DNA of 64,000 nucleotides from Caldimonas brevitalea (GTDB taxonomy: Bacteria > Pseudomonadota > Gammaproteobacteria > Burkholderiales > Burkholderiaceae_C): the NCBI RefSeq assembly GCF_001017435.1, contig NZ_CP011371.1, forward strand, positions 6,386,001 through 6,450,000. Direction: 5' to 3'. This document shows positions 1 through 64,000 of this stretch, piece after piece (positions within the stretch are counted from its first letter, which is position 1; every line of letters starts with the position of its first letter). The notes beneath the pieces are model-generated. The model saw nothing but the letters and a program-made list of their open reading frames with translations, was not told where the DNA came from and ran no database searches. A program made the position numbers and the translations under genes.

Positions 1-690
1 GTTCGCCTTCAGCGGCCCGTTCACCTGCACCGTCACACGCTCGGTGCGGCGGCGGCCCGTCGGCCCTTCGAACGACCAACTGCTGGCGCCGGCATCCCGC
101 AGGTAAAGCAGGCACCGATGGCGCGACAAGTCGGCAGGGTGGGCAGGCGTTCCGGCACGCTCGAGATAGTCGCGGTGCGCGACCAGCACCGAACGTGTGT
201 CGCACAATGGCCAGGCCACGTGGGTGTCCGGTGCCGCCTGGCTGTGGCGTACGGCCAGGTCGAAACCCTCCTGTGCCAGATTGACGAAACGGTCGGACAG
301 ATCGAGTTCGAGACGGATCTCGGGGTAGCGGTGCAAAAAGGCCGGCAGGTGGGGGGCCAGCGCCTGCCGCCCGAGGGCCACCGGCGCGGTCACACGCACC
401 AGGCCGCGGGGCATGCCGGCCAGGTCACGCACGCTGGCAAAGCTGTGCTGGATGTGCGCAAACGATGCCCGGGTGTCATCCACCAACTGCTGGCCGGCCT
501 CGGTCAACCCCACCGAACGGGTCGTGCGGCGCACCAGCGGCACACCCGCAGCCCGCTCCAGCTCGCTGATGCGCATGCTGACCGACGCCTTCGACACACC
601 GAGGCGCCGCGCCGCCTGGGTGAAGCTGCGGGTTTCGGCGAGCACGCCGAGCAGATGCAGGTCGGCGAGCACGGGAGCCACGCGGTCCAT
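1..690 (-). CDS. LysR-family transcriptional regulator (partial, C-terminus off the window)
   Basis: The reading frame opens with ATG at 690 (MDRVAPVLADLHLLG) and runs without a stop to base 1, giving 230 codons; the C-terminal end is cut by the window edge. Residues of about 3-62 form a LysR winged helix-turn-helix (SFTQAARRLGVSKASVSM followed by RISELERAAGVPLVRRTTR). The rest is the start of a periplasmic-binding-like effector domain. The APVLADLHLLG opening and RRTTRSV motif are typical of the large CrgA-like LysR branch. The target is unknown; a divergent SMP-30 gene starts 626 bases away. A perfect inverted repeat lies 28 bases upstream of the start and is a likely autoregulatory operator. 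Confidence 0.88.
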   Translation of the reverse strand, partial: MDRVAPVLADLHLLGVLAETRSFTQAARRLGVSKASVSMRISELERAAGVPLVRRTTRSVGLTEAGQQLVDDTRASFAHIQHSFASVRDLAGMPRGLVRVTAPVALGRQALAPHLPAFLHRYPEIRLELDLSDRFVNLAQEGFDLAVRHSQAAPDTHVAWPLCDTRSVLVAHRDYLERAGTPAHPADLSRHRCLLYLRDAGASSWSFEGPTGRRRTERVTVQVNGPLKAN

Positions 691-717
691 CTGGGCAGGC
701 GACGACGGTCGGCCTCG

Positions 718-737
718 TTGTTCAATGAGTTGAACAA
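718..737. promoter_or_regulatory. Inverted repeat upstream of the LysR gene (candidate LysR operator)
   Basis: TTGTTCAA-TGAG-TTGAACAA is a perfect 8+8 inverted repeat with a 4-base spacer. It contains the T-N11-A arrangement usual for LysR binding sites and lies just upstream of the minus-strand LysR start. Role as an operator is inferred from position and symmetry. Confidence 0.45.
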
Positions 738-1316
738 TGTACCCACCGCAGAAGCGTTTTCCAAGCCGGGGCAGGAGCTGCGCGTGCACCACAGGCCAGG
801 TCCCGAGGAAGGGCCTTGTTTGCCATCGAGCCGCATGGCGCCCATGCAATTCCGAGCGCCGTTGTGCCTTGGGGGGCGCAAGGCGTACAGACAGATACGG
901 AAAAAATTCCCTGGTGACATCCCGCCCGTCTTGTGTGCGCACTGCCCCGCACCCCGCTCGAGCCAGCTGGGAGGCGCTCCGGCGGTCGATTTCGGCGACT
1001 TTCAGCGACACCGCGCCCCTCCAGCCAGCCCCCCTCGCAGACGGCATGCCTCTTGCTGTTTAAGCAGTGCGACGAAGAGTCTGCGAGCGACCCGTGCTGT
1101 GAGGCGCCGCCGTCGTTGCCGAGTGTTGGCCAGTTTGAGTAGTACGGCGTGTCACGCGCAACCGGTCTCTCACGCTGCCGTTCGCCTTCGGGCCCGGCAG
1201 TGCCAGAACCGACTTCCGTGTGATGTGCCCTGAGCCGCAGCGATCGCGCATCGGCCGACTGCCACGCCCCGCCGACGGGTCAGGCTCGCGACTCTTCGTT
1301 TCGCCTTTGTCGTGTC
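738..1316. other. Intergenic stretch between LysR and SMP-30 genes
   Basis: About 580 bases between two divergent genes. All open frames here are short or antisense extensions without recognisable protein sequence or ribosome binding sites. I see no RNA gene or repeat. It presumably holds the divergent promoters. Confidence 0.4.
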
Positions 1317-2246
1317 ATGTCCGTGGCGTCATCCGCTTCGCCTCCCTGCATCCTGAGCGACCTGCTTGCCGTGTGGCCGGCGCGCGCCGGGCTCGGCGAA
1401 GGCCTCAGCTGGTCGCCACGTCAGCAGGCCTTGTACTGGGTCGACATCGTGCGACAGCGCCTGTATCGCTACACGCCGGCCAACGGTCATCGCGAGCGCT
1501 GGTACTTCGACGAGCCCATTACCGCGGTCGCCGAGCGCCGCGACGGGCCCGGGCTGCTGGTCTCGCTGCGCAGCGGCTTTGCCTACTTCGAACCTGAGGC
1601 TCATGACGGATATGGCCGACTGCGGCGGCTGCACGAGCCGGAACCCGAGCGCCTGGGCAACCGCTTCAACGACGCAAAGTGCGACCCCCTCGGCCGGTAC
1701 TGGGCCAGCACCATGGACGCCGCGGCGCACGCCGCCACCGGCGCCTTGTACCGCTACGACGGCGACGGCCGCTGCACCCGCCATCTCGACCGCCTCTTTG
1801 CGGTGGCCAACGGTCCCTGCTGGTCGCCCGACGGCACCACGCTGTACTTGAGCCACACCAGCGGTGGCGAGGTGTGGGCGTTCGACTTCGACCTGGAGCG
1901 CGGCGAGTTGTCGAGGCAGCGGGTCTGGTTGTCGCTCGCCGCCGGTGACGGGTTGCCCGACGGTCTGACCACCGATGTATTGGGACGGGTGTGGGTCGCG
2001 CGCTGGGGTGCCGCCTGTGTGACCTGCCACGCACCCGACGACGCACGCGAGTTGTTCCGGCTCGCGCTGCCGGCCAGCCAGGTGAGCAATGTCGCCTTCG
2101 GCGGGCCGACGCTGCAGACCCTGTTCATCACCACCGGGCGCTTCGGCTTGTCCGCAGAACAGTTGCAGGCCGAACCCCTGGCCGGGGCCTTGTTCGCGAT
2201 CGAGACCGACACGACCGGCTTGCCGCCCACCCCTTACGCCGGTTGA
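1317..2246 (+). CDS. SMP-30/gluconolactonase/LRE family protein
   Basis: A 309-residue six-bladed beta-propeller lactonase-type enzyme, predicted to hydrolyse a sugar or aldonic lactone in the cytoplasm with a bound divalent metal. The metal-ligand positions of the family can be read: Glu28 in LGEGLSWSP, Asn165 in ANGPCWSPDG and Asp215 in GLPDGLTTD. Their spacing (137 and 50 residues) matches the known SMP-30 triad. Asn118 in NRFNDAKCDPLGRYW corresponds to the substrate-contact Asn. No signal peptide is visible and no strong Shine-Dalgarno precedes ATG 1317. It stands alone between a divergent LysR gene and a convergent phoX-type gene, so its substrate cannot be inferred. Confidence 0.88.
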   Translation: MSVASSASPPCILSDLLAVWPARAGLGEGLSWSPRQQALYWVDIVRQRLYRYTPANGHRERWYFDEPITAVAERRDGPGLLVSLRSGFAYFEPEAHDGYGRLRRLHEPEPERLGNRFNDAKCDPLGRYWASTMDAAAHAATGALYRYDGDGRCTRHLDRLFAVANGPCWSPDGTTLYLSHTSGGEVWAFDFDLERGELSRQRVWLSLAAGDGLPDGLTTDVLGRVWVARWGAACVTCHAPDDARELFRLALPASQVSNVAFGGPTLQTLFITTGRFGLSAEQLQAEPLAGALFAIETDTTGLPPTPYAG

Positions 2247-2295
2247 GCGACCTCCGGCCCTCGAGAGCGGACCGTGCCGCGTCAGCTCGCGCGAC

Positions 2296-4203
2296 TCAGG
2301 TGCCGATCACACCGCCGTCGAGCCGACGCACCACCACGGTCGCCGAACGAGGCCGGCCACCGTCGGGCCAGCGCGAATAACGACCGGGATCGGCCGGGTC
2401 ACTGCGCTCGGAGGGTGTCTCGCCGGGATGCTGGATGTTGACGAACAGCGTGCGCAGGTCGGGCGACATGGTGGCGCCGGTCACCTCGCTGCCGGGCGGC
2501 GCGACGAGAAAGCGGCGGATCTCGCCGGTGCGCACGTCGGCGGCCAGCATCGCGTTCTGCGGCAGGCGCGCGTAATCGCCCTTGCCCATCTGCGTGCTCG
2601 ACGCATCGGTGTCGATCCACAGCACGCCGCGCGGGTCGATCCACAGGCCGTCGGGGCTGCCGAAGGCGTCGCCCTTCACGTTGCCCTGCGCCTCGGCACG
2701 CGTGTTGGCCGGGTCACCCGCCAGCACGAAGTGATTCCAGGCGAAGGTGATGCCGTCGAAGTCACCGTCTTCCTGCCAGCGGATGATCTGCCCCATCGTG
2801 TTGTTGGCGCGCGGGTTGGCCGCGTCGGTCGCCGGCTGGCCCTCGGTGCCGCGGCTGGTGTTGTTGGTCAGCGTGCAATAGACCTCGCGGCGCTGCGGGT
2901 CGACGGCCAGCCACTCGGGCCGGTCCATCTTGGTGGCGCCTAGCGCGTCGCTGGCTTGCCGCGCCTTCACCAGCACTTCACCCTGGTCGGCAAAACCCTG
3001 CGCGGCCGTCAGCGGGCCCTGGCCCTGCACCAGCGGCAGCCAGCGGCCGCGGCCGTCGGCGTCGAAGCGCGCGACATACAGCGTGCCGTGGTCGAGCAGC
3101 TCACGGTTGGCCTTGGCACCGCCGGGGCGGATGGCATCGCGCGAGACGAATTTGTAGAGGTATTCGAAGCGCGCGTCCTCGCCCGAATAGACCACCGCCC
3201 GGCCGTCGCGTGTCACCGCGACCGTCGCGCCTTCATGCGTGCCGCGCCCGATGGCCGTGCGCTTGACCGGTGTCGACTCGGGGTCGCTCGGGTCGAACTC
3301 GACGATCCAGCCGAACCGGTTGGGCTCGTTCGGGTGGCGCGTGGCATCGAAACGTTCGTCGTGCTCATGCCAGCGATAGCCCCAGCCGTTGGGCCGCAAG
3401 CCCCATCGTTTGGCATGGGCGTCGGGTTGGGCCGGCCCATGGAAGTAGCCGAAGAAGTTCTCCTCGCCGGCCAGGTAGGTGCCCCAGGGTGTCTTGCCGC
3501 TGGCGCAGTTGTTCATCGTGCCGAGCACCCGCCGGCCGCCCGGGTCGGCGGCGGTGCGCAGCAAGGCATGGCCTGCGGCCGGCCCGCCCACCAGCATCGG
3601 CGTGTAGGCCGTGACGCGGCGGGCGTAGCGCGACGGGCGCACCACCTGCCAGCTGCCGTCGGTCTGCCGCGCGATCTCGATCACCGAAAAGCCGTGCGCC
3701 GCCTGTGCCTTGCGCACTTTCTCGGCCGACCACGTGGCCATGCCGTCGGGATGCAGCAGCCCGTCATCGGTGTATTCATGGTTCATCACGAGCAAGCCGC
3801 GGTGCGGGTCGCCCCCGAGCGGGTAGAAGTGCAGGCCGTCGTGATGCATGCCCATCTGCACCGCCTGCTCATCGGCCGTGTTGCTCGCATCGGGCTTGAA
3901 GGCCGGCATGTTGCCTGGCACCCCCACCGGCTCACCCCAAGGTGCCAGCACGCTGGCGACATAACCGCGCGGCACCGTGACCCGATCGCCCACGCTCATC
4001 GACACCGACTCGAAACCGAGCAACGGGCCCGTGCTGTCACCCGCGGGGGTCGCACATCCGGGCAGCAGCGGCGCGAGCACGCCGGTGACCGCTGCGGACA
4101 GGCCGCCCCAGACAAAACGGCGGCGCCGTGGATCGGAGAGGCTGTGGATGTCGGGGTTGCCGGACCGGTTCGAATCTTCCAGCGTGTCGTGGTCTTTGGC
4201 CAT
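2296..4203 (-). CDS. PhoX-family (DUF839) phosphatase-like exported protein
   Basis: A 635-residue protein of the PhoX/DUF839 family, calcium-dependent alkaline-phosphatase-like enzymes of the periplasm. The frame is open to 4311, but ATG 4203 (MAKDHDTLEDSNRS) places a twin-arginine signal in a normal position: DPRRRRFVWGG at residues 24-34, a hydrophobic stretch, then the lipobox LPGC with Cys50. It is therefore probably a Tat-exported lipoprotein. The family signature MGMHHDGLHFYPL, a GEENFFGYF segment and a conserved C-terminal block (ATMSPDLRTLFVNIQHPGE) are visible. No Pho box was recognised upstream. It ends 50 bases from the convergent SMP-30 gene. Actual phosphatase activity is inference from the family. 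Confidence 0.87.
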   Translation of the reverse strand: MAKDHDTLEDSNRSGNPDIHSLSDPRRRRFVWGGLSAAVTGVLAPLLPGCATPAGDSTGPLLGFESVSMSVGDRVTVPRGYVASVLAPWGEPVGVPGNMPAFKPDASNTADEQAVQMGMHHDGLHFYPLGGDPHRGLLVMNHEYTDDGLLHPDGMATWSAEKVRKAQAAHGFSVIEIARQTDGSWQVVRPSRYARRVTAYTPMLVGGPAAGHALLRTAADPGGRRVLGTMNNCASGKTPWGTYLAGEENFFGYFHGPAQPDAHAKRWGLRPNGWGYRWHEHDERFDATRHPNEPNRFGWIVEFDPSDPESTPVKRTAIGRGTHEGATVAVTRDGRAVVYSGEDARFEYLYKFVSRDAIRPGGAKANRELLDHGTLYVARFDADGRGRWLPLVQGQGPLTAAQGFADQGEVLVKARQASDALGATKMDRPEWLAVDPQRREVYCTLTNNTSRGTEGQPATDAANPRANNTMGQIIRWQEDGDFDGITFAWNHFVLAGDPANTRAEAQGNVKGDAFGSPDGLWIDPRGVLWIDTDASSTQMGKGDYARLPQNAMLAADVRTGEIRRFLVAPPGSEVTGATMSPDLRTLFVNIQHPGETPSERSDPADPGRYSRWPDGGRPRSATVVVRRLDGGVIGT

Positions 4204-4280
4204 GGTCGGTGTGCAATCTCTCGTGGGAACGACGAGCGATTGTGCCGAGGCCCTGCCCCGGGCCGCAGGGGAAGTGTGAC

Positions 4281-4314
4281 GCGGTGAAGCGGCGCGCACG
4301 CAGCGCTTCACCGC
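4281..4314. repeat. 11-bp inverted repeat between two minus-strand genes
   Basis: GCGGTGAAGCG and CGCTTCACCGC form a perfect 11-base inverted repeat with a 12-base spacer. It lies about 43 bases downstream of the stop of the 4358-4864 gene and about 78 bases upstream of the phoX-type start. No T-run follows on either strand, so it is either a rho-assisted 3' stem or an operator. Confidence 0.5.
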
Positions 4315-4357
4315 CCACGACGCAAAACGACCAGCGGCGGGTGTGGCCCGCCGGCCT

Positions 4358-4864
4358 TCAGAACGGCTCGTCCGCCGGACGCACCTCGATGCCGAGGGTC
4401 GACGCCAGGTTCAGCATCTCGGCGTCGTCCTCGCGCCGGGTGATCCAGCCGCCGTAGGCATCGCCCTCGGTGTTCCAGTTCCACAGCGTGAAGCCGGCCT
4501 GCTGCAACTGCTCGTGGGCCAACTGCATCAAGTCTTCGACGCTGGTGCTGTCGAGAAAGTCTTCATCTTCGGTGTCGTCGATGCCCCAGTCGATCTCCAG
4601 CCCGGCGGCCTGGGTGAGACGGTCGAGGCAGGCAATGAAAGACTGGGTGTCTTTCCAGTCGACGTAATAGCCCGACTCCCAATCGATGACGTCCTTCAGG
4701 GTCCACAGCAAGTCTGCGGGGTCGAGGACTTCTTCGTCGTCGGCGCCCATTTCTTCCGAGAAAGTGGCGAACTGCTCCTCGGCCACTTCCGCACTGGCGA
4801 CATTGATCAACTCCAACAGACGCTTGACGGCGGCGCGCTGGTCTTGCGGCTCCTCGTAGCTCAT
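4358..4864 (-). CDS. Conserved acidic hypothetical protein (DUF6630-like)
   Basis: A 168-residue very acidic protein. The frame is open further upstream, but ATG 4864 (MSYEEPQDQRAAVKRLLELIN) has a strong AGGGAGGAG ribosome binding site about seven bases before it. No signal peptide, membrane helix or catalytic motif is visible. The sequence reads as a small soluble alpha/beta domain with Trp/Tyr-rich segments (DVIDWESGYYVDWKDT and HEQLQQAGFTLWNWNTEGDAYGGWI). The assignment to DUF6630 is from memory of the family and not certain. Function is unknown; it does not obviously pair with its neighbours. Confidence 0.72.
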   Translation of the reverse strand: MSYEEPQDQRAAVKRLLELINVASAEVAEEQFATFSEEMGADDEEVLDPADLLWTLKDVIDWESGYYVDWKDTQSFIACLDRLTQAAGLEIDWGIDDTEDEDFLDSTSVEDLMQLAHEQLQQAGFTLWNWNTEGDAYGGWITRREDDAEMLNLASTLGIEVRPADEPF

Positions 4865-5048
4865 AGCTGGCTCCTCCCTGGTGCCCGATGAGGTCGCAGA
4901 ATAGCGGCGCGTGCACGCCATGTGAACCGCCCCTCAGACGGTCTCGCCTTTCAGGCAGCACTCAGGTCGGGTGGGCACTATGGCGCGCGGCCGCACGGGC
5001 CAACGTTGTGCCGAGGCCAGTCGCAGTGGGCGCAGCGGGCGCGTGAGC

Positions 5049-5507
5049 TCAATGCCGCGTCGCGTGTATCACCTCCTCGACGCTATGCGTCACATCGGTC
5101 GACGCGACCTCGGCGAAGTCCCCCCGCAGCACCTTCAGCGCATAACGCTCCCGGTTGATTTCGTCGGCGCTGCGGATGCCCAGACGGCGCAGCACCGGCA
5201 ACGGCGGGCACCAGCCCTGCAGGGTGTGTTGCAACAAGAAACCGGCAACGGCAGCCGGCACCAGCAACCACTTGCGGTTGACCGTCAGGCCGAGGGCCAT
5301 GCCGACCAGGCTGAACGACGCTGCGCCCGTCTCGAGGCAACGCTCCAGATCCCACTCACGGTCCAGCTCGCGCAGCCGGTACTCGATGTACTCCGGGCCG
5401 CGCTGCGCGGCATAGGCAATCTGCGCCTCGGTGTTGCGACGGATGCGCTCGTCGGCGTTTTCGCTGCTGACCGCGATGTGCCGCGCGGTGGTCTTGAGGG
5501 TCTCCAT
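5049..5507 (-). CDS. DUF2892-type small membrane protein
   Basis: A 152-residue protein starting at ATG 5507 (METLKTTARHI), five bases after AAGGAG; the in-frame GTG at 5513 abuts that site and is rejected. The N-terminal half is charged and predicted helical (ENADERIRRNTEAQIAYA). It is followed by a hydrophobic hairpin around residues 62-100 (SFSLVGMALGLTVNRKW, LLVPAAVAGFLLQHTLQGW) and the C-P-x-L-P-V-L-R-R-L-G motif found at the end of DUF2892/YgaP-like membrane domains. Inner-membrane location is likely. Role unknown. It is divergent from the SDR operon that follows. Confidence 0.75.
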   Translation of the reverse strand: METLKTTARHIAVSSENADERIRRNTEAQIAYAAQRGPEYIEYRLRELDREWDLERCLETGAASFSLVGMALGLTVNRKWLLVPAAVAGFLLQHTLQGWCPPLPVLRRLGIRSADEINRERYALKVLRGDFAEVASTDVTHSVEEVIHATRH

Positions 5508-5606
5508 GCGCACTCCTTGTACTGATCACTGCACAGCCTTTCGAGCAACCGATGTACCCGGCAGACCCCGCTCCCCGGCGCCCGCCCGCTGCCGCACAAT
5601 GTCCCC

Positions 5607-6359
5607 ATGAGCACCTGCCCCATCACCCTCATCACCGGTGCCAGCCGCGGCATCGGAGCCGCCTGCGCCGTGTTGTGTGCCCGCCGCGGCCACCGTGTCG
5701 TCGTCAATTACGCCCGTGACGAGGCGGCCGCCGAGGACGTTGCGCGACAAGTGCAACAAGCCGGCGGGTCGTCGCTGTTGCTGCAAGCCGACGTGTCGGT
5801 CGAAAGCGACGTGATGAGGATGTTCGACAGCATCGACCGTCAGTGGGGCCGGCTGACCGGGCTGGTCAACAACGCCGGCATCGTCGACGTGAAGGCCCGC
5901 GTCGACGAGATGAGCCTCGAGCGGGTGCAGCGGATGTTCGCGATCAACGTGTTCGGCTCGTTCCTGTGCGCGCGCGAAGCGGTCAAGCGCATGAGCCGCC
6001 GCCATGGCGGCGACGGCGGGGCCATCGTCAATATCTCGTCGGTCGCGGCGCGTGCCGGCAGTGCCGGGCAATACGTCGACTACGCCGCGAGCAAAGGGGC
6101 GATCGACACTTTCACGATGGGACTGGCCAAGGAGGTGGCCGCCGAAGGCATCCGCGTCAATGCCGTGCGTCCCGGCATCACCGACACCGACATCCACGGC
6201 TCCGGCGGTGAACCGGACCGTGCGCGGCTGCTGGCCTCCCAGATCCCGCTGCAGCGGCCCGGCCGCCCGGAAGAGATCGCCGAGGCCGTCGTGTGGCTGC
6301 TGTCGGACGCGGCCAGCTACACCACCGGTGCCTTCCTCGATGTCGGCGGCGGGCGGTGA
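5607..6359 (+). CDS. SDR-family oxidoreductase (FabG/glucose-1-dehydrogenase-like)
   Basis: A 250-residue classical short-chain dehydrogenase. The NAD(P)-binding motif TGASRGIG is at residues 10-17, NNAG is present, and the catalytic Ser-Tyr-Lys set is NISSVAARAGS with Tyr159 and Lys163 in YAASK. The C-terminal PEEIAEAVVWLLSDAASYTTGAFLDVGGG is the usual SDR end, where the substrate loop ITDTDIHGSGGEPDR is not diagnostic. It begins a tight operon: marC follows after three bases and the nitronate monooxygenase after four more. Substrate unknown. Confidence 0.9.
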   Translation: MSTCPITLITGASRGIGAACAVLCARRGHRVVVNYARDEAAAEDVARQVQQAGGSSLLLQADVSVESDVMRMFDSIDRQWGRLTGLVNNAGIVDVKARVDEMSLERVQRMFAINVFGSFLCAREAVKRMSRRHGGDGGAIVNISSVAARAGSAGQYVDYAASKGAIDTFTMGLAKEVAAEGIRVNAVRPGITDTDIHGSGGEPDRARLLASQIPLQRPGRPEEIAEAVVWLLSDAASYTTGAFLDVGGGR

Positions 6360-6362
6360 AGC

Positions 6363-6992
6363 ATGGACTTGCTCAAGCCGTTGATCGCCTTGCTGGCCAT
6401 CGTCAACCCGATCGGGGTGGTGCCGTTTTTCATCCACTTCACGCGCGGCTTCAACGCCGTACAGCGGCGCCACACGATCCGCGTCGCGTCGTTCAGTGCC
6501 TTCGTGGTGGTGGCGGTGAGTGCGGTGGCCGGCCTGCGGGTGATCGAGTTCTTCGGCATCTCGATCGCGTCGTTCCAGGTCGGCGGCGGCCTGCTGCTGC
6601 TGATCAGCGCGATGCAGATGCTGCAGGCACACCCTGCCGAGACCAGCGAGGACGATGTCAACGAGGGCGCGACCAAGGCCGACGCTGGCGCCAGCATCGC
6701 CGTCGTGCCCCTGACCATTCCGCTGCTCACCGGTCCTGCCACCATTTCGACGATGGTCATTTACGCGCAAAAGACGCAGCACTGGTGGGAGCTGGGGGTG
6801 TTGGTGGGCTACGGCGTCGTGATCGGCGCGGCGGCCTTTCTTGCGTTGTCGGCCTCCAGCCGCATCGCCAAGCTGCTGGGGCAGACCGGCATCAACGTGA
6901 TGACCCGCTTGATGGGCTTGATCCTCGCGGCACTGGCGGTCGAGATCATGGCCGACGGGCTCGGCAAACTGTTTCCTGCATTGGGAGGATGA
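6363..6992 (+). CDS. MarC-family (UPF0056) integral membrane protein
   Basis: A 209-residue inner-membrane protein of the MarC/NAAT family with about six hydrophobic segments. Family landmarks include LLAIVNPIGVVPFFIHFT near the N-terminus, a central VVPLTIPLLTGPATISTMV segment and GLILAALAVEIMADGL at the end. MarC proteins were once linked to multiple antibiotic resistance but their transport role is unsettled. The start ATG 6363 lies three bases after the SDR stop, so translation is probably coupled. Confidence 0.9.
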   Translation: MDLLKPLIALLAIVNPIGVVPFFIHFTRGFNAVQRRHTIRVASFSAFVVVAVSAVAGLRVIEFFGISIASFQVGGGLLLLISAMQMLQAHPAETSEDDVNEGATKADAGASIAVVPLTIPLLTGPATISTMVIYAQKTQHWWELGVLVGYGVVIGAAAFLALSASSRIAKLLGQTGINVMTRLMGLILAALAVEIMADGLGKLFPALGG

Positions 6993-6996
6993 CGTG

Positions 6997-8046
6997 ATGA
7001 TGAAGAACCCCTTGATCGACCGCCTCGGCATCCGCCATCCGGTGATGCTCGCGCCGATGGGTGGCGAAGCCGCCTGCGCCGAACTGGTGGCGGCCGTCAG
7101 CGAGGCTGGCGGTTTGGGCATCCTCGGCGCGGCCTACATGGCGCCGACGCGCATCACCGAGGTGATCGCGCAAATCCGTTCGCTGACTTCACAACCCTTC
7201 GGGGTCAACCTGTTCTGCCCGCAACGCTGGCAACCCGAGGAGGCCTTGACCCAAGGTTATGCACAACGCCTGGCGCGCTTCCATGCCGAGCTCGGGCTGC
7301 CCCCGGCCCAGGTGCCCGAACGCTTCGAGGAATCCTTCGACGCGCAATTCGACGCCGTGATGGCGGCCCGGGTGCCGCTGTTCAGCTACACCTTCGGTGA
7401 CCTCGGCCTCGAACGCACCCGCGCCTTGCAGGCCCAGGGTGCGGTGGTGGTGGGCACCGCCACGCAGGTGCGCGAAGCGGTGCAACTGCAGGCCAGCGGT
7501 GCCGACGCGGTGGTGGCGCAAGGCGCCGAGGCCGGCGCGCACCGCGGCAGCTTTTTGGGCGAGCGCGACGAAGGGCTGGTCGGCACCATCGCTTTGGTGC
7601 CTCAGGTGGTCGATGCGGTCCAGATCCCGGTCATCGCAGCCGGTGGCATCGCTGACGCTCGTGGTGTACGCGCCGCTCAGGTGCTGGGCGCGAGCGCGGT
7701 GGCGGTGGGCACGGCCTTTCTGCTCGCCGACGAATGCCCGATCGCCCCGGCCTACCGGGACGCCTTGCGCTCGGCGCACGAGAGCGACACAGTGCTGACG
7801 CGGGCCTTCAGCGGCCGCTGGGCGCGCGGTATCGCCAACCGTTTCACGCGCGACATGGCGGCGGCGCCGCTGCCGCCCTTCCCCATCCCGAACGCCTTGA
7901 CCCGGCCGCTGCGGCAAGCCGCCGCCCGCAGCGGGCAAGCCCAGTTCATGTCCTTGTGGGCCGGCCAGGCCGTCACGCTGGCGCGGCCGATGCCGGCGGC
8001 GCAGCTGGTCGCAGCCTTGGCCCAGGGGTGGCAGCCGGACGCCTGA
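6997..8046 (+). CDS. Nitronate monooxygenase (2-nitropropane dioxygenase-like)
   Basis: A 349-residue FMN-dependent TIM-barrel enzyme of the nitronate monooxygenase family, which oxidises alkyl nitronates such as propionate-3-nitronate. Seen motifs: RHPVMLAPMGG near the N-terminus, the flavin-phosphate region VIAAGGIADARGVRAAQVLGA, and QGAEAGAHRGSFLG, which carries the conserved His/Gly-rich active-site loop. GGGAGG precedes a GTG-ATG-ATG cluster; ATG 6997 gives the best spacing. It overlaps nothing but follows marC by four bases, so SDR-marC-nmo form one transcript. Confidence 0.9.
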   Translation: MMKNPLIDRLGIRHPVMLAPMGGEAACAELVAAVSEAGGLGILGAAYMAPTRITEVIAQIRSLTSQPFGVNLFCPQRWQPEEALTQGYAQRLARFHAELGLPPAQVPERFEESFDAQFDAVMAARVPLFSYTFGDLGLERTRALQAQGAVVVGTATQVREAVQLQASGADAVVAQGAEAGAHRGSFLGERDEGLVGTIALVPQVVDAVQIPVIAAGGIADARGVRAAQVLGASAVAVGTAFLLADECPIAPAYRDALRSAHESDTVLTRAFSGRWARGIANRFTRDMAAAPLPPFPIPNALTRPLRQAAARSGQAQFMSLWAGQAVTLARPMPAAQLVAALAQGWQPDA

Positions 8047-8059
8047 GCGCGTCGCCGTT

Positions 8060-9010
8060 TCAGCCGTCCTCGCGCTCGGGGCTGTCGAGGATGAAGAAGT
8101 TGCTCTGGTTGCCGGCCTTCATCCGCTCCTGGAAGACGAACACCAGGTGGCGCTCCTCGAAGGTGCGCAGCCAGGCGTCCCACGAGATCTCCTGCAGGCC
8201 TTTGTCGTAATCGGGGAAATCGAAACGCAGCACACGCGGGCGCTTCGGATCGCCGTTGGCGGTGGTGGCGGGCCGGGCGCGCCGCTCTTGCGCCCAGTGA
8301 CGGATCACCTCGGGATTGCGGGTGGCCAGCGTCTGGCCGTCACGGTCGGGCTGGTCTTCCAGCGAGTGGATCCATTTGGCCCGCTCGGTGCTGCGCGACA
8401 GCTCGCCGGCGTGTTCGGCGATGTACTGCTCGTCTTCTTCGGTGGTGTCGAGGCCGGTGTCTTCGGACGCCGCTTCGACCGCCTCGCTGTCGTCTTCGCC
8501 TTCGGCGTCGGCCGACACGGCTTCGGTCTCGACCTCTTCACCCGCCTCGGCGCTCATCGCGTTCCCGTCGACACCAGGGCCACCTGCGCGGCGGTCTTCC
8601 AGTTCGAGCCCCAGCGCTTCAAGGTCGACGCCGGTTTTCTCGACCTGCGGAAAGATCTCGCTTTCTTCTTCCTTCACGTGGTGCGCGACATATTCGCCCA
8701 ACACCTTCACCATGGCATGGAAGCGCGGCGTGCCCGGTTGTTCTTCCTGCAACTTCGCCAGTAGATCTTTCGTGGTCTCGTGTTCGAGCGTGGCTTCTTC
8801 GAACAAGTCTTCGCGTGCGGTCGCCTCTCGCAGGTAGGGGTAGAACACCTCTTCCTCGATTTCGGCGTGGGTCTTCAACTCGTTGACGATTTCATCGCAC
8901 AGTTCCCGCTGCTCGCTCTCGTCGTCGGTCTTTTCGAAACGGTGGAACAGCGTGAGGACTTTCTTGTGGTCGCGACGCAGAACGTCCAGCGCGTTGGGGG
9001 ATCGGGGCAT
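8060..9010 (-). CDS. Hemerythrin HHE-domain protein with acidic linker and extra C-terminal domain
   Basis: A 316-residue protein in three parts. Residues of about 5-135 form an HHE four-helix bundle with the expected di-iron ligands: DVLRRDHKKV, NELKTHAEIEEEVFYPYL, EATLEHETTKDLL and YVAHHVKEEESEIFP. Residues of about 150-205 form a highly acidic low-complexity linker rich in Glu, Asp and Ala. From about residue 205 follows a domain with DRDGQTLATRNPEVIRHWAQ, then RVLRFDFPDYDKGLQEISWD and RHLVFVFQERMKAGNQSNFF; I know this block as a separate small stand-alone protein in many bacteria, function unknown. AAGGAG precedes the ATG. It is convergent with the nitronate monooxygenase. Oxygen, NO or iron sensing/storage is plausible but not shown. 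Confidence 0.85.
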   Translation of the reverse strand: MPRSPNALDVLRRDHKKVLTLFHRFEKTDDESEQRELCDEIVNELKTHAEIEEEVFYPYLREATAREDLFEEATLEHETTKDLLAKLQEEQPGTPRFHAMVKVLGEYVAHHVKEEESEIFPQVEKTGVDLEALGLELEDRRAGGPGVDGNAMSAEAGEEVETEAVSADAEGEDDSEAVEAASEDTGLDTTEEDEQYIAEHAGELSRSTERAKWIHSLEDQPDRDGQTLATRNPEVIRHWAQERRARPATTANGDPKRPRVLRFDFPDYDKGLQEISWDAWLRTFEERHLVFVFQERMKAGNQSNFFILDSPEREDG

Positions 9011-9092
9011 GTGCGGCTCCTTGGGCGTGGCGTTGATACCTCCCCTGCTGCAATCCCCGTTCCTGTGGCGCCGGCGACACGGGCGCCCGGCT

Positions 9093-9647
9093 TCAGTTCA
9101 CGCGCACCTTCAACTGCAGTGCAAATGCGCCGTCGACCCGCTTGTCGACGCTCGGGATGTAAACCAGATTCGCGCCCAGGCGGCTGCCTTCGAGCGAGAC
9201 CACCGGCACCAGCGTGGGGAAAAAACCGCCGTCCTTCACTTTCGGGTAACCGTTGACGACGCCGACGCTGGCGCCGACGCGCAGCTGCAGGCGTTCGCCC
9301 AGCGACACGCCCAGCGGGGTCCAGCCGGCTTGCAAGTAGGAGCTGCCGTGATCGAGCGAGTTGCGGTAGCGGCCCGCGTTCAGCTGCCAATGGCGCGGCA
9401 GATGCCACTCCACACCCAGGCCGTTGTTGGCGCGCCGATAGCGGCTGGCGTGCCGGGTGTGATAGGACAGAAAGCCGCTGGTGATCCACCACTTGTGGGC
9501 ATCGTCCGCCTCTGCGCGGCGCGCCTCGCAAGGCACCGCACCTTCGCCCGCCGGCGTGGCGTCGCATGCGGCGTGTGCGGCACTGGCGGCGCCGAGCGCC
9601 AAGAGCGCCGCAACGCAGCAACGTGTGTAGAGGTGTGAGCGAGCCAT
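9093..9647 (-). CDS. Exported outer-membrane beta-barrel-like protein
   Basis: A 184-residue protein from ATG 9647 (MARSHLYTRCCVAALLALG), preceded by GGAGGAG four bases away. A signal peptide with an AHA cleavage motif ends near residue 26. The mature part shows alternating polar/aromatic strands (WWITSGFLSYHTR, LGVEWHLPRHWQLNAGRYRN, YLQAGWTPLGVSL, LQLRVGASVGVVNGYP, SRLGANLVYIPS) and terminates in the strand FALQLKVRVN, consistent with a small 8-stranded barrel. The overall layout resembles PagP-size barrels but I see no certain catalytic triad, so no enzyme is claimed. It stands between the hemerythrin gene and eutC on the same strand. Confidence 0.68.
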   Translation of the reverse strand: MARSHLYTRCCVAALLALGAASAAHAACDATPAGEGAVPCEARRAEADDAHKWWITSGFLSYHTRHASRYRRANNGLGVEWHLPRHWQLNAGRYRNSLDHGSSYLQAGWTPLGVSLGERLQLRVGASVGVVNGYPKVKDGGFFPTLVPVVSLEGSRLGANLVYIPSVDKRVDGAFALQLKVRVN

Positions 9648-9889
9648 CTGCTCCTCCGGGCGCGACAGCAGAGACGGAGGACGTCGAGAAGTGCTGCCGT
9701 TCGCCACTGCCGACGTGTAACACCTCGGCAGGGCTGCGAGAGCCCGCGCGACGGCGCCATGTCATGGCTATCGACGAAGTGACCGGGTGCTTGATAACGG
9801 CACGTGCCGCGCCTGTCACCACCGCGACATCGGTCACGAGAATGTGCAAGACGGCGCCGCCTGCCGCGGTCGCGCGCGGACCGCGAGCG

Positions 9890-10720
9890 TCAGCCGCCCG
9901 ACGACGGTAACGAGCGTCCAGCGACGATGGGCACCGTCTCATCGCGCAGCTGGAGGTCGCTCGCGTCTTTCAGCGCCACGCCGGTGGCACCCAGCCGCCG
10001 CGCCTCGCGGGCCAGCCACAGCAGTTTGCGGGCGGCCTCGTCGTGGCTCAGCCCTTCCGGCCGCACATTCGACAAACAATTGCGCTCCGCGTCGGTGCGA
10101 CCGACGCGCGGCGCCAGGGTCAGGTAGACGCCCAGGCTGTCGGGCGAGCTGAGGCCGGGGCGTTCGCCGATCAGCACCGCCACCAGATCGGCGCGCAACC
10201 GCTGGCCGATCTCGTCGCCGAGCGCGACCCGCGCCTGGGTCGCGACCACCACCGGGCCCAGGCGCCAGTCGGCCGGCCAGCGGGCCAGCACGCGCTCGAT
10301 CAGTGGCACTGCCTGGCGCTCGATGGCCGCCGACGACAGCCCGTCGCCCACCACCAGCAGCAGATCGCAGCCGGGTGACGCCTGGGCCTCCAGCAGCGCG
10401 ACGCTGGGCGCATCGAGCCGGCGCCCGAGGTCGGGCCGCAGCAGATAGGTGGCCCGGTCGGGCGCGGCGCTGTGCAGCGTCAGCACCGGCAAGCCCAACG
10501 CCTGCAGTCGGGCGGTGAGCGCCGCCACGTCCAGCGGCAGATGCACGGCATCGCGCGCCTGCGCGTGGGCGCAGCCGAAGGCGAGCAGTTGGTCGGTCGG
10601 CAGGCTCGCACCGACCCGCCCCAGCGCAATGCGTGCGGGTGTCAGGCTGCGCCACGCGGCCCAGCCGTCCGCTTGCACCGCGGGCGTGTCGGCGGGCGGT
10701 GCCGAGGTGGACTTCTTCAT
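9890..10720 (-). CDS. eutC: Ethanolamine ammonia-lyase small (light) subunit
   Basis: A 276-residue EutC, partner of EutB in the adenosylcobalamin-dependent cleavage of ethanolamine to acetaldehyde and ammonia. Family landmarks: WRSLTPARIALGRVG, LLAFGCAHAQARDAVH, TYLLRPDLGRRLD, LLVVGDGLSSAAIE, VAVLIGERPGLSSPDSLG and RNCLSNVRPEGLS. The ATG at 10720 overlaps the eutB stop by four bases (ATGA), implying translational coupling. As in Pseudomonas and Burkholderia, no microcompartment shell genes are present, so acetaldehyde is probably handled by cytosolic dehydrogenases elsewhere. Confidence 0.96.
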   Translation of the reverse strand: MKKSTSAPPADTPAVQADGWAAWRSLTPARIALGRVGASLPTDQLLAFGCAHAQARDAVHLPLDVAALTARLQALGLPVLTLHSAAPDRATYLLRPDLGRRLDAPSVALLEAQASPGCDLLLVVGDGLSSAAIERQAVPLIERVLARWPADWRLGPVVVATQARVALGDEIGQRLRADLVAVLIGERPGLSSPDSLGVYLTLAPRVGRTDAERNCLSNVRPEGLSHDEAARKLLWLAREARRLGATGVALKDASDLQLRDETVPIVAGRSLPSSGG

Positions 10721-12123
10721 GCCAGCGACCCCGCCGCAAGGCCCAAGGGCCCGTTGGACAGCAGCGGACTGTTCGACGGCGCCGGCAACACCTCCCCCGC
10801 TTCGTCCGTGATGCCCATGCGCTGCAGCCAGGCCTCGAATTCGGGAGCGCGCTTGAGCCCCAGTACGCGGCGCAGGTACAGCGCGTCGTGAAACGAGGTG
10901 CTTTGGTAGTTGAGCATCACATCGTCGGCGCCGGGTACGCCCATCACGAAGCAGACCCCCGCGACGCCGAGCAAGGTCAGCAGGTTGTCCATGTCGTCCT
11001 GGTCGGCCTCGGCGTGATTGGTATAGCAAACGTCGCAGCCAATCGGCAGGCCCAGCAGCTTGCCGCAGAAATGATCCTCGAGCCCGGCGCGCGTGATCTG
11101 CTTGCCGTCGTACAGGTACTCGGGCCCGATGAAGCCGACCACCGTGTTGATCAGCAACGGGTCAAAGGCGCGCGCGACGGCATAAGCGCGTGCCTCGCAG
11201 GTCTGCTGGTCGACGCCATGGTGGGCATTGGCCGACAGGGCCGAGCCTTGTCCGGTCTCGAAATACATCACGTTGTGGCCGACAGAGCCGCGCCGCAATG
11301 ACAGCGCGGCCTCGCGTGCCTCGCGCAGCAATGCCAGGTCGATGCCGAAGCTGCGGTTGGCCGCCTCGGTGCCGGCGATCGACTGGAACACCAGGTCCAC
11401 CGGCGCGCCTCGCTCAATCGCCTGCACGGTGTTGGTGACGTGGGTCAGCACACAGGCCTGGGTCGGCACCTGGAAGCGCTGGATCACCTCGTTCAGCACT
11501 TCCATCAGGTCCATCAGGGCGGCCACGTTGTCGCTCGCCGGGTTGATGCCGATCACCGCATCGCCGGCGCCATAGAGCAGGCCGTCGAGCATCGACGCCG
11601 CGATGCCGCGCGGGTCGTCGACCGGGTGGTTGGGTTGCAGCCGCACCGCCATGTGGCCGGGCAAGCCCAGCGTGTTGCGGAAGCGGCTCACCACGTGGCA
11701 TTTGCGCGCCACCGTGATCAAGTCCTGGTTGCGCATCAGCTTGGACACCGCCGCCGCCATCTCGGGCGTGATGCCCAGGCGCACCTGCTGCAACACCTCG
11801 GGGCCGGCCGCATCGCTCAACAACCAGTCGCGCAAACCGCCGACGGTCAGGTGGGCGATCGGGGCGAACGCGCGACGGTCGTGCGTGTCGACGATCAAGC
11901 GTGTCACTTCGTCGTCTTCGTAGGGCACGACCGCTTCTTCGAGAAAGCGCTGCAGGGGCAGGTCGGCGAGTGCCAGCCGTGCCGCCATACGTTCGGCCGC
12001 GCTCTGCGCCGCGATGCCGGCCAGTTGATCGCCCGAGCGCAGCGGCGTGGCGCAGGCCAGCAGCGCCTTCAGGTCGGCAAACTGCCAGCGCTGCAAGCCG
12101 ACGGTGTGGTGGTAGCCCGCCAT
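10717..12123 (-). CDS. eutB: Ethanolamine ammonia-lyase large (heavy) subunit
   Basis: A 468-residue EutB, the TIM-barrel catalytic subunit of B12-dependent ethanolamine ammonia-lyase. Conserved blocks include LMRNQDLITVARKC, RLQPNHPVDDPRGIA, DAVIGINPASDN, SIAGTEAANRSFGI, MYFETGQGSALSANAHHG, PLLINTVVGFIGPEYLYDG and DHFCGKLLGLPIGCDVCYTN. Length agrees with the family (about 455-465). GAGGAG lies about ten bases before the ATG. It is the second gene of the permease-eutB-eutC operon, 13 bases after the permease stop. Confidence 0.97.
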   Translation of the reverse strand: MAGYHHTVGLQRWQFADLKALLACATPLRSGDQLAGIAAQSAAERMAARLALADLPLQRFLEEAVVPYEDDEVTRLIVDTHDRRAFAPIAHLTVGGLRDWLLSDAAGPEVLQQVRLGITPEMAAAVSKLMRNQDLITVARKCHVVSRFRNTLGLPGHMAVRLQPNHPVDDPRGIAASMLDGLLYGAGDAVIGINPASDNVAALMDLMEVLNEVIQRFQVPTQACVLTHVTNTVQAIERGAPVDLVFQSIAGTEAANRSFGIDLALLREAREAALSLRRGSVGHNVMYFETGQGSALSANAHHGVDQQTCEARAYAVARAFDPLLINTVVGFIGPEYLYDGKQITRAGLEDHFCGKLLGLPIGCDVCYTNHAEADQDDMDNLLTLLGVAGVCFVMGVPGADDVMLNYQSTSFHDALYLRRVLGLKRAPEFEAWLQRMGITDEAGEVLPAPSNSPLLSNGPLGLAAGSLA

Positions 12124-12136
12124 CGCAGCTGGCTCC

Positions 12137-13549
12137 TCACCCAGGGCCTGCCAGCCCCGGTCGTGCCAGCGCGACGGCCGCGCGCTGCACGGCGGTCAGG
12201 CGAAAGTAGCCGTAGGCCACCGCCATCAGCGCGGCGAACAACGCCGACACCAGCGGATTGAAATAGACCATCGTGAGCAGGCAGACGACGGCGAGCCCGA
12301 GCGCGATCGCCGGCACCACCGGATAGCCCAGTGCCGGGAACGGCCGCGGTAGCTGCGGCTCGCGGCGTCGCAACGCGAACAGGCTGGCCATCGAGACGAT
12401 GTACATCACGATCGCACCGAGCACGGCCATCGTGACGATGTTGGCGGTCAGCGTTTGTCCGCCGAGGGTCACCCACTCGTCGCTGAAGATCGCCGCAATG
12501 CCGACCGCGCCACCGGCCAGCACCGCCACCCACGGTGTGCCGAAGCGGGGATGGATGGTCGCCAGGCCGGCCGGCAGATAACCTTCGCGGGCCAGCGCGA
12601 AGATTTGGCGCGAGTAGCCGAGGATGATGCCGTGGAAGGACGCGACCAGCCCGAACAATCCGATCCATACCAGCATGTGCAGCCAACCGCTCGAGGCGCC
12701 CACCACCGCCTTCATCGCCTGCGGCAGCGGATCGTTGATGTTGGACAGCTGCCGCCAGTCGCCCACGCCGCCGGCGAACACCATGACCCCCAGCGCCAGC
12801 AGCAGCAGCGTGACGATGCCGGCGATGTAGGCGATCGGCAGCGTGCGGCGCGGGTCGCGCGCTTCCTCTGCCGCCATCGCCACGCCTTCGATCGCCAGAA
12901 AGAACCAGATCGCGAACGGGATCGCCGCGAACATGCCGGGGATGGCCGCGGCCGAAAACTCATGCTGCCCGGCCCAGCCGTGGGCCGCGAAACGGGCGGC
13001 CGAGAAGCCGGGGGCCACCACCCCCATGAACACCAACAGCTCGAAGATGGCCAGCACCGTGACGAACAGCTCGAAGGTGGCCGCCGTGCGCACGCCGAGG
13101 ATGTTGAGCGTCATGAACACCGCATAAGCCCCCACTGCCAGCAGCTTGGCGTCCAGTGCCGGGAACTGCACCTGGAGGTAGGCGCCGATGGCCAGCGCGA
13201 TCGCCGGCGGCGCGAACACGAATTCGACCAGCGTCGCGTAGCCGGCCACGAAACCGCCGGTGGGCCCGAAGGCGCGTGCCGCATAAGCGAACGGCCCGCC
13301 GGCGTGCGGGATCGCGGTGGTGAGCTCGGTGAAGCTGAAGATGAAGGTGGTGTACATCGTCGCCACCAGCGCCGACGTGATCAGGAAGCCGAGCGTGCCG
13401 GCGCTGGCCCAACCGTAACTCCACCCGAAGTACTCGCCTGAGATCACCAGTCCGACCGCGAGGCCCCACAGATGCCAGGCGTTCAGGGTGGGCCTCAGCG
13501 CCCCGGGTTGGGGCGATGCGCTGGGCTGCCGAACATGCTGTTGACTCAT
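12137..13549 (-). CDS. eat: Ethanolamine permease (APC superfamily)
   Basis: A 470-residue APC-superfamily transporter with about twelve hydrophobic segments, opening with LWGLAVGLVISGEYFGWSYGW, the signature of the ethanolamine permease subfamily. FTELTTAIPHAGGPFAYAARA and EEARDPRRTLP are typical APC loops. It is the first gene of the operon with eutB and eutC, so it is expected to import ethanolamine. A sigma-54 promoter match lies about 80 bases upstream. In Pseudomonas the corresponding operon is activated by the sigma-54 enhancer-binding protein EatR; no such regulator is in this window. Confidence 0.94.
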   Translation of the reverse strand: MSQQHVRQPSASPQPGALRPTLNAWHLWGLAVGLVISGEYFGWSYGWASAGTLGFLITSALVATMYTTFIFSFTELTTAIPHAGGPFAYAARAFGPTGGFVAGYATLVEFVFAPPAIALAIGAYLQVQFPALDAKLLAVGAYAVFMTLNILGVRTAATFELFVTVLAIFELLVFMGVVAPGFSAARFAAHGWAGQHEFSAAAIPGMFAAIPFAIWFFLAIEGVAMAAEEARDPRRTLPIAYIAGIVTLLLLALGVMVFAGGVGDWRQLSNINDPLPQAMKAVVGASSGWLHMLVWIGLFGLVASFHGIILGYSRQIFALAREGYLPAGLATIHPRFGTPWVAVLAGGAVGIAAIFSDEWVTLGGQTLTANIVTMAVLGAIVMYIVSMASLFALRRREPQLPRPFPALGYPVVPAIALGLAVVCLLTMVYFNPLVSALFAALMAVAYGYFRLTAVQRAAVALARPGLAGPG

Positions 13550-13627
13550 GCCGTGCTCCGTTCGAGGTCGTGACAGGATCGACCATAGGCCGGCATCGGT
13601 CGCCCGGCTATGCCGTTTTCCGTTTTA

Positions 13628-13641
13628 GCAAGTCGCGTTCC
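13628..13641 (-). promoter_or_regulatory. Sigma-54 (-24/-12) promoter of the ethanolamine operon
   Basis: On the minus strand the sequence reads TGGAACG-CGAC-TTGCT, with GG and GC separated by exactly ten bases, against the consensus TGGCACG-N4-TTGCW. It would start transcription near 13616, giving a leader of roughly 65 bases before the permease ATG at 13549. Confidence 0.65.
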
Positions 13642-13761
13642 AGGACGACGGCGCCCTCTTGCTTCTGCCCACTGGCACTGGTGGTGACACGGTTCCGATG
13701 CCCACGCTGCCATGCCCTCTCATCGGGCGCTCAGCGGCGGTCTGGTGGCGCTCGTTGCCCC

Positions 13762-15084
13762 TCAAGCGGTACCAGCGGAAGCACCCGTGGCCAGCCATGA
13801 CAATGCGCCACGACCGGCCACCCTGCCGCTGGCGAAGCAGGCGGTGAGCAGATAGCCCCCGGTCGGCGCTTCCCAGTCGAGCATCTCGCCGGCACAAAAA
13901 ACGCCCGGGAGGCGGCGCAGCATCAGCGTGGCGTCGAGCGCCTCGAAGCTGACGCCGCCCGCACTGCTGATCGCTTCCTCGACCGGACGGGGCGCCACCA
14001 GCCGCAAGGGCAGCGCCTTGATCGCCTCGGCCACCCGTCGTGCATCGGCATAGGCCTCGGCCCCGAGCACTTCACGCAGCAGGCCGACCTTCACGCCCTT
14101 CAGGTTAAGACGGCTTTGCAAATGGCTGGACAGCGAACGCGAGCCGCGCCCGCGCGTGACCTCGGCCAGCACCCGTGCGGCGGTCCAGTCCGGCAACAGG
14201 TCAAGTTCGATCTGGGCCTCGCCCTGATGGTCGATGTCGTCCCGCAAGCGGGCCGACACGGCGTAGACCAGGCTGCCTTCGATGCCGGTGGTCGTCACGA
14301 CGAATTCACCACGGCGCCGGAACACCTCGCCGTCGGCGCTCGTGTGCTGCAGCACCACCGACTTCAGCGGCTCGCCGGCGTGGCGGCCGGCAAAGTGGGC
14401 ACTCCAACCGAGGCTCGAGCCGTCCGGTCCAGCCACATCGAAGCCGCAGTTCGAGGGCCGCAGCGGTGTCACCTCGACCCCGCGCTCGCGCAGCAGCGGC
14501 ACCCAGGCCGCGTCGGAACCCAGCCTCGGCCAGCTGGCCCCGCCGAGGGCCAGCACGACGGCATCGGCCGACACCACCCGCTCGCCGGCGGCCGTGTCGA
14601 AGCGCAACTCACCGCGCGCGTTCCAGCCCCGCCAGCGGTGCCGCATGTGGAAGCTCACGCCGGTCTCGCGCAGCCGCTGCAGCCAGCGCCGCAGCAGCGG
14701 AGCGGCCTTCATCTCGGCCGGAAAGACGCGCCCGGAGCTGCCTACGAAGGTGTCGACCCCCAGGCCATGCACCCAGGCCCGCAAGGCCTCGGGGCCGAAG
14801 CCCTCGAGCCAGCCCTGCACTTGCGCCTCGCGCGCACCATAGCGCGACAAGAAGGGCGCGGCCGGCTCGGAATGGGTCAGGTTCAGCCCGCCCTTGCCGG
14901 CCAGCAGGAACTTGCGGCCGACCGAAGGCATCGTGTCGTAGAGGTCGACGCGGTAGCCGGCTTGCGCGATCACTTCGGCAGCCATCAGGCCGGCCGGACC
15001 ACCGCCGATGACCACCACAAGCGGGGGCAGCGAGGAGGCGGCCCGAAGCGGTGCGGGTGCGGGAACGGGAGGTGGCGTGGACAT
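13762..15084 (-). CDS. NAD(P)/FAD-dependent oxidoreductase, HI0933/TIGR03862 flavoprotein
   Basis: A 440-residue flavoprotein of the HI0933/YhiN group (TIGR03862 subtype). The Rossmann motif VVVIGGGPAGLMAAEVIAQ is near the N-terminus, followed by the subfamily hallmark GRKFLLAGKGGLNLTHSEP and, near the C-terminus, GVFCAGEMLDWEAPTGGYLL. ATG 15084 is preferred over the in-frame GTG at 15102, though neither has a clear ribosome binding site. The protein begins with a Pro/Ala-rich stretch. Biological role in this family is undefined. The 212-base gap toward the permease holds the sigma-54 site. Confidence 0.88.
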   Translation of the reverse strand: MSTPPPVPAPAPLRAASSLPPLVVVIGGGPAGLMAAEVIAQAGYRVDLYDTMPSVGRKFLLAGKGGLNLTHSEPAAPFLSRYGAREAQVQGWLEGFGPEALRAWVHGLGVDTFVGSSGRVFPAEMKAAPLLRRWLQRLRETGVSFHMRHRWRGWNARGELRFDTAAGERVVSADAVVLALGGASWPRLGSDAAWVPLLRERGVEVTPLRPSNCGFDVAGPDGSSLGWSAHFAGRHAGEPLKSVVLQHTSADGEVFRRRGEFVVTTTGIEGSLVYAVSARLRDDIDHQGEAQIELDLLPDWTAARVLAEVTRGRGSRSLSSHLQSRLNLKGVKVGLLREVLGAEAYADARRVAEAIKALPLRLVAPRPVEEAISSAGGVSFEALDATLMLRRLPGVFCAGEMLDWEAPTGGYLLTACFASGRVAGRGALSWLATGASAGTA

Positions 15085-15168
15085 CGCGCGATTCTGCAGC
15101 ACGCCCTCGTGTCATAGGCGCCCTGGTACGGCGAGCACTGCACTGCACCGCATCGCCGACGTCTCACC

Positions 15169-15978
15169 TCACGCCTTCAGATCGAAACAAAAGCCCGAGT
15201 AGTGCGGCACGTCGTAGGCCGGCTCGAACGGGATGCGCATGGCCTTGCCGGTGTTCTCCCATTCACCGCGCTTTTCGTAGCCCAGCGCGATCAGGCTGTC
15301 GACAAAGCTGTCGTGGGCCTGCACCCGATAGGGGCAGAACGCAGTGCCGATGCTGTTCAACGTGAAGAAGCTGCGGGTGGCGTGGATCGGGGTGGTGTTG
15401 ATCACCAGCCGGCGCGGCAGACGCGGCAGATCGCTCAGCAGCTGCGACAGCGGCAGCGGCAGGTATTGCAGGCTGCCCGACGCATACAGCACATCGAAGC
15501 CGCTCGCCTCGGCGTAGCGGTCGGTGAAATGCAGCGCGCCTTCGGGCGCGCGCGCCAGCGCCAGCTCGCGCCCGCGCGCCACCACCGCGGGCACGTCGCA
15601 GACCGTCCAGATGAGGGCCTGGGGATACGACAGCGTGCGCCGGAAAGCGTAGTACTTGATGCCGACATGGCCGCCCAGGTCGAAGACCGAACGCAGGCCT
15701 TCGGAAAACGACTTGGCCAGCCAGAACATGGCCGGATAGTCGGACGGGAAGATGTTGCTCGCGTACAGGTCGGCGGACGCGCTGTTGTCATAACCGACCG
15801 GGCGGCTCTGGGGCGCGCTCGCTGCGGCCGCCTCGAAGCTGTCGAACACACCGAAAAAAAGGTTGGCGTCGCGGTTGCGCTCGAAGCGGCGGCGTGACGC
15901 GCGTCGGCCCGCCTGCTTCACGACCGGCACGGCCGCCAGCCAGTTCACCGCACCCTGCATCGCGTGGCTCAGATCCAT
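15169..15978 (-). CDS. TIGR04325-family putative methyltransferase
   Basis: A 269-residue putative SAM-dependent methyltransferase of the TIGR04325 type. Recognisable family features are FFGVFDSFEAAAASAP, a GYDN motif, SVFDLGGHVGIKYYAFR as the glycine-rich SAM motif, DVPAVVARGRELA, and the terminal SGFCFDLKA. AGGGAG lies about seven bases before ATG 15978. Members often sit in polysaccharide or glycan gene clusters, but none is present here; neighbours are a flavoprotein gene and the divergent creBC genes. Substrate unknown. Confidence 0.82.
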   Translation of the reverse strand: MDLSHAMQGAVNWLAAVPVVKQAGRRASRRRFERNRDANLFFGVFDSFEAAAASAPQSRPVGYDNSASADLYASNIFPSDYPAMFWLAKSFSEGLRSVFDLGGHVGIKYYAFRRTLSYPQALIWTVCDVPAVVARGRELALARAPEGALHFTDRYAEASGFDVLYASGSLQYLPLPLSQLLSDLPRLPRRLVINTTPIHATRSFFTLNSIGTAFCPYRVQAHDSFVDSLIALGYEKRGEWENTGKAMRIPFEPAYDVPHYSGFCFDLKA

Positions 15979-16348
15979 TGCATGTCTCCCTGCAAGCTCG
16001 TTTCTCTACCTCGGTTGTCTGCCTCGGTTGTCTACATTCGCCCTGCTCGGCCGGCGGAGCCGCTGGCGCCGCTCTTGCGTGGTCGGTCGGGTTGGAAGCG
16101 ACGCTGATCATCTCCGACACCGGGCGCGCTTGCCCCTGTCCTTTCTGACAGCCCACTCCCAAGATAGCGTGCACACACCTCTGTTGGTCCGGCCGCGCCT
16201 CCCGGGCCCTCGAACAGGGGGTGCGATGACACGGCACGCCAGGAGACACCCGCCAACCGCAGGTACGATCACGGGCGTCGGTCCACCGCGGTCCGCCGCG
16301 CATCTCCCTTGCGCCGGCCACTGCACGCGGCCCTCTTTTCCAGCTCAG
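15979..16348. other. Intergenic region between divergent methyltransferase and creB genes
   Basis: About 370 bases with no supported gene; the creB frame is open through much of it but without protein-like sequence. No TTCAC-N6-TTCAC box was found here, in contrast to the region upstream of creD. Promoters for both flanking genes must lie here. Confidence 0.4.
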
Positions 16349-17053
16349 ATGACCCACACCCCGCCGCGCTTGTTGCTGCTCGAAGACGACCCCGCCATCG
16401 CGCGGACCGTGGCCTACGCCCTGCAGCGCGAAGGCCATACGGTCGAGCACGTGTTGTTGGTGCGCGATGCCCGCGCGCGGCTTGCGGCCGGGGCGGCCGA
16501 CCTGGCGGTGCTCGACGTCGGGCTGCCCGACGGCAGCGGCCTCGACCTGTGCCGCGAGTTGCGCCAGCAGGGCTCCGGCCTGCCGATCGTGCTGCTGACC
16601 GCGCGCGGCGACGAGACCGACCGCGTGCTGGGCCTGGAGCTGGGCGCCGACGATTACGTCAGCAAGCCGTTCAGCCCGCGCGAACTGGTGGCCCGCGTGC
16701 GGGCCCTGTTGCGGCGCTCGAAACTCACGTCGGCCGAGCCGCCTGCGCCGCCGCCTTCGCCGCTGGGGCTGTTCGAGGTCGACGAGGCGGCGTCGCGCAT
16801 CCGCTACTGCGGCCAGCCGCTGACGCTGACGCGCCGCGAGATGGGACTGCTGCGTTTGCTGCTGCGCTCACCCGGGCGCATCTACTCGCGTGAAGCCTTG
16901 CTCGACGCGGTGTGGGGCAGCGATGCGGACAGCACCGACCGCACCGTCGACACCCACATCAAGACGCTGCGCGCCAAGCTGCGCGAAGTGCGGCCCGACG
17001 CGGAGGTCATCACGACCCACCGCGGGCTCGGCTATTCGCTCGACCCCAAGTGA
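16349..17053 (+). CDS. creB: Response regulator, CreB type (REC + OmpR/PhoB winged helix)
   Basis: A 234-residue OmpR-family response regulator (E. coli CreB is 229). The receiver domain spans about residues 8-120, with acidic pocket EDD near the start, phospho-acceptor Asp56 in VLDVGLPDGSGLDLC and Lys106 in YVSKPFSPREL. A Pro-rich linker (EPPAPPPSP) leads to the DNA-binding domain (LTLTRREMGLLRLLLRSPGR, then THIKTLRAKLREV and THRGLGYSL). The frame is open upstream to 15863, but ATG 16349 starts the conserved domain. It is followed after 76 bases by a CreC-type kinase, and creD lies 3.8 kb downstream with CreB boxes in front, supporting the CreB assignment. Confidence 0.9.
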   Translation: MTHTPPRLLLLEDDPAIARTVAYALQREGHTVEHVLLVRDARARLAAGAADLAVLDVGLPDGSGLDLCRELRQQGSGLPIVLLTARGDETDRVLGLELGADDYVSKPFSPRELVARVRALLRRSKLTSAEPPAPPPSPLGLFEVDEAASRIRYCGQPLTLTRREMGLLRLLLRSPGRIYSREALLDAVWGSDADSTDRTVDTHIKTLRAKLREVRPDAEVITTHRGLGYSLDPK

Positions 17054-17129
17054 CGCGCCGCAAGACGGCTTCTGCCCGCGCGGTGTCGCCTGACGCGCAA
17101 GGCGCGCCAAACCCGGAGCGACAGCAGCG

Positions 17130-18572
17130 ATGAAGCTCGGCTTGCGGCTGTTCCTCGGTTTTTTCCTGATCGCCGGCATCGCCGCGTTTTTCGTGCTGCG
17201 TGTCTTCGTCGCCGAGGTCAAGCCGAGCGTGCGCGAGGTGATGGAAGACATCATGGTCGACACGGCCAACCTGCTGGCCGAGCAGGTGGCCGACGAGATG
17301 GCCGCGCTGCCGCCCGGTGCCACCCTCGCCTCCAGCCGCTTCGCCGAGCGGGTGCGCGCCTACGCCAGCCGTCCGATCGACGCCAAGATCTGGGGCCTGA
17401 GCAAGCAGACGCTCGACTTCGGGGTCTATGTGACCGACGCGAGCGGCACCGTGTTGTTCGATTCGCGGCCGGGCATGCCGCTCGGCCGGGACTACTCGCT
17501 CTGGAACGACGTTGCGCGCACCTTGCGAGGCGAGTACGGCGCACGCGCCACCCGCGAGGTCTATCTCGACGACCTGACCTCGGTGATGTACGTCGGCGCA
17601 CCCGTGAAACACCAGGGACGCATCATCGGCGTGCTGACGGTGGCCAAGCCGCTCTCCACCGTGCAGAAGTTCGTCGCACGCGCCGAACGCAAGATCCTCG
17701 TCAGCGGTTTGTGGCTGCTGGCCCTGTCGCTCGCTGTCGGCGTCGCCGTCACCGGGTGGCTGGTGTGGTCGGTGCGCCGGCTGCGCCACTATGCGCAGCA
17801 TGTGCAGGCGGGCCGGGCGCCCAAGGTGCCGCAGCTGTCCGGCGAGCTGGGCGACCTGGCGGTCGCGGTCGACGCGATGCGCGAACGGCTCGAAGACCGC
17901 GAACATCTCGAGCACGTGGTGCGGGCGCTGACGCACGAGTTGAAAAGCCCGCTGGCCGCCATCCACGGCGCTGCCGAGCTGCTGCAGGACGAATTGCCGG
18001 CGCCCGACCGCCACCAGTTCGCGCTGCAGATCACCGAACAGAGCGAGCGTTTGCGCCTGCTGGTCGATCGCATGCTGGAGCTGTCGAAGCTCGAGGGTCG
18101 GCGCGCGCTGGACCAGGCCACCAGCGTGTCGCTGCGCACGCTGGTCGAACGGGTGCTGGCCGATGAATCGCCCCAGCTGGCACGCCACGGGGTGACCCCT
18201 CGCTGGCTGTCGAGCGACGACCTGACGGTGCACGGCGATGCCGAACTGCTGCACCTGGCCTTGAGCAACATCGTCCAGAACGCCATCGACTTCGCACCGC
18301 CGGGCTCGACGCTCGACCTGTCGCTGCGCCGCGAAGGCGGCCATGCCGTGGTCGAGATCCGCGACCACGGGCCCGGCGTCGCCGACTATGCGCTACCCCA
18401 TCTCGGCGAGCGCTTCTACTCCACCGTCAAACACGACGGCAAGAAGGGCAGCGGGCTGGGCCTGGCGATCGTGCGCCAGGTGGCCGAGCTGCACACCGGC
18501 GGGCTGGAACTGCTGGCGGCCGACCCCGGCCTGCGGGTGCGCATGCGCCTGCCGCTCCGCTCATACCGTTGA
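17130..18572 (+). CDS. creC: Sensor histidine kinase, CreC type
   Basis: A 480-residue inner-membrane kinase (E. coli CreC is 474). An N-terminal transmembrane segment (LGLRLFLGFFLIAGIAAFFV) and a second at about residues 190-212 flank a periplasmic CreC-type sensor domain of about 160 residues (AKIWGLSKQTLDFGVYVTD). A HAMP-like segment is followed by the HisKA site His269 in RALTHELKSPLAAIHG and an ATPase domain with N box SNIVQNAIDFAP, DHGPGV and GSGLGLAIVRQV. It is co-directional with creB. The signal sensed by CreC is still poorly defined in the family; growth in minimal media and carbon metabolism are implicated. Confidence 0.9.
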   Translation: MKLGLRLFLGFFLIAGIAAFFVLRVFVAEVKPSVREVMEDIMVDTANLLAEQVADEMAALPPGATLASSRFAERVRAYASRPIDAKIWGLSKQTLDFGVYVTDASGTVLFDSRPGMPLGRDYSLWNDVARTLRGEYGARATREVYLDDLTSVMYVGAPVKHQGRIIGVLTVAKPLSTVQKFVARAERKILVSGLWLLALSLAVGVAVTGWLVWSVRRLRHYAQHVQAGRAPKVPQLSGELGDLAVAVDAMRERLEDREHLEHVVRALTHELKSPLAAIHGAAELLQDELPAPDRHQFALQITEQSERLRLLVDRMLELSKLEGRRALDQATSVSLRTLVERVLADESPQLARHGVTPRWLSSDDLTVHGDAELLHLALSNIVQNAIDFAPPGSTLDLSLRREGGHAVVEIRDHGPGVADYALPHLGERFYSTVKHDGKKGSGLGLAIVRQVAELHTGGLELLAADPGLRVRMRLPLRSYR

Positions 18573-18807
18573 GCGCGCCACCCGTCGGACGGAGCGAGCG
18601 CTTACGTAACTCGACGTTCATCGGCCCAAGGCGGGGTTCTCGCCTTCCGCCCAGTCAGGTCCTTTCACACAGGGCGCAACACCTTCAAGCGCCGCGTTAC
18701 ACAACGACATCGTGTGTACAGCCCGCGTGGGACAGTGGCGGCGCCACCCGTCCTGTCGGCATGAAGAGGCTGCTTTCCTTGTGCCTGAACACCGGAGCCT
18801 GTTGAAT

Positions 18808-20400
18808 ATGAACTTGTTCGATATCTTTCGCGCCAGCCCGTCAGGGCCCCGCGATACACATGCACGCCGTGCCTGGCTCGCGGCCCTGCTGGTGTCGAGT
18901 CTCGGCGGCCTGCTACCCGCATCGCAGGCCAGCGCCGCGGCCGAGCCCCCTGCCTCGCCGACCCCGCAGGCGCGCCCGCTGCGCCCCTTCGTCCAGCTGC
19001 AGCTGCCCCAGCACCAGGTGCAGGGCCAGCGCGCCGTGCAACAGCTGGGGCCGCGACTGCACGAGATCGCCAGCCGGTACGGCCGCACGCCCGAACAGCT
19101 GCGCGAGTTGCTCACCACCGACCGCGCCGCCTGGCTGGACCGGCGCGGCCGCCTGTTTTTCGTCGAAGAGCCGAGCCCGCTGCCGACGTCGGCCGGCCTG
19201 CGGTCCGACCCGCTCGGCGCCGCCCGCCCCAGCCTCGCGCCGCTCGACCAGACCTTCGCGCTGCACAGCCGGCCCGGTGCGCGCCGCACCCTCTACCTCA
19301 ACTTCCGCGGCGCCGATCTGAGCCAGAGCGTCTGGGGCGAGAACCGCGCCGGCCTCTATGCCGAGCCGTTCAGCGTCGACAGCGACCCGAACAGCTTCAG
19401 CACGCTGGAGCTGGAGCGCATCCAGTACGTGTGGCAACGCGTGGCAGAGGCGTACGCCGCCTTCGAGATCGACGTCACGACACAAGACCCCGGCCAGGAT
19501 GCCTTGCGCCGCAACGATGCGAATGACGAGCGCTACGGCACCACCGCCGTCATCACGCGCGACACCTTCCTCAACTGCGGATGTGGTGGCATCGCCTACG
19601 TCGGTGTGTTCGACGCCGGCGACGACCACCTCAAGCCGGCGCTGGTGTTCTACAACGCGCTCGGTGGCGGCGACGAGAAGTCGGTAGCCGACGCGGCCGT
19701 GCACGAGGTGGGCCACAACCTCGGCCTGAGCCACGACGGCACCGCGACCCAGGGCTATTACCTCGGGCATGGCGAGGGCGCCACCGGCTGGGCGCCAGTG
19801 ATGGGTGCCGGCTACTACAAACCGCTGGTGCAATGGAGCCGGGGCGAGTATGCGGGCGCCAACAACACCGAGGACGACTACGCGGTGATGGCGAACAACG
19901 GCTTGCCGCTGATGCGTGACGACCACGGCGCATCGCTGAACGACGCCACCCCCTTGCAGCCCGGCACGCAGGGCTACTCCGCCCGCGGTGTGGTCGAACA
20001 CCCGGGCGATCGCGACGTGTTTCGCATCGTCGCGACGGCCGGCGCCTTCAGCTTCACGGTGCAACCAGCCGCACGCGGCGCCATGCTCGACGTGATGGCC
20101 TCGCTACACGATGCCAACGGCCAGCCCATCGCCTGGCACGACGCCCCCGGCAGCCTGGCCACGACCGTGTCAGCCACCCTGCCCTACAGCGGCACCTACT
20201 ACCTGGTGGTGGACGGCAGCGGCCAGGGCGACCCGCGGGGCACAGGCTACAGCGACTATGGCTCGATCGGGCAGTACACGCTGAGCGCCGGCACACCGTC
20301 GGCCCAGACCTTGAGATCGGTGGCGCTGCCCGCGGCTACGGCACCAGCCACCAGCGGTCCTGTCCGCACCATGACGCGCCCTGCCTCCGCATCGCGCTGA
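18808..20400 (+). CDS. Secreted metzincin-type zinc metalloprotease with C-terminal PPC-like domain
   Basis: A 530-residue exported protein from ATG 18808 (MNLFDIFRASPSG). A long signal peptide (RRAWLAALLVSSLGGLLPASQASA) ends near residue 45. A propeptide-like region of about 90 residues precedes the catalytic domain. The zinc site HEVGHNLGLSH at residues 299-309 is a perfect HExxHxxGxxH metzincin motif, followed by MGAGYYKPLVQWS and by AVMANNG, which may hold the Met-turn. Two adjacent Cys occur in NCGCGG. Residues of about 380-500 resemble a bacterial pre-peptidase C-terminal domain (GDRDVFRIVATAGAFSFTV, SGTYYLVVDGSGQG). It lies between creC and creD, with its own terminator 24 bases after the stop. 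Whether CreB controls it is unknown; no box was found in its 235-base upstream gap. Confidence 0.87.
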   Translation: MNLFDIFRASPSGPRDTHARRAWLAALLVSSLGGLLPASQASAAAEPPASPTPQARPLRPFVQLQLPQHQVQGQRAVQQLGPRLHEIASRYGRTPEQLRELLTTDRAAWLDRRGRLFFVEEPSPLPTSAGLRSDPLGAARPSLAPLDQTFALHSRPGARRTLYLNFRGADLSQSVWGENRAGLYAEPFSVDSDPNSFSTLELERIQYVWQRVAEAYAAFEIDVTTQDPGQDALRRNDANDERYGTTAVITRDTFLNCGCGGIAYVGVFDAGDDHLKPALVFYNALGGGDEKSVADAAVHEVGHNLGLSHDGTATQGYYLGHGEGATGWAPVMGAGYYKPLVQWSRGEYAGANNTEDDYAVMANNGLPLMRDDHGASLNDATPLQPGTQGYSARGVVEHPGDRDVFRIVATAGAFSFTVQPAARGAMLDVMASLHDANGQPIAWHDAPGSLATTVSATLPYSGTYYLVVDGSGQGDPRGTGYSDYGSIGQYTLSAGTPSAQTLRSVALPAATAPATSGPVRTMTRPASASR

Positions 20401-20447
20401 TCCCCGGGGGGGGACTTTCCAACAGCGCCTTCGGGCGCTTTTTTTGT
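20399..20447 (+). repeat. Terminator cassette, copy 1 of a duplicated ~50-bp unit
   Basis: Begins with GATCCCCGGGGGGGGA (20399-20414, overlapping the protease stop codon), then a short spacer and an AGCGCC/GGCGCT hairpin with a T-run and GGCC. A second copy with identical first 16 bases lies 309 bases downstream at 20708. Confidence 0.75.
20424..20445 (+). terminator. Rho-independent terminator of the metalloprotease gene
   Basis: AGCGCC-TTCG-GGCGCT, a perfect 6-bp stem with a stable TTCG tetraloop, followed directly by six T residues. Confidence 0.85.
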
Positions 20448-20533
20448 GGCCGCTGCAACCTCAGCCGGTGCGACGCGAACCCGGACGGGCAGCCGGGCGG
20501 GTGCGCGCGCCGCCACTCGACATCACACCCAAC

Positions 20534-20561
20534 TTCACACCCAACTTCACACTCGCTTCAC
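20534..20561 (+). promoter_or_regulatory. CreB-box (cre-tag) array
   Basis: Three TTCAC half-sites start at 20534, 20546 and 20557. The last two form TTCAC-ACTCGC-TTCAC, an exact match to the CreB consensus TTCAC-N6-TTCAC described for E. coli and Aeromonas. The first is one base out of phase (N7). A degenerate ATCAC precedes, and further TTCAC/TTCAT units follow at 20590, 20607 and 20616. Confidence 0.72.
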
Positions 20562-20707
20562 ACACTTCATCCTCACCTCACCTCCGCGCTTCACACTGCA
20601 GGCTGCTTCATGTTCTTCACATGGCCCAGAGGGGCACGGTCGCGAGAGCAGCGCGGTCGTGCCACAGAGAGTCACCTAGCGGTGAGCCTGCACACCAGAG
20701 GCTCGCC

Positions 20708-20760
20708 GATCCCCGGGGGGGGATTGCTTGAAAAGCGCCTGAGGGCGCTTTTTTTTTGGC
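20708..20760 (+). repeat. Terminator cassette, copy 2 of the duplicated ~50-bp unit
   Basis: Repeats GATCCCCGGGGGGGGA exactly (20708-20723), then the same AGCGCC/GGCGCT hairpin 26 bases from its start (25 in copy 1), a longer T-run and GGCC. The spacer between them has diverged in sequence. Confidence 0.75.
20734..20758 (+). terminator. Second rho-independent terminator, upstream of creD
   Basis: AGCGCC-TGAG-GGCGCT followed by nine T residues. It has no gene immediately upstream, the nearest being the metalloprotease, which already has a terminator 290 bases earlier. Confidence 0.85.
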
Positions 20761-20793
20761 CCACGGCCGCCCTGCCGGCACGCTGCGGCCGAC

Positions 20794-20809
20794 TTCACGG
20801 CCGCTTCAT
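20794..20809 (+). promoter_or_regulatory. CreB box upstream of creD
   Basis: TTCAC-GGCCGC-TTCAT matches the CreB consensus TTCAC-N6-TTCAC with one mismatch in the final base; another TTCAT follows at 20814. It lies 71 bases before the creD ATG, the position expected for CreB activation of creD, the most strongly controlled CreBC target in E. coli. Confidence 0.68.
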
Positions 20810-20879
20810 CCACTTCATCCAGGCCTCACGGCCGACACTGAGACTGCGCCCGTTTTCATCTTCATCACCTGCCTTGCAC

Positions 20880-22304
20880 ATGAAAAACGGGTTCGTCACC
20901 AAGTCACTCTTCATCCTCGCCATCGCGCTGGCGCTCATGATCGCGCTATGGCGCGTCGAAGACATCGTCGATGAGCGCCACCTGCGCCAACAGGAGGCTC
21001 AGCAGAACGTCGAGAACAGCCAGGCCGGCGCCCAGGCCTGGGTCGGTCCGGTGCTGCACAGCAGTTGCACCGAAGAGTGGCAGGCGGTGCCGGCCGAGGG
21101 CCAGGACAAGGCCCCGCAGTTGCAGCGCCGCGAGTTCATGCTGACCGCCGTGCCGACGCAACTCGACGTCGAGGCCAGCGTGGCGATCGAGCCGCGCCAG
21201 CGCGGCCTGTTCAAGGTCAACACCTATGTCACCAAGGCCCGGCTGCAGGCACGCTGGCCGCATCTCGGCGCGCTGCTGCCCAAGGCGAAGCGCACCGATT
21301 CGCACGTGGAGTGCAGCGCGCCGAAGCTGATGGTGTCGCTCGGTGACGCGCGCGGCATCCGCGTGGCACAGGTGCAGGTCCAGGGAGGTGCACTGGCGGT
21401 GTTGAGTGGCACGGGCCACCCCGCTCACCGGCGCGGCTTCCACAGCGTGCTGCCCGAAGCGCTGCGCAACGACCGCGACGCCGTGCAGGCCGAGGTGCAG
21501 CTCGAGCTGCTCGGCACCGGCTCACTCGCGCTCGCGCCGGTGGCCGAAACCACTCAGGTGCACCTGACGTCCAACTGGCCCCATCCGTCGTTCGGCGGGC
21601 GATTCCTGCCGGCGTCGCGCGAGGTCAAGCACGACGGCTTCGAAGCCAGCTGGCGCGTGTCGTCGCTCGCCACCAGCGCCGCTGCCGATTTCGCACGGGG
21701 TGCGACCCTGTGCAGCCTGCGCGGCGAGGCCGATCTGTCATCCCAGGAGGTGTCGGGCGGGACGGCGGCACCTCAGCCGGCCAGCTGCATCGAAACCTTC
21801 GGCGTGTCCTTTATCGACCCCGTCAACCCCTATGTGCTGAGCGACCGTGCCACCAAGTACGGCATGTTGTTCGTCGGCCTGACCTTCGTCGCCGTGGGCA
21901 TCGTCGAGGTGTTGCGCCGGCGCCGTGTGCACCCGGTGCAGTACCTGCTGGTGGGCAGCGCGCTGGTGATCTTCTTCCTGCTGCTGGTGAGTCTGTCCGA
22001 GCACCTCGCCTTCGGCCTGGCCTATGGCCTCGCCAGCTTCGGCTGCATCACGCTGCTGACGTACTACGCAAGGCACATGTTGGGCAGCTGGGGCGCCGGC
22101 CTGGCCTTCGGCGTCGGGGCGTGCGCCTTGTACGGCGCGCTCTACACGCTGCTGCAGATGGAGCAGACCGCCCTCGTGATGGGCTCGCTGCTGCTGTTCG
22201 TGGTGCTGGCCCTGGTGATGGTGGCGACCCGCAAGCTCGACTGGTATGCCCTGCCGTCGACGCTCGGCACGCTGCAGGCGGACGACGACACGGGTCGACG
22301 GTGA
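20880..22304 (+). CDS. creD: CreD-family inner membrane protein
   Basis: A 474-residue protein (E. coli CreD is about 450) starting with a single membrane helix (SLFILAIALALMIALWRVEDI) and a large periplasmic domain, then about five helices at the C-terminus from about residue 325. The family motif near the junction, CIETFGVSFIDPVNPYVLSDRATKYGMLFVGLTF, splits into readable parts FGVSFIDPVNPY and RATKYGMLFVGLTF. SLSEHLAFGLAYGLAS is also conserved. The residue Asp in IDPVNPY is part of the family core. It follows the CreB box and is 128 bases before the next gene. CreD function is not settled; its levels affect envelope properties and colicin or beta-lactam responses in other species. Confidence 0.93.
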   Translation: MKNGFVTKSLFILAIALALMIALWRVEDIVDERHLRQQEAQQNVENSQAGAQAWVGPVLHSSCTEEWQAVPAEGQDKAPQLQRREFMLTAVPTQLDVEASVAIEPRQRGLFKVNTYVTKARLQARWPHLGALLPKAKRTDSHVECSAPKLMVSLGDARGIRVAQVQVQGGALAVLSGTGHPAHRRGFHSVLPEALRNDRDAVQAEVQLELLGTGSLALAPVAETTQVHLTSNWPHPSFGGRFLPASREVKHDGFEASWRVSSLATSAAADFARGATLCSLRGEADLSSQEVSGGTAAPQPASCIETFGVSFIDPVNPYVLSDRATKYGMLFVGLTFVAVGIVEVLRRRRVHPVQYLLVGSALVIFFLLLVSLSEHLAFGLAYGLASFGCITLLTYYARHMLGSWGAGLAFGVGACALYGALYTLLQMEQTALVMGSLLLFVVLALVMVATRKLDWYALPSTLGTLQADDDTGRR

Positions 22305-22432
22305 ACACACCGGCGCCTGCCGGCATGCGCGTTGCCTCTTGGACCTGAAGGGCTTGCGCGCGGCACGGCAGGCCTCGCGGCGGCGAGGCCCGGGGCTGGT
22401 CTGCGGCACAACCCACAGGAGGAGAAGCTTCG

Positions 22433-23014
22433 GTGACCCGCGACGCGCTGCTGTCGATGCTGATGTATTTCGTGATCCCGATCTGGTTCATCGCCGGCAT
22501 TGCCGACTGGCTGTGCCACCGCGCGACCCGCATCGAGCACACCAGTGGGCCCAAGGAGTCGCTGATCCATTTGCTGATGTTTGCGCAGGTCGGGCTGCCG
22601 CTGGCAGCGGCGCTGATGTTCGAGATCAACGCCCTGCTCATCGCGTTGTTCATCGTGATGTTCTTGCTGCACCAGGCCACGGCGTTGTGGGACGTCAGCT
22701 ACTCCGTGAAGCTGCGCCCGATACCCCCCATCGAGCAGCACGTGCACAGCTTCCTCGAGATGTTGCCGCTGATGGCGATGCTGATGGTGTTCGCGATGCA
22801 CTGGGGCCAGTTCCTGGCCCTGTTCGGCCAGGGTGACGAAGCGCCCCGCTTCGTGCTGGAGCTGAAGGACGATCCGCTGCCGCTGCACTACGTGGTCGGC
22901 GTGCTGGTGGCAGCGGCCTTGATCGAGTTCGCACCTTTCGTCGAGGAACTGATCCGGGGTCTGCGGGCGCGCGCCCGCGTCGGCAACCGCCGCACCGACG
23001 CACCCCGCCCCTGA
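22433..23014 (+). CDS. Conserved multi-histidine membrane protein of unknown function
   Basis: A 193-residue integral membrane protein starting at GTG 22433, eight bases after AGGAGGAG. Four or five hydrophobic segments are visible. Charged and histidine residues are concentrated in three conserved-looking motifs: IADWLCHRATRIEHTSG with KESLIH, LLHQATALWD, and IEQHVHSFLE. Such a pattern suggests a membrane-embedded metal site, as in di-iron hydroxylases or haem proteins, but I cannot assign the family. Relatives are sometimes labelled diguanylate cyclase in databases, for which nothing here gives support (no GGDEF). It may be cotranscribed with creD. Confidence 0.75.
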   Translation: MTRDALLSMLMYFVIPIWFIAGIADWLCHRATRIEHTSGPKESLIHLLMFAQVGLPLAAALMFEINALLIALFIVMFLLHQATALWDVSYSVKLRPIPPIEQHVHSFLEMLPLMAMLMVFAMHWGQFLALFGQGDEAPRFVLELKDDPLPLHYVVGVLVAAALIEFAPFVEELIRGLRARARVGNRRTDAPRP

Positions 23015-23018
23015 ACGT

Positions 23019-23915
23019 TCAGGCCACCGACGACGGGGCCATACACGCCAGCAGGTGCGCGATGAAGCTGCGCAACTTGGGCAGGGCCTGCCGATCGGGC
23101 AGATAGACGAGGTGCACCGGCCGCGGTGCCGGCAGGAAGTCGTCCAGCACCGGCACCAGTCGCCCCGCCGCCAGGTCGTCGGCCACCAGCACCTCCGGTT
23201 GCATCAGCAGCCCGGCGCCTTGCAAGGCCGCGCGGCGCAGCGCCTCGCCATTGTTCGACGCGAACACCGCGTCCTGCGGCCAGTCGCCGCCCGGCTCACC
23301 GCCCATCAGCTGCCAGCTTGTGCGGCGTGTCCACACCAGGTGGCTGAGGCAACGGTGCCGGGGCAGATCGGCGGGTGACAGCGGCCGGCCATGGCGGCGC
23401 AAATACTCGGGCGCCGCGCACACCACCACGCGGTAAGGCGCCAGCGGCCTGGCCACCAAGTGCGCGTCGACGCGCTCGCCGATGCGCACCGCCAGGTCGT
23501 AGCCCTCCTCGACCAGATCGACCAGGCTGTCGCTGAGCACCAGTTCGACACGCACCTGCGGATGGCGCTGCAGGTAGTCGCCGACGTGCGCGGCCACCAC
23601 CGCCGCCCCCAGCGTGACCGGCGCGCTGACGCGCAGCAGCCCGCTCGGCTCGGACCGCAGCCCCTCGATCGAGGCCTCGGCCCAGCGCACCTGTTCCAGC
23701 ACCTTCTTGCAGTCTTCACAGTAGGCACGCCCGGCCTCGGTCAGGTGCTGGCGGCGGGTGGTGCGCTGGATCAAACGTGTGCCCAGATAGGTTTCCAGTT
23801 CCTGGACATGCTTGCCGACCATCACGGCCGACAGGTCGAGCCGCCGCGCCGCCGCGGCGAAGCTGCCCGCCTCGGCGACCGCGACGAAAACCTCCATGCT
23901 GCGCAGCTTGTCCAT
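23019..23915 (-). CDS. LysR-family transcriptional regulator
   Basis: A 298-residue CrgA/DsdC-type LysR protein. ATG 23915 (MDKLRSMEVFVAVAEAGSF) starts the winged helix-turn-helix (residues 1-60; AAAARRLDLSAVMVGKHVQE). The effector domain follows (VTLGAAVVAAHVGDYLQRHP). It is divergent from an SDR gene 105 bases away, the usual LysR layout, so it probably controls that gene. The intergenic region contains a tandem 9-base repeat that may be part of its binding site. It is convergent with the histidine-rich membrane protein gene, with only four bases between the stops. Confidence 0.92.
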   Translation of the reverse strand: MDKLRSMEVFVAVAEAGSFAAAARRLDLSAVMVGKHVQELETYLGTRLIQRTTRRQHLTEAGRAYCEDCKKVLEQVRWAEASIEGLRSEPSGLLRVSAPVTLGAAVVAAHVGDYLQRHPQVRVELVLSDSLVDLVEEGYDLAVRIGERVDAHLVARPLAPYRVVVCAAPEYLRRHGRPLSPADLPRHRCLSHLVWTRRTSWQLMGGEPGGDWPQDAVFASNNGEALRRAALQGAGLLMQPEVLVADDLAAGRLVPVLDDFLPAPRPVHLVYLPDRQALPKLRSFIAHLLACMAPSSVA

Positions 23916-23947
23916 CGATTCAAAACCAACAGTTTCGGATGCGCGAA

Positions 23948-23966
23948 ATTTATCGCCATTTATCGC
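23948..23966. repeat. Tandem 9-bp repeat in the LysR/SDR divergent promoter region
   Basis: ATTTATCGC occurs at 23948-23956 and again at 23958-23966, inside an AT-rich patch unusual for this GC-rich window. It is probably promoter or regulator-binding DNA. Confidence 0.4.
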
Positions 23967-24019
23967 ATCGAGACGAAGCAAAACAATCGGGCTTCCTTCC
24001 ACCTCTCTCAGGAGTCCTG

Positions 24020-24622
24020 ATGAAAAAAATCCTCCTCATCGGTGCCACCGGCACCGTCGGCTCGGCGGTCGCGCAGCAACTCGGCGAGCGTCACCAGGTG
24101 ATCCGGGTCGGTCGCCGCGGCGGCGACCACCAGGTCGACATCACCGACGCCGGCAGTGTCGACCGCTTGTTCGCCGCCGTCGGCCGGGTCGACGCGATCG
24201 TCTCGACGACCGGCCAGCTGCACTTCGGACCGCTCGCCGACACCACCCCGGACCAGTTCGCCATCGGCCTGCACGACAAGCTGCTCGGGCAGGTGCGGTT
24301 GGCGCTGGTCGGGCAGCACCACCTGAACGACGGCGGCTCGATCACGCTGACCACTGGCATCGTGGCGCAGGAACCGATCGCGCAGGGGGCCAACGCGACC
24401 ACCGTCAATGCTGCGCTCGAAGGTTTTGTGCAGGCCGCCGCCATCGAGCTGCAGCGCGGGCTGCGCATCAACGCGGTCAGCCCCAGCGTGCTCACCGAGT
24501 CGTGGGCCGGCTACGGACCGTTCTTCCCGGGCTTCGAGCCGGTCCCGGCCGCGCGCGTCGCGCTGGCGTATCAGCGTGCGGTCGACGGCGCGCAGAACGG
24601 GCGTGTCTACCGCGTGTGGTGA
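24020..24622 (+). CDS. Short-chain dehydrogenase/reductase, compact form
   Basis: A 200-residue SDR-fold protein. The N-terminal nucleotide motif is KKILLIGATGTVGSAVAQQL. The usual active-site Tyr-x3-Lys is not present in canonical form: the corresponding region reads TTGIVAQEPIAQGANATTVNAALEG, which lacks the YxxxK pair. This is characteristic of the short SDR subgroup often annotated only as SDR family oxidoreductase. AGGAG lies five bases before ATG 24020. It is divergent from the LysR gene that likely regulates it. Reaction unknown; missing Tyr/Lys means classical oxidoreductase chemistry is doubtful. Confidence 0.87.
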   Translation: MKKILLIGATGTVGSAVAQQLGERHQVIRVGRRGGDHQVDITDAGSVDRLFAAVGRVDAIVSTTGQLHFGPLADTTPDQFAIGLHDKLLGQVRLALVGQHHLNDGGSITLTTGIVAQEPIAQGANATTVNAALEGFVQAAAIELQRGLRINAVSPSVLTESWAGYGPFFPGFEPVPAARVALAYQRAVDGAQNGRVYRVW

Positions 24623-24808
24623 GCCAGGCGGCCCCGGCTGGCAAGTTTTGCTCCCGGGCCGCAATAGTTGCCGGGCCAGAGGTGGCAGGTCCTGCCGCAC
24701 CTGACGGCAGCGGGGCCTTGGGGCCCGGCACGCTTTCCGCTACTGGCGATGGCCGGCTCGGCGCGGCACCTGGGGCCAGGTGCCGCCGGCTGCGACCAGG
24801 AGACCGCC

Positions 24809-25180
24809 ATGCCCAGCTCGATCCAACTGCTCTTGCCCGTGCTCGTGATGCTCGGCGGCCCTCGCGTTGGCGCTCAGGCGCCGGCCCCGGCGCCGCAGGC
24901 CCAGCAGCCCCAACAACAGGCCGTCTCGGACATCTTGCGCGCCCCCATCGAAGGCCGCGAGGTGCGGCTGCGGGGGCGGTTGATGCGCGGCGTCGGCGAG
25001 GGCAAGTATCTGTTTTCGGACGGCTCCGGGACCATCCGGCTCGACGCCTCCCAGATCCAGCTGCCCCACGACACCAAGCTGAGCGGCCAGACCACCGTCG
25101 AGGTGATCGGCGAGGTCGGCAGCGGCGTGTTCGACGCGCCTTCGGTGCAAGTGCACAGCGTCACGCTGATCTCGCCCTGA
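24809..25180 (+). CDS. Exported OB-fold (BOF/YgiW-YdeI-like) protein
   Basis: A 123-residue protein from ATG 24809, seven bases after AGGAG. A signal peptide (SIQLLLPVLVMLGGPRVGAQA) and a Pro/Gln-rich spacer precede a single bacterial OB-fold domain with EGREVRLRGRLMRGVGEGKY, LFSDGSGTIRLDASQIQ and TTVEVIGEVGS. This is the BOF family of periplasmic stress-related proteins (YgiW, YdeI). No regulator is adjacent. Ligand unknown. Confidence 0.82.
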   Translation: MPSSIQLLLPVLVMLGGPRVGAQAPAPAPQAQQPQQQAVSDILRAPIEGREVRLRGRLMRGVGEGKYLFSDGSGTIRLDASQIQLPHDTKLSGQTTVEVIGEVGSGVFDAPSVQVHSVTLISP

Positions 25181-25432
25181 CCCCGGCCACGCAGCAGCGC
25201 GGCGCGTCGTAGACTGCGCCTGCCGCCAGGGCTGTTCACACGCTTGCAGGCCACCGGCCCTGCGGGCGATCTCCGCAAAGCGAGGTCTTACAGGCACCGC
25301 TTTGTGTCCTCATGCGAGTCCTCGCAGCGTGTGAACAGGGCACCAGACACGAACAACAGGCCGCGCGGCGCGACCGGCATCCGCACGCCCCCCTGGCGGC
25401 TCCGGCGCGCACAGCGTGCCGCGGAGACCCCC

Positions 25433-27109
25433 GTGCCGAGTTCCTCGACTTCCGACAGCTTCGACTACGTCATCATCGGCGCCGGCACCGCCGGCTGCCT
25501 GCTCGCCAACCGTCTGAGCCGCGATGGCCGCCACCGGGTGCTGCTGCTGGAAGCCGGGCGGCGTGACGACTACCACTGGATCCACATCCCGGTCGGCTAC
25601 CTGTACTGCATCGGCAACCCCCGCACCGATTGGCTCTACCACACCGAAGCCGAGCCCGGCCTCAACGGCCGTCAGCTGCGCTACCCGCGTGGCAAGGGGC
25701 TGGGGGGCTGCTCGAGCATCAACGGCATGATCTACATGCGCGGCCAGCGGCGCGACTACGACGGCTGGGCGGCCCTGTGCCGCGACGACAGCTGGCGCTG
25801 GGACGCCTGCCTGCCCTACTTCAAGCAGCATGAAAACCACTGGCGCCTGGACCCCCTGCACGCCGACCAGGCCTCCGACGCCTTCAAGGCCGCCCATGGC
25901 CACGGCGGTGAATGGCGGGTGGAGCGCCAACGTTTGCGCTGGGACGTGCTCGACGCCTTCGCGTTGGCGGCGCAGCAGGCCGGTGTCCCCGCGAGCGACG
26001 ATTTCAACCGCGGCGACAACGAGGGCGTGGGCTATTTCGAGGTCAACCAGCGCGCGGGCTGGCGCTGGAACACCGCCAAGGCGTTTTTGCGCCCGGTGTG
26101 TTTGACCCGGCCCAATTTCGTACTCTGCACCGGTGCCCATGTGACACGCTTGTCGACCGAGCGCGATGCCGACGGCGTGTTGCGGGCGACCGGCTGCGAG
26201 GTGGTGACGCGCGAGGGCCGCCGCACGGTGACGGCGACGCGGGAGGTGATCCTCGCGGCCGGCGCCATCGGTACGCCCCAACTGCTGCAGCTGTCGGGCA
26301 TTGGTCCGGCCGACTGGCTGCACCGGCATGGCATCGCGGTGCAACACGACCTCCCGGGCGTCGGCGAGAACCTGCAGGACCACCTGCAGATCCGCGCGGT
26401 GTATGCGGTGCAAGGCGTGAAGACGCTCAACACGCTGGCCCGCTCGTGGTGGGGCAAGGCCATGATCGGGCTCGAATATGCCTGGCGTCGCAGCGGGCCG
26501 ATGAGCATGGCGCCTTCGCAGCTGGGCGCGTTCACGCGTTCCTCACCCGAGCAGCCCTGGCCCAACCTCGAATACCACGTGCAGCCGCTGTCGCTCGACG
26601 CGTTCGGCGAGCCGCTGCACCGGTTCAACGCCTTCACCGCCAGCGTCTGCAACCTCAACCCCAGCAGCCGCGGCCACGTGCGGGTGCACTCGCCCCGCTT
26701 CGAAGACGCACCGCAGATCCGCCCGTGTTACCTGAGCACCGAGGCCGACCGGCAGGTCGCGGCCGACTCCTTGCGCATGACACGGCGCATCGTGTCGCAG
26801 CCGGCCTTGCAGCGCTTCAGGCCCGAGGAAGTGAAACCCGGCGTGCAATACCAGAGCGACGAAGAACTGGCGACGCTGGCCGGCGACATTGCCACCACCA
26901 TCTTTCATCCGGTCGGCACCTGCCGCATGGGCCGGCCCGACGACCCGATGGCGGTGGTCGATCCGCGTCTGCGCGTGCGCGGTGTGCGTGGGCTGCGGGT
27001 GGTCGACGCGAGCGTGATGCCCACCATCACCAGCGGCAACACCAATTCACCGACCTTGATGATGGCCGAACGCGCTGCGGAGTGGATTCTGGCGGCCTCC
27101 ACCGGCTGA
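25433..27109 (+). CDS. GMC-family FAD oxidoreductase (choline/alcohol dehydrogenase-like)
   Basis: A 558-residue GMC flavoenzyme. The FAD motif DYVIIGAGTAGCLLANRLS lies at residues 10-28, followed by LLEAGRRDDYHW, GGCSSINGMIYMRGQ (GMC signature 1) and GAIGTPQLLQLSGIGP (signature 2). The C-terminal catalytic region HPVGTCRMGRPDD and SGNTNSPTLMMAE contains the His-Asn pair. The open frame extends 63 codons upstream, but GTG 25433 with GGAGA six bases before it fits family length; the start is not certain. It is an orphan gene, convergent with the hybrid kinase. It oxidises an alcohol, but which one cannot be told; no betaine aldehyde dehydrogenase is adjacent. Confidence 0.9.
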   Translation: MPSSSTSDSFDYVIIGAGTAGCLLANRLSRDGRHRVLLLEAGRRDDYHWIHIPVGYLYCIGNPRTDWLYHTEAEPGLNGRQLRYPRGKGLGGCSSINGMIYMRGQRRDYDGWAALCRDDSWRWDACLPYFKQHENHWRLDPLHADQASDAFKAAHGHGGEWRVERQRLRWDVLDAFALAAQQAGVPASDDFNRGDNEGVGYFEVNQRAGWRWNTAKAFLRPVCLTRPNFVLCTGAHVTRLSTERDADGVLRATGCEVVTREGRRTVTATREVILAAGAIGTPQLLQLSGIGPADWLHRHGIAVQHDLPGVGENLQDHLQIRAVYAVQGVKTLNTLARSWWGKAMIGLEYAWRRSGPMSMAPSQLGAFTRSSPEQPWPNLEYHVQPLSLDAFGEPLHRFNAFTASVCNLNPSSRGHVRVHSPRFEDAPQIRPCYLSTEADRQVAADSLRMTRRIVSQPALQRFRPEEVKPGVQYQSDEELATLAGDIATTIFHPVGTCRMGRPDDPMAVVDPRLRVRGVRGLRVVDASVMPTITSGNTNSPTLMMAERAAEWILAASTG

Positions 27110-27131
27110 AGAAGAAGGTGAAGGCCTTGGC

Positions 27132-29438
27132 CTAATTCCGCGCCGCAGCCACCCGACGCAGATCGGCCGCCACCTCGCCCAAGTCGATCGGCTTCGTCCA
27201 ATAGCCGGTGAAGCCAGCTTCGCGCGCACGGCGGATGTCGTCGGGCAGCGCATCGGCCGAGCACATGAAGGCCGGCACGTGCTCGAGGCCGGGCACCTGG
27301 CGCAACTGCGCCAACAACTCGAACCCGTTCAGGTCCGGCAGATTGGCATCGAGCGCCAGCACGTCGGGCGGCCATACACGTGCCAGTTGAATGCCCTGCT
27401 CGGCGCTGTCGGCCACGCGCAACTCGACCTCGGTCTGCAGCCGCATGGCCTCCTCGAACAGCAAGGCATTGACCGGGTTGTCCTCGACATACAGCAGCCG
27501 CAAGCGTGCGCCGCCGCCCGCGGCGTCCGGCACCGGCACCGACAACGGCGGTGGCACCGGGGGTTCGGCCGGCCCGGCCGGCCGCCGCAGCAGCACCGCC
27601 ATCACCAGCGGCAGCTCGACGCAGGCCTGGGTGCCTTGTTCCGGGACGCTGCTCAGCCTGAGCGTGCCGCCCATCTCCTCGAGGAAGCGGCGCGCGATGA
27701 TCAGACCGAGGCCGGTCCCTTCGATGGCCGAGCTTTCGTGTCCGAGGCGCTCGAAGGGCTGGAACAAGGCCGCCATCTGCGCTTCGGTCATGCCGTGCCC
27801 GGTGTCCGCGACCACCAGACGGATCGCACCCTCCTGGGTCTCTTCGGTCGACAGCCGCACGCTACCGCCGTGCCGGTTGTACTTGATCGCATTCGAGACC
27901 AGGTTCAGCAGCACCTGGCGCAAGCGTTGTTCGTCGGCCTGCACCATCACACCGGCCGGCACGTGCTGCTGCAGGTGCACGTTGTTTTGCTCGGCGAGCG
28001 GCCGGAGCAGTTCGGCCGTCTCGGCCGCAACATGGCCCAACTCGACCGGCCCGAGCTGCAGCTTCAGCGCGCCCTCCTCGACCTGCTGCAGGTCGAGCAC
28101 GTCGTTGACCAGCGCGACCATGTGCCGCCCCGCGTGCAGGATGTGATGCAGTTGCTCGGCCTGCTCGGTGTCGCGGCGCTTGGCGGCCTGGTGCGCGAGC
28201 AGTTGGGCAAAGCCCAGCACCGCATTGAGCGGCGTGCGCATCTCGTGGCTGAGCCGCGCCAGAAAGCGTGTCTTGGACCGGCTGGCGCGTTCTGCGGCCT
28301 CGGCCACGTGCCGTGTGCGTTCGGCCTCGTGCAAGGCCGACACGTCCCGAAAGTAGACAGCCAGGCCCAGCTCCGACGGATAGGCATGCACCTCGAGCCA
28401 GCGCCCGAGCGGCGCGTAGTACTCCTTGAAGTTCACGGCCTGGTGCTGCGCCATCGCACGTTCGTATTCGCGCTGGAACACGCTGCCGACCGCGGTCGGA
28501 AACTCGTCCCAGACGTTGCGGCCGAGCAAGGCCTGGCGCGGCCGCTCCAGCACCTCTTCGGCGCGCCGGTTGATATAGGTGAAGCGCCAGTCGCGGTCGA
28601 GCGTGAAGAAAGCGTCGGTGAAGCTTTCCAACGTGGTGACCAGCCGGTCCGCCAGCTCGCGCAACTCGCCTTCGGCCTGCTTGCGGTCGGTGATGTCCTG
28701 GATGGCCCCGCTGACCTGCACGATCGTGCCGCCGGCGTCGCGCTGCGCCAGACCGATCACACGCACATGGCGTCGCTTGCCCTGGGCGGTGATCAGCTCG
28801 GTCTCGAGATCGTAGGGGGTGCCGCGGTGCAGGCATTGCATCACGGCCTGCTGCAGGCGCGCGCGGTCGCGCTCCACGTAATAGCCGAGGGCGGTCTGGA
28901 GATCCGGCGTCCAGCCGGGCGGGGTTTCGTAGATGGCCGCCACTTCCTCCGACCACCGCAGGCGCGAGGTGGCCGCGTCCAGCGACCACGCCCCCAGGTG
29001 CGCCACGCTGCCCGCGATGCGCAGCAAGGCCTCGTTCTGCCGCAGCCTGTCTTCGGTGCGGTGTTGCTCTGTGAGATCCGAGGCCACTACGAGCGACGCT
29101 TCGCGCCCTGCGAAGCGGACCGCTTCGCTGATCAGCTCGACGTCGATCAGCGTGCCGTCGCGGCGGCGGTGGCGCAGGCTGGTGCGATGGTGACGCCCGT
29201 CGGACGCCGGCAGCCCAGGGCCCGCGCTGGGATCGGGCGGCGCGTGCAACTCGCCCAGGCTCATCGCCAGAAACTCCGCTTCGCTGTAGCCGTAGTGCTG
29301 CAGCGCGGCCCGGTTGACCGCCAGCACCCGCTGCGTCTCGATGCATACCACCCACATCGGCAACGGGTTGCGTTCGAACAAGGTACGCCAGCCCGACGGG
29401 TCCTGGCCGCCCCTGTCCTGCGGGTGCTCCTGGCTCAT
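27132..29438 (-). CDS. PAS-domain hybrid sensor histidine kinase/response regulator
   Basis: A 768-residue soluble hybrid kinase without membrane helices. Three PAS/PAC units occupy roughly residues 15-130, 140-260 and 265-385. The HisKA site is His398 in RFLARLSHEMRTPLNAV. The ATPase domain shows LLNLVSNAIKYNRHGG, VADTGHGM and GTGLGLIIARRF. A C-terminal receiver domain has the acidic pair in LLYVEDNPVN, phospho-acceptor Asp697 in LALDANLPDLNGFE and a Lys in GYWTKPIDLG. It starts 25 bases after the SOD-propeller gene stop with GAGG before the ATG, so it is likely the third gene of the operon from 32152. Its signal and output are unknown; redox sensing by PAS is a guess from the company it keeps. 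Confidence 0.9.
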   Translation of the reverse strand: MSQEHPQDRGGQDPSGWRTLFERNPLPMWVVCIETQRVLAVNRAALQHYGYSEAEFLAMSLGELHAPPDPSAGPGLPASDGRHHRTSLRHRRRDGTLIDVELISEAVRFAGREASLVVASDLTEQHRTEDRLRQNEALLRIAGSVAHLGAWSLDAATSRLRWSEEVAAIYETPPGWTPDLQTALGYYVERDRARLQQAVMQCLHRGTPYDLETELITAQGKRRHVRVIGLAQRDAGGTIVQVSGAIQDITDRKQAEGELRELADRLVTTLESFTDAFFTLDRDWRFTYINRRAEEVLERPRQALLGRNVWDEFPTAVGSVFQREYERAMAQHQAVNFKEYYAPLGRWLEVHAYPSELGLAVYFRDVSALHEAERTRHVAEAAERASRSKTRFLARLSHEMRTPLNAVLGFAQLLAHQAAKRRDTEQAEQLHHILHAGRHMVALVNDVLDLQQVEEGALKLQLGPVELGHVAAETAELLRPLAEQNNVHLQQHVPAGVMVQADEQRLRQVLLNLVSNAIKYNRHGGSVRLSTEETQEGAIRLVVADTGHGMTEAQMAALFQPFERLGHESSAIEGTGLGLIIARRFLEEMGGTLRLSSVPEQGTQACVELPLVMAVLLRRPAGPAEPPVPPPLSVPVPDAAGGGARLRLLYVEDNPVNALLFEEAMRLQTEVELRVADSAEQGIQLARVWPPDVLALDANLPDLNGFELLAQLRQVPGLEHVPAFMCSADALPDDIRRAREAGFTGYWTKPIDLGEVAADLRRVAAARN

Positions 29439-29463
29439 CGCGCGCCTCGCTTCGGCGGCGGCG

Positions 29464-30894
29464 TCAGGGCCGACCGACCTCGATCACGTCGAAGGGCAGC
29501 AGCGGTGGCGGGTTCTTCTGGCGTTCCAACTGCCCGTTGACCACCAGGAGGCCGGCGCCGCGGCCCGCGGCCAGGGTCGTGGGATGCTTGAACGGCAAAC
29601 CCGTCGTCCGCTGTGCGACGCGGGCCCGCGTGTAGCCCTCGTCGAGTTCCAGCCGCACCAGTTCCGACTCGACATTGCGCACGACGAACAAGCTGCGCCC
29701 TTGCAGCAGCAGGCCGTCGCCATGCAGCAGCGACCCGCCGTCCACCGGGATCTCTCGCACTTCGCGGCTGCGCGGGTCGATGCGCCACAACTGGCCGGTG
29801 CTGGTCTGCACCGCCAACAGCCAGCGGCCATCCGATGTGGCGACGATTCCGTTGAGGTTGGGTGCGTCGCCGCGGTAGCGGACCGGCGTGGCGCCGAGGT
29901 CGAGCCACGCTTCCAGTTGGCGGGGCAAGGGGCCCGCATGAGCTGCCCGGAACAGCACGGGGCGGGCTGAATCGGTCACATAGGCAAAACCGTCGGCGGC
30001 CAGCACCACGTCGTTGAGAAAAGTCTGCGGGCCAGATGGAGTGTCGAGCACGGCCTGGGTGCGGCCGGTGGCGGCATCCACCACCGCCAGCTTGCCGCTC
30101 GCGCCGCCCGCCACCCACAGCCGGCCCTGTGCGTCGAGCTTCAGGCCGAGGGCGGCCTCGCGGCCCGGCGACCCGCCGAGCGCGAGCAGTTCGGCCTTGG
30201 CGCGGCCGGGCACCAGCTTGTAGAGGTGGCCCTCGGACGACGAGCCCACATAGGCCACGCCGGTCTTCTCGTCGACGGCGATGCCCTCGGGAAACACGTT
30301 GGCGCCGTCGAAGGTGTGGCGTGCCAGCGGCGTGCGCCCCGGCAAGTCGATCACACCACAGGCGATGCGGGGTCCGGCATTGCCGGCCGGGTCGCTGCGG
30401 TAGTCGTCGGGCCGCTCGTGCACCACCAGGCTGCGGCCCAGCACCGAGGTCTTGTCACCTGGCCGGGCCGTCAGCTTGGCGCTGCGCAGCGTGAGGCGGG
30501 CACGCCCGTCGGGGCCGACGGCGAGGTTGGGCAGGTCGCCGCCGTGCACCTGGTCGGCCGGGGCGGAGGGGTCGCCGTGGTTGCGGCTTTGGGTCGGGTC
30601 GAAATGCGGGCCGGCGGCACCGAAAGGCACCACCTTGTTTTCGGCCGGGTCGGGCCCGGGCGCGCACTCGCCATGGCGGTGCACATGCACGGCATGCTGG
30701 CCCGGCGGCAACCCCTGCAGGTCGAGGTCGATCTGCAGGCCTTGCGGCGTGTCGGTGAAGCGGGCCGTGCCTTTGGCAAGGCCGGCGCTGTCGACCAGCG
30801 TGGCCGAGGCAGCGGAAGCCGGGGGCTGGGCGGTCGCGGAGCCGACCAGCATGAGCAGGGCTGCGAGGGTGTGGGCGTGGTGGTGCTGCTTCAT
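29464..30894 (-). CDS. Exported Cu/Zn superoxide dismutase domain fused to a C-terminal beta-propeller
   Basis: A 476-residue secreted protein. A signal peptide (LAALLMLVGSATA) ends near residue 22. Residues of about 30-182 form a complete SodC domain: copper ligands His70, His72 and His159, bridging His97 in GPHFDP, zinc ligands His106, His117 and Asp120 in HGGDLPN, and the disulfide pair Cys77 and Cys179 (IACGVI). Residues of about 190-476 form an SMP-30/NHL-like propeller (GIAVDEKTGVAYVGSSSEG, LNDVVLAADGFAYVTDSARP, NLNGIVATSDGRWLLAVQTS). The start lies one base after the upstream quinoprotein stop. Superoxide dismutation in the periplasm is well supported; the propeller may bind a substrate or the neighbouring enzyme. 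The domain combination is unusual. Confidence 0.88.
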   Translation of the reverse strand: MKQHHHAHTLAALLMLVGSATAQPPASAASATLVDSAGLAKGTARFTDTPQGLQIDLDLQGLPPGQHAVHVHRHGECAPGPDPAENKVVPFGAAGPHFDPTQSRNHGDPSAPADQVHGGDLPNLAVGPDGRARLTLRSAKLTARPGDKTSVLGRSLVVHERPDDYRSDPAGNAGPRIACGVIDLPGRTPLARHTFDGANVFPEGIAVDEKTGVAYVGSSSEGHLYKLVPGRAKAELLALGGSPGREAALGLKLDAQGRLWVAGGASGKLAVVDAATGRTQAVLDTPSGPQTFLNDVVLAADGFAYVTDSARPVLFRAAHAGPLPRQLEAWLDLGATPVRYRGDAPNLNGIVATSDGRWLLAVQTSTGQLWRIDPRSREVREIPVDGGSLLHGDGLLLQGRSLFVVRNVESELVRLELDEGYTRARVAQRTTGLPFKHPTTLAAGRGAGLLVVNGQLERQKNPPPLLPFDVIEVGRP

Positions 30895-30895
30895 C

Positions 30896-32152
30896 TCATT
30901 TGCCCTCGTAGCGCACGCGGTAGATCACGCCGTTTTCGTCTTCGGCCACGAGCAGGGAGCCGTCCGCCGCTTGCGCCAGCCCGGCCAACCGGCCGAAGCG
31001 CGCCGGCCGGCGCGCCTCCTGGTGCTCGTCGGCGGCCGTGCTGCCCCCTGGCTGCGTGAGCGGCGCCGGCGGCGGCATCAGCCAACCGGAAACGAAGTCG
31101 TCGATGCCGACCGGCTTGCCGGCATTGTCGAAGCGCACCCGCACCACCTTGTAGCCGCTCGGCGCGGCGCGGTTCCACGACCCTCGCATCGCGACGAAGG
31201 CACTGTGCCGGTACTCCGCGGGGAACTGGCTGCCGGTATAGAAGAGCAGCCCCAGGGGCGCGGCATGCGCGGTGTAGGTGAGCACGGGCGGCTCGGTGCG
31301 CAAGCAGAACTCGGCCTTGGTGGTATGCGGCGGCTCGTTGGCCTGCAGCCGGTCGACCTGCCGGTCGCCATAGCAATAGGGCCAGCCGTAGTGCTTGTGC
31401 TTATCGATGCGGTTCAGCTCCTCGGGCGGCTGGTCGTCGCCACGCCCATCGGACCCATGGTCGAAGCCATACAGCGCGCCCGTCACCGGGTGCCAGGCGA
31501 AGCCGATCGTGTTGCGCAAGCCGCGCGCATAAACGTCGCGCGCCGAGCCGTCGGGTGCGGCGACGAGCAGCGTGGCACTTTCGGCGTTGGTCTCGCGGCA
31601 GTTGTTGCAGGTGGAGCCGACGGTGATGTAGAGCAGGCCGTCGGGGCCGATGGCGAGCGTGCGGTTCGGGTGCTGCCCGGCATCGGGCAAGTCCTTGATG
31701 AGGACCCGCGGTGTGCCCAGGCCACCGTCGGGCTGCACGTCGGCCACCAGCACCTTGCGGTCGGACGCCAGGTAGAGCTGCCGTCCATGCAGGTACAGGC
31801 CATTGAGCCACTTGATGTTCTGCGCGACCGTCTTGCGCTCGTCGGCCACGCCGTTGCCATCGGTGTCACGTAGCAGCAGCACGTCGCCCTGCTCGCGGCG
31901 CGACGCGTAGACGTCGCCGTTGGGCGCCACCTGCAGCCAGCGCACGTTCTGCAGGTCACGCGCGTACACCGACACCTTGAAGCCCGGCGGCACGGTCAGC
32001 CGTGACAGCAGCCGTTCGTCGAACGGCACCGGGGTCGGGTCCACCACAGCACCCGTCAGCGGGTGCGGCCCGTCTCCGGGCGGCAACTGGGCCAGCACCG
32101 CCGGTGCAGCCACGATCAGGCCCGCCAGCACTGCGAGGGGCGAGGTCATCAC
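30896..32152 (-). CDS. PQQ-dependent sugar (sorbosone-type) dehydrogenase
   Basis: A 418-residue exported quinoprotein of the soluble glucose/sorbosone dehydrogenase family. A signal peptide (MMTSPLAVLAGLIVAAPAVLAQ) is followed by a six-bladed propeller with LLRDTDGNGVADERKTVA, AIGPDGLLYITVGSTCNNC, YARGLRNTIGFAWHPVTG, FDHGSDGRGDDQPPEELN and HYGWPYCYG, the usual blade and PQQ/calcium contact segments. It is the first gene of a minus-strand operon with the SOD-propeller fusion (1-base gap) and the hybrid kinase. Electrons from sugar oxidation would enter the periplasmic respiratory pool. PQQ biosynthesis genes are not in the window. Confidence 0.88.
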   Translation of the reverse strand: MMTSPLAVLAGLIVAAPAVLAQLPPGDGPHPLTGAVVDPTPVPFDERLLSRLTVPPGFKVSVYARDLQNVRWLQVAPNGDVYASRREQGDVLLLRDTDGNGVADERKTVAQNIKWLNGLYLHGRQLYLASDRKVLVADVQPDGGLGTPRVLIKDLPDAGQHPNRTLAIGPDGLLYITVGSTCNNCRETNAESATLLVAAPDGSARDVYARGLRNTIGFAWHPVTGALYGFDHGSDGRGDDQPPEELNRIDKHKHYGWPYCYGDRQVDRLQANEPPHTTKAEFCLRTEPPVLTYTAHAAPLGLLFYTGSQFPAEYRHSAFVAMRGSWNRAAPSGYKVVRVRFDNAGKPVGIDDFVSGWLMPPPAPLTQPGGSTAADEHQEARRPARFGRLAGLAQAADGSLLVAEDENGVIYRVRYEGK

Positions 32153-32294
32153 ATGCTCTCCTGGGAATTTGACCCGGGCGCACTGAGCACGGCGACCTGC
32201 CGTACTTCGCCCGTTGCAAGCCAGGCAGCAAGAAGCAATCCCAGATGGGACGGCGCCTGGCGCCCTTTGCAGCGCCTGTCGCGGCCCGTCCGGT

Positions 32295-33584
32295 TCAGGT
32301 GCCAGCGTTGAAGATGGCCACCACTTCCACCGCCAGATCGGCGTGCTGCGCGGAGGTGCGCTGAACGCGCAAGGTCAGTTCGCGGCCCAACTCCTGCAGG
32401 CGCCAGCGGATCTCGCGCAGCACCAGCGTGAGCTCGAGTTGGATGGCAGGCGAGACCTCCCCCTGGCGCAGGCGCTGCAACTCGTCGGGGTTGCGGGTGT
32501 TGACGCCGGCGCTGATGAGGGCCATGCAGATGCGCTCGTAGCGAAACGCGGCGCCGCTGAAGGTATGCCGCGTCGCCGGGTCGATCGTCGCCAGCCGGGC
32601 GGCCAGCAGGGGTCGCAGTTGGTCGACCCGCTGCATGCCCGCCACCAGGTGCTCGACTTGCGCCAGCGTGTCGTCCCAGGGCGGCAACACCGGCGCTTCG
32701 AGTTCGGCGGCCAGAGCCGCGCGGTTGGACGCCACCGCATCGATCAGCGCGCGGTCGAACTCGTCAGGCACCAGCTTCAGCGCCACGCAGGCGCTGTTGA
32801 GCGGCGTGCGGCTGCCCTCTGCGATACCGGCCAGCAGTTCGCTCGCGCCCAGGATGCGCCCGGGCCTGCCGATCGCATCGCCCTTCAGGCCGGCCGGGTA
32901 GCCGAAGCCGTCGAGGCGTTCATGGTGCTGCAGCACCGCCTCGGCCACGCTCTTGTGGAGTTGCGGGATGTCGCTGATCAGGCGGTGAGCCACCAACGGG
33001 TGGACGCAGACCTGCTTCCATTCGGCCAGGCTGAGCGCGCCACCGCTTTGCAGCACCGCGGGGTCGATGTAGAGCTCGCCGACATCGTGGAACAGGCCCG
33101 ACAGCATCGCGGCCTGCAGTTGCGTCTCGTGGTCGTGCTGCAGGCGCTGGTGCAGCGAGATGGCCAGCAGGCTCACGGCGACCGCATGGTCGAGCTTGTG
33201 CGGGTCCTGGCCGCAATAGAGCGTCAGCAGCGTCTGCAAGGTGTCGATCGACGGAAAGGCACTCAAGCAGCCGAGCGCCGACTTGGTCGCCGCGGGCAGT
33301 CGCACCGCCTTCAAGGTCGCGTGCTGTTCGAGCAGACGCAGACCGGCCTCGGCCAGTTGCTCGCTCGACACGCCGCCGGCCACGCGCAAACTGCTCTCCA
33401 ACGGCTTGCGCAGCTTGTACTCCAGCAGCCGCTCCCTGACGCGCTCGTCGATGCGCGCGCCCTTGCTGAGCAACTTCATCCCGTTGCCCGCGACGATGTC
33501 CTCGGTTGCCTCGATCTCCTGCGACTTGGCCGCATCCATGACCCGGTCGAGGTAGTGGCGGTTCACATCGGCAGGGGCGGTCAT
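32295..33584 (-). CDS. HD-GYP domain protein (cyclic-di-GMP phosphodiesterase)
   Basis: A 429-residue cytosolic protein. The catalytic HD-GYP domain contains His166-Asp167 in GLFHDVGELYIDP and HHERLDGFGYPAGLKG with the GYP triplet at residues 228-230. The N-terminal part (about 1-110) has a short sensory-like region with NGMKLLSKGARIDERVRE, commonly seen in HD-GYP proteins. The C-terminal approximately 170 residues are helical and unassigned. ATG 33584 is preferred over the in-frame GTG at 33593; neither has a strong binding site. A sigma-28-like promoter lies 64 bases upstream, suggesting expression with motility genes. Confidence 0.87.
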   Translation of the reverse strand: MTAPADVNRHYLDRVMDAAKSQEIEATEDIVAGNGMKLLSKGARIDERVRERLLEYKLRKPLESSLRVAGGVSSEQLAEAGLRLLEQHATLKAVRLPAATKSALGCLSAFPSIDTLQTLLTLYCGQDPHKLDHAVAVSLLAISLHQRLQHDHETQLQAAMLSGLFHDVGELYIDPAVLQSGGALSLAEWKQVCVHPLVAHRLISDIPQLHKSVAEAVLQHHERLDGFGYPAGLKGDAIGRPGRILGASELLAGIAEGSRTPLNSACVALKLVPDEFDRALIDAVASNRAALAAELEAPVLPPWDDTLAQVEHLVAGMQRVDQLRPLLAARLATIDPATRHTFSGAAFRYERICMALISAGVNTRNPDELQRLRQGEVSPAIQLELTLVLREIRWRLQELGRELTLRVQRTSAQHADLAVEVVAIFNAGT

Positions 33585-33647
33585 GGCGGGCACCGGCAGC
33601 GGCGCGGCAAGCAGGCCGCTGCTCGGGAAGCAGTCGTGGTGACCGTT

Positions 33648-33675
33648 TTATCGGCCGGTACGTCGCCGCCCTTGA
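33648..33675 (-). promoter_or_regulatory. Sigma-28 (FliA) type promoter of the HD-GYP gene
   Basis: On the minus strand TCAAG is followed after 15 bases by GCCGATAA, an exact match to the FliA -10 consensus, with a TCAA-type -35 at suitable distance. Transcription would begin near 33640, leaving a leader of about 55 bases. Confidence 0.6.
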
Positions 33676-33746
33676 GCAGCGCCGTGCGCAAAAAGTCCAG
33701 AACGTGCTGACAACGGGCTGAACAAGGTACAGGGCCCGCCCTGCGC

Positions 33747-34421
33747 TTACTTCAGCCGGAACGGCCCGCCTTTTTCCAGCGCACGGCGATAGGCAGGGCG
33801 GGCGTGGAGACGCTCGAGAAAGTTCATCAGCCGGGGCCGGCTCTGGTCGAGCCCTGCTCGCGCGGCGGCCGCCTCGAGCGGGAAGCTCATCTGGATGTCG
33901 GCCGCACTGAAGGTGTCGCCGGCAAACCAATCACGCCCGGCCAGTTCACCCTCGAGGAAATCGAGGTGACGAGCCAACTGGGGCGTGACCATCATCGCCT
34001 TTGCGCGGCCGGCGATCGAGCGGGCCACGGGCTTGGCGAAGAACGGCATCGGCGCGGTCTCGATGCGATCGAAGATCAGCTTCAGCAGCAAGGGTGGCAT
34101 CGCCGAGCCCTCGGCATAGTGCATCCAGTAGGTGTAGCGCAGCCGCTCGGGGCTGCCTTCCGGCGGCACCAGTCGGCCGGCGCCATAACGCCCGGCCAGG
34201 TACTCCAGAATGGCCCCGGACTCCGCCAGCGTCAGGTCGCCGTCGCTGATCACGGGCGACTTGCCCAGCGGGTGCACGGCGACCAGCGAGGCCGGCGCGA
34301 GCATGGTCTTCGGGTCGCGCTCGTAACGCTTCACTTCATAAGGAAGTTCGAGTTCTTCGAGCAACCAGAGCACACGCTGAGAGCGGGAGTTGTTGAGGTG
34401 GTGGACGACGATCATCTGCAC
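33747..34421 (-). CDS. Glutathione S-transferase family protein
   Basis: A 224-residue cytosolic GST. The thioredoxin-fold N-terminal domain contains VVHHLNNSRSQRVLWLLEEL, SLVAVHPLGKSPVISDGDL and LAESGAILEYLAGRYG, with the cis-Pro and the SNAIL/ESGAI glutathione contact. The helical C-terminal domain contains GRDWFAGDTFSAADIQMSFP, the N-cap hydrophobic-staple motif. The Ser in NNSRSQR is the probable catalytic Ser/Thr of beta/theta-like classes. Substrate unknown. It is divergent from the structured region and TauE/SafE gene to its right. Confidence 0.92.
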   Translation of the reverse strand: MQMIVVHHLNNSRSQRVLWLLEELELPYEVKRYERDPKTMLAPASLVAVHPLGKSPVISDGDLTLAESGAILEYLAGRYGAGRLVPPEGSPERLRYTYWMHYAEGSAMPPLLLKLIFDRIETAPMPFFAKPVARSIAGRAKAMMVTPQLARHLDFLEGELAGRDWFAGDTFSAADIQMSFPLEAAAARAGLDQSRPRLMNFLERLHARPAYRRALEKGGPFRLK

Positions 34422-34579
34422 TCCGCAAGGCCGTGACGGGCCGGTGACGAGGCCGCCAGCATGCCCGAATTGGGCGCGAGACGGTGCCCAGCCGAGAGGC
34501 CGAAGGCCGTCGGCAAAGATTCGACTGCTCGAAAATAGGGCAGGAAAACCCCTAGTGCTGACGTGCGATCATCAGCCTA

Positions 34580-34733
34580 CAGTCACGTCACTCGCTGCGA
34601 GCCCGGCCTTCCAGGTGCTTGCACAGGGCGGGGGTCTGAGGAGACACAGAGAAGCAGTACAAAAGTACTCTGTGACGCATAGCGAATGTCACAATTGCGA
34701 GGGCGCTGGCCGATGTCAGCGCCCTTTGTTTTT
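34580..34733 (+). ncRNA. Candidate small RNA or transcription-attenuating leader before the TauE/SafE gene
   Basis: The region ends in a very strong intrinsic terminator although no gene lies upstream on this strand. Before it the sequence can fold: CACAG and CTGTG enclose AGTAC-AAAA-GTACT at about 34630-34675, and GTGAC/GTCAC bracket the next 10 bases. A weak -10-like TACAGT lies at 34578-34583. No ORF of note is present. It could be a stand-alone sRNA or a riboswitch/attenuator controlling the transporter. I do not recognise a known riboswitch consensus. Confidence 0.35.
34700..34733 (+). terminator. Orphan rho-independent terminator in front of the TauE/SafE gene
   Basis: AGGGCGCTG-GCCGATGT-CAGCGCCCT is a perfect 9-bp stem with an 8-base loop, followed by TTGTTTTT. 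It lies 85 bases upstream of the ATG at 34818 and 280 bases from the divergent GST start. Confidence 0.88.
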
Positions 34734-34817
34734 GTGCTGCGCCATGGCGGCATCGCGGCCCACATGCCCGCGGCAGCCCGCGGTCGAGGCGCTTCAACTC
34801 TTCACCATGTCCCTCTG

Positions 34818-35582
34818 ATGTTCGAGTTCGTCTTCGTCACGCTCGCGTCCGGGTTTGCCGGTTTCATCGACGCGATCGTCGGCGGCGGCGGCCTGATCCT
34901 GGTGCCGGCACTGTTCGGTGTTTTCCCCGGCGCCGCCCCCGCGACGCTGTTCGGCACCAACAAGGGTGCCGCGGTCTGGGGCACGGCCTGGGCCACGCTG
35001 CAGTACGCCCGACGGGTCGAGATGGTGTGGTCGGCGCTGCTGCCCGCTGCCGCGGCAGCCTTGTGCGGCGCGGCGCTGGGTGCCTGGACCGTCACGCAAG
35101 TCTCTCCGGAGGGCCTGCGCAAGGCGCTGCCGCTGATCCTGCTGGCGGTGCTGCTCTACACGCTCGCACGCAAGGACCTGGGGCGCGAGCATGCGCGCCG
35201 TTTCGGTGGCGGCATCGAGGCCGCCCTCGCCTCGATCATCGGCCTGCTGGTGGGCTTTTACGACGGCTTTTTCGGCCCGGGCACCGGCAGCTTCTTCGTG
35301 TTCCTGTTCGTGCGAGTGCTCGGCTACGACTTCCTGCACGCGTCGGCCAGTGCCAAGCTGTTGAACACCGCCACCAACCTGTCGGCGCTGGCCCTGTTCA
35401 TCTCCAAGGGGCACATCTGGTGGCACTACGCGCTGGTGATGGCGGTCGCCAACATCGCCGGCAGCCTGCTCGGCACCCGGCTGGCCCTGCGCCACGGTGC
35501 GGGCTTCGTCCGCGGCGTGTTCATTGCCGTGGTGTCGGCGCTCATCTTGAAGACCGGCTACGACGCCTTCCTCGCTGCTTGA
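34818..35582 (+). CDS. TSUP-family (TauE/SafE) membrane transporter
   Basis: A 254-residue inner-membrane protein with about seven to eight helices in two inverted halves. Both TSUP half-motifs are visible: GFAGFIDAIVGGGGLILVP with GTNKGAAVWGT, and GFYDGFFGPGTGSFFVF with SAKLLNTATNLSALALF. The family exports or imports sulfite, sulfoacetate or other organosulfur anions; the substrate here is not determined. ATG 34818 has only a weak binding site. An orphan terminator with structured upstream sequence precedes it, raising the possibility of attenuation control. Confidence 0.9.
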   Translation: MFEFVFVTLASGFAGFIDAIVGGGGLILVPALFGVFPGAAPATLFGTNKGAAVWGTAWATLQYARRVEMVWSALLPAAAAALCGAALGAWTVTQVSPEGLRKALPLILLAVLLYTLARKDLGREHARRFGGGIEAALASIIGLLVGFYDGFFGPGTGSFFVFLFVRVLGYDFLHASASAKLLNTATNLSALALFISKGHIWWHYALVMAVANIAGSLLGTRLALRHGAGFVRGVFIAVVSALILKTGYDAFLAA

Positions 35583-35742
35583 AGCCCTCGGTGCGGTGGC
35601 CACCGTTGTGGCCCTGCTTCACCTGCCAGGGGTCAAGCGTGCAATCCGCCACCCCATCAGGCGATCAAGCCCGCAGGCGCCTGGGTCGATGCGCCATGCG
35701 CTGCGCATGCGAGTACAGTCCGGCGCCATCCACGGATGGAAC

Positions 35743-37617
35743 ATGCGCAGCAGTACCCTTGCCCTACCGTCGCGGCGCCGCTCCGGCGTGAGCACGCGCG
35801 TCAAGATCGGGCTGGGGTTCGGCAGCCTGGCCCTCGCCGTGTTCTTGTTCGTCGGCTGGGCGTCGGCCCGATCGGCCCGCCTGCAGGTCACGGCCGACGC
35901 CGGCCTCAGCCTCGCCGAAGTCGCACGCCACCTGTCGTCGTCGCTCGACGCGGGCATGGGCGAACGCTACCGTGAGATCCAGAACATCGCGGGACTCGAA
36001 CACCTGCACCGCCGCGAACTGGACCCCGCCGCCTGGCGTGTGGTTCTCGAACAGCTGCAGCAATCGTTTCGCCACTACGCCTGGATCGGCGTGACCGACC
36101 CGCAGGGTGTGGTGGTGGCCGCCACCGGCGGCGTGCTCGAAAAGCGCGACGTGGCGCAGCGCCCGTGGTTCGTCGAAGCACGCACCCGGCCCTTTGTCGG
36201 CGACGTGCACGACGCGGTGCTGCTGGCGCGCTTGCTGCCGCAGGTCGACAACGAGCCCCTGCGTCTGGTCGATGTGGCAGCGCCGATACGCGAGGGCGAA
36301 CGTATGGTGGGCGTGCTCGGCGCCCACCTGAGCTGGAAATGGGCTCAAGAGCTCCGCGAGCAGGCGCTCGCGCCGGTGGAGGCGGCACGGCACATCGAGG
36401 TGATCGTGGTCAACCGCGCGGGCGAGCAGCTGCTGGGCCCCAAGGGCGGACCCCGCGTTCCATTGGCACCGGCCACCGTCGAACGGCTGACGCAACAGCG
36501 CCATGGCATCGAGCCCTGGCAGGACGGTCGGCGCTACCTCAGCGCCGCCCATCGCGCCGGCCCGCGCGCCGGCTACCCCGGCCTGGGTTGGACCGTGCTG
36601 GTGCGCCAGCCGGTCAGCATCGCGACGGCGCCGGCGCGCCACCTGCAGTGGCGGATCTGGGGTTATGGCCTGTTCGGCGTGCTCGGCTTCGGCCTGGCCG
36701 GCTGGTGGCTGGCCGGACGGCTCGCCGCGCCGTTGCGCCGCGTCGCGCGCGAGGCGCAATTGCAAGCGCCGCAACACGACGCGGTGGGCGGTTCGCCTCA
36801 GGACGAAGTGACGCAGCTGGCGTATGCCCTCGGTGCCCTGGTGACACAGCTGCGCGACCGAGAGCGCGAACTGGTGAGCTTGAACGAGACGCTGGAGCAC
36901 CGGGTGGCCGAACGCACCCGGGCTTTGGAGCAGGCCAATGCCGATCTGCAGAGCTTCACACGCACCGTCTCGCACGACCTCAAGGGCCCGATCGGCTCGG
37001 TGGGCAGCGCCACCCGCATGGCGCTCGAGCTGAGCGGCCCGCAACTCGACACGCGTGCGCGCGACCTGCTCTCGCTCTCGGCCGCCGAGTGCGACCGCCT
37101 CGGGGTGCTGGTCGACGAGTTGCTGGCGCTGGCGCGCGTCGACCAGCAGGCGTTGCGCCGCGAGCCGCTGGACATGAAGGCGCTGGCCCAGGCGGCCGCG
37201 GCCGATGTGTTGCGCAGCGCTGCGCCCGCCGCCGTGCCACTCGACCTGCGGATCGACGACCTGCCACCGATCGACGGTGACCCGGTGCTGCTGCGACAGG
37301 TCTGGCACAACCTGTTGTCCAACGCCGTCAAGTTTTCTCGCCGTGCTGCACAGCCGCGGGTCGAAGTCGGTGTCAGCAGCGACGAGCGGCGCCATGTGTT
37401 CCATGTGCGCGACAACGGCGCCGGCTTCGACCGCCAGCTGGCCGATCGATTGTTCGACGTGTTCCAGCGCCTGCACTCTCAAGACGAGTTCCCCGGCACC
37501 GGGGTGGGCCTGTCCATCGTCAAGCGCATCGTGAACCGCCACGGCGGCGAGGTGTGGGCCGAGGGTGCGCCGGGCCAGGGCGCCTGCTTCTACTTCGCGT
37601 TGCCCCGCTCGGCGTAG
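35743..37617 (+). CDS. Membrane sensor histidine kinase with periplasmic dCache-like domain
   Basis: A 624-residue kinase from ATG 35743 (MRSSTLALPSRRRSG); the frame is open further upstream but without protein-like sequence. TM1 is at about residues 25-45 (LGFGSLALAVFLFVGWA) and TM2 at about 305-325 (YGLFGVLGFGLAGWWLAG). Between them lies a Cache-type sensor domain (FRHYAWIGVTDPQGVVVAA, RPWFVEARTRPFVGDVHDA). A HAMP segment and coiled coil (ERTRALEQANADLQ) lead to HisKA His411 in FTRTVSHDLKGPIGS and an ATPase domain with WHNLLSNAVKFSRRA, DNGAGFD and GTGVGLSIVKRI. No receiver or cognate regulator is adjacent. Confidence 0.9.
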   Translation: MRSSTLALPSRRRSGVSTRVKIGLGFGSLALAVFLFVGWASARSARLQVTADAGLSLAEVARHLSSSLDAGMGERYREIQNIAGLEHLHRRELDPAAWRVVLEQLQQSFRHYAWIGVTDPQGVVVAATGGVLEKRDVAQRPWFVEARTRPFVGDVHDAVLLARLLPQVDNEPLRLVDVAAPIREGERMVGVLGAHLSWKWAQELREQALAPVEAARHIEVIVVNRAGEQLLGPKGGPRVPLAPATVERLTQQRHGIEPWQDGRRYLSAAHRAGPRAGYPGLGWTVLVRQPVSIATAPARHLQWRIWGYGLFGVLGFGLAGWWLAGRLAAPLRRVAREAQLQAPQHDAVGGSPQDEVTQLAYALGALVTQLRDRERELVSLNETLEHRVAERTRALEQANADLQSFTRTVSHDLKGPIGSVGSATRMALELSGPQLDTRARDLLSLSAAECDRLGVLVDELLALARVDQQALRREPLDMKALAQAAAADVLRSAAPAAVPLDLRIDDLPPIDGDPVLLRQVWHNLLSNAVKFSRRAAQPRVEVGVSSDERRHVFHVRDNGAGFDRQLADRLFDVFQRLHSQDEFPGTGVGLSIVKRIVNRHGGEVWAEGAPGQGACFYFALPRSA

Positions 37618-37805
37618 GCATGGGATCGGCGTGAAACGCCGAAGGCACGTCCCGCCGCGGCCCACCCTTCCCGCAACAGTTCGACACCAGTGCTTACCCG
37701 GGCCTCACCCGGGGCCTTGCACGATGCGTTGGCGGCCTTCCGGGCCGTTTTCCCTCTTCCCGCGGCCGCGGCCGTGCCCTTCGACGATACGACCAGGAGA
37801 TCTTC

Positions 37806-38462
37806 ATGCAAGCTCTGTCTCGCCAGGCGCGCGCCTGCGCCCTCGTCCTCGGCAGTCTGTTCGCGGCCGGCAGTTCGCTCGCCGCCACGGTGGCCGGTGA
37901 ACTGTTCGATGTGTCCTATGACGACACCGGCTTCCCCGCAGGTAGCGGCTTCAGCCTGGTCGCGCCCGACACGGTGCGCTTCACGCTGCGCGGTGACGGT
38001 GACATCACGGTGGGCCCGACCCCTGACTCGATCGAAACCGACTCGGCCAGCGACTCACTTGGCTTCACGCTGCTGCCGAAGGCGGGCATCACGGTGAGCG
38101 GCGTGCAGATGTTCGTCACCGGCAGCTTCGACAACCCGACCGAAAGCGCGACGCTGACCTACAGCGAATCGCTCGCCGCCGCCGGTGCAAGCGACGGCGA
38201 CGCGGTGTCGTTGGGGGTGTTCACCTCCGGCGCGCTGCCGAGCGGCTCGGAGGTCAGCTTCGCCGGGACCACCCTGCCGGTGGCCGTGTCGTTCAGCTAT
38301 TTGCTCAACGGCTTCAGCAGCGACCCCTTCGTCGCCTCGACCGCATCGCTGGCCTACATCGATTTCCGCGTCGCGGCCGTGCCCGAGCCGGAAACGTATG
38401 CGCTGCTGTTGGCAGGCCTGGGTCTCACCGCCGCCGTCGCGCGGCGTCGCAAGGCCGGCTGA
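37806..38462 (+). CDS. PEP-CTERM sorting domain-containing exported protein
   Basis: A 218-residue secreted protein. Signal peptide ALVLGSLFAAGSSLAA ends near residue 27. The mature domain is Ser/Thr/Gly/Asp-rich and beta-stranded. The C-terminus VPEPETYALLLAGLGLTAA followed by VARRRKAG is a canonical PEP-CTERM signal: the PEP motif, a membrane helix and a basic tail, processed by exosortase/EpsH systems that go with exopolysaccharide. AGGAGA precedes ATG 37806. The exosortase is not in the window. Function of the mature domain is unknown. Confidence 0.9.
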   Translation: MQALSRQARACALVLGSLFAAGSSLAATVAGELFDVSYDDTGFPAGSGFSLVAPDTVRFTLRGDGDITVGPTPDSIETDSASDSLGFTLLPKAGITVSGVQMFVTGSFDNPTESATLTYSESLAAAGASDGDAVSLGVFTSGALPSGSEVSFAGTTLPVAVSFSYLLNGFSSDPFVASTASLAYIDFRVAAVPEPETYALLLAGLGLTAAVARRRKAG

Positions 38463-38511
38463 GCGTACCGGCAACGGCTCGGGTTGCAAGCCAGCAGGGC
38501 CCGAGCCGGCT

Positions 38512-40047
38512 TCAGGATGCGAACAGCCGTTGGTGCTGCTCACGCAGTAGCGCCTTCTGCACCTTGCCCATCGCGTTGCGCGGCAACTCGGCGTCGAAGA
38601 ACACCCGCTTGGGCACCTTGAAGCCGGCGATGCGGTCCTTCAGCGCGGCGATCATCGGACCTTCGGCCAACTCCACGCCCGGCTTGGGCACCACCACCGC
38701 CACCACCGCTTCGCCGAAGTCGGGGTGCGGCACGCCGATCACCGCCGACTCGGCCACACCGTCCATCTCGTTCAGATAGCCTTCGACCTCGGCCGGGTAG
38801 ACGTTGTAGCCGCCGCTGATCACCAGGTCTTTGCTGCGGCCCACGATGGTGAGGTACCCCTCGGCGTCGAAGCGGCCCACGTCGCCGGTCTTGAACCAGC
38901 CGTCCGCGGTGAACTCTTCACGCGTCTTCTCGGGCATGCGCCAGTAGCCGGCGAAGACGTTGGGGCCGCGCACTTCGATGCCGCCGATCTCGTTTGCCGG
39001 ACATGGAGCCCCCGTCTTGGCATCGGTCACCCGCACCTGCACGCCCGGCAACGGCCGGCCGACGGTGCCGCCGCGCCGCTCGCCGTCGGCGGGCTTGCAG
39101 GGGTTGGAGGTCAGCATCACCGTCTCGCTCATGCCGTAGCGCTCGAGGATGGTGTGGCCGGTGCGGTCGCGAAAGGCCTCGAAGGTGTCGAGCCGCAGCG
39201 GTGCCGAGCCGCTGATGAACAAGCGCATCGAGCGGCAGGCCTCGTGTGTCAGTCCGGGCTCGGCCAGCAGGCGCACATAGAGCGTGGGCACGCCCATGAA
39301 CACGGTCGCCTGGGGCAGGTGCTCGATGACACGCTGGGGATCGAACCGCGGCAGCCAGATCATCTTGCTGCCCGACAACAGCGCGCCATGGATGGCGACG
39401 AACAGGCCATGGATGTGGAAGATCGGCAGCGCATGGATCAACACATCGTCGGGCTGCCAGTCCCAGTAGGCTTTCAAGGTCAGCGCATTGCTGAGCATGT
39501 TGCCGTGGGTGAGCATGGCGCCCTTGCTGCGCCCGGTGGTGCCCGAGGTGTAGAGGATCACCGCCAGCTCGTCGTCGCCGGGCTCGACCACCGCGTGTTG
39601 GTCGCTCATGTGCGAGGCACGTTCGAGCAAGGAGCCGCTGCGGTCTTCGTTGAGCGTGAAGACATGGGCCGTGCCACGCGAGAAGGCCAGCTTGCTGATG
39701 GCCGAGAAGTTGCGCCCGGCGCACACCACCACGCTGGGTTGGGCGTCTTCGATGAAATAGGCCAGCTCGTCCTGTTGGTAGGCGGTGTTGAGCGGCACGT
39801 GGACATGGCCCGCTCGCAAGGTCGCGAGGTAGAGCATCAAGGCCTCGACCGACTTGTCGGTCTGCACCAGGATGCGCGCGCCGCGTGGCAGGTCGAGCGA
39901 GGCGAACAGGTTGGCGATCATCGCGCTGCCGCGCTCCAGGTCGCGCCAGCGGTAGCGCAGGCCGTCGTCGGTCTCGACGGCGATGGTGTCGAGGTCGTCG
40001 GGAAAGGCGGCCCGCAAGGCGGCGTAGAGGTTGGGATGGGCTGGCAT
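38512..40047 (-). CDS. Malonyl-CoA synthase (MatB-like) / acyl-CoA synthetase
   Basis: A 511-residue ANL-superfamily adenylating enzyme. The P-loop AVILYTSGTTGRSKGAMLTH, the A5 region ERYGMSETVMLTSNP, the hinge GWFKTGDVGRFDAEGYLTIVG and the final RNAMGKVQKALLRE (catalytic Lys) are all present. Length and the NLYAALRAAF opening fit MatB, which activates malonate to malonyl-CoA. ATG 40047 starts the conserved domain; the frame is open 19 codons further. No malonate decarboxylase or transporter is nearby, so the substrate is a family-based guess; another short-chain acyl-CoA ligase is possible. Confidence 0.82.
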   Translation of the reverse strand: MPAHPNLYAALRAAFPDDLDTIAVETDDGLRYRWRDLERGSAMIANLFASLDLPRGARILVQTDKSVEALMLYLATLRAGHVHVPLNTAYQQDELAYFIEDAQPSVVVCAGRNFSAISKLAFSRGTAHVFTLNEDRSGSLLERASHMSDQHAVVEPGDDELAVILYTSGTTGRSKGAMLTHGNMLSNALTLKAYWDWQPDDVLIHALPIFHIHGLFVAIHGALLSGSKMIWLPRFDPQRVIEHLPQATVFMGVPTLYVRLLAEPGLTHEACRSMRLFISGSAPLRLDTFEAFRDRTGHTILERYGMSETVMLTSNPCKPADGERRGGTVGRPLPGVQVRVTDAKTGAPCPANEIGGIEVRGPNVFAGYWRMPEKTREEFTADGWFKTGDVGRFDAEGYLTIVGRSKDLVISGGYNVYPAEVEGYLNEMDGVAESAVIGVPHPDFGEAVVAVVVPKPGVELAEGPMIAALKDRIAGFKVPKRVFFDAELPRNAMGKVQKALLREQHQRLFAS

Positions 40048-40193
40048 GGGGGTGTCGTCGCAGAGGTTCGAGGGGCGCGCACACAGGGCCGGCGCGTCGG
40101 CCACGGCAGGCTGCCGAGGGTAGCACCGTGGGACGCGGCATCGGCAGGCCGGTCTCTACCGACTCAACCCTGTGGCATCAGGTGCACTCGCCC

Positions 40194-41132
40194 TCACCTG
40201 CCCTCGGCCTCGGCTGCTGCAGGCATGGGCTCCGGCGCCGCCAGTTGCAGCCGTTCGCGCAGACGGGGCGCGGCAAAGTCGACGAAGGCCCTGACCTTGG
40301 CGGCGGCCTTGCGGCCCTCGGGGTAAACCAGATGGACCGGTGTGGGCGGCGGTTCGTGCTCGGCCAGCACGATCTGCAAGCGCCCTGCCACCACGTCAGC
40401 GGCGACCTGATAGGACAAGGCGCGTGCGAGCCCGTGGCCGGCCAGCGCCGCACCGATTGCCACGTCGCCGCTGTTGACCACCAGCCGCACGGCCGGCTCT
40501 GCGGCCGTGGCATCGCGGCCGAAGCGCCAGGGTGCGGCACGGCCGCCGGTCTGGGCGATGCCGATCGCATGGTGGCCTTGCAAGTCGGCCGGCACGGCCG
40601 GTATCCCCCGCCTGCCGAGATAGTCGGGCGAGGCCACCACGACGGCGCGCACCGAGCCGACGCGCACAGCGGTGAGCGACGAATCGGGCAGGCGGGCGAT
40701 GCGCACCGCGACATCCAGGCCTTCGTCGACCAGGTTCACCACCCGGTCGACGAACAGGCTGCGCACGTTCACCTTGGGATAGGCCGCGAGGAAGTCGAGC
40801 AGCAGGGGCGCGACGTGCAGGCGGCCGAACATCGACGACGCCGTCACCGCGAGCCAGCCCTGCGGTTCGGCATAGTCGCCGCCGGCCGCCGCATCGGCTT
40901 CCTCCAGGTCTTGCAGGATGCGCTTGCAATCGGCCAGGTAGCGCTCGCCCGCTTCGGTCAGCCGCACGCTGCGGGTGGTCCGGTGCAACAGGCGTGCACC
41001 GACCCGCTGCTCGAGCGCCACCACCGCGCGGGTCACCGCCGGGGCGGACAGGCGCAGATGGCGAGCCGCGGCCGCAAAGCCGGCCTGTTCGGCCACGGCG
41101 ACAAACACGCGCAAGGTGTCGAGACGGTCCAT
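40194..41132 (-). CDS. LysR-family transcriptional regulator
   Basis: A 312-residue LysR protein. ATG 41132 (MDRLDTLRVFVAVAEQAGF) is the conserved start; a helix-turn-helix follows (AAAARHLRLSAPAVTRAVVA, RTTRSVRLTEAGERYL). The effector domain is of the CrgA-like type. It is divergent from a GST gene 120 bases away, which it likely regulates. A perfect palindrome lies only seven bases upstream of its start, in a position to repress its own synthesis. Confidence 0.92.
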   Translation of the reverse strand: MDRLDTLRVFVAVAEQAGFAAAARHLRLSAPAVTRAVVALEQRVGARLLHRTTRSVRLTEAGERYLADCKRILQDLEEADAAAGGDYAEPQGWLAVTASSMFGRLHVAPLLLDFLAAYPKVNVRSLFVDRVVNLVDEGLDVAVRIARLPDSSLTAVRVGSVRAVVVASPDYLGRRGIPAVPADLQGHHAIGIAQTGGRAAPWRFGRDATAAEPAVRLVVNSGDVAIGAALAGHGLARALSYQVAADVVAGRLQIVLAEHEPPPTPVHLVYPEGRKAAAKVRAFVDFAAPRLRERLQLAAPEPMPAAAEAEGR

Positions 41133-41138
41133 GTCGCT

Positions 41139-41155
41139 ATTCCACGCGGTGGAAT
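41139..41155. promoter_or_regulatory. Palindromic candidate operator in the LysR/GST intergenic region
   Basis: ATTCCAC-GCG-GTGGAAT, a perfect 7+7 inverted repeat with T-N11-A spacing inside it, just upstream of the LysR start. The symmetry fits a LysR recognition site. Confidence 0.5.
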
Positions 41156-41252
41156 GCTGAAGTGTCAACAGCGGCGATTCTGCAAGCGCAGGGCAATGGA
41201 TAAGGTGGCGGCTGTAGTTTTCACCTGCTCATCGACACACAAAAGGCTTCCC

Positions 41253-41897
41253 ATGAACCCCAACGGCACACACCCCCTTCCCTCACAGCCCCTGCGCCTC
41301 TACCGCCATGAACTGTCGGGCCATGCGCACCGCGTCGAGCTGTTGTTGTCGCTGCTGGGCCTGCCCTTCGAGCGGGTCGACGTCGATTTGCGCCGGCGCG
41401 AACACAAGCAGCCGGCCTTCCTCGAGAAGAATCCGTTCGGCCAGGTGCCGGTGATCGAGGACGGCGAGCTGACGCTGGCCGACAGCAACGCCATCCTGGT
41501 CTACCTCGCGACGCGCTACGACGGCAGTGGCCGCTGGTGGCCGCGCGACCCGGTGGGAGCGGCCAACGTGCAGCGCTGGCTCAGCGTCGCCGCCGGAGCG
41601 CTCGTCAACGGGCCCGGCAATGCCCGCCTGGCAGTGCTGTTCCGGCAGCAAGGCGACCCGCAGGCGCAAGAACTCGCGCACGTGTTGCTCGAACGCCTCG
41701 AGGCGCACCTTGGGACCCGCGAGTACTTCGCAGCCGATCATCCGACCGTGGCCGACGTGGCCCTCTACAGCTACACGGCGCATGCGCCCGAAGGCGGCGT
41801 CTCGCTACAGCCCTATGCACGGCTGCGGGCCTGGCTGCAACGGATCGAGGCACTGCCCGGTTTCGTGCCGATGCAGCGCTCGCCCACGCTGGCTTGA
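41253..41897 (+). CDS. Glutathione S-transferase family protein
   Basis: A 214-residue GST. N-terminal thioredoxin fold LRLYRHELSGHAHRVELLLSL, LEKNPFGQVPVIEDGELTLA and DSNAILVYLATRYD carry the catalytic Ser, cis-Pro and glutathione contacts. The helical C-domain includes YFAADHPTVADVALYSYTAH with the N-capping box. It is divergent from a LysR gene, so probably inducible. The PNPOx-like gene begins five bases after its stop, making a two-gene operon. Confidence 0.93.
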   Translation: MNPNGTHPLPSQPLRLYRHELSGHAHRVELLLSLLGLPFERVDVDLRRREHKQPAFLEKNPFGQVPVIEDGELTLADSNAILVYLATRYDGSGRWWPRDPVGAANVQRWLSVAAGALVNGPGNARLAVLFRQQGDPQAQELAHVLLERLEAHLGTREYFAADHPTVADVALYSYTAHAPEGGVSLQPYARLRAWLQRIEALPGFVPMQRSPTLA

Positions 41898-41902
41898 GCG
41901 CC

Positions 41903-42925
41903 ATGTCCGCTGGCCCAGATCTGAAGGCGGCTTCCATGTCGCCCCCGCCCCCCGCCTCGCCCGAGACCCTGCCCGGCTGGCCCGGCCCGGGCTCGCCGTT
42001 TCATCCGGGCGAGCGCGAACTGCAGGAGCGGGCCGGCCTGCGCGAGCGCATGGAGCAGGTCGGCCGCAAGGTGGTCCGCGGCATGATGCCGGCGCAGCAC
42101 CGGGAACTGTTCGCCCAGCTGCCCTGGATGCTGGTGGGCAGCCTGGACGCGCAGCAAAGACCTTGTGCCTCGGTGCTGGTCGGGCCGCCCGGCTTCGTGC
42201 ACGCCCAAGACGAGCGGCATCTGCGCATCGCCTGCCTGCCGCGGGCAGACGAGCCGCTGGCCGCGCATTTGGCGCTCGGCAGCCCGGTGGGCCTGCTGGG
42301 GCTGCAGCTCGAGACGCGGCGGCGCAACCGGATGAATGGAGCGGTGGCCGCGCTCGACGAGCAGGGCTTCACGGTGCGAGTGGAGCAGAGCTTCGGCAAC
42401 TGCCCGCAGTACATCCAGGCGCGCACCCCTCGCTTTGTCGAACGGCCCCACCTGCCCGCCGCATCCTGGCCCGAGGGCACGCTGTTGAGCGAGCATGCAC
42501 GATCGCTGGTCGCCGGTGCCGACACCTTGTTCATTGCATCGGCGGCGGCGCCGGTGCCGGGTGATGCGTCGCGCGGAGTCGACGTCTCGCACCGCGGCGG
42601 ACGCAGCGGCTTTGTGCGGCTGTCCGAGCGCGACGGGCAGACGCTGCTGACGCTGCCCGACTACCGGGGCAACTTCATGTTCAACACGCTGGGCAACTTG
42701 CAGCTGTGGCCTCACGCCAGCCTGCTGTTCATCGACTTCGATCGGGGCGATGTGTTGCGCCTGGCCGGGCAGACGGAGATCGTCTGGGACGGGCCTGAAG
42801 TGGCGACCTTTCCCGGTGCGCAGCGGCTGTTGCGCGTGCAAGTGGAGGCCGGCACGTGGCAGGCGGGGGTGCTGCCGTTGCGGTGGTCGGCGCCCGAGTG
42901 GGCGCCGCAACTGCGCGATGCATGA
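41903..42925 (+). CDS. Pyridoxamine 5'-phosphate oxidase-family FMN-binding protein
   Basis: A 340-residue protein of the COG3576-like PNPOx split-barrel group, probably an FMN-dependent oxidoreductase. Recognisable parts are QLPWMLVGSLDAQQRPCASVL (first barrel), FGNCPQYIQAR, SEHARSLVAGADTLFIASAA, DVSHRGGRSGFVRL and DYRGNFMFNTLGNLQLWPHA, then LLFIDFDRGDVLRLAGQTEI. Two tandem split barrels fit the length. ATG 41903 lies five bases after the GST stop. Activity unknown; linked in the same transcript to a GST, so detoxification is an inference. Confidence 0.85.
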   Translation: MSAGPDLKAASMSPPPPASPETLPGWPGPGSPFHPGERELQERAGLRERMEQVGRKVVRGMMPAQHRELFAQLPWMLVGSLDAQQRPCASVLVGPPGFVHAQDERHLRIACLPRADEPLAAHLALGSPVGLLGLQLETRRRNRMNGAVAALDEQGFTVRVEQSFGNCPQYIQARTPRFVERPHLPAASWPEGTLLSEHARSLVAGADTLFIASAAAPVPGDASRGVDVSHRGGRSGFVRLSERDGQTLLTLPDYRGNFMFNTLGNLQLWPHASLLFIDFDRGDVLRLAGQTEIVWDGPEVATFPGAQRLLRVQVEAGTWQAGVLPLRWSAPEWAPQLRDA

Positions 42926-42969
42926 AGCAGGGCGCGCGCGTACAAGGCGCGAGCCCTGCGGCAGTGGCC

Positions 42970-43347
42970 TCAGGCCACCTGCACGGCGATACGCCGCGGC
43001 TGTGCGTGCTCCTGCTTGGGAATGCGCAGGTTGAGCACGCCGTCTTTCAGCGTGGCCTCGATACGGCCGGCGTCGAGTTCACGGCTCAGCGTGAAGGCGC
43101 GCCGGTAGCGCGGCACGCGCACTTCGGCATACACCGCTTCCAGGCCTTCGGGCGTGGCTGAGGCCACCGGCCCTTCGATCTGCAGCGTGTCGCCGTCGAC
43201 CTTCAGCTCCAACTGGTCTTTGGAAACGCCCGGCAGATCGGCCAGCAGCGTGATGCCGGCGTCGTCTTCGAGCACGTCGACACGCGGCACCATGGCACGC
43301 ACTTCAGTGCCGTTCTGGGGGGTCGTCAATGGCTTGTTGTCGCTCAT
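42970..43347 (-). CDS. Hsp20/alpha-crystallin small heat-shock protein
   Basis: A 125-residue small heat-shock chaperone of the Hsp20 family. A short N-terminal arm precedes the alpha-crystallin domain (VDVLEDDAGITLLADLPGVS, YRRAFTLSRELDAGRIEATL). The motif GVLNLRIPK closes the domain with a short tail. ATG 43347 has AGGAGG seven bases upstream. It is the second gene after another Hsp20 gene with a 26-base gap; such paired Hsp20 genes are common and may form mixed oligomers. A sigma-32-like promoter precedes the pair. Confidence 0.93.
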   Translation of the reverse strand: MSDNKPLTTPQNGTEVRAMVPRVDVLEDDAGITLLADLPGVSKDQLELKVDGDTLQIEGPVASATPEGLEAVYAEVRVPRYRRAFTLSRELDAGRIEATLKDGVLNLRIPKQEHAQPRRIAVQVA

Positions 43348-43373
43348 GATGTTTACCTCCTGGTGCAGCTGCT

Positions 43374-43829
43374 TCACTGGATCGCGATACGTTGCGGCTG
43401 CGGCGATTCACGTCGCGCAATGCTCACGTGCAGCACGCCGTCGCGGTAGGTGGCGGTGACCCGCGAGGGGTCGATGTCCTCGGGCAAGGTGATGGCGCGC
43501 TTGAAGCTGCCGTACACCCGCTCGCGGCTGTACACCGTGACCTTGCGGTCTTCCCCTTCGGGCAAGGTCGACGCTCGCTCGCCGGACAGCGTCAACACGC
43601 CACGGTCCAGCGTCACGTCGAGCTTGGCAGGGTCGAGGCCAGGCGCGAAGGCGTAGATCTCGACACTGCTCGGTGTGTTGCCGATGTTGAGCGCCGGGAA
43701 GGTGCCCGGTGCCACCGAACGGAGGCTGGTCGGCAGACCGGCGCTGCCGAACACGTCGTCCAACTCCCGGCGCAGGCGGTCGAATTCGCCGAACAGGCTG
43801 GCCGGGAAGCTCTGCAGGGATGCGTACAT
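43374..43829 (-). CDS. Hsp20/alpha-crystallin small heat-shock protein
   Basis: A 151-residue Hsp20 chaperone. The N-terminal arm (ASLFGEFDRLRRELDDVFG) precedes the alpha-crystallin domain: ALNIGNTPSSVEIYAFAPGL, YSRERVYGSFKRAITLPEDI and DGVLHVSIARRE. ATG 43829 is preceded by GAGGAGGAA. First gene of the two-gene chaperone operon, with a CTTGAAA-type promoter about 110 bases upstream. It binds unfolding proteins independent of ATP. Confidence 0.93.
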   Translation of the reverse strand: MYASLQSFPASLFGEFDRLRRELDDVFGSAGLPTSLRSVAPGTFPALNIGNTPSSVEIYAFAPGLDPAKLDVTLDRGVLTLSGERASTLPEGEDRKVTVYSRERVYGSFKRAITLPEDIDPSRVTATYRDGVLHVSIARRESPQPQRIAIQ

Positions 43830-43916
43830 GATGCTTCCTCCTCGTGATGTGGGCGGAGCCCGTGCTGCAGGTGTGCACGCCATCGTGGACACGGTTGCAG
43901 AGGGCCTCCAGGCCCG

Positions 43917-43944
43917 AGATAGTTCTGCGCTGCCTGTTTTCAAG
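43917..43944 (-). promoter_or_regulatory. Sigma-32-like heat-shock promoter of the hsp20 pair
   Basis: On the minus strand CTTGAAA (exact -35 for RpoH) is followed after 13 bases by AACTATCT, a partial match (C, A, T and T conserved) to CCCCATNT. The position, about 90 bases before the first hsp20 ATG, is suitable. Confidence 0.5.
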
Positions 43945-44009
43945 AGGCCGCAAGAGGTGGGTTCGCGCGTCGTGCGGCAATGGCCGCAGGCGCCCTCTTT
44001 CCGATAGCG

Positions 44010-45047
44010 TTAGTCGCCGGGTGGAGCCCCGGGCGTCTTCAGCCCGACGTCACGCCATGGATTGCGGCGCCCGCCCCAGCGCTCACGACGGTCCAGCGCG
44101 GCCCAGTACCAAGGTGCGCGCGCCGGTGCGAGAGCGGGCAGCGACAGCAAATCACCTCCGGTCCACGGCAGGAACGGGTTGCGGCGTCCGTAACCCCACA
44201 ACTCGATGCGCATCGACGGCCGTACGCTGGGCCCTCGCGCGTGGAAGCCGAAGGTGTCGGCCACCACCAGGGTGTTGGCCGGCACATCGAACAGCCGCGG
44301 TGCCGGCAGCCCCAGCCGGGCCAGCGCGTCAGGCGCGATGCGGAACGAGCCGCGCGCGGTGTAGCGGTCGGGGTGCCGGTGCGCGATGAGGCTCAGCTCG
44401 CGTTCCCACGCGAGGCGTTCGTCGCTGAGCCGGTGGGAGCCGGGCACGTAGCAAAAGGCGCCTTCGTCGGCGCGCACGTCAGTCAGGAAGTACCAGGCCT
44501 TCACGGTGGGATGGAAGGTGTCGGCGTGCAAATGCGTCTGGGGGTCGGGCGCTCCCGGGCGCGCCTGCGACAAGATGGTCTGGATGTAGGCCACGGGGCG
44601 CTGGTCGAAGCTGCCCGCATAGCGGGTCAGGCCGCGCCACAAGGCGCCTTCGACGATGCCGAGCAGCTCGGGCACGGCTTGCAGCACGGTGTGGTCGAGC
44701 GCGATGCGGCGTGTCACGGTGTCGCCTTGCACCATCTCGCGAGCGGGCGCTGGCCGGGCCAGCAGGCGCTCGCGCAAGCGTGCGAAGTCGGCGGGCGGCA
44801 GCACGTCGCGCCGCACCACATAACCGTCACGGTCGAAAGCGGCACGGTCTGACGGCGCCACGCCGTCGGCGAGGCGCCGCCGGCGTGCGGCGGCCAGCGC
44901 ATGGGCGCAGCGCAAGCGGCGTTCATGCAGCCCCCAGGCGTTGAGCCGCGGCGAGCCGATCAGCGGGTGGTCGTGGAAGGACTTGGCCGAGGTGAACAAG
45001 GACAGCAGCCACCAGGGCGCCAGCGCGACGTGCTTCAAGGGGTTCAT
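44010..45047 (-). CDS. Phytanoyl-CoA dioxygenase (PhyH) family Fe(II)/2-oxoglutarate oxygenase
   Basis: A 345-residue non-haem iron oxygenase of the PhyH type. The iron triad reads His174 and Asp176 in HLHADTFHPTVKAWYFLTD, with distal His269 in GFHARGP; an Arg about twelve residues later in RPSMRIELWGYG would bind 2-oxoglutarate. The N-terminal region contains DGYVVRRDVLPPADFARLRE, the typical PhyH start. ATG 45047 (MNPLKHVALAPWWLLSLF) begins with a hydrophobic stretch. Frame is open upstream to 45410 with no protein-like features. Substrate unknown; some relatives act on small hydroxylatable metabolites. Confidence 0.83.
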   Translation of the reverse strand: MNPLKHVALAPWWLLSLFTSAKSFHDHPLIGSPRLNAWGLHERRLRCAHALAAARRRRLADGVAPSDRAAFDRDGYVVRRDVLPPADFARLRERLLARPAPAREMVQGDTVTRRIALDHTVLQAVPELLGIVEGALWRGLTRYAGSFDQRPVAYIQTILSQARPGAPDPQTHLHADTFHPTVKAWYFLTDVRADEGAFCYVPGSHRLSDERLAWERELSLIAHRHPDRYTARGSFRIAPDALARLGLPAPRLFDVPANTLVVADTFGFHARGPSVRPSMRIELWGYGRRNPFLPWTGGDLLSLPALAPARAPWYWAALDRRERWGGRRNPWRDVGLKTPGAPPGD

Positions 45048-45224
45048 GGCGTGACCGTAGCAGCGAGGCACGTGCCCGCGCCGGGCGCGGGCCGTGGTCC
45101 GCCCAGCCCGCGTGGCCGCTATCCGTGTCATCGAAGCAAGCAATTGGCTTCGGAGGATGATTAACTTCACACTATCACCTACCGACTGCCCCGCAGCCCC
45201 ACCTTCTCTCGCAGGAACCGTCCC

Positions 45225-45461
45225 ATGGCCAAAACCGCAAGCTTCGGCGTGATGCACCTCGGCATCGCCTTCACGGTCAGCTACATGCTGACCGGCAGCG
45301 TCGCGATCAGCGGGGCGATCACCATCGTCGAGCCCTTGTGCAACACGGTGGCCCACTACTTCTTCGACAAGTACTGGGGCCACCCGCCTCTGGTGGCCCA
45401 GGTGCGCCAATGGCGCGACAACCTGTTGCGTCCCTTGCGGCGATCGTCGGTGCCCGTCTGA
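45225..45461 (+). CDS. DUF2061 small membrane protein
   Basis: A 78-residue protein with two hydrophobic segments (MHLGIAFTVSYMLTGSVAI, GAITIVEPLCNTVAHYFFD) and the DUF2061 pattern ending in HYFFDKYWG. It is 36 bases upstream of otsB on the same strand and may be cotranscribed. Function unknown. Confidence 0.83.
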   Translation: MAKTASFGVMHLGIAFTVSYMLTGSVAISGAITIVEPLCNTVAHYFFDKYWGHPPLVAQVRQWRDNLLRPLRRSSVPV

Positions 45462-45497
45462 CGGTCAAGGAGCGGTTTTTGCTCTAAGGTCGGGGCC

Positions 45498-46268
45498 ATG
45501 CAACTGCCGCCCCGACCGGAGCCTTTGTCCCCCTTGTCCTCGCCGCGACCCTCGATCGACGCCAACACGGCCCTGTTCCTCGACTTCGACGGCACCCTCG
45601 CCGACCTGGCGCCCCGCCCTGACGCGGTCCACGTGCCGACGTCGTTGATCGACACCCTGCTGCTCTTGCAGCAAGTTCTGCAGGGCGCCCTGGCCATCGT
45701 CTCGGGCCGGCCCATCGCACAACTCGATGCACTGCTCGCACCCTTGCGCGCGCCGGCGGCCGGCGTCCACGGCGTGGAACGTCGCTCGGCCGACGGTTAT
45801 GTGTGGCACCTGGCGGCACCTTCGCTCGACCGGGTCGAGGCCACCGCCCGCGCGCTGCAGGCCGAAGTGCCGGCCCTGCTGATCGAACGCAAGCCCGGCG
45901 CGGTCGCGCTGCACTACCGCCAGGCGCCCGAGCTGGCGCAGCATTGTTTCGACGCGATGAGCGCGGCGGTGCGCGAGTCCAGCGGCCTGACGCTGCTGCA
46001 CGGCAAGATGGTGCTGGAGGTGAAGCCGGCGATCGCCACCAAGGGCCACGCGATCCAGGCTTATCTGCGCGAGCCTCCCTTCCTCGGCCGGCGCCCGCTG
46101 TTCGCGGGCGACGACGTCACCGATGAGGCGGGCTTCCAGGCGGTGCAGGCGGAAGGTGGCGAGACGATCAAGGTCGGTGAAGGCGAGACGGTGGCGTCGC
46201 ACCGGATGGCCGATCCCGGCAGTCTGCGACACTGGCTGGCCGAGTGCGCTGCACGCCTCGCGCCATGA
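45498..46268 (+). CDS. otsB: Trehalose-6-phosphate phosphatase
   Basis: A 256-residue HAD-superfamily enzyme that dephosphorylates trehalose-6-phosphate. Motif I is FLDFDGTLADLAP with nucleophile and acid-base Asp; motif II Ser/Thr lies in IVSGRPIAQLDALLA; motif III/IV is LEVKPAIATKGHAI and LFAGDDVTDEAGF. A Lys/Arg-rich GVHGVERR loop is characteristic of OtsB. ATG 45498 has AAGG before it. It begins the trehalose module, with GH15 59 bases and otsA about 1.9 kb downstream. Confidence 0.93.
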   Translation: MQLPPRPEPLSPLSSPRPSIDANTALFLDFDGTLADLAPRPDAVHVPTSLIDTLLLLQQVLQGALAIVSGRPIAQLDALLAPLRAPAAGVHGVERRSADGYVWHLAAPSLDRVEATARALQAEVPALLIERKPGAVALHYRQAPELAQHCFDAMSAAVRESSGLTLLHGKMVLEVKPAIATKGHAIQAYLREPPFLGRRPLFAGDDVTDEAGFQAVQAEGGETIKVGEGETVASHRMADPGSLRHWLAECAARLAP

Positions 46269-46326
46269 CATCACGACACGGTGTAGGGCACCCTGCAGAC
46301 GCACCTCATCCATGAGGAATCACAAC

Positions 46327-48153
46327 ATGAGTGCCCATCCTGCCGACGCCGCAGGCCCGCGCGGTCTGCCGCCCCCTTCTTCGCTCGACGTCGGCGTCAT
46401 CGGCAACTGCGCCTACAGTGCTTTGGTCGATCGTTACGCCCGCGTCGTCTGGTGCTGCTTGCCCAGGTTCGACGGCGACCCGGTGTTCAATGCCCTGATC
46501 GACCCGTCGGACGACGGCGCGCTGTGGAGCTTCGAGCTGGAGTCGTTCGCGCGCAGCGAGCAGTACTACGAGCCCAACACGGCCATCTTGCGCACGCGCT
46601 TGTACGACACGCAGGGCCAGGGCATCGAGGTGGTGGACTTCGCGCCCCGCTTCATCAGCCGCAACCGCATGTTCCGGCCGCTGACGCTGGTGCGCCGCGT
46701 CAAGCCCATCGCCGGCGCGCCACGCATGCGTGTGGTGCTGCGCCCTCGCTTCGAATGGGGCACGGTGCGCCCTACGCTGACGCAGGGCAGCCACCACATT
46801 CGTTATGTCGGCCCGACCCAGACCTTGCGGCTCAACACCAACGCGCCGCTCAGCTACATCTTCGCCGAGTCGCACTTTGTGGTCGACCGGCCGATGGACT
46901 TCATCCTCGGCCCGGACGAGACGCTGCAAGAAGGCATCCGCGAAGTGGCGCGCGCCTTCGAGCAAGACACCGCTGCCTATTGGCGCACGTGGAGCAGCCG
47001 GCTGCACATCCCGCTCGAATGGCAGGAAGCGACGATACGCGCGGCCATCACGCTCAAGCTGTCGCTGTTCGAGGACACCGGCGCGATCATCGCGGCGATG
47101 ACCACCAGCATCCCCGAGGCGCCGGGCAGCCAGCGCAACTGGGACTATCGTTATTGCTGGCTGCGCGATGCCTTTTTTGTCGTGCGGGCGCTCAACAGCC
47201 TGTCCGAGATCGGCACGATGGAGGACTACCTGCGCTGGCTCGGCAACGTCGTCGCGCAAGCGGCGGGGGGGCACATCAAGCCCTTGTACGGCATCGGCCT
47301 CGAGCTGGACCTGCAGGAGCAGGTGCTGCCCCACCTGCCCGGCTACCGCGGCATGGGCCCGGTGCGGGTGGGCAACCAGGCGCACGAGCACTTTCAGCAT
47401 GATGTGTATGGCAACGTCATCCTGGGCGCCGCGCAAGCCTTCCATGACCGACGTTTGCTGCGGCCCGCCGGCCTGGCCGAGTTCCAGCAGCTGGAGCAGG
47501 TGGGCGAGCAGGCCTGGCGGGTGCACGACCAGCCCGACGCCGGCATGTGGGAGCTGCGCACGCGCGCCCGGGTGCACACCTCGTCGTGTTTGATGAGCTG
47601 GGCCGCCTGCGACCGGCTGGGCAAGATCGCCACACGCTTCGGTCTCGGCGACCGGGCCCAGTTCTGGCACCAGCGCGCCCACCACATCCGCGAGCGCATC
47701 CTGCGCGAGGCGTGGTCGGAACGGCGCCAGGCGTTTGCCGAAAGTTTCGGCGGCCAGGACCTGGACGCCAGCGCCTTGCTGATGGCGGAGGTCGGCTTCA
47801 TCGAGCCGCGCGACCCGCGCTTTGTCGCCACGGTGGACGCGCTCGAACGCAGCCTGTGCGACGGACCCTACATGCGCCGTTATGAAGCGCCGGACGATTT
47901 CGGCAAGCCCGAGACGGCCTTCAACATCTGCACCTTCTGGCGCATCGACGCCCTCGCGCGCATCGGCCGTACCGCCCAGGCGCGCGAGATCTTCGAAGCC
48001 ATGCTGGCGGCACGCAACCATCTGGGCCTGCTGTCCGAAGACACCCATCCGCTGACCGGCGAGATGTGGGGCAACTTTCCGCAGACCTATTCGATGGTCG
48101 GTCTGATCAACGGAGCGGTGCGCCTGTCGGTGCCGTGGGACACCCAGATCTGA
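46327..48153 (+). CDS. Glycoside hydrolase family 15 protein
   Basis: A 608-residue GH15 enzyme with an N-terminal beta-sandwich (VIGNCAYSALVDRYARVVWC, LPRFDGDPVFNALID) and an alpha/alpha barrel starting near residue 260. The family signature NWDYRYCWLRDAFFVVRAL is clear, and the later ETAFNICTFWRIDALARIG and EDTHPLTGEMWGNFPQTYSM contain the conserved Glu residues, one of which acts as general acid/base. ATG 46327 is preceded eight bases earlier by GAGGAA; the in-frame ATG 46312 is less likely. In mycobacteria a GH15 protein is a trehalase, so trehalose turnover is plausible for a gene sitting between otsB and otsA, but glucoamylase-type activity on other alpha-glucans is equally possible. 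Confidence 0.92.
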   Translation: MSAHPADAAGPRGLPPPSSLDVGVIGNCAYSALVDRYARVVWCCLPRFDGDPVFNALIDPSDDGALWSFELESFARSEQYYEPNTAILRTRLYDTQGQGIEVVDFAPRFISRNRMFRPLTLVRRVKPIAGAPRMRVVLRPRFEWGTVRPTLTQGSHHIRYVGPTQTLRLNTNAPLSYIFAESHFVVDRPMDFILGPDETLQEGIREVARAFEQDTAAYWRTWSSRLHIPLEWQEATIRAAITLKLSLFEDTGAIIAAMTTSIPEAPGSQRNWDYRYCWLRDAFFVVRALNSLSEIGTMEDYLRWLGNVVAQAAGGHIKPLYGIGLELDLQEQVLPHLPGYRGMGPVRVGNQAHEHFQHDVYGNVILGAAQAFHDRRLLRPAGLAEFQQLEQVGEQAWRVHDQPDAGMWELRTRARVHTSSCLMSWAACDRLGKIATRFGLGDRAQFWHQRAHHIRERILREAWSERRQAFAESFGGQDLDASALLMAEVGFIEPRDPRFVATVDALERSLCDGPYMRRYEAPDDFGKPETAFNICTFWRIDALARIGRTAQAREIFEAMLAARNHLGLLSEDTHPLTGEMWGNFPQTYSMVGLINGAVRLSVPWDTQI

Positions 48154-48187
48154 CCGACATCTACACACAAGCAACAAGGAGGACCGC

Positions 48188-49576
48188 ATGGGACGAGTCG
48201 TCGTCGTTTCGAACCGCCTCGCCGACCCTCGCAAGCCCGCAGCCGGCGGCCTGGCCGTGGCCCTCGGTGAAACGCTCAACGCCACCGGCGGCCTGTGGTT
48301 CGGTTGGAGCGGCAAGATCGTCGAGGCCAGCGAGGGCGGCACCCCCGGCGAGGGGGAGTTGCACCTGCAGCAGGCCGGCAATGTGAAGCTGGCCACGGTG
48401 GACCTGTCGCGAGACGATCACGACAGCTATTACCTCGGCTATTCCAACCGGGTCCTGTGGCCGGTGTTCCATTACCGCCTGGACCTCGCCGACTTCAACA
48501 CCAGCCATCTGGCCGGCTACCGCCGCGTGAACCAGTTGTTCGCGCGCAAGCTGATGCCGCTGCTGCGCTCGGACGACGTGATCTGGGTGCACGACTACCA
48601 TCTGATCCCGCTCGCAGCAGAACTGAGGGCGATGGGCTGCGCCAACCGGATCGGCTTCTTCCTGCACATTCCGTTGCCCCCGCCGCTGATGCTGGCCGCC
48701 CTGCCCGGCCACGAATGGCTGATCCGCGCGCTGTTCGCGTATGACCTGGTGGGCCTGCAGAGCGAGGCGGACACGATGCACTTCGCGCGTTATGTGCAAG
48801 CCGAAGCCGGCGCCGAGGAACTGGGCAACGATCACTACCGGGCCTTCAACCGCACCGTGCGGGTGAGTGCCTTCCCGATCGGCATCGACGTCGATGAGTT
48901 CTCACGGCTGGCCGAAGGCAAGGAGGCGCGCGAGACCTATGAAACCATGCGGGAGCAGTACTCGCGCCGGCGACTGTTGATCGGCATCGACCGGCTCGAC
49001 TACTCCAAAGGCCTGCCGCAGCGCATTCGGGCGTTTCAGGAGTTGCTCGCCAGCTACCCCGAAAACCACCGCAGCGCGACGCTGATCCAGATCGCCTCGC
49101 CGACCCGCGAGAGTGTCGACGCGTACGCCGACATCCGGCACGAGCTGGAGCATCTGTGCGGACAGATCAACGGCGACTACGGCGAGCTGGACTGGATGCC
49201 GGTGCGCTACATCCACCGCACGGTGGCGCGCAAGCGGCTGCCGGGGCTGTGCCGGGTGGGCCGGGTCGCGCTGGTGACGCCGTTGCGTGACGGCATGAAT
49301 CTGGTGGCCAAGGAATACATCGCCGCGCAGGACCCGGCCGACCCCGGCGTGCTGGTCTTGTCCCGTTTCGCCGGCGCCGCCGAACAACTGCGCGAGGCCT
49401 TGCTGGTCAACCCGTACGATGTGCAAGGCACCGCCCAGGCGATCCAGCAGGCCTTGCAGATGCCGCTCGAAGAACGCCAGGCGCGCCACAGCAAACTGCT
49501 GGAGCGCATCCGCCTGCACGACGTGCACTGGTGGCGGCGCGCGTTTCTGGACGCGCTGGCACAAACGCCGACCTGA
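48188..49576 (+). CDS. otsA: Trehalose-6-phosphate synthase
   Basis: A 462-residue GT20 enzyme that joins UDP-glucose and glucose-6-phosphate. Conserved elements: VVVSNRLADPRKPAAGGLAV (glycine-rich loop), VLWPVFHYRL, VHDYHLIPLAAELR, SAFPIGIDVDEF, GIDRLDYSKGLPQRIRAF (substrate-phosphate contacts) and ALVTPLRDGMNLVAKEYIAAQ. An AGGAGG precedes ATG 48188. It closes the otsB-GH15-otsA module, so synthesis and dephosphorylation of trehalose-6-phosphate are coupled. Osmotic or desiccation protection is the usual role. Confidence 0.96.
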   Translation: MGRVVVVSNRLADPRKPAAGGLAVALGETLNATGGLWFGWSGKIVEASEGGTPGEGELHLQQAGNVKLATVDLSRDDHDSYYLGYSNRVLWPVFHYRLDLADFNTSHLAGYRRVNQLFARKLMPLLRSDDVIWVHDYHLIPLAAELRAMGCANRIGFFLHIPLPPPLMLAALPGHEWLIRALFAYDLVGLQSEADTMHFARYVQAEAGAEELGNDHYRAFNRTVRVSAFPIGIDVDEFSRLAEGKEARETYETMREQYSRRRLLIGIDRLDYSKGLPQRIRAFQELLASYPENHRSATLIQIASPTRESVDAYADIRHELEHLCGQINGDYGELDWMPVRYIHRTVARKRLPGLCRVGRVALVTPLRDGMNLVAKEYIAAQDPADPGVLVLSRFAGAAEQLREALLVNPYDVQGTAQAIQQALQMPLEERQARHSKLLERIRLHDVHWWRRAFLDALAQTPT

Positions 49577-49607
49577 GCCACAGGCGCCTTCCGGGGCGCC
49601 CCTCACC

Positions 49608-49868
49608 TCACGGCAACGGGCCGGTGGCCTGTTCCACGTAGCCCAGCCAGCGCAAGGCCTGCTCGCGGCTGTCGCCGCACATCTCCGGGTCGGGCCGCAG
49701 CGAGCCGCACACCGCCGGCCGCTCGGCATGGCCGAACAGCCGACAGCGCAGCTCCTGGTCGAGTTGCACGCAGGGCACGCCGGCCGGCTTGCCGTTCGGC
49801 ATCCCGGGGATCGGGCTGCTGATCGACGGCGCGATACAGCAGGCGGCGCAACGGGGGCGGCATTCCAT
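49608..49868 (-). CDS. YkgJ/YcgN-type cysteine-cluster protein
   Basis: An 86-residue protein with ATG 49868 ([20 protein letters not shown]). The Cys pattern C-x3-C-x2-CC and later Cys residues ([37 protein letters not shown]) mark the YkgJ-type zinc/iron-cluster family of unknown function. The frame continues upstream to 50120 but without family sequence. Convergent with otsA and divergent from mnmG. Confidence 0.84.
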
Positions 49869-50039
49869 GATGGCGGTGGACGTGTGGGGCGTGAGGCCCT
49901 TCAAGGTGAGTGGGCCGGCAAGCGCAGGATGGAGGCGAGGCGGGAACTTTAGCGGCATCCCGACCACGGTGCGCGTGGGCAGTGGCCACCAGCGTGCAAA
50001 GTTGCCCGCACCAGGCGAAGCAAGCCCCGACCCCCTAGA

Positions 50040-50068
50040 GTGACTTCCCTCCGGGGCACTTCTAAAAT
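50040..50068 (+). promoter_or_regulatory. Sigma-70 promoter of mnmG
   Basis: GTGACT (four of six to TTGACA) and TAAAAT (five of six to TATAAT) with a 17-base spacer, 64 bases upstream of ATG 50132. It stands out in the GC-rich surroundings. Confidence 0.55.
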
Positions 50069-50131
50069 CACACGTTTGCCCCTTCCTTTTCCTCTGCGGC
50101 CCGACGGCTGGCCGCTGCACGAGGTCTCAAG

Positions 50132-52117
50132 ATGCTTTACCCGAAAGAGTTCGACGTCATCGTCGTTGGCGGCGGCCACGCCGGCACCGAGGCGGCGCTG
50201 GCCGCCGCCCGCATGGGCTGCGACACCCTGCTGTTGACGCACAACATCGAGACCTTGGGGCAGATGAGCTGCAACCCGTCCATCGGTGGCATCGGCAAAG
50301 GCCATTTGGTGAAGGAGATCGACGCCGTCGGCGGCGCGATGGCGGCCGCCACCGATGAGGCCGGCATCCAGTTCCGCATCCTCAACAGCTCCAAGGGGCC
50401 GGCGGTGCGGGCGACCCGGGCGCAGGCGGACCGCATCCTGTACAAGGCCGCGATCCGCCGCCGGCTCGAGAACCAACCCCATCTGTGGTTGTTCCAGCAG
50501 GCGGTGGACGACCTGATGGTCGAGGGCGACAAGGTGGTCGGGGCGGTCACGCAGGTGGGCATCCGGTTCCGCGGCCGCGCGGTGGTGCTGACGGCCGGCA
50601 CCTTCCTCGACGGCAAGATCCACGTCGGACTGCAGAACTATGCCGCCGGCCGCGCGGGCGACCCGCCGGCCGTCTCGCTGTCGGCCCGGCTGAAGGAATT
50701 GAAGCTGCCGCAGGGGCGGTTGAAGACCGGCACGCCGCCGCGCATCGACGGCCGGACCATCGATTTCAGCCGGCTCGAGGAGCAGCCGGGCGACCTCGAC
50801 CCGGTGCCCGTCTTCAGCTTCCTGGGTTCTGCCGAGCAGCACCCGCGCCAGGTGCCCTGCTGGATCACCCATACCAATGCGCGCACGCACGAGATCATTC
50901 GCTCCGGCTTTGACCGCAGCCCGATGTTCACCGGCGTCATCGAAGGCGTGGGCCCCCGCTACTGCCCCAGCATCGAGGACAAGATCAACCGGTTTGCGGA
51001 CAAGGACTCGCATCAGATCTTCCTGGAGCCGGAAGGGCTGGAGACACACGAGTTCTATCCGAACGGGATCTCCACTTCCCTCCCCTTCGACGTGCAATTG
51101 GCCGCCGTGCAATCGATGCCCGGGTTGGAGGCCGCCCACATCCTGCGGCCGGGCTACGCGATCGAGTACGACTACTTCGACCCGCGCGAGCTGAAGTCGA
51201 ACTTCGAGACGCGGGCCATCGCCGGGCTCTTCTTTGCGGGCCAGATCAACGGCACCACCGGTTATGAAGAGGCGGCGGCGCAAGGACTGTTCGCCGGACT
51301 CAACGCGGCGTTGCAAGTACGGGGGCAAGCGCCGTGGGTGCCCGGGCGCGAGCAGGCTTATCTAGGTGTGTTGGTGGACGACCTGATCACCAAGGGCGTG
51401 ACCGAGCCCTACCGGATGTTCACCAGCCGCGCGGAGTTCCGGCTGCAGCTGCGCGAGGACAACGCGGACCTGCGGCTGACCGAAGTCGGGCGTCAACTGG
51501 GGCTGGTGGACGATCGCCGCTGGGAGGCCTTCAACCGGAAGCGCGATGCGGTTTCACGTGAAACAGAGCGACTGCGTTCGACCTGGGTCCACCCCGGCAT
51601 CCTGTCTGCCGAACAGGCGGAACGCTGGGTCGGGAAAGCATTGGAACGTGAATACAGCCTGGCCGACTTGCTGCGCCGTCCTCAGGTGGGGTACGCCGAG
51701 GTGGAACAAGTGGCGCGCGCCGCTCGCCCTGACGCTGGTGTTTCACGTGAAACCTTGGTTGGAGAGTTGGGCGCCGCCCTCGCCGACGCAGTGCTCGAGC
51801 AGGTGGAAATCGGCATCAAATACGCCGGGTACATCGACAAGCAGAACGAGGAAGTGGCGCGTGCGGCCTATTACGAACACCTGCAGCTGCCCGAGGATCT
51901 GGACTATTCGCAGGTCACCGCCTTGAGCCACGAGGTCCGCCAGAAGTTGAACCGGCACCGCCCGCAAACCTTGGGACTCGCGTCGCGCATTTCCGGGATC
52001 ACGCCAGCCGCCATTTCCCTGCTGCTGATCCACCTGAAGAAGGGCCGCTTCAAGGGTTTCACAGATGCGGCCGGCCCGAACGGCACCGGGCGCCCGACCC
52101 CGGCGGAAACGGCGTGA
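50132..52117 (+). CDS. mnmG: tRNA uridine-34 5-carboxymethylaminomethyl modification enzyme MnmG
   Basis: A 661-residue FAD enzyme (E. coli MnmG is 629) that with MnmE installs the cmnm5 group at the wobble uridine of several tRNAs. The FAD motif [20 protein letters not shown], then [20 protein letters not shown], the catalytic-loop [16 protein letters not shown] and CRAxx-type [20 protein letters not shown] are standard. Two near-perfect parS sites are embedded in its 3' part. GAGG lies six bases before the ATG. It overlaps rsmG by one base, the conserved gidA-gidB order near oriC. Confidence 0.98.
51550..51565. promoter_or_regulatory. parS-like ParB-binding site 1 (within mnmG)
   Basis: GGTTTCACGTGAAACA matches the parS consensus TGTTTCACGTGAAACA at 15 of 16 bases, including the full TTTCACGTGAAA core. 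It lies inside the mnmG coding sequence, about 3.9 kb upstream of parB. Confidence 0.88.
51739..51754. promoter_or_regulatory. parS-like ParB-binding site 2 (within mnmG)
   Basis: TGTTTCACGTGAAACC matches the parS consensus at 15 of 16 bases, with only the last base different. It is 189 bases after site 1. Confidence 0.88.
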
Positions 52118-52800
52118 TGCCGCCCCTTCTGACACACGAGCTCGCGCCGACGCTAGAGCTCGGCGCGCAGCAACTCGCCCTCGCCCTGACCCAAGAAACG
52201 CAACAGCAGTTGCTGCGCTACCTCGACCTGATGGGGAAGTGGAACCGGGTCTACAACCTCACCGCGATTCGCGACCCGCGCGAGATGCTGAGCCAGCACC
52301 TGCTGGACAGCCTCGCGGTGGTCGGCCCGTTGCAAGAGCACTTGCGTCGGCAGGCGCCGCCGACGGAGCAGCCGTTGGTGCTGGACGTTGGCAGCGGCGC
52401 CGGGTTGCCGGGGGTGGTCCTCGCGATCTGCATGCCCACACTGCGCGTCGTCTGTGTCGACGCCGTCGCAAAGAAGATCAGCTTTTTGCGCCAGGTGGCG
52501 GCTGAGCTCCACCTGCCGAACCTGGACCCGCGGCACGCCCGCATCGAAGAGCTGCCGCCCCTCGATGCCGACGTGGTCACCTCGCGCGCCTTTGCTTCGC
52601 TGCAGGACATGGTGCAGTGGACCCGCCGCCACGTGGCGCGTCACGGCGTTTGGATGGCGATGAAAGGCCGGCGACCGGAAGCCGAGATCGAGGCGGTCGC
52701 TCGGGAGATCGACGTGTTTCACGTGGAACAACTCCAGGTGCCCTTGTTGGACGCCGAGCGCTGCCTCGTGTGGGCCCGCCCCACCCACACGAATCGCTAA
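52117..52800 (+). CDS. rsmG: 16S rRNA (guanine-527-N7) methyltransferase RsmG
   Basis: A 227-residue SAM methyltransferase (GidB family) that methylates G527 of 16S rRNA. SAM motif VLDVGSGAGLPGVVLAI is present, with KWNRVYNLTAIRDPREMLSQ and ITSRAFASL-like VVTSRAFASLQDMVQWT typical of the family. ATG 52117 (TGATG overlap with the mnmG stop); GTG 52114 is an alternative. A third parS site lies in its 3' part. Confidence 0.97.
   Translation: MPPLLTHELAPTLELGAQQLALALTQETQQQLLRYLDLMGKWNRVYNLTAIRDPREMLSQHLLDSLAVVGPLQEHLRRQAPPTEQPLVLDVGSGAGLPGVVLAICMPTLRVVCVDAVAKKISFLRQVAAELHLPNLDPRHARIEELPPLDADVVTSRAFASLQDMVQWTRRHVARHGVWMAMKGRRPEAEIEAVAREIDVFHVEQLQVPLLDAERCLVWARPTHTNR
52715..52730. promoter_or_regulatory. 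parS-like ParB-binding site 3 (within rsmG)
   Basis: TGTTTCACGTGGAACA matches the parS consensus at 15 of 16 bases. It lies 70 bases before the rsmG stop and about 570 bases upstream of parA. Confidence 0.86.
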
Positions 52801-52857
52801 ATCACCCGATGCATTTCGGGAAGTCGAGAGAACGACGGCTCGTGGGGCCCACTTGCC

Positions 52858-52886
52858 TTGACGCCCCTATCGGCCACCCGGACAAT
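52858..52886 (+). promoter_or_regulatory. Sigma-70-type promoter upstream of parA
   Basis: TTGACG (five of six to consensus) and GACAAT (four of six) with a 17-base spacer. The start near 52893 would give parA a leader of about 390 bases, which is long. Confidence 0.45.
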
Positions 52887-53285
52887 CGGTCGAGTTTGCA
52901 AATCAGCCCGATGGACAGCACCGCCGGCCGCCTCAAGGTCCACCCCCACCCGCCCGCCCCGCCCCAACCCACCCCAGGTGGCGTGACGGTCTCGGCTCGT
53001 CGCATTCGGCAGCGGGCGCCCCGCCGCACGACTGCCACCATCGCCGCCGGGACGGCGCGGCATGTCATGAGCCGCACCCGGACGGTGCACAGCGGCCCGG
53101 CTGCCTCCGGCCCCGAACGGAAGACGCTCACCCACGAAGGCCGGCACTGAGATGCCGGCTCCTGCTCCGACTCGCACCGCGCCACACTTCGCCGCGGCGC
53201 TTCCAGACCGCCAATCCCACCCGCCGCTGCGCCTGCGGCGGGCCGCTGCCTCCGACCGACGAGCGACCACCTCCGACCTTTGAAC
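52887..53285. other. Long leader/intergenic region before parA
   Basis: About 400 bases between the predicted promoter and the parA start. No supported ORF, terminator or further parS copy was seen. Pyrimidine-rich, with C-rich runs around 52930-52980. Confidence 0.4.
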
Positions 53286-54056
53286 ATGGCCAAGATCTTT
53301 TGCATCGCCAACCAGAAAGGGGGCGTCGGCAAGACGACCACCGCCGTCAACCTGGCCGCCGGCCTCGCCAAGGTCGGGCAGCGCGTGTTGCTGGTCGACC
53401 TCGACCCGCAGGGCAACGCGACCATGGGCTCGGGCGTCGACAAGCGGGCCCTGAGCACGACGGTGTACGAGGTGCTGCTCGAGTCGGCGAGCATCGCGGA
53501 AGCCAAAGCGCGCTCTGAACTCGGCGGCTACGATGTGCTGGGCGCCAACCGGGAACTGGCGGGGGCTGAGGTCGAACTGGTGGCGCAGGAACGCCGCGAG
53601 CGTCGGTTGAAGGGCGCACTCGATGCCGCGGACGGCGACTACGACTTCGTGCTGATCGACTGCCCACCCAGCCTGTCGATGCTGACCCTCAACGGCCTGG
53701 TGTCCGCCCACGGCGTGATCGTGCCGATGCAATGCGAATACTTCGCGCTCGAGGGCTTGAGCGATCTGGTCAACACCATCAAGCAGGTGCACGCCAACCT
53801 CAACGCTGACCTGAAGATCATCGGTTTGCTGCGGGTGATGTACGACCCGCGCATCACCTTGCAAAGCCAGGTCAGCGAACAGCTGAAGCAACACTTCGGC
53901 GACAAGGTGTTCCACACCGTCATCCCCCGCAACGTGCGCTTGGCTGAAGCGCCCAGCTTCGGCCAGCCCGGCGTCGTGTTCGATCCGGCATCGAAGGGCG
54001 CGCAGTCCTATGTGGACTTTGCCCGCGAGATGGTCGCCCGCATCTCGGCGATGTGA
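53286..54056 (+). CDS. parA: Chromosome-partitioning ATPase ParA
   Basis: A 256-residue deviant Walker-type ATPase that drives segregation of the origin region with Par[19 protein letters not shown] at residues 11-28 contains signature Lys11 and Lys16; [18 protein letters not shown] and [20 protein letters not shown] supply the A' and B motifs. No N-terminal DNA-binding extension, consistent with the Soj-like chromosomal type. ATG 53286 is preferred over the in-frame TTG 53280. First of four tightly packed genes ending in parB. Confidence 0.97.
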
Positions 54057-54078
54057 ACACCCGCCTTAGCGCCAATCC

Positions 54079-54894
54079 ATGCTGACACGCGACTTTCCCT
54101 TGACGCTGCTGTCCCGCACCGAGGACGCAGGCCTGAACGCGGCGGCACCGCCCGAACAACGCTGGGTCGACGGCTGGCTGGTGCGCTACAACGCGGGCAA
54201 GGCCAAACGGGGCCGTTGCATCAACGCGCTCGCCGCCGGCCAATTGCCTCTGGCGCAGCGGTTGTCGCTGTGCGCAGAGATCTATCGCGCCGCGCAACTG
54301 CCGCTGATCGTCCGGGTGACGCCTTTTTCGGCGCCCGCCGACCTCGACACGCAGCTGGCCCACCTCGGCCTGCCCCGCTTCGAAGACACCCGCGTGATGG
54401 TGCTGGCGCGGGGGATGCGTTCTGGTGCCGACGAGCCGCCCCGGGTCGAAGCCGTCGATTGCCAGACCTTCGCTGAAGTCGTCGGCGAGCTGCGCGGCTC
54501 GCCGGTCGCCCAACGCCGGGCCCACGCCGAACGCCTGCGCCATGCACCGGTCCCGCTGCGCGGCTTCGTCTTGCGCGATGCCGACCACCAGGTGGTGGCC
54601 TGCGGCCAGTACACACTGGAGTCGACCATGGCAGGTCTGTACGACATCGTGACGGCCGAGCGCGCCCGCAACCAGGGATGGGCCACCCGGTTGTGTACCC
54701 AGTTGCTGCAGCAGGCCTCCGCCGACGGCGCGCGCAGCGCCTATCTTCAGGTCGATGCCGACAATCACGCCGCCCGCGCCCTGTACCACCGCATCGGCTT
54801 TCGCGATGCCTACGCCTACCACTACCGCGGCGAGAACCGGCTGCCGCCATCGGGCGCCGCAGCGCTGTCACCTCCTGCCCACACCACTGCATGA
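54079..54894 (+). CDS. GNAT-family N-acetyltransferase
   Basis: A 271-residue acetyltransferase. The C-terminal GNAT core includes LRDADHQVVACGQYTL, YDIVTAERARNQGWATRLCT (the acetyl-CoA-binding R/Q-x-x-G-x-G/A loop) and AYLQVDADNHAARALYHRIGF. The N-terminal half (WVDGWLVRYNAGKAKRGRC) fits the two-lobed GNAT type often found near parA in related genomes. Starts 22 bases after parA and overlaps the next gene by four bases. Substrate unknown. Confidence 0.88.
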   Translation: MLTRDFPLTLLSRTEDAGLNAAAPPEQRWVDGWLVRYNAGKAKRGRCINALAAGQLPLAQRLSLCAEIYRAAQLPLIVRVTPFSAPADLDTQLAHLGLPRFEDTRVMVLARGMRSGADEPPRVEAVDCQTFAEVVGELRGSPVAQRRAHAERLRHAPVPLRGFVLRDADHQVVACGQYTLESTMAGLYDIVTAERARNQGWATRLCTQLLQQASADGARSAYLQVDADNHAARALYHRIGFRDAYAYHYRGENRLPPSGAAALSPPAHTTA

Positions 54895-55430
54895 CCACGC
54901 CTCGCATCCTCGTGTTGCCCGGCTGGCAGGGCTCGGGCCCGGACCATTGGCAAAGCCGCTGGGAACGCCTGTATGGTGACCAACGCGTCGAGCAGGACGA
55001 TTGGCATTGGCCCAAGCGAGGCGACTGGATGACGCGCCTTGAAGAGGCGGTGCTCGCCGACGACCGACCTGCCTTGCTGGTCGCCCACAGCCTGGGCTGC
55101 CAGCTGGTGGCCGCGTGGGCGGCCCATTCCCGGCACACGGACCGGGTCCAGGGCGCCCTGCTGGTCGCGCTGCCCGATACCGAGCGCGAGACGATACCGC
55201 CGCAGCTCTATTCGTGGCGGCCGATGCCCCGGCAACCGCTGCCCTTTCCGGCCACCGCCGTGATCAGCACCGACGATCCTTTCTGCACCCCTGAACGCGC
55301 GGCCGAACTCGCCGCCGCCTGGGGCGCGACCCTGCTCAGCCTGGGAGCGCGCGGCCACCTGAATGCCGACTCGGGGCTGGGCGACTGGCCAGAAGGCCGC
55401 GAGTGGGTCGCCACGCTCGTCGGCCCCTGA
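54891..55430 (+). CDS. RBBP9/YdeN-type alpha/beta serine hydrolase
   Basis: A 179-residue small alpha/beta hydrolase. Nucleophile Ser lies in LLVAHSLGCQLVAAWA, the acid in STDDPFCTPERA and the His in ARGHLNADSGLG, giving a complete triad; the opening VLPGWQGSGPDHWQSRWE is the RBBP9/YdeN signature. ATGA overlap with the acetyltransferase gene; parB follows 29 bases after its stop. Substrate unknown. Its place inside the par operon is the odd part. Confidence 0.9.
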   Translation: MTTPRILVLPGWQGSGPDHWQSRWERLYGDQRVEQDDWHWPKRGDWMTRLEEAVLADDRPALLVAHSLGCQLVAAWAAHSRHTDRVQGALLVALPDTERETIPPQLYSWRPMPRQPLPFPATAVISTDDPFCTPERAAELAAAWGATLLSLGARGHLNADSGLGDWPEGREWVATLVGP

Positions 55431-55459
55431 AAACACACCTTCGCACCGACACCGCCACC

Positions 55460-56365
55460 ATGGTCACCAAAAAACCGAAAGGCCTCGGCCTGGGTCTCGA
55501 AGCCTTGCTCGGCCCCAAGGTCAGCGACACCCCTGCCTCGGCCTCCGCAGCACGCGGCGACGGCCGGCCGTCGACCCTCAAGTTGGGGCAACTCCAGCCC
55601 GGCAAGTACCAACCGCGCACGCGCATGGACGAAGGCTCGCTCTACGAGTTGGCCGAGAGCATCAAGGCACAAGGGGTGATGCAGCCCATCTTGGTGCGTC
55701 CGGTCGGGCCGGACCGGTACGAGATCATCGCGGGCGAACGACGTTCGCGTGCGGCCAAGCTGGCCGGCCTGGACGAAGTGCCGGTGTTGGTCAAGGAGGT
55801 GCCCGACGAAGCCGCGGCGGCGATGGCGCTGATCGAAAACATCCAGCGCGAAGACCTCAACCCGCTCGAGGAAGCACAGGGCCTGCAGCGGCTCGTCAGC
55901 GAGTTCGGATTGACGCACGAGCAAGCGGCGCAGGCGGTGGGCCGCTCGCGCAGTGCCGCCTCCAACCTGCTGCGCTTGTTGAACCTGGCCGAACCTGTGC
56001 AACAGATGTTGATGGCCGGCGACCTCGACATGGGCCATGCGCGCGCCTTGTTGCCGCTCGAAGGTGCACAGCAGATCCTCAGCGCCAACGAAATCGTCTC
56101 GAAGAAGCTGAGCGTGCGGGAGGCCGAGAAGCTCGTGACCAAGGCTGGCCACGCACGCCAGTCGCCGCTGCTGCGCGTCAAGAAGGACAAGTCGCGCGAC
56201 ATCACGCGCATCGAAGAGGAACTGTCCGACCATTTGACGGCACCGGTCGAGATCCGCATCAAGAAGCGCACCAAGCGCGGCGAACAAGGCGAGGTCGTGA
56301 TCGGCTTCGGCTCGCTCGACGAACTCAACGGCCTGCTCGAGAAGCTGGGGCTGGCGGAGACATAG
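55460..56365 (+). CDS. parB: Chromosome-partitioning protein ParB
   Basis: A 301-residue ParB. The N-terminal LGLGLEALLG segment is the usual ParA-contacting stretch. The CTP-binding ParB/Srx domain contains KYQPRTRMDEGSLYELAESI and GERRSRAAKLAGLDEVPVLV (Gly92-Glu-Arg-Arg), followed by the helix-turn-helix FGLTHEQAAQAVGRSRSAAS and a C-terminal dimerisation part. ATG 55460; frame is open 19 codons further but inside the preceding gene's end. Its targets, three parS copies, lie in mnmG and rsmG. Confidence 0.97.
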   Translation: MVTKKPKGLGLGLEALLGPKVSDTPASASAARGDGRPSTLKLGQLQPGKYQPRTRMDEGSLYELAESIKAQGVMQPILVRPVGPDRYEIIAGERRSRAAKLAGLDEVPVLVKEVPDEAAAAMALIENIQREDLNPLEEAQGLQRLVSEFGLTHEQAAQAVGRSRSAASNLLRLLNLAEPVQQMLMAGDLDMGHARALLPLEGAQQILSANEIVSKKLSVREAEKLVTKAGHARQSPLLRVKKDKSRDITRIEEELSDHLTAPVEIRIKKRTKRGEQGEVVIGFGSLDELNGLLEKLGLAET

Positions 56366-56833
56366 CCCGTCCGAGGGGCGAGCGTCTTGTGCTGACCCGC
56401 CCCCGCCCCTGTGGCGGGACTGAAGAGACAGCCGCCCGGGCTTCAACCTTGCCTACCGCGGGGCCACCCCCCTTGCCCCTGTCGCGGTTCCGTCTGCACG
56501 TTGCGACGGATGGGACGAAGTTGGTGCATCACAGCGTGCCTCCCACCCCCTGATCGCAGCGTGCGTTACACGCAACACTGCGCGCGCAGGACTCCCGCCA
56601 TTCGTCCCCCTCGGCCGGCAAGCGCCGCCACCACCCTTCGTGGGCCCTTTCCAGAGGGAGTTGGACCTTGCAGCCCGCTGAACCCTGCGTCTGCGGGGGT
56701 GTTTGCACGCGCAGGATGTCACATGTCGATGCGGATGACGGCAAATACCCCGTGGAACTTTCCGCGCGGCTGTGCTCTCCTTGGGACAGGCGTACGCTGG
56801 ATTGCATCGGGTGTCGCCACCCCTCTCGGGGAG
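56366..56833. other. Intergenic region downstream of parB
   Basis: About 470 bases before the sigma-54 site with no supported gene; several short frames on both strands overlap and look like chance. No clear intrinsic terminator after parB was found. Enhancer-binding sites for the downstream sigma-54 promoter may be here but none was recognised. Confidence 0.4.
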
Positions 56834-56848
56834 GGCACGCTCCTTGCA
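56834..56848 (+). promoter_or_regulatory. Sigma-54 (-24/-12) promoter of the prkA operon
   Basis: GGCACG-CTCC-TTGCA, with GG and GC separated by exactly ten bases, is an almost perfect match to TGGCACG-N4-TTGCW. Transcription would start near 56860, about 133 bases before the prkA ATG. The E. coli homologues yeaGH are also known sigma-54/NtrC-dependent genes. Confidence 0.78.
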
Positions 56849-56992
56849 CACTGGAGGTCATAGAACAGACGGTTCACGCTGCCTGTTCTGCGCTAACGCG
56901 CAACAGTTATCGCCCATGCTCAAACCATGGCAATGCGCAAGGCCCGAAGATGGGTTGAACGCGGAGTCGGAAAGGGATCTAGGAGGTCTGCG

Positions 56993-58915
56993 ATGGACGT
57001 CATGAGCAACTTCGCCGCTCGCTACGAGCGCACCCGGGAAGAGGAATTCTCCTTGCAGGAGTACCTCGACATCTGCAAGCGTGATCCCTTGGCATACGCC
57101 ACGGCCGCCGAGCGCATGCTGAAGGCCATCGGCGAGCCCGAAGTGGTCGACACGCGCAACGACACGCGCTTGTCTCGCATCTTTGCGAACAAGGTCATCA
57201 AGATCTACCCGGCCTTCCGGGAGTTCTATGGCATGGAGGACTCGATCGAACAGGTCGTGTCCTATTTCCGCCACGCCGCCCAGGGGCTGGAGGAAAAGAA
57301 GCAAATCCTGTATCTGCTGGGTCCGGTCGGCGGCGGCAAGAGCTCGATCGCCGAGCGCCTGAAGCAACTGATGGAGCACGTGCCCTTCTACTCGATCAAG
57401 GGCTCACCGGTGAACGAGTCCCCGCTGGGGCTGTTCGACCCGGACGAAGACGGCGGCATCCTGGAACGCGAATACGGCATCCCGCGCCGCTACCTGCAGC
57501 GCATCCTGTCGCCGTGGGCGGTCAAGCGGCTGGAAGAATTCGGCGGTGACATCCGCAAGTTCCGCGTCGTCAAGCGCTACCCGTCGATCCTCAAGCAGAC
57601 CGGGATCGCCAAGACCGAGCCGGGCGACGAGAACAACCAGGACATTTCTTCCCTCGTCGGCAAGGTTGACATCCGCAAGCTCGAAACCTATGCGCAGGAC
57701 GACCCGGACGCCTACAGCTATTCCGGCGGTCTGTGCCTGGCCAACCAGGGCCTGCTCGAGTTCGTCGAGATGTTCAAAGCGCCGATCAAGGTGCTGCACC
57801 CGCTGCTGACCGCCACCCAGGAAGGCAACTTCAAGGGCACCGAAGGTTTCGGCGCCATCCCCTTCGACGGCGTGATCCTGGCGCACTCGAACGAGAGCGA
57901 ATGGAAGGCGTTCCGCAACAACAAGAACAACGAGGCCTTCCTCGACCGGATCTACATCGTCAAGGTGCCGTACTGCCTGCGCGTCAGCGAAGAGATCAAG
58001 ATCTACGAGAAGCTGGTGCGCAACTCGTCGTTGTCGCAGGCGCCTTGCGCACCGGGCACCTTGAAGATGATGTCGCAGTTCGCCGTGCTCACACGTTTGA
58101 AGGAGCCCGAGAACTCGAGCATCTTCAGCAAGATGCAGGTCTACGACGGCGAAAGCCTCAAGGACACCGACCCCAAGGCCAAGTCGCTGCAGGAGTACCG
58201 CGACTATGCGGGTGTCGACGAGGGCATGACCGGCATCTCGACGCGCTTCTCGTTCAAGATCATCTCCAAGGTCTTCAACTTCGACTCGACCGAGGTGGCC
58301 GCCAACCCGGTGCACCTGATGTACGTGCTCGAGCAGCAGATCGAACGCGAGCAGTTCCCGGCCGAGACGGAACAGAAATACCTCTCGTACATCAAGGAGC
58401 TGTTGGCGCCGCGTTATGCGGAGTTCATCGGCAAGGAGATCCAGACGGCGTATCTCGAAAGCTATTCCGAGTACGGCCAGAACATCTTCGACCGCTACGT
58501 CACCTACGCCGACTACTGGATCCAGGACCAGGAATACCGCGACCCCGACACCGGCGAGATCTTCGATCGCTCGGCGCTCAACGGCGAGCTCGAAAAGATC
58601 GAGAAGCCGGCCGGCATCAGCAACCCGAAGGACTTCCGCAACGAGATCGTCAACTTCGTGCTGCGCGCCCGCGCCAACAACGCCGGCAAGAACCCGTTGT
58701 GGACGAGCTACGAGAAGCTGCGCACGGTGATCGAGAAGAAGATGTTCTCGAACACCGAGGAACTGCTGCCAGTCATCAGCTTCAACGCCAAGTCGAGCGC
58801 CGACGAGCAGAAGAAGCACGAGGACTTCGTCAACCGCATGGTGCAAAAGGGCTACACGCCCAAGCAGGTGCGGCTGCTGTGCGAGTGGTACCTGCGGGTG
58901 CGCAAGAGCTCCTGA
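56993..58915 (+). CDS. prkA: PrkA-family serine protein kinase (YeaG-like)
   Basis: A 640-residue protein of the PrkA family (E. coli YeaG is 644). The AAA-type ATPase has Walker A GPVGGGKSSIAERL at about residues 110-123. The C-terminal protein-kinase-like/PrkA domain follows from about residue 390. Conserved stretches include EEFSLQEYLDICKRDPLAYA, GSPVNESPLGLFDPDEDG and YSGGLCLANQGLLEFVEMFK. ATG 56993 has AGGAGG six bases upstream. First gene of prkA-yeaH-spoVR. Family members respond to nitrogen starvation and stationary phase; newer work treats them also as AAA+ proteases, so the kinase role is not settled. Confidence 0.95.
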   Translation: MDVMSNFAARYERTREEEFSLQEYLDICKRDPLAYATAAERMLKAIGEPEVVDTRNDTRLSRIFANKVIKIYPAFREFYGMEDSIEQVVSYFRHAAQGLEEKKQILYLLGPVGGGKSSIAERLKQLMEHVPFYSIKGSPVNESPLGLFDPDEDGGILEREYGIPRRYLQRILSPWAVKRLEEFGGDIRKFRVVKRYPSILKQTGIAKTEPGDENNQDISSLVGKVDIRKLETYAQDDPDAYSYSGGLCLANQGLLEFVEMFKAPIKVLHPLLTATQEGNFKGTEGFGAIPFDGVILAHSNESEWKAFRNNKNNEAFLDRIYIVKVPYCLRVSEEIKIYEKLVRNSSLSQAPCAPGTLKMMSQFAVLTRLKEPENSSIFSKMQVYDGESLKDTDPKAKSLQEYRDYAGVDEGMTGISTRFSFKIISKVFNFDSTEVAANPVHLMYVLEQQIEREQFPAETEQKYLSYIKELLAPRYAEFIGKEIQTAYLESYSEYGQNIFDRYVTYADYWIQDQEYRDPDTGEIFDRSALNGELEKIEKPAGISNPKDFRNEIVNFVLRARANNAGKNPLWTSYEKLRTVIEKKMFSNTEELLPVISFNAKSSADEQKKHEDFVNRMVQKGYTPKQVRLLCEWYLRVRKSS

Positions 58916-59037
58916 GGGAGCTCGGCAAGGTGCGCCTGAAGTGCAAGGCCCGGACGGATCGGCAACACATGGGGAGGCTGTGCGGCATGGACATCTCACC
59001 GCGATATTCAGGCACTGCTTCCCCCCTGTTGCCCCCC

Positions 59038-59058
59038 GCCGGGCTGCGAACTCCCGGC
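59038..59058 (+). repeat. Intercistronic hairpin between prkA and yeaH
   Basis: GCCGGG and CCCGGC form a perfect 6-bp stem around a 9-base loop inside the 189-base prkA-yeaH gap. No T-run follows. It may stabilise the prkA end or tune read-through into yeaH. Confidence 0.35.
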
Positions 59059-59104
59059 GCGCTGCGTAGGTCCAAGCTACAGCTACCCCGGAAAGTACAC
59101 GACC

Positions 59105-60394
59105 ATGCCCATGCTCCAACAGATCATTGATCGGCGGCTGTCGGGCAAGAACAAGTCCATCGGCAACCGCGAGCGCTTTCTGCGCCGCTACCGTGACCAG
59201 ATCCGCGAGGCGGTGCGCCGCGCGGTGAGCGGCCGGGGCATCCGCAATCTGGAGCAAGGCGAAGACATCACCCTGCCCCGTCGCGACGTGTCGGAGCCGG
59301 TGTTTGGCCACGGCCAGGGCGGCAAGCGCGATTACGTTCACCCCGGCAACAAGGAATACATCAAGGGCGACCGCATCCAGCGGCCGCAAGGCGGCGGCGG
59401 CCAGGGCGGCGGCTCCAACGCCAGCGACAGCGGTGAAGGCGAAGACGACTTCGTATTCCACCTCAGCAAGGAAGAGTTCATGCAGGTCTTCTTCGAAGAC
59501 CTGGCCCTGCCCCATCTGATCCGCACCCAGCTCGCCGAGGTGCCGGAATGGAAGAGCCACCGTGCCGGCTTCACCAGCGACGGCACACCCAACAACCTGC
59601 ACGTGGTGCGGTCGATGCGCGGCGCCTTGGCGCGGCGTATTGCGCTGGGCGGCGAATCACGCCGCGAACTGCGTCAACTCGAACAGCATCTGCTGCATTT
59701 GAAGCAGCATCCGCACCCGACCGACCTGATGGTCGAGCGCGAGATCCGCGAACTCGAACTCGCCATCGAAGCCCTGCGGGCGCGTTTGCGGCACATCCCC
59801 TATCTCGACCCGATCGACCTGCGCTACCGCAACCGGGTGCGCGTGCCGGTGCCGAGCGCGAAGGCCGTCATGTTCTGCTTGATGGACGTGTCGGGCTCGA
59901 TGGACGAGGCGCGCAAGGACATGTCCAAGCGCTTCTTCATGCTGCTGTACCTGTTCTTGACGCGGCACTACGAGAAGATCGAGCTGGTGTTCATCCGCCA
60001 TCACACGCAGGCGGCCGAGGTCAGCGAAGACGAGTTCTTCCACGCCACCGAGACCGGCGGCACCGTGGTCTCGAGTGCGCTGACGTTGATGCAGGACATC
60101 ATCCGCGCGCGCTACCCGAGCGGCGAGTGGAACATCTACGGCGCGCAGGCGAGCGACGGCGACAACTGGCACCACGACAGCGGCCGCTGCCGCGAACTGC
60201 TGTCCGAGCAGATCCTGCCACTGTGCCGCTACTACGCCTACGTGCAGGTGGCAGAAGCCGAGCAGAACCTCTGGGAGGAATACACCCAGTTGGTCGAGCG
60301 CCACAAGAACTTCGCGATGCGCAAGGTTTCCGAAGCGTCGGACATCTACCCGGTGTTCCGCGATCTGTTCAAGAAAGAGGGAGCACCTGCATGA
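59105..60394 (+). CDS. yeaH: YeaH/YhbH-family (DUF444) protein
   Basis: A 429-residue protein of the DUF444 family (E. coli YeaH is about 427). N-terminal LQQIIDRRLSGKNKSIGNRE and the GGGGQGGGSNASDSGEGEDD low-complexity linker are typical. The C-terminal half is a von Willebrand A-like domain with the MIDAS motif DVSGSMDEARKDMSKRFFML, and an exposed FIRHHTQAAEV. Overlaps spoVR by four bases. It works with PrkA and SpoVR in stress and nitrogen responses; molecular role unknown. Confidence 0.95.
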   Translation: MPMLQQIIDRRLSGKNKSIGNRERFLRRYRDQIREAVRRAVSGRGIRNLEQGEDITLPRRDVSEPVFGHGQGGKRDYVHPGNKEYIKGDRIQRPQGGGGQGGGSNASDSGEGEDDFVFHLSKEEFMQVFFEDLALPHLIRTQLAEVPEWKSHRAGFTSDGTPNNLHVVRSMRGALARRIALGGESRRELRQLEQHLLHLKQHPHPTDLMVEREIRELELAIEALRARLRHIPYLDPIDLRYRNRVRVPVPSAKAVMFCLMDVSGSMDEARKDMSKRFFMLLYLFLTRHYEKIELVFIRHHTQAAEVSEDEFFHATETGGTVVSSALTLMQDIIRARYPSGEWNIYGAQASDGDNWHHDSGRCRELLSEQILPLCRYYAYVQVAEAEQNLWEEYTQLVERHKNFAMRKVSEASDIYPVFRDLFKKEGAPA

Positions 60395-61935
60395 GCCCCG
60401 ATGCTGTGATCACCGCCCCCGTCGAACGCGCGCGCGAGCCGCTGCCCAGCCCGTCGGACTGGACCTTCGACCTGATCGAGACCTACCACAACGCGATCGC
60501 CCGCACCGCGGCCGGGTACAAGCTCGACACCTATGCCAACCAGCTCGAGATCATCACGGCCGAGCAGATGATGGACGCGTATGCGTCGGTCGGCATGCCG
60601 GTGATCTACCGCCACTGGTCCTACGGCAAGCAGTTCATCGCGACCGAGAAGAACTACCGCCGTGGTTTCATGGGCCTGGCCTATGAGATCGTCATCAACT
60701 CCGACCCCTGCATCTCTTACCTGATGGAAGAGAACACGATGGCGATGCAGGCACTGGTGATCGCCCACGCGGCCTATGGCCACAACAGCTTCTTCAAGGG
60801 CAACTACCTGTTCCGCATGTGGACCGATGCGTCGTCGATCATCGACTACCTGGTCTATGCGAAGAAGTACATCGCCGAATGCGAAGAGCACCACGGAGTC
60901 GAAGCGGTCGAAGACCTGCTCGACTCCTGCCATGCGTTGATGAACCACGGCGTCGACCGCTACCGCCGTCCGCAGAAGCTGTCGCTGGCCCAGGAGCAGG
61001 CCCGCCGCACCGAGCGCGAGGCCTATTTGCAGCAACAGGTCAACGACCTGTGGCGCACCCTGCCCCGGCGCGCCGACAAGAGCGCCGAAGAAGAGGAAGC
61101 GGCCAAGCGTTTCCCGGCCGAGCCGCAGGAGAATTTGCTCTACTTCATCGAAAAGAACGCGCCGCTGCTCGAACCGTGGCAGCGCGAGATCGTGCGCATC
61201 GTACGCAAGGTGGCGCAGTACTTCTATCCGCAGCGCCAGACCCAGGTGATGAACGAAGGCTGGGCCACGTTCTGGCACTACACGCTGCTCAACACCATGT
61301 ACGACCGCGGCCTGCTGGCCGACGGCTTCATGCTGGAGTGCCTGAAGTCGCACACCAATGTGATCTACCAACCGCCGGTGGGCCACCGCGCGTACAGCGG
61401 GCTCAACCCCTATGCCTTGGGCTTCGCGATGTACACCGACCTCAAGCGCATCTGCGAGGCGCCCACCGAGGAAGACCGGCGCTGGTTCCCCGACATTGCG
61501 GGCAGCGACTGGCTCACGACGCTCGACTATGCGATGCGCAACTTCAAGGACGAGAGCTTCGTCGGCCAGTTCTTGTCGCCCAAGCTGATGCGCGACTTCC
61601 GGCTGTTCGCGATCCGCGACGACGAGAGCGAGCCTGAACTCGAAGTGGCCGCCATCCACGACGACAGCGGCTACCGCGAACTGCGCGAAGCCCTGTCACG
61701 CCAGTACGACCTCAACCACCGCGAGCCGAACATCCAGGTGTGGAGCGTCAATCTGCGCGGCGACCGGTCGCTCACGCTGCGCCACACGCAACACAACAAC
61801 CGACCGTTGAACGACGATGCGCAGGAAGTGCTCAAGCACGTCGCCCGCTTGTGGGGCTTCGACGTCCACCTCGAAAGCGTGGACGGACGCGGCCACATCC
61901 AGCGTCAATGGACGGTGCCGGCGCCCAAGCTCTGA
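60391..61935 (+). CDS. SpoVR-family protein (YcgB-like)
   Basis: A 514-residue SpoVR/YcgB protein (E. coli YcgB is 510). Landmarks include DWTFDLIETYHNAIARTAAG, HWSYGKQFIATEKNYRRGFM, NEGWATFWHYTLLNTMYDRG and YQPPVGHRAYSGLNPYALGF. ATGA overlap with the yeaH stop shows translational coupling. Third gene of the conserved prkA-yeaH-spoVR set. SpoVR affects spore cortex in Bacillus; in non-sporulating bacteria its role is unknown. Confidence 0.95.
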   Translation: MSPDAVITAPVERAREPLPSPSDWTFDLIETYHNAIARTAAGYKLDTYANQLEIITAEQMMDAYASVGMPVIYRHWSYGKQFIATEKNYRRGFMGLAYEIVINSDPCISYLMEENTMAMQALVIAHAAYGHNSFFKGNYLFRMWTDASSIIDYLVYAKKYIAECEEHHGVEAVEDLLDSCHALMNHGVDRYRRPQKLSLAQEQARRTEREAYLQQQVNDLWRTLPRRADKSAEEEEAAKRFPAEPQENLLYFIEKNAPLLEPWQREIVRIVRKVAQYFYPQRQTQVMNEGWATFWHYTLLNTMYDRGLLADGFMLECLKSHTNVIYQPPVGHRAYSGLNPYALGFAMYTDLKRICEAPTEEDRRWFPDIAGSDWLTTLDYAMRNFKDESFVGQFLSPKLMRDFRLFAIRDDESEPELEVAAIHDDSGYRELREALSRQYDLNHREPNIQVWSVNLRGDRSLTLRHTQHNNRPLNDDAQEVLKHVARLWGFDVHLESVDGRGHIQRQWTVPAPKL

Positions 61936-61974
61936 TCAGGGCGCTTGCGTCCCGCCGCCATCGTCGTCGCCTGC

Positions 61975-63405
61975 CTACCAGGCGAACACCTTGCCGGGGT
62001 TCATGATGTTGTAGGGGTCGAGGGCGTGCTTGATCGACCGCATCAAGGCCACCGCCCCCACCCCGGCTTCCTCGATCAGGAAGTCCATCTTGTGCAGCCC
62101 GATGCCGTGCTCGCCGCTGCAGGTCCCGCCCAGCCGCAGCGCCCTGGCCACCCCCTGGCGGTTGAGCCGCTCGGCGAGGTCGCGCTCTTCGGGGCGCGCC
62201 GGGTCCAACAGGTAGCCGACATGAAAGTTGCCGTCGCCGACATGGCCCACCACGAAATACGGCAAGCCCGACACCTCGGCTTCGGCCACGGTCTCGATCA
62301 AACACTCGGACAAGCGTGAGATCGGCACACAGGTGTCGGTCGTCACTGCGCGGCAGCCGGGGCGCATCTGCAGCGCCGCGAAGTACGCATGGTGGCGCGC
62401 GGTCCACAGCCGCGTGCGCGCCTCGGGTGTGGTCGCCCATTCGAAGTCTTCGCCGCCCTGCTCATGCGCCAGCTGCTGCACCGCTTGCGCCTGCTCCTGC
62501 ACGCTGGCCGGCGTGCCGTGAAACTCCATCAGCAGCATCGGCACTTCCCGCAGGCTCAGACGGTCGTGCCGGTTCACCGCGCGCACGGCGTTCACATCCA
62601 ACAATTCGCAGCGCGCGATCGGCACACCCGACTGGATGATGCTGATCGTGGTGGCCACCGCCGCATCGAGGCTGCCGAAGCTGCAGACCGCGGCCGATAC
62701 CGCCTCGGGCAAGGGATAGAGCCGCAAGGTGATCTCCGTCATCACACCCAGCGTGCCTTCGCTGCCGACGAACAAGCGTGTCAGGTCATACCCTGCACTC
62801 GACTTGCGCGCCCGCGTGCCGGTGGTGACGCTGTCGGCGTCCGCCGTCACCACCTTCAAGCCCAGCACGTTCTCGCGCATGGTGCCGTAGCGGACGGCGT
62901 TGGTCCCGCTGGCGCGCGTCGCGCACATGCCGCCGATCGACGCGTCGGCGCCCGGGTCGATCGGAAAGAACAGCCCGGTGTGTCGGATCTCGTCATTGAG
63001 TTGCTTGCGCGTGACGCCGGCCTGCACCGTGACGGTGAGGTCTTGCGCGTCGACGGCCAGCACCTGGTTCATGCGGCTCAAGTCGATCGACAAGCCGCCC
63101 TGCACCGCAAGCAAGTGCCCTTCAAGCGAGGACCCGACACCATACGGTATCACCGGCACCCGGTACTGCTGCGCGAGCCGCACCGCGTCGGCCACGTCCT
63201 CGGAACTCTCGGCATACAGCACCGCATCGGGCGGCGCCACATCGAAAGGTGATTCGTCGCGGCCGTGCGCTTCACGCACCGCCCGGGAGGTCGTGCAACG
63301 GGGACCGAAGCGAGCCGCCAAGGCCTCCAACATCGCCCCAGGGATCGGGCGTGGCTGCAGGTCGGCAGCGACCTCGGCAGCGGGAACGGCGGGCATCACA
63401 TCCAT
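61975..63405 (-). CDS. FAD-linked oxidase, GlcD/D-lactate dehydrogenase (cytochrome)-type
   Basis: A 476-residue flavoprotein of the GlcD/D-LDH family with FAD-binding-4 and FAD-oxidase-C domains. YRVPVIPYGVGSSLEGHLLA (FAD pyrophosphate), GGMCATRASGTNAVRYGTMR and the C-terminal CSGEHGIGLHKMDFLIEEAG are clear, the last holding the His and Glu for 2-hydroxyacid oxidation. ATG 63405 follows CGGAGAAG; the frame is open seven codons more. It probably oxidises D-lactate or a related 2-hydroxy acid and passes electrons to cytochrome c or the quinone pool. Convergent with spoVR. Confidence 0.9.
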   Translation of the reverse strand: MDVMPAVPAAEVAADLQPRPIPGAMLEALAARFGPRCTTSRAVREAHGRDESPFDVAPPDAVLYAESSEDVADAVRLAQQYRVPVIPYGVGSSLEGHLLAVQGGLSIDLSRMNQVLAVDAQDLTVTVQAGVTRKQLNDEIRHTGLFFPIDPGADASIGGMCATRASGTNAVRYGTMRENVLGLKVVTADADSVTTGTRARKSSAGYDLTRLFVGSEGTLGVMTEITLRLYPLPEAVSAAVCSFGSLDAAVATTISIIQSGVPIARCELLDVNAVRAVNRHDRLSLREVPMLLMEFHGTPASVQEQAQAVQQLAHEQGGEDFEWATTPEARTRLWTARHHAYFAALQMRPGCRAVTTDTCVPISRLSECLIETVAEAEVSGLPYFVVGHVGDGNFHVGYLLDPARPEERDLAERLNRQGVARALRLGGTCSGEHGIGLHKMDFLIEEAGVGAVALMRSIKHALDPYNIMNPGKVFAW

Positions 63406-64000
63406 GGACTTCTCCGGCGGGCACACGGTTCATTCTAGGCACCGCCGAGGCACCCCTGTTGATCCCAGCAGGTTCTATGTGAAAGCCACGAAGCGACACA
63501 AGCCCTGACATCTCGTCGCCACGCGGATCCACCGGTCAGAGGGCAGAACTGCCCACAATAGGTGCTACTACAAGCAACTAGGGCGCGCCCCGAAGGGCGC
63601 AGAGGGAGGACCCATGGGCACTGTCCCGCAACATTGGCCGCCGGGTCATCGAAGTGGCGGCGTCGAGCTTTGGCGAGGATGCCACCCGCCATACCGACAT
63701 CGCTTGCACCACGCGTCACACCATCCGTCCGACCTTACATCGGACCCATCCCACCCGCGGTCGTTCTCACGCCCCCACTCGTCAGCGCGGCCAAAGATCC
63801 CGGTGCTCACCCGAGTGCTGACGCCAAGGCCGGCCACGCCCGTGCGGCCCTGCCGCCATCGCCGCCGTGCGACCAACACGCCGACACCCGGCAGCGAGAG
63901 CGGCCGCGCCGGCCCGACGCCCGCACAGCCGGTCGATGCCGATCACCGCGCCGATCACCGCAGCTTGCACACCGGTGGTTGTCCTCGGAGCCATCCTCTC
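63406..64000. other. Right-end region without a confident gene
   Basis: About 595 bases. On the plus strand a frame from ATG 63614, three bases after GGGAGGA, stays open for 129 codons to the window edge. Its product is very rich in Pro, His, Arg and Ser with no recognisable domain, so it may be coincidental. A GCGCCC-CGAA-GGGCGC hairpin lies just upstream (about 63585-63600) without a T-run. On the minus strand, frames at 63782-63994 contain a hydrophobic stretch (AAVIGAVIGIDRL) but have no ribosome binding site. Confidence 0.3.

What the first reader, a model, noticed from the sequence alone, without database searches (positions are those of the whole stretch)
20399..20880. Duplicated terminator cassettes alternating with CreB boxes in front of creD
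Seen directly: two copies of a ~50-bp unit (GATCCCCGGGGGGGGA, then an AGCGCC/GGCGCT hairpin with a T-run and GGCC) at 20399 and 20708, each followed by CreB-type repeats. Copy 1 is followed by TTCAC-N6-TTCAC at 20546-20561, copy 2 by TTCAC-N6-TTCAT at 20794-20809. Known: TTCAC-N6-TTCAC is the CreB binding tag and creD is its main target. Inference: a segmental duplication of terminator plus CreB promoter, giving a two-step CreB-responsive switch that insulates the protease gene from creD.
Basis: partly seen in the sequence, partly recalled or inferred. Interest (0 to 1): 0.7.

Follow-up and report, generated by a model that had tools for sequence, protein, structure and literature searches.

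The report
Duplicated CreB promoter ahead of creD
In one bacterium the switch that turns on the membrane-protein gene creD has been copied together with the stop signal in front of it, so that the farther copy probably makes only a short RNA that ends before the gene; it is an unusual variant of a well-known switch.

Summary
Two ~50-bp terminator units (20399, 20708) each precede a CreB-type box (20546, 20794) between a protease gene and creD. The 16-mer GATCCCCGGGGGGGGA occurs twice in the 6.48-Mb genome, both here, and in none of 59 other genomes; the extended box is exact twice, both here. Twenty-four creD-linked boxes of relatives show a longer operator: repeats at 0, +11, +20, +31, then A-N-ACTGC at +47. 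Both copies have this form. The distal one scores above all 24 relatives (58.3), the proximal one low among them (42.6); an 800-kb genome sample reaches 14.3. No second box was seen around those 24. So this is a partial tandem duplication of protease terminator plus creD promoter, seen only here. A terminator lies between distal promoter and creD, so the distal promoter most likely makes a ~150-nt CreB-dependent RNA rather than adding a second step to creD. Whether that RNA acts is open: no relative of it was found in 398 family genomes at limited depth, and its interior folds no better than equally GC-rich genomic DNA.

The parts
16349..17053 (+). creB, OmpR/PhoB-type response regulator (start chosen by eye)
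   Evidence: Pfam Response_reg and Trans_reg_C on the ORF containing it; tblastn matches from residues 2-8 on in relatives
17130..18572 (+). creC, sensor histidine kinase
   Evidence: Pfam HisKA, HATPase_c; 76-77% identical to the creC of the creD loci in G002 and G004
18802..20400 (+). M12-type metalloprotease-like gene between creC and creD (start not determined; TTG 18802 or ATG 18808)
   Evidence: Pfam Reprolysin_3 above cut-off, PPC below it; same place in G004
20399..20451 (+). terminator unit 1: G/C-run hairpin, AGCGCC-TTCG-GGCGCT hairpin, T7, GTGGCC; ends the protease transcript (inferred)
   Evidence: similar terminator with T-run and GTGGCC after the protease of G004
20534..20538 (+). 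extra TTCAC repeat upstream of box A (N7 to the next)
20546..20581 (+). CreB operator A (distal): TTCAC-N6-TTCAC-N4-TTCAT-N6-CTCAC
   Evidence: weight-matrix score 58.3, above all 24 relatives; maximum 14.3 in an 800-kb sample of the genome
20592..20599 (+). CACACTGC at +46..+53 of box A, the presumed -10 region; transcription start about 20604 (inferred)
   Evidence: A at +47 and T at +51 each in 23 of 24 relatives; both copies have them
20604..20756 (+). predicted ~150-nt RNA from promoter A ending in terminator 2 (inferred)
   Evidence: position of promoter A and terminator 2; fold -69.3 kcal/mol, z -2.62; interior alone not unusual
20708..20761 (+). terminator unit 2: GATCCCC/GGGGATT hairpin, AAAAGCGCC-TGAG-GGCGCTTTT hairpin, T-run, GGCC
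   Evidence: pairing probabilities of its hairpin in the whole RNA 0.70-0.89; not listed by the simple scan
20794..20829 (+). CreB operator B (proximal): TTCAC-N6-TTCAT-N4-TTCAT-N6-CTCAC
   Evidence: weight-matrix score 42.6; 30 of 38 bases like A
20840..20847 (+). GAGACTGC at +46..+53 of box B, the presumed -10 region of creD
20880..22304 (+). creD
   Evidence: Pfam CreD, E 3.1e-132

Best explanation
The gap between the protease gene and creD holds a partial tandem duplication, found so far only in this genome, of the protease terminator plus the CreB-type creD promoter. Each copy has the full form of the promoter: two head-to-tail TTCAC-N6-TTCAC-like boxes 20 bp apart, then a conserved -10-like element. 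CreB acts on both. The proximal copy transcribes creD with a ~28-nt leader. The distal copy transcribes a ~150-nt RNA that stops at the second terminator, before the proximal operator, so CreB activity produces creD mRNA and a separate short RNA in parallel. Shown: two copies of terminator and box, full form of both operators and their uniqueness in the genome as exact patterns, and the single-box state of 24 relatives. Inferred: CreB binding, the start sites, termination efficiency and the short RNA.
For: 16-mer exact twice in the genome, both here, and in 1 of 60 genomes, the own one. Extended box exact twice in the genome, both here. Gap copies align far beyond 500 shuffles. 24 creD-linked boxes of relatives fix the operator and the element at +47, which lies outside the pattern used to find them; A scores 58.3, B 42.6, sampled background at most 14.3. 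In 0 of those 24 loci (mostly 1.5 kb on each side) does a second site score above 1.7. G004 has creB-creC-protease-terminator-another ORF-one box-creD; G002, L004, L005 and L006 have creB, creC and creD with no protease between. E. coli K-12 creD has TTCAC-N6-TTCAC at -77, about the same place; this is the published cre/blr-tag (PMC4689548 and PMC3660660, passages seen).
Against: No transcript or binding data. The simple scan lists no sigma-70 consensus promoter and did not list terminator 2. Linkers of the two copies show no homology (17.6 against a shuffled mean of 19.0), so the extent of the duplication is uncertain. The weight matrix was trained on boxes found by an exact pattern (19) or added by hand (5), so columns 0-23 are largely conserved by choice; other creD loci (for example L003, L017, L029, L030) do not have the full form. 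B's score is no higher than drift alone could leave (22% of simulated boxes with 12% change score at least as high). Sign of regulation may differ: in Stenotrophomonas maltophilia CreBC lowers creD expression (PMC4689548, passages).
Confidence: 0.65

Rival explanations
1. Same duplication, but the distal copy is a by-product without a role: a leftover promoter that makes a dead-end RNA of no consequence. (This shares the anatomy of the best explanation and differs only on function.)
For: One genome only; no match to the RNA body in the other 398 of 399 family genomes at E up to 1e-5, at most 2 candidates scored each; interior no more structured than equally GC-rich genomic windows (500 of 3000 fold at least as well).
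Against: The distal operator scores higher than the proximal one (58.3 against 42.6); 0.02% of simulated boxes with 12% change reach 58.3, but none of the starting boxes scored that high either, so this is weak.
Confidence: 0.45
2. Distal promoter A is the strong creD promoter and terminator 2 is a regulated attenuator in a long creD leader.
For: A has the better operator; terminator 2 lies in line between A and creD.
Against: Terminator 2 pairs with probability 0.70-0.89 in the whole RNA; it looks like terminator 1, which ends a gene; promoter B has the full form next to creD; 24 relatives have one box close to creD.
Confidence: 0.12
3. Box A is chiefly a second CreB binding site that titrates CreB or helps it bind, and the RNA is incidental.
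For: Two full operators 248 bp apart.
Against: A also has the -10-like element at the conserved distance, expected for a promoter rather than a mere binding site.
Confidence: 0.12
4. One reading: A and B both feed creD and give graded CreB control.
For: Two CreB boxes in the same direction upstream of creD.
Against: Terminator 2 between A and creD.
Confidence: 0.08
5. Promoter A drives a small protein: a 36-codon ORF at 20621-20731 ends just before terminator 2.
For: Its ATG is at +75 of box A; creD starts at +79 to +88 in relatives whose alignment reaches the start. In G160 a CreB-type box lies 84 bases before a 27-codon ORF with a hydrophobic stretch.
Against: No Shine-Dalgarno by eye; third positions 69% G+C against 88-92% for creB, creC, protease and creD; 12655 of 20000 random 36-codon frames of the genome sample are open; no DNA match in the other 398 of 399 genomes.
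Confidence: 0.03

Closest known systems
cre/blr-tag promoters of the CreBC/BlrAB regulon (E. coli creD, Aeromonas beta-lactamase genes)
   Same: TTCAC-N6-TTCAC direct repeat upstream of creD, at -77 in E. coli and -79 to -88 in relatives, with creBC in the genome
   Different: Here the operator with its -10-like element is present twice, with a terminator before each copy; one was seen in the 178 bases before E. coli K-12 creD and in each of 24 relatives scored
PhoB-type promoters with tandem direct-repeat boxes (recalled, no call)
   Same: OmpR/PhoB-family regulator, head-to-tail repeats 11 bp apart, two boxes in tandem, weak -35
   Different: Different repeat sequence; here two whole promoters with a terminator between
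Short RNAs made from a regulated promoter, and prematurely terminated leaders (recalled)
   Same: Regulated promoter, short transcript, intrinsic terminator with a long T-run
   Different: No RNA shown; no conservation found; the target gene has its own full promoter after the terminator

Membership tests
CreB-regulated (cre/blr-tag) promoter | TTCAC-N6-TTCAC direct repeat | tested here: met
   A exact, B one mismatch
CreB-regulated (cre/blr-tag) promoter | box about 77 to 88 bases before the creD start codon, as in E. coli and relatives | tested here: met
   B at -86; E. coli -77; relatives -79 to -88. A is 334 bases before creD and does not meet it
CreB-regulated (cre/blr-tag) promoter | creB and creC in the same genome | tested here: met
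   creBC upstream, separated from creD by the protease
CreB-regulated (cre/blr-tag) promoter | binding of CreB and CreB-dependent transcription | not testable with these tools
   needs footprinting and reporter assays
tandem segmental duplication | two copies in direct orientation more alike than chance, single copy in relatives | tested here: met
tandem segmental duplication | homology along the whole unit, linkers included | tested here: not met
   linker alignment 17.6 against shuffled mean 19.0 (328 of 500 as good)
known regulatory RNA family (Rfam) | match at gathering score | tested here: not met
   0 in the window; 6 weak matches at E 0.011-0.53, all below the gathering score
intrinsic terminator | G+C-rich hairpin followed at once by a T-run | tested here: met
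   both units by sequence and fold; the scan lists unit 1 only

The most novel reading that the evidence does not exclude
Duplication of a response-regulator promoter with its upstream terminator has given birth to a new CreB-controlled small RNA gene: its 5' end may copy the creD leader and its 3' end is a terminator with a long T-run, so it could act as a decoy for whatever binds the creD leader or as an sRNA made in step with creD.
Probability: 0.13. Interest if true: 0.55.

Novelty: new variant of a known kind. Interest (0 to 1): 0.33.

Why it matters
It is a clear single-genome case of how a terminator-plus-promoter duplication can create a regulated short transcription unit, and it extends the CreB operator of this bacterial group to a four-repeat element with a conserved -10-like element at +47. 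If the distal RNA has a role, it would show an early step in the birth of a small RNA gene under a two-component system.

Tried and rejected
A CreB box in front of the protease (TTCAC-N15-TTCAA at 18664): matrix score -6.6, reached by 7.7e-5 of sampled genome positions; suggestive at most, not claimed.

A structured RNA: the whole 153-nt RNA folds better than shuffles (z -2.62, 2 of 200 as good) and 33 of 1500 genomic windows of like G+C fold as well or better, but the 86-nt interior without the terminator region does not stand out (500 of 3000). Rfam gave nothing at gathering score.

A repeat family or mobile element as source of the unit: not supported, since the exact 16-mer is nowhere else in the genome and the gap matches only itself there.

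Relatives of the gap within the genus: 3 of 9 genomes (own included) matched at E up to 0.001. G002 matched over the creD box. G007, where no creD was found, gave two 28-base pieces, one 93% like 20636-20663 in the RNA body; read as chance.

A relict of the protease 3' end before terminator 2, and of the creD start after box A: alignments are weak (29 of 500 shuffles as good; 8 of 500 for the leader; 226 of 500 for the part after the ATG), so the limits of the duplication stay open.

Literature: the listings showed no title on a doubled creD promoter or a CreB-controlled small RNA. They are partial: 30 of 95 papers shown, 15 of 18, 8 of 7,104; subscription papers on cre-tags are mostly not held. 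Papers seen only as passages: PMC4689548, PMC5402928, PMC3660660.

Limits: one search scored at most 40 candidates per genome and at most 2, so weak relatives of the RNA may be missed; only 9 genomes of the genus were available.

Full report
What is there. The window is part of a single-contig genome of 6,476,147 bases. Gene order on the plus strand is creB (16349-17053), creC (17130-18572), an M12-type protease-like gene (about 18802-20400), creD (20880-22304) and a 193-residue protein without a Pfam match (22433-23014). The 479 bases between protease and creD hold, in order: terminator unit 1, CreB box A with its -10-like element, a 108-base stretch, terminator unit 2, CreB box B with its -10-like element, and the creD leader.

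Check of the observation. All coordinates are right. The repeat finder gives one family of two 50-nt copies, 76% alike, 310 bases apart. The exact 16-mer GATCCCCGGGGGGGGA is found twice in the whole genome, both here, and never in the reversed control; of 60 genomes searched only the own one has it. In 800 kb of the same genome no AGCGCC-n3-6-GGCGCTTTTT hairpin was found, although 2 of 8 terminator-like sites of a narrow search there have a GCGCC stem. The two halves of the gap align with score 100.9 against a largest shuffled score of 55.5 in 500 shuffles. The plain tag TTCAC-N6-TTCAC is not strong by itself: 6 in the genome against 3 for the reversed pattern. The case for CreB rests on the longer operator.

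The operator from relatives. creD was found in 20 of 60 genomes searched, own genome included, and in 4 named loci of genome contigs (Rhizobacter sp. MAG, Methylibium rhizosphaerae, Curvibacter sp. MAG, Hydrogenophaga sp. A37). The pattern TTCACN6TTCAYN3CTTCA is exact in 29 of 299 family genomes, at 31 listed places, two of them the window's own. Of the other 29 places 28 came as loci, and 19 of the 28 lie just upstream of creD by tblastn. With 5 further creD loci added by hand (L004, L006, L014, L015, L016) this makes 24 boxes. TTCAC at 0 and +11 is in all 24, and CTTCA at +19 to +23 is kept in 23 or 24 at each column; those columns are largely fixed by the pattern. Outside the pattern, the letters CAC at +33 to +35 are kept in 24, 22 and 24 (the fourth repeat), and an element A-N-A-C-T-G-C follows at +47 to +53, with A at +47 and T at +51 in 23 of 24 each and the other letters in 16 to 21. 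creD loci without the full form, such as L003, L017, L029 and L030, were left out, so the consensus does not describe every creD promoter here. E. coli K-12 has TTCAC-N6-TTCAC at -77 from creD followed by TTCAA at -56, and S. maltophilia has TTCACACTCGCTTCAA at about -80 to -65 (PMC4689548, passage).

Both copies in the window have the full form. Box A (20546) scores 58.3 with the matrix, above all 24 training boxes (26.3 to 57.2; A and B were not in the training set); box B (20794) scores 42.6, above only 2 of the 24. The next site in the window overlaps box B and scores 2.7; the best of 1.6 million positions in the 800-kb sample scores 14.3. Both have the element at +47 (ACACTGC and AGACTGC). 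In none of the 24 relatives' loci, mostly 1.5 kb on each side, does a second site score above 1.7. In the own genome the extended pattern is exact only at A and B.

History. G002 and the named loci L004, L005 and L006 have creB, creC and creD with no protease between (in L006 with a gap of about 0.7 kb). G004, of the same genus, has creB-creC-protease, then a 601-codon open frame with phage-integrase domains (Pfam DUF3701 and Phage_int_SAM_1), one box, and creD. G004's protease is followed by a terminator ending in a T-run and GTGGCC, as in terminator unit 1, but without the 16-mer. The simplest reading is that the protease came first, unit 1 is the original protease terminator, and unit 2 is the copy. 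Terminators, boxes and perhaps the creD leader are alike (leader: 8 of 500 shuffles as good); the linkers are not (328 of 500).

How it most likely works. A terminator stands between box A and creD, so box A cannot simply add to creD expression. Its -10-like element would start RNA near 20604, ending at 20750-20757: a CreB-dependent RNA of about 150 nt. creD would be transcribed from box B, starting near 20852. These steps are inferred; CreB may also lower expression, as reported for S. maltophilia creD (PMC4689548, passages). A function for the short RNA is open. For: box A scores better than box B, and simulated drift rarely leaves so high a score (0.02% at 12% change per copy, 0.045% at 6%), though the starting boxes themselves score at most 57.2, so this is a rough figure. 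Against: the RNA body has no match in the other 398 of 399 family genomes at the depth searched, and its interior is not unusually structured.

Verdict. The duplication and the CreB connection are well supported by sequence; the two-step switch is not. It is a new variant of a known kind of promoter, of modest interest unless the short RNA proves functional.

Noticed in passing
window 18591-18613: A stretch GGAGCGAGCRCTTACGTAACTCG with the palindrome TTACGTAA lies between creC and the protease in this genome and in G004 (L080, L081); TTACGTAA was found 0 times in the 800-kb genome sample and once in the window. Possibly a regulator site.
   Followed up: partly
window 18664-18688: Degenerate CreB-like repeat (TTCAC-N15-TTCAA) upstream of the protease, matrix score -6.6.
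   Followed up: partly
L131 1482-2871 (G230:C1): A CreB-type box (score 35.3, scored as L071) 88 bases before a 433-codon ORF of the EPSP synthase/MurA family (Pfam PF00275; MurA by eye), with no creD match in L071: a possible cell-wall member of the CreB regulon.
   Followed up: partly
L125 (G160:C1:2028194-2028217): A second exact CreB-type box, 1.2 Mb from that genome's creD box, 84 bases before a 27-codon ORF with a hydrophobic stretch.
   Followed up: partly
L130 (G224:C7): CreB-type box (score 18.9, scored as L076) 85 bases before a 170-codon ORF without a Pfam match that begins like a secreted protein by eye.
   Followed up: partly
L127 3773-5578, minus strand: In G004 a 601-codon ORF with phage-integrase domains (DUF3701, Phage_int_SAM_1) sits between the protease terminator and creD.
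   Followed up: partly
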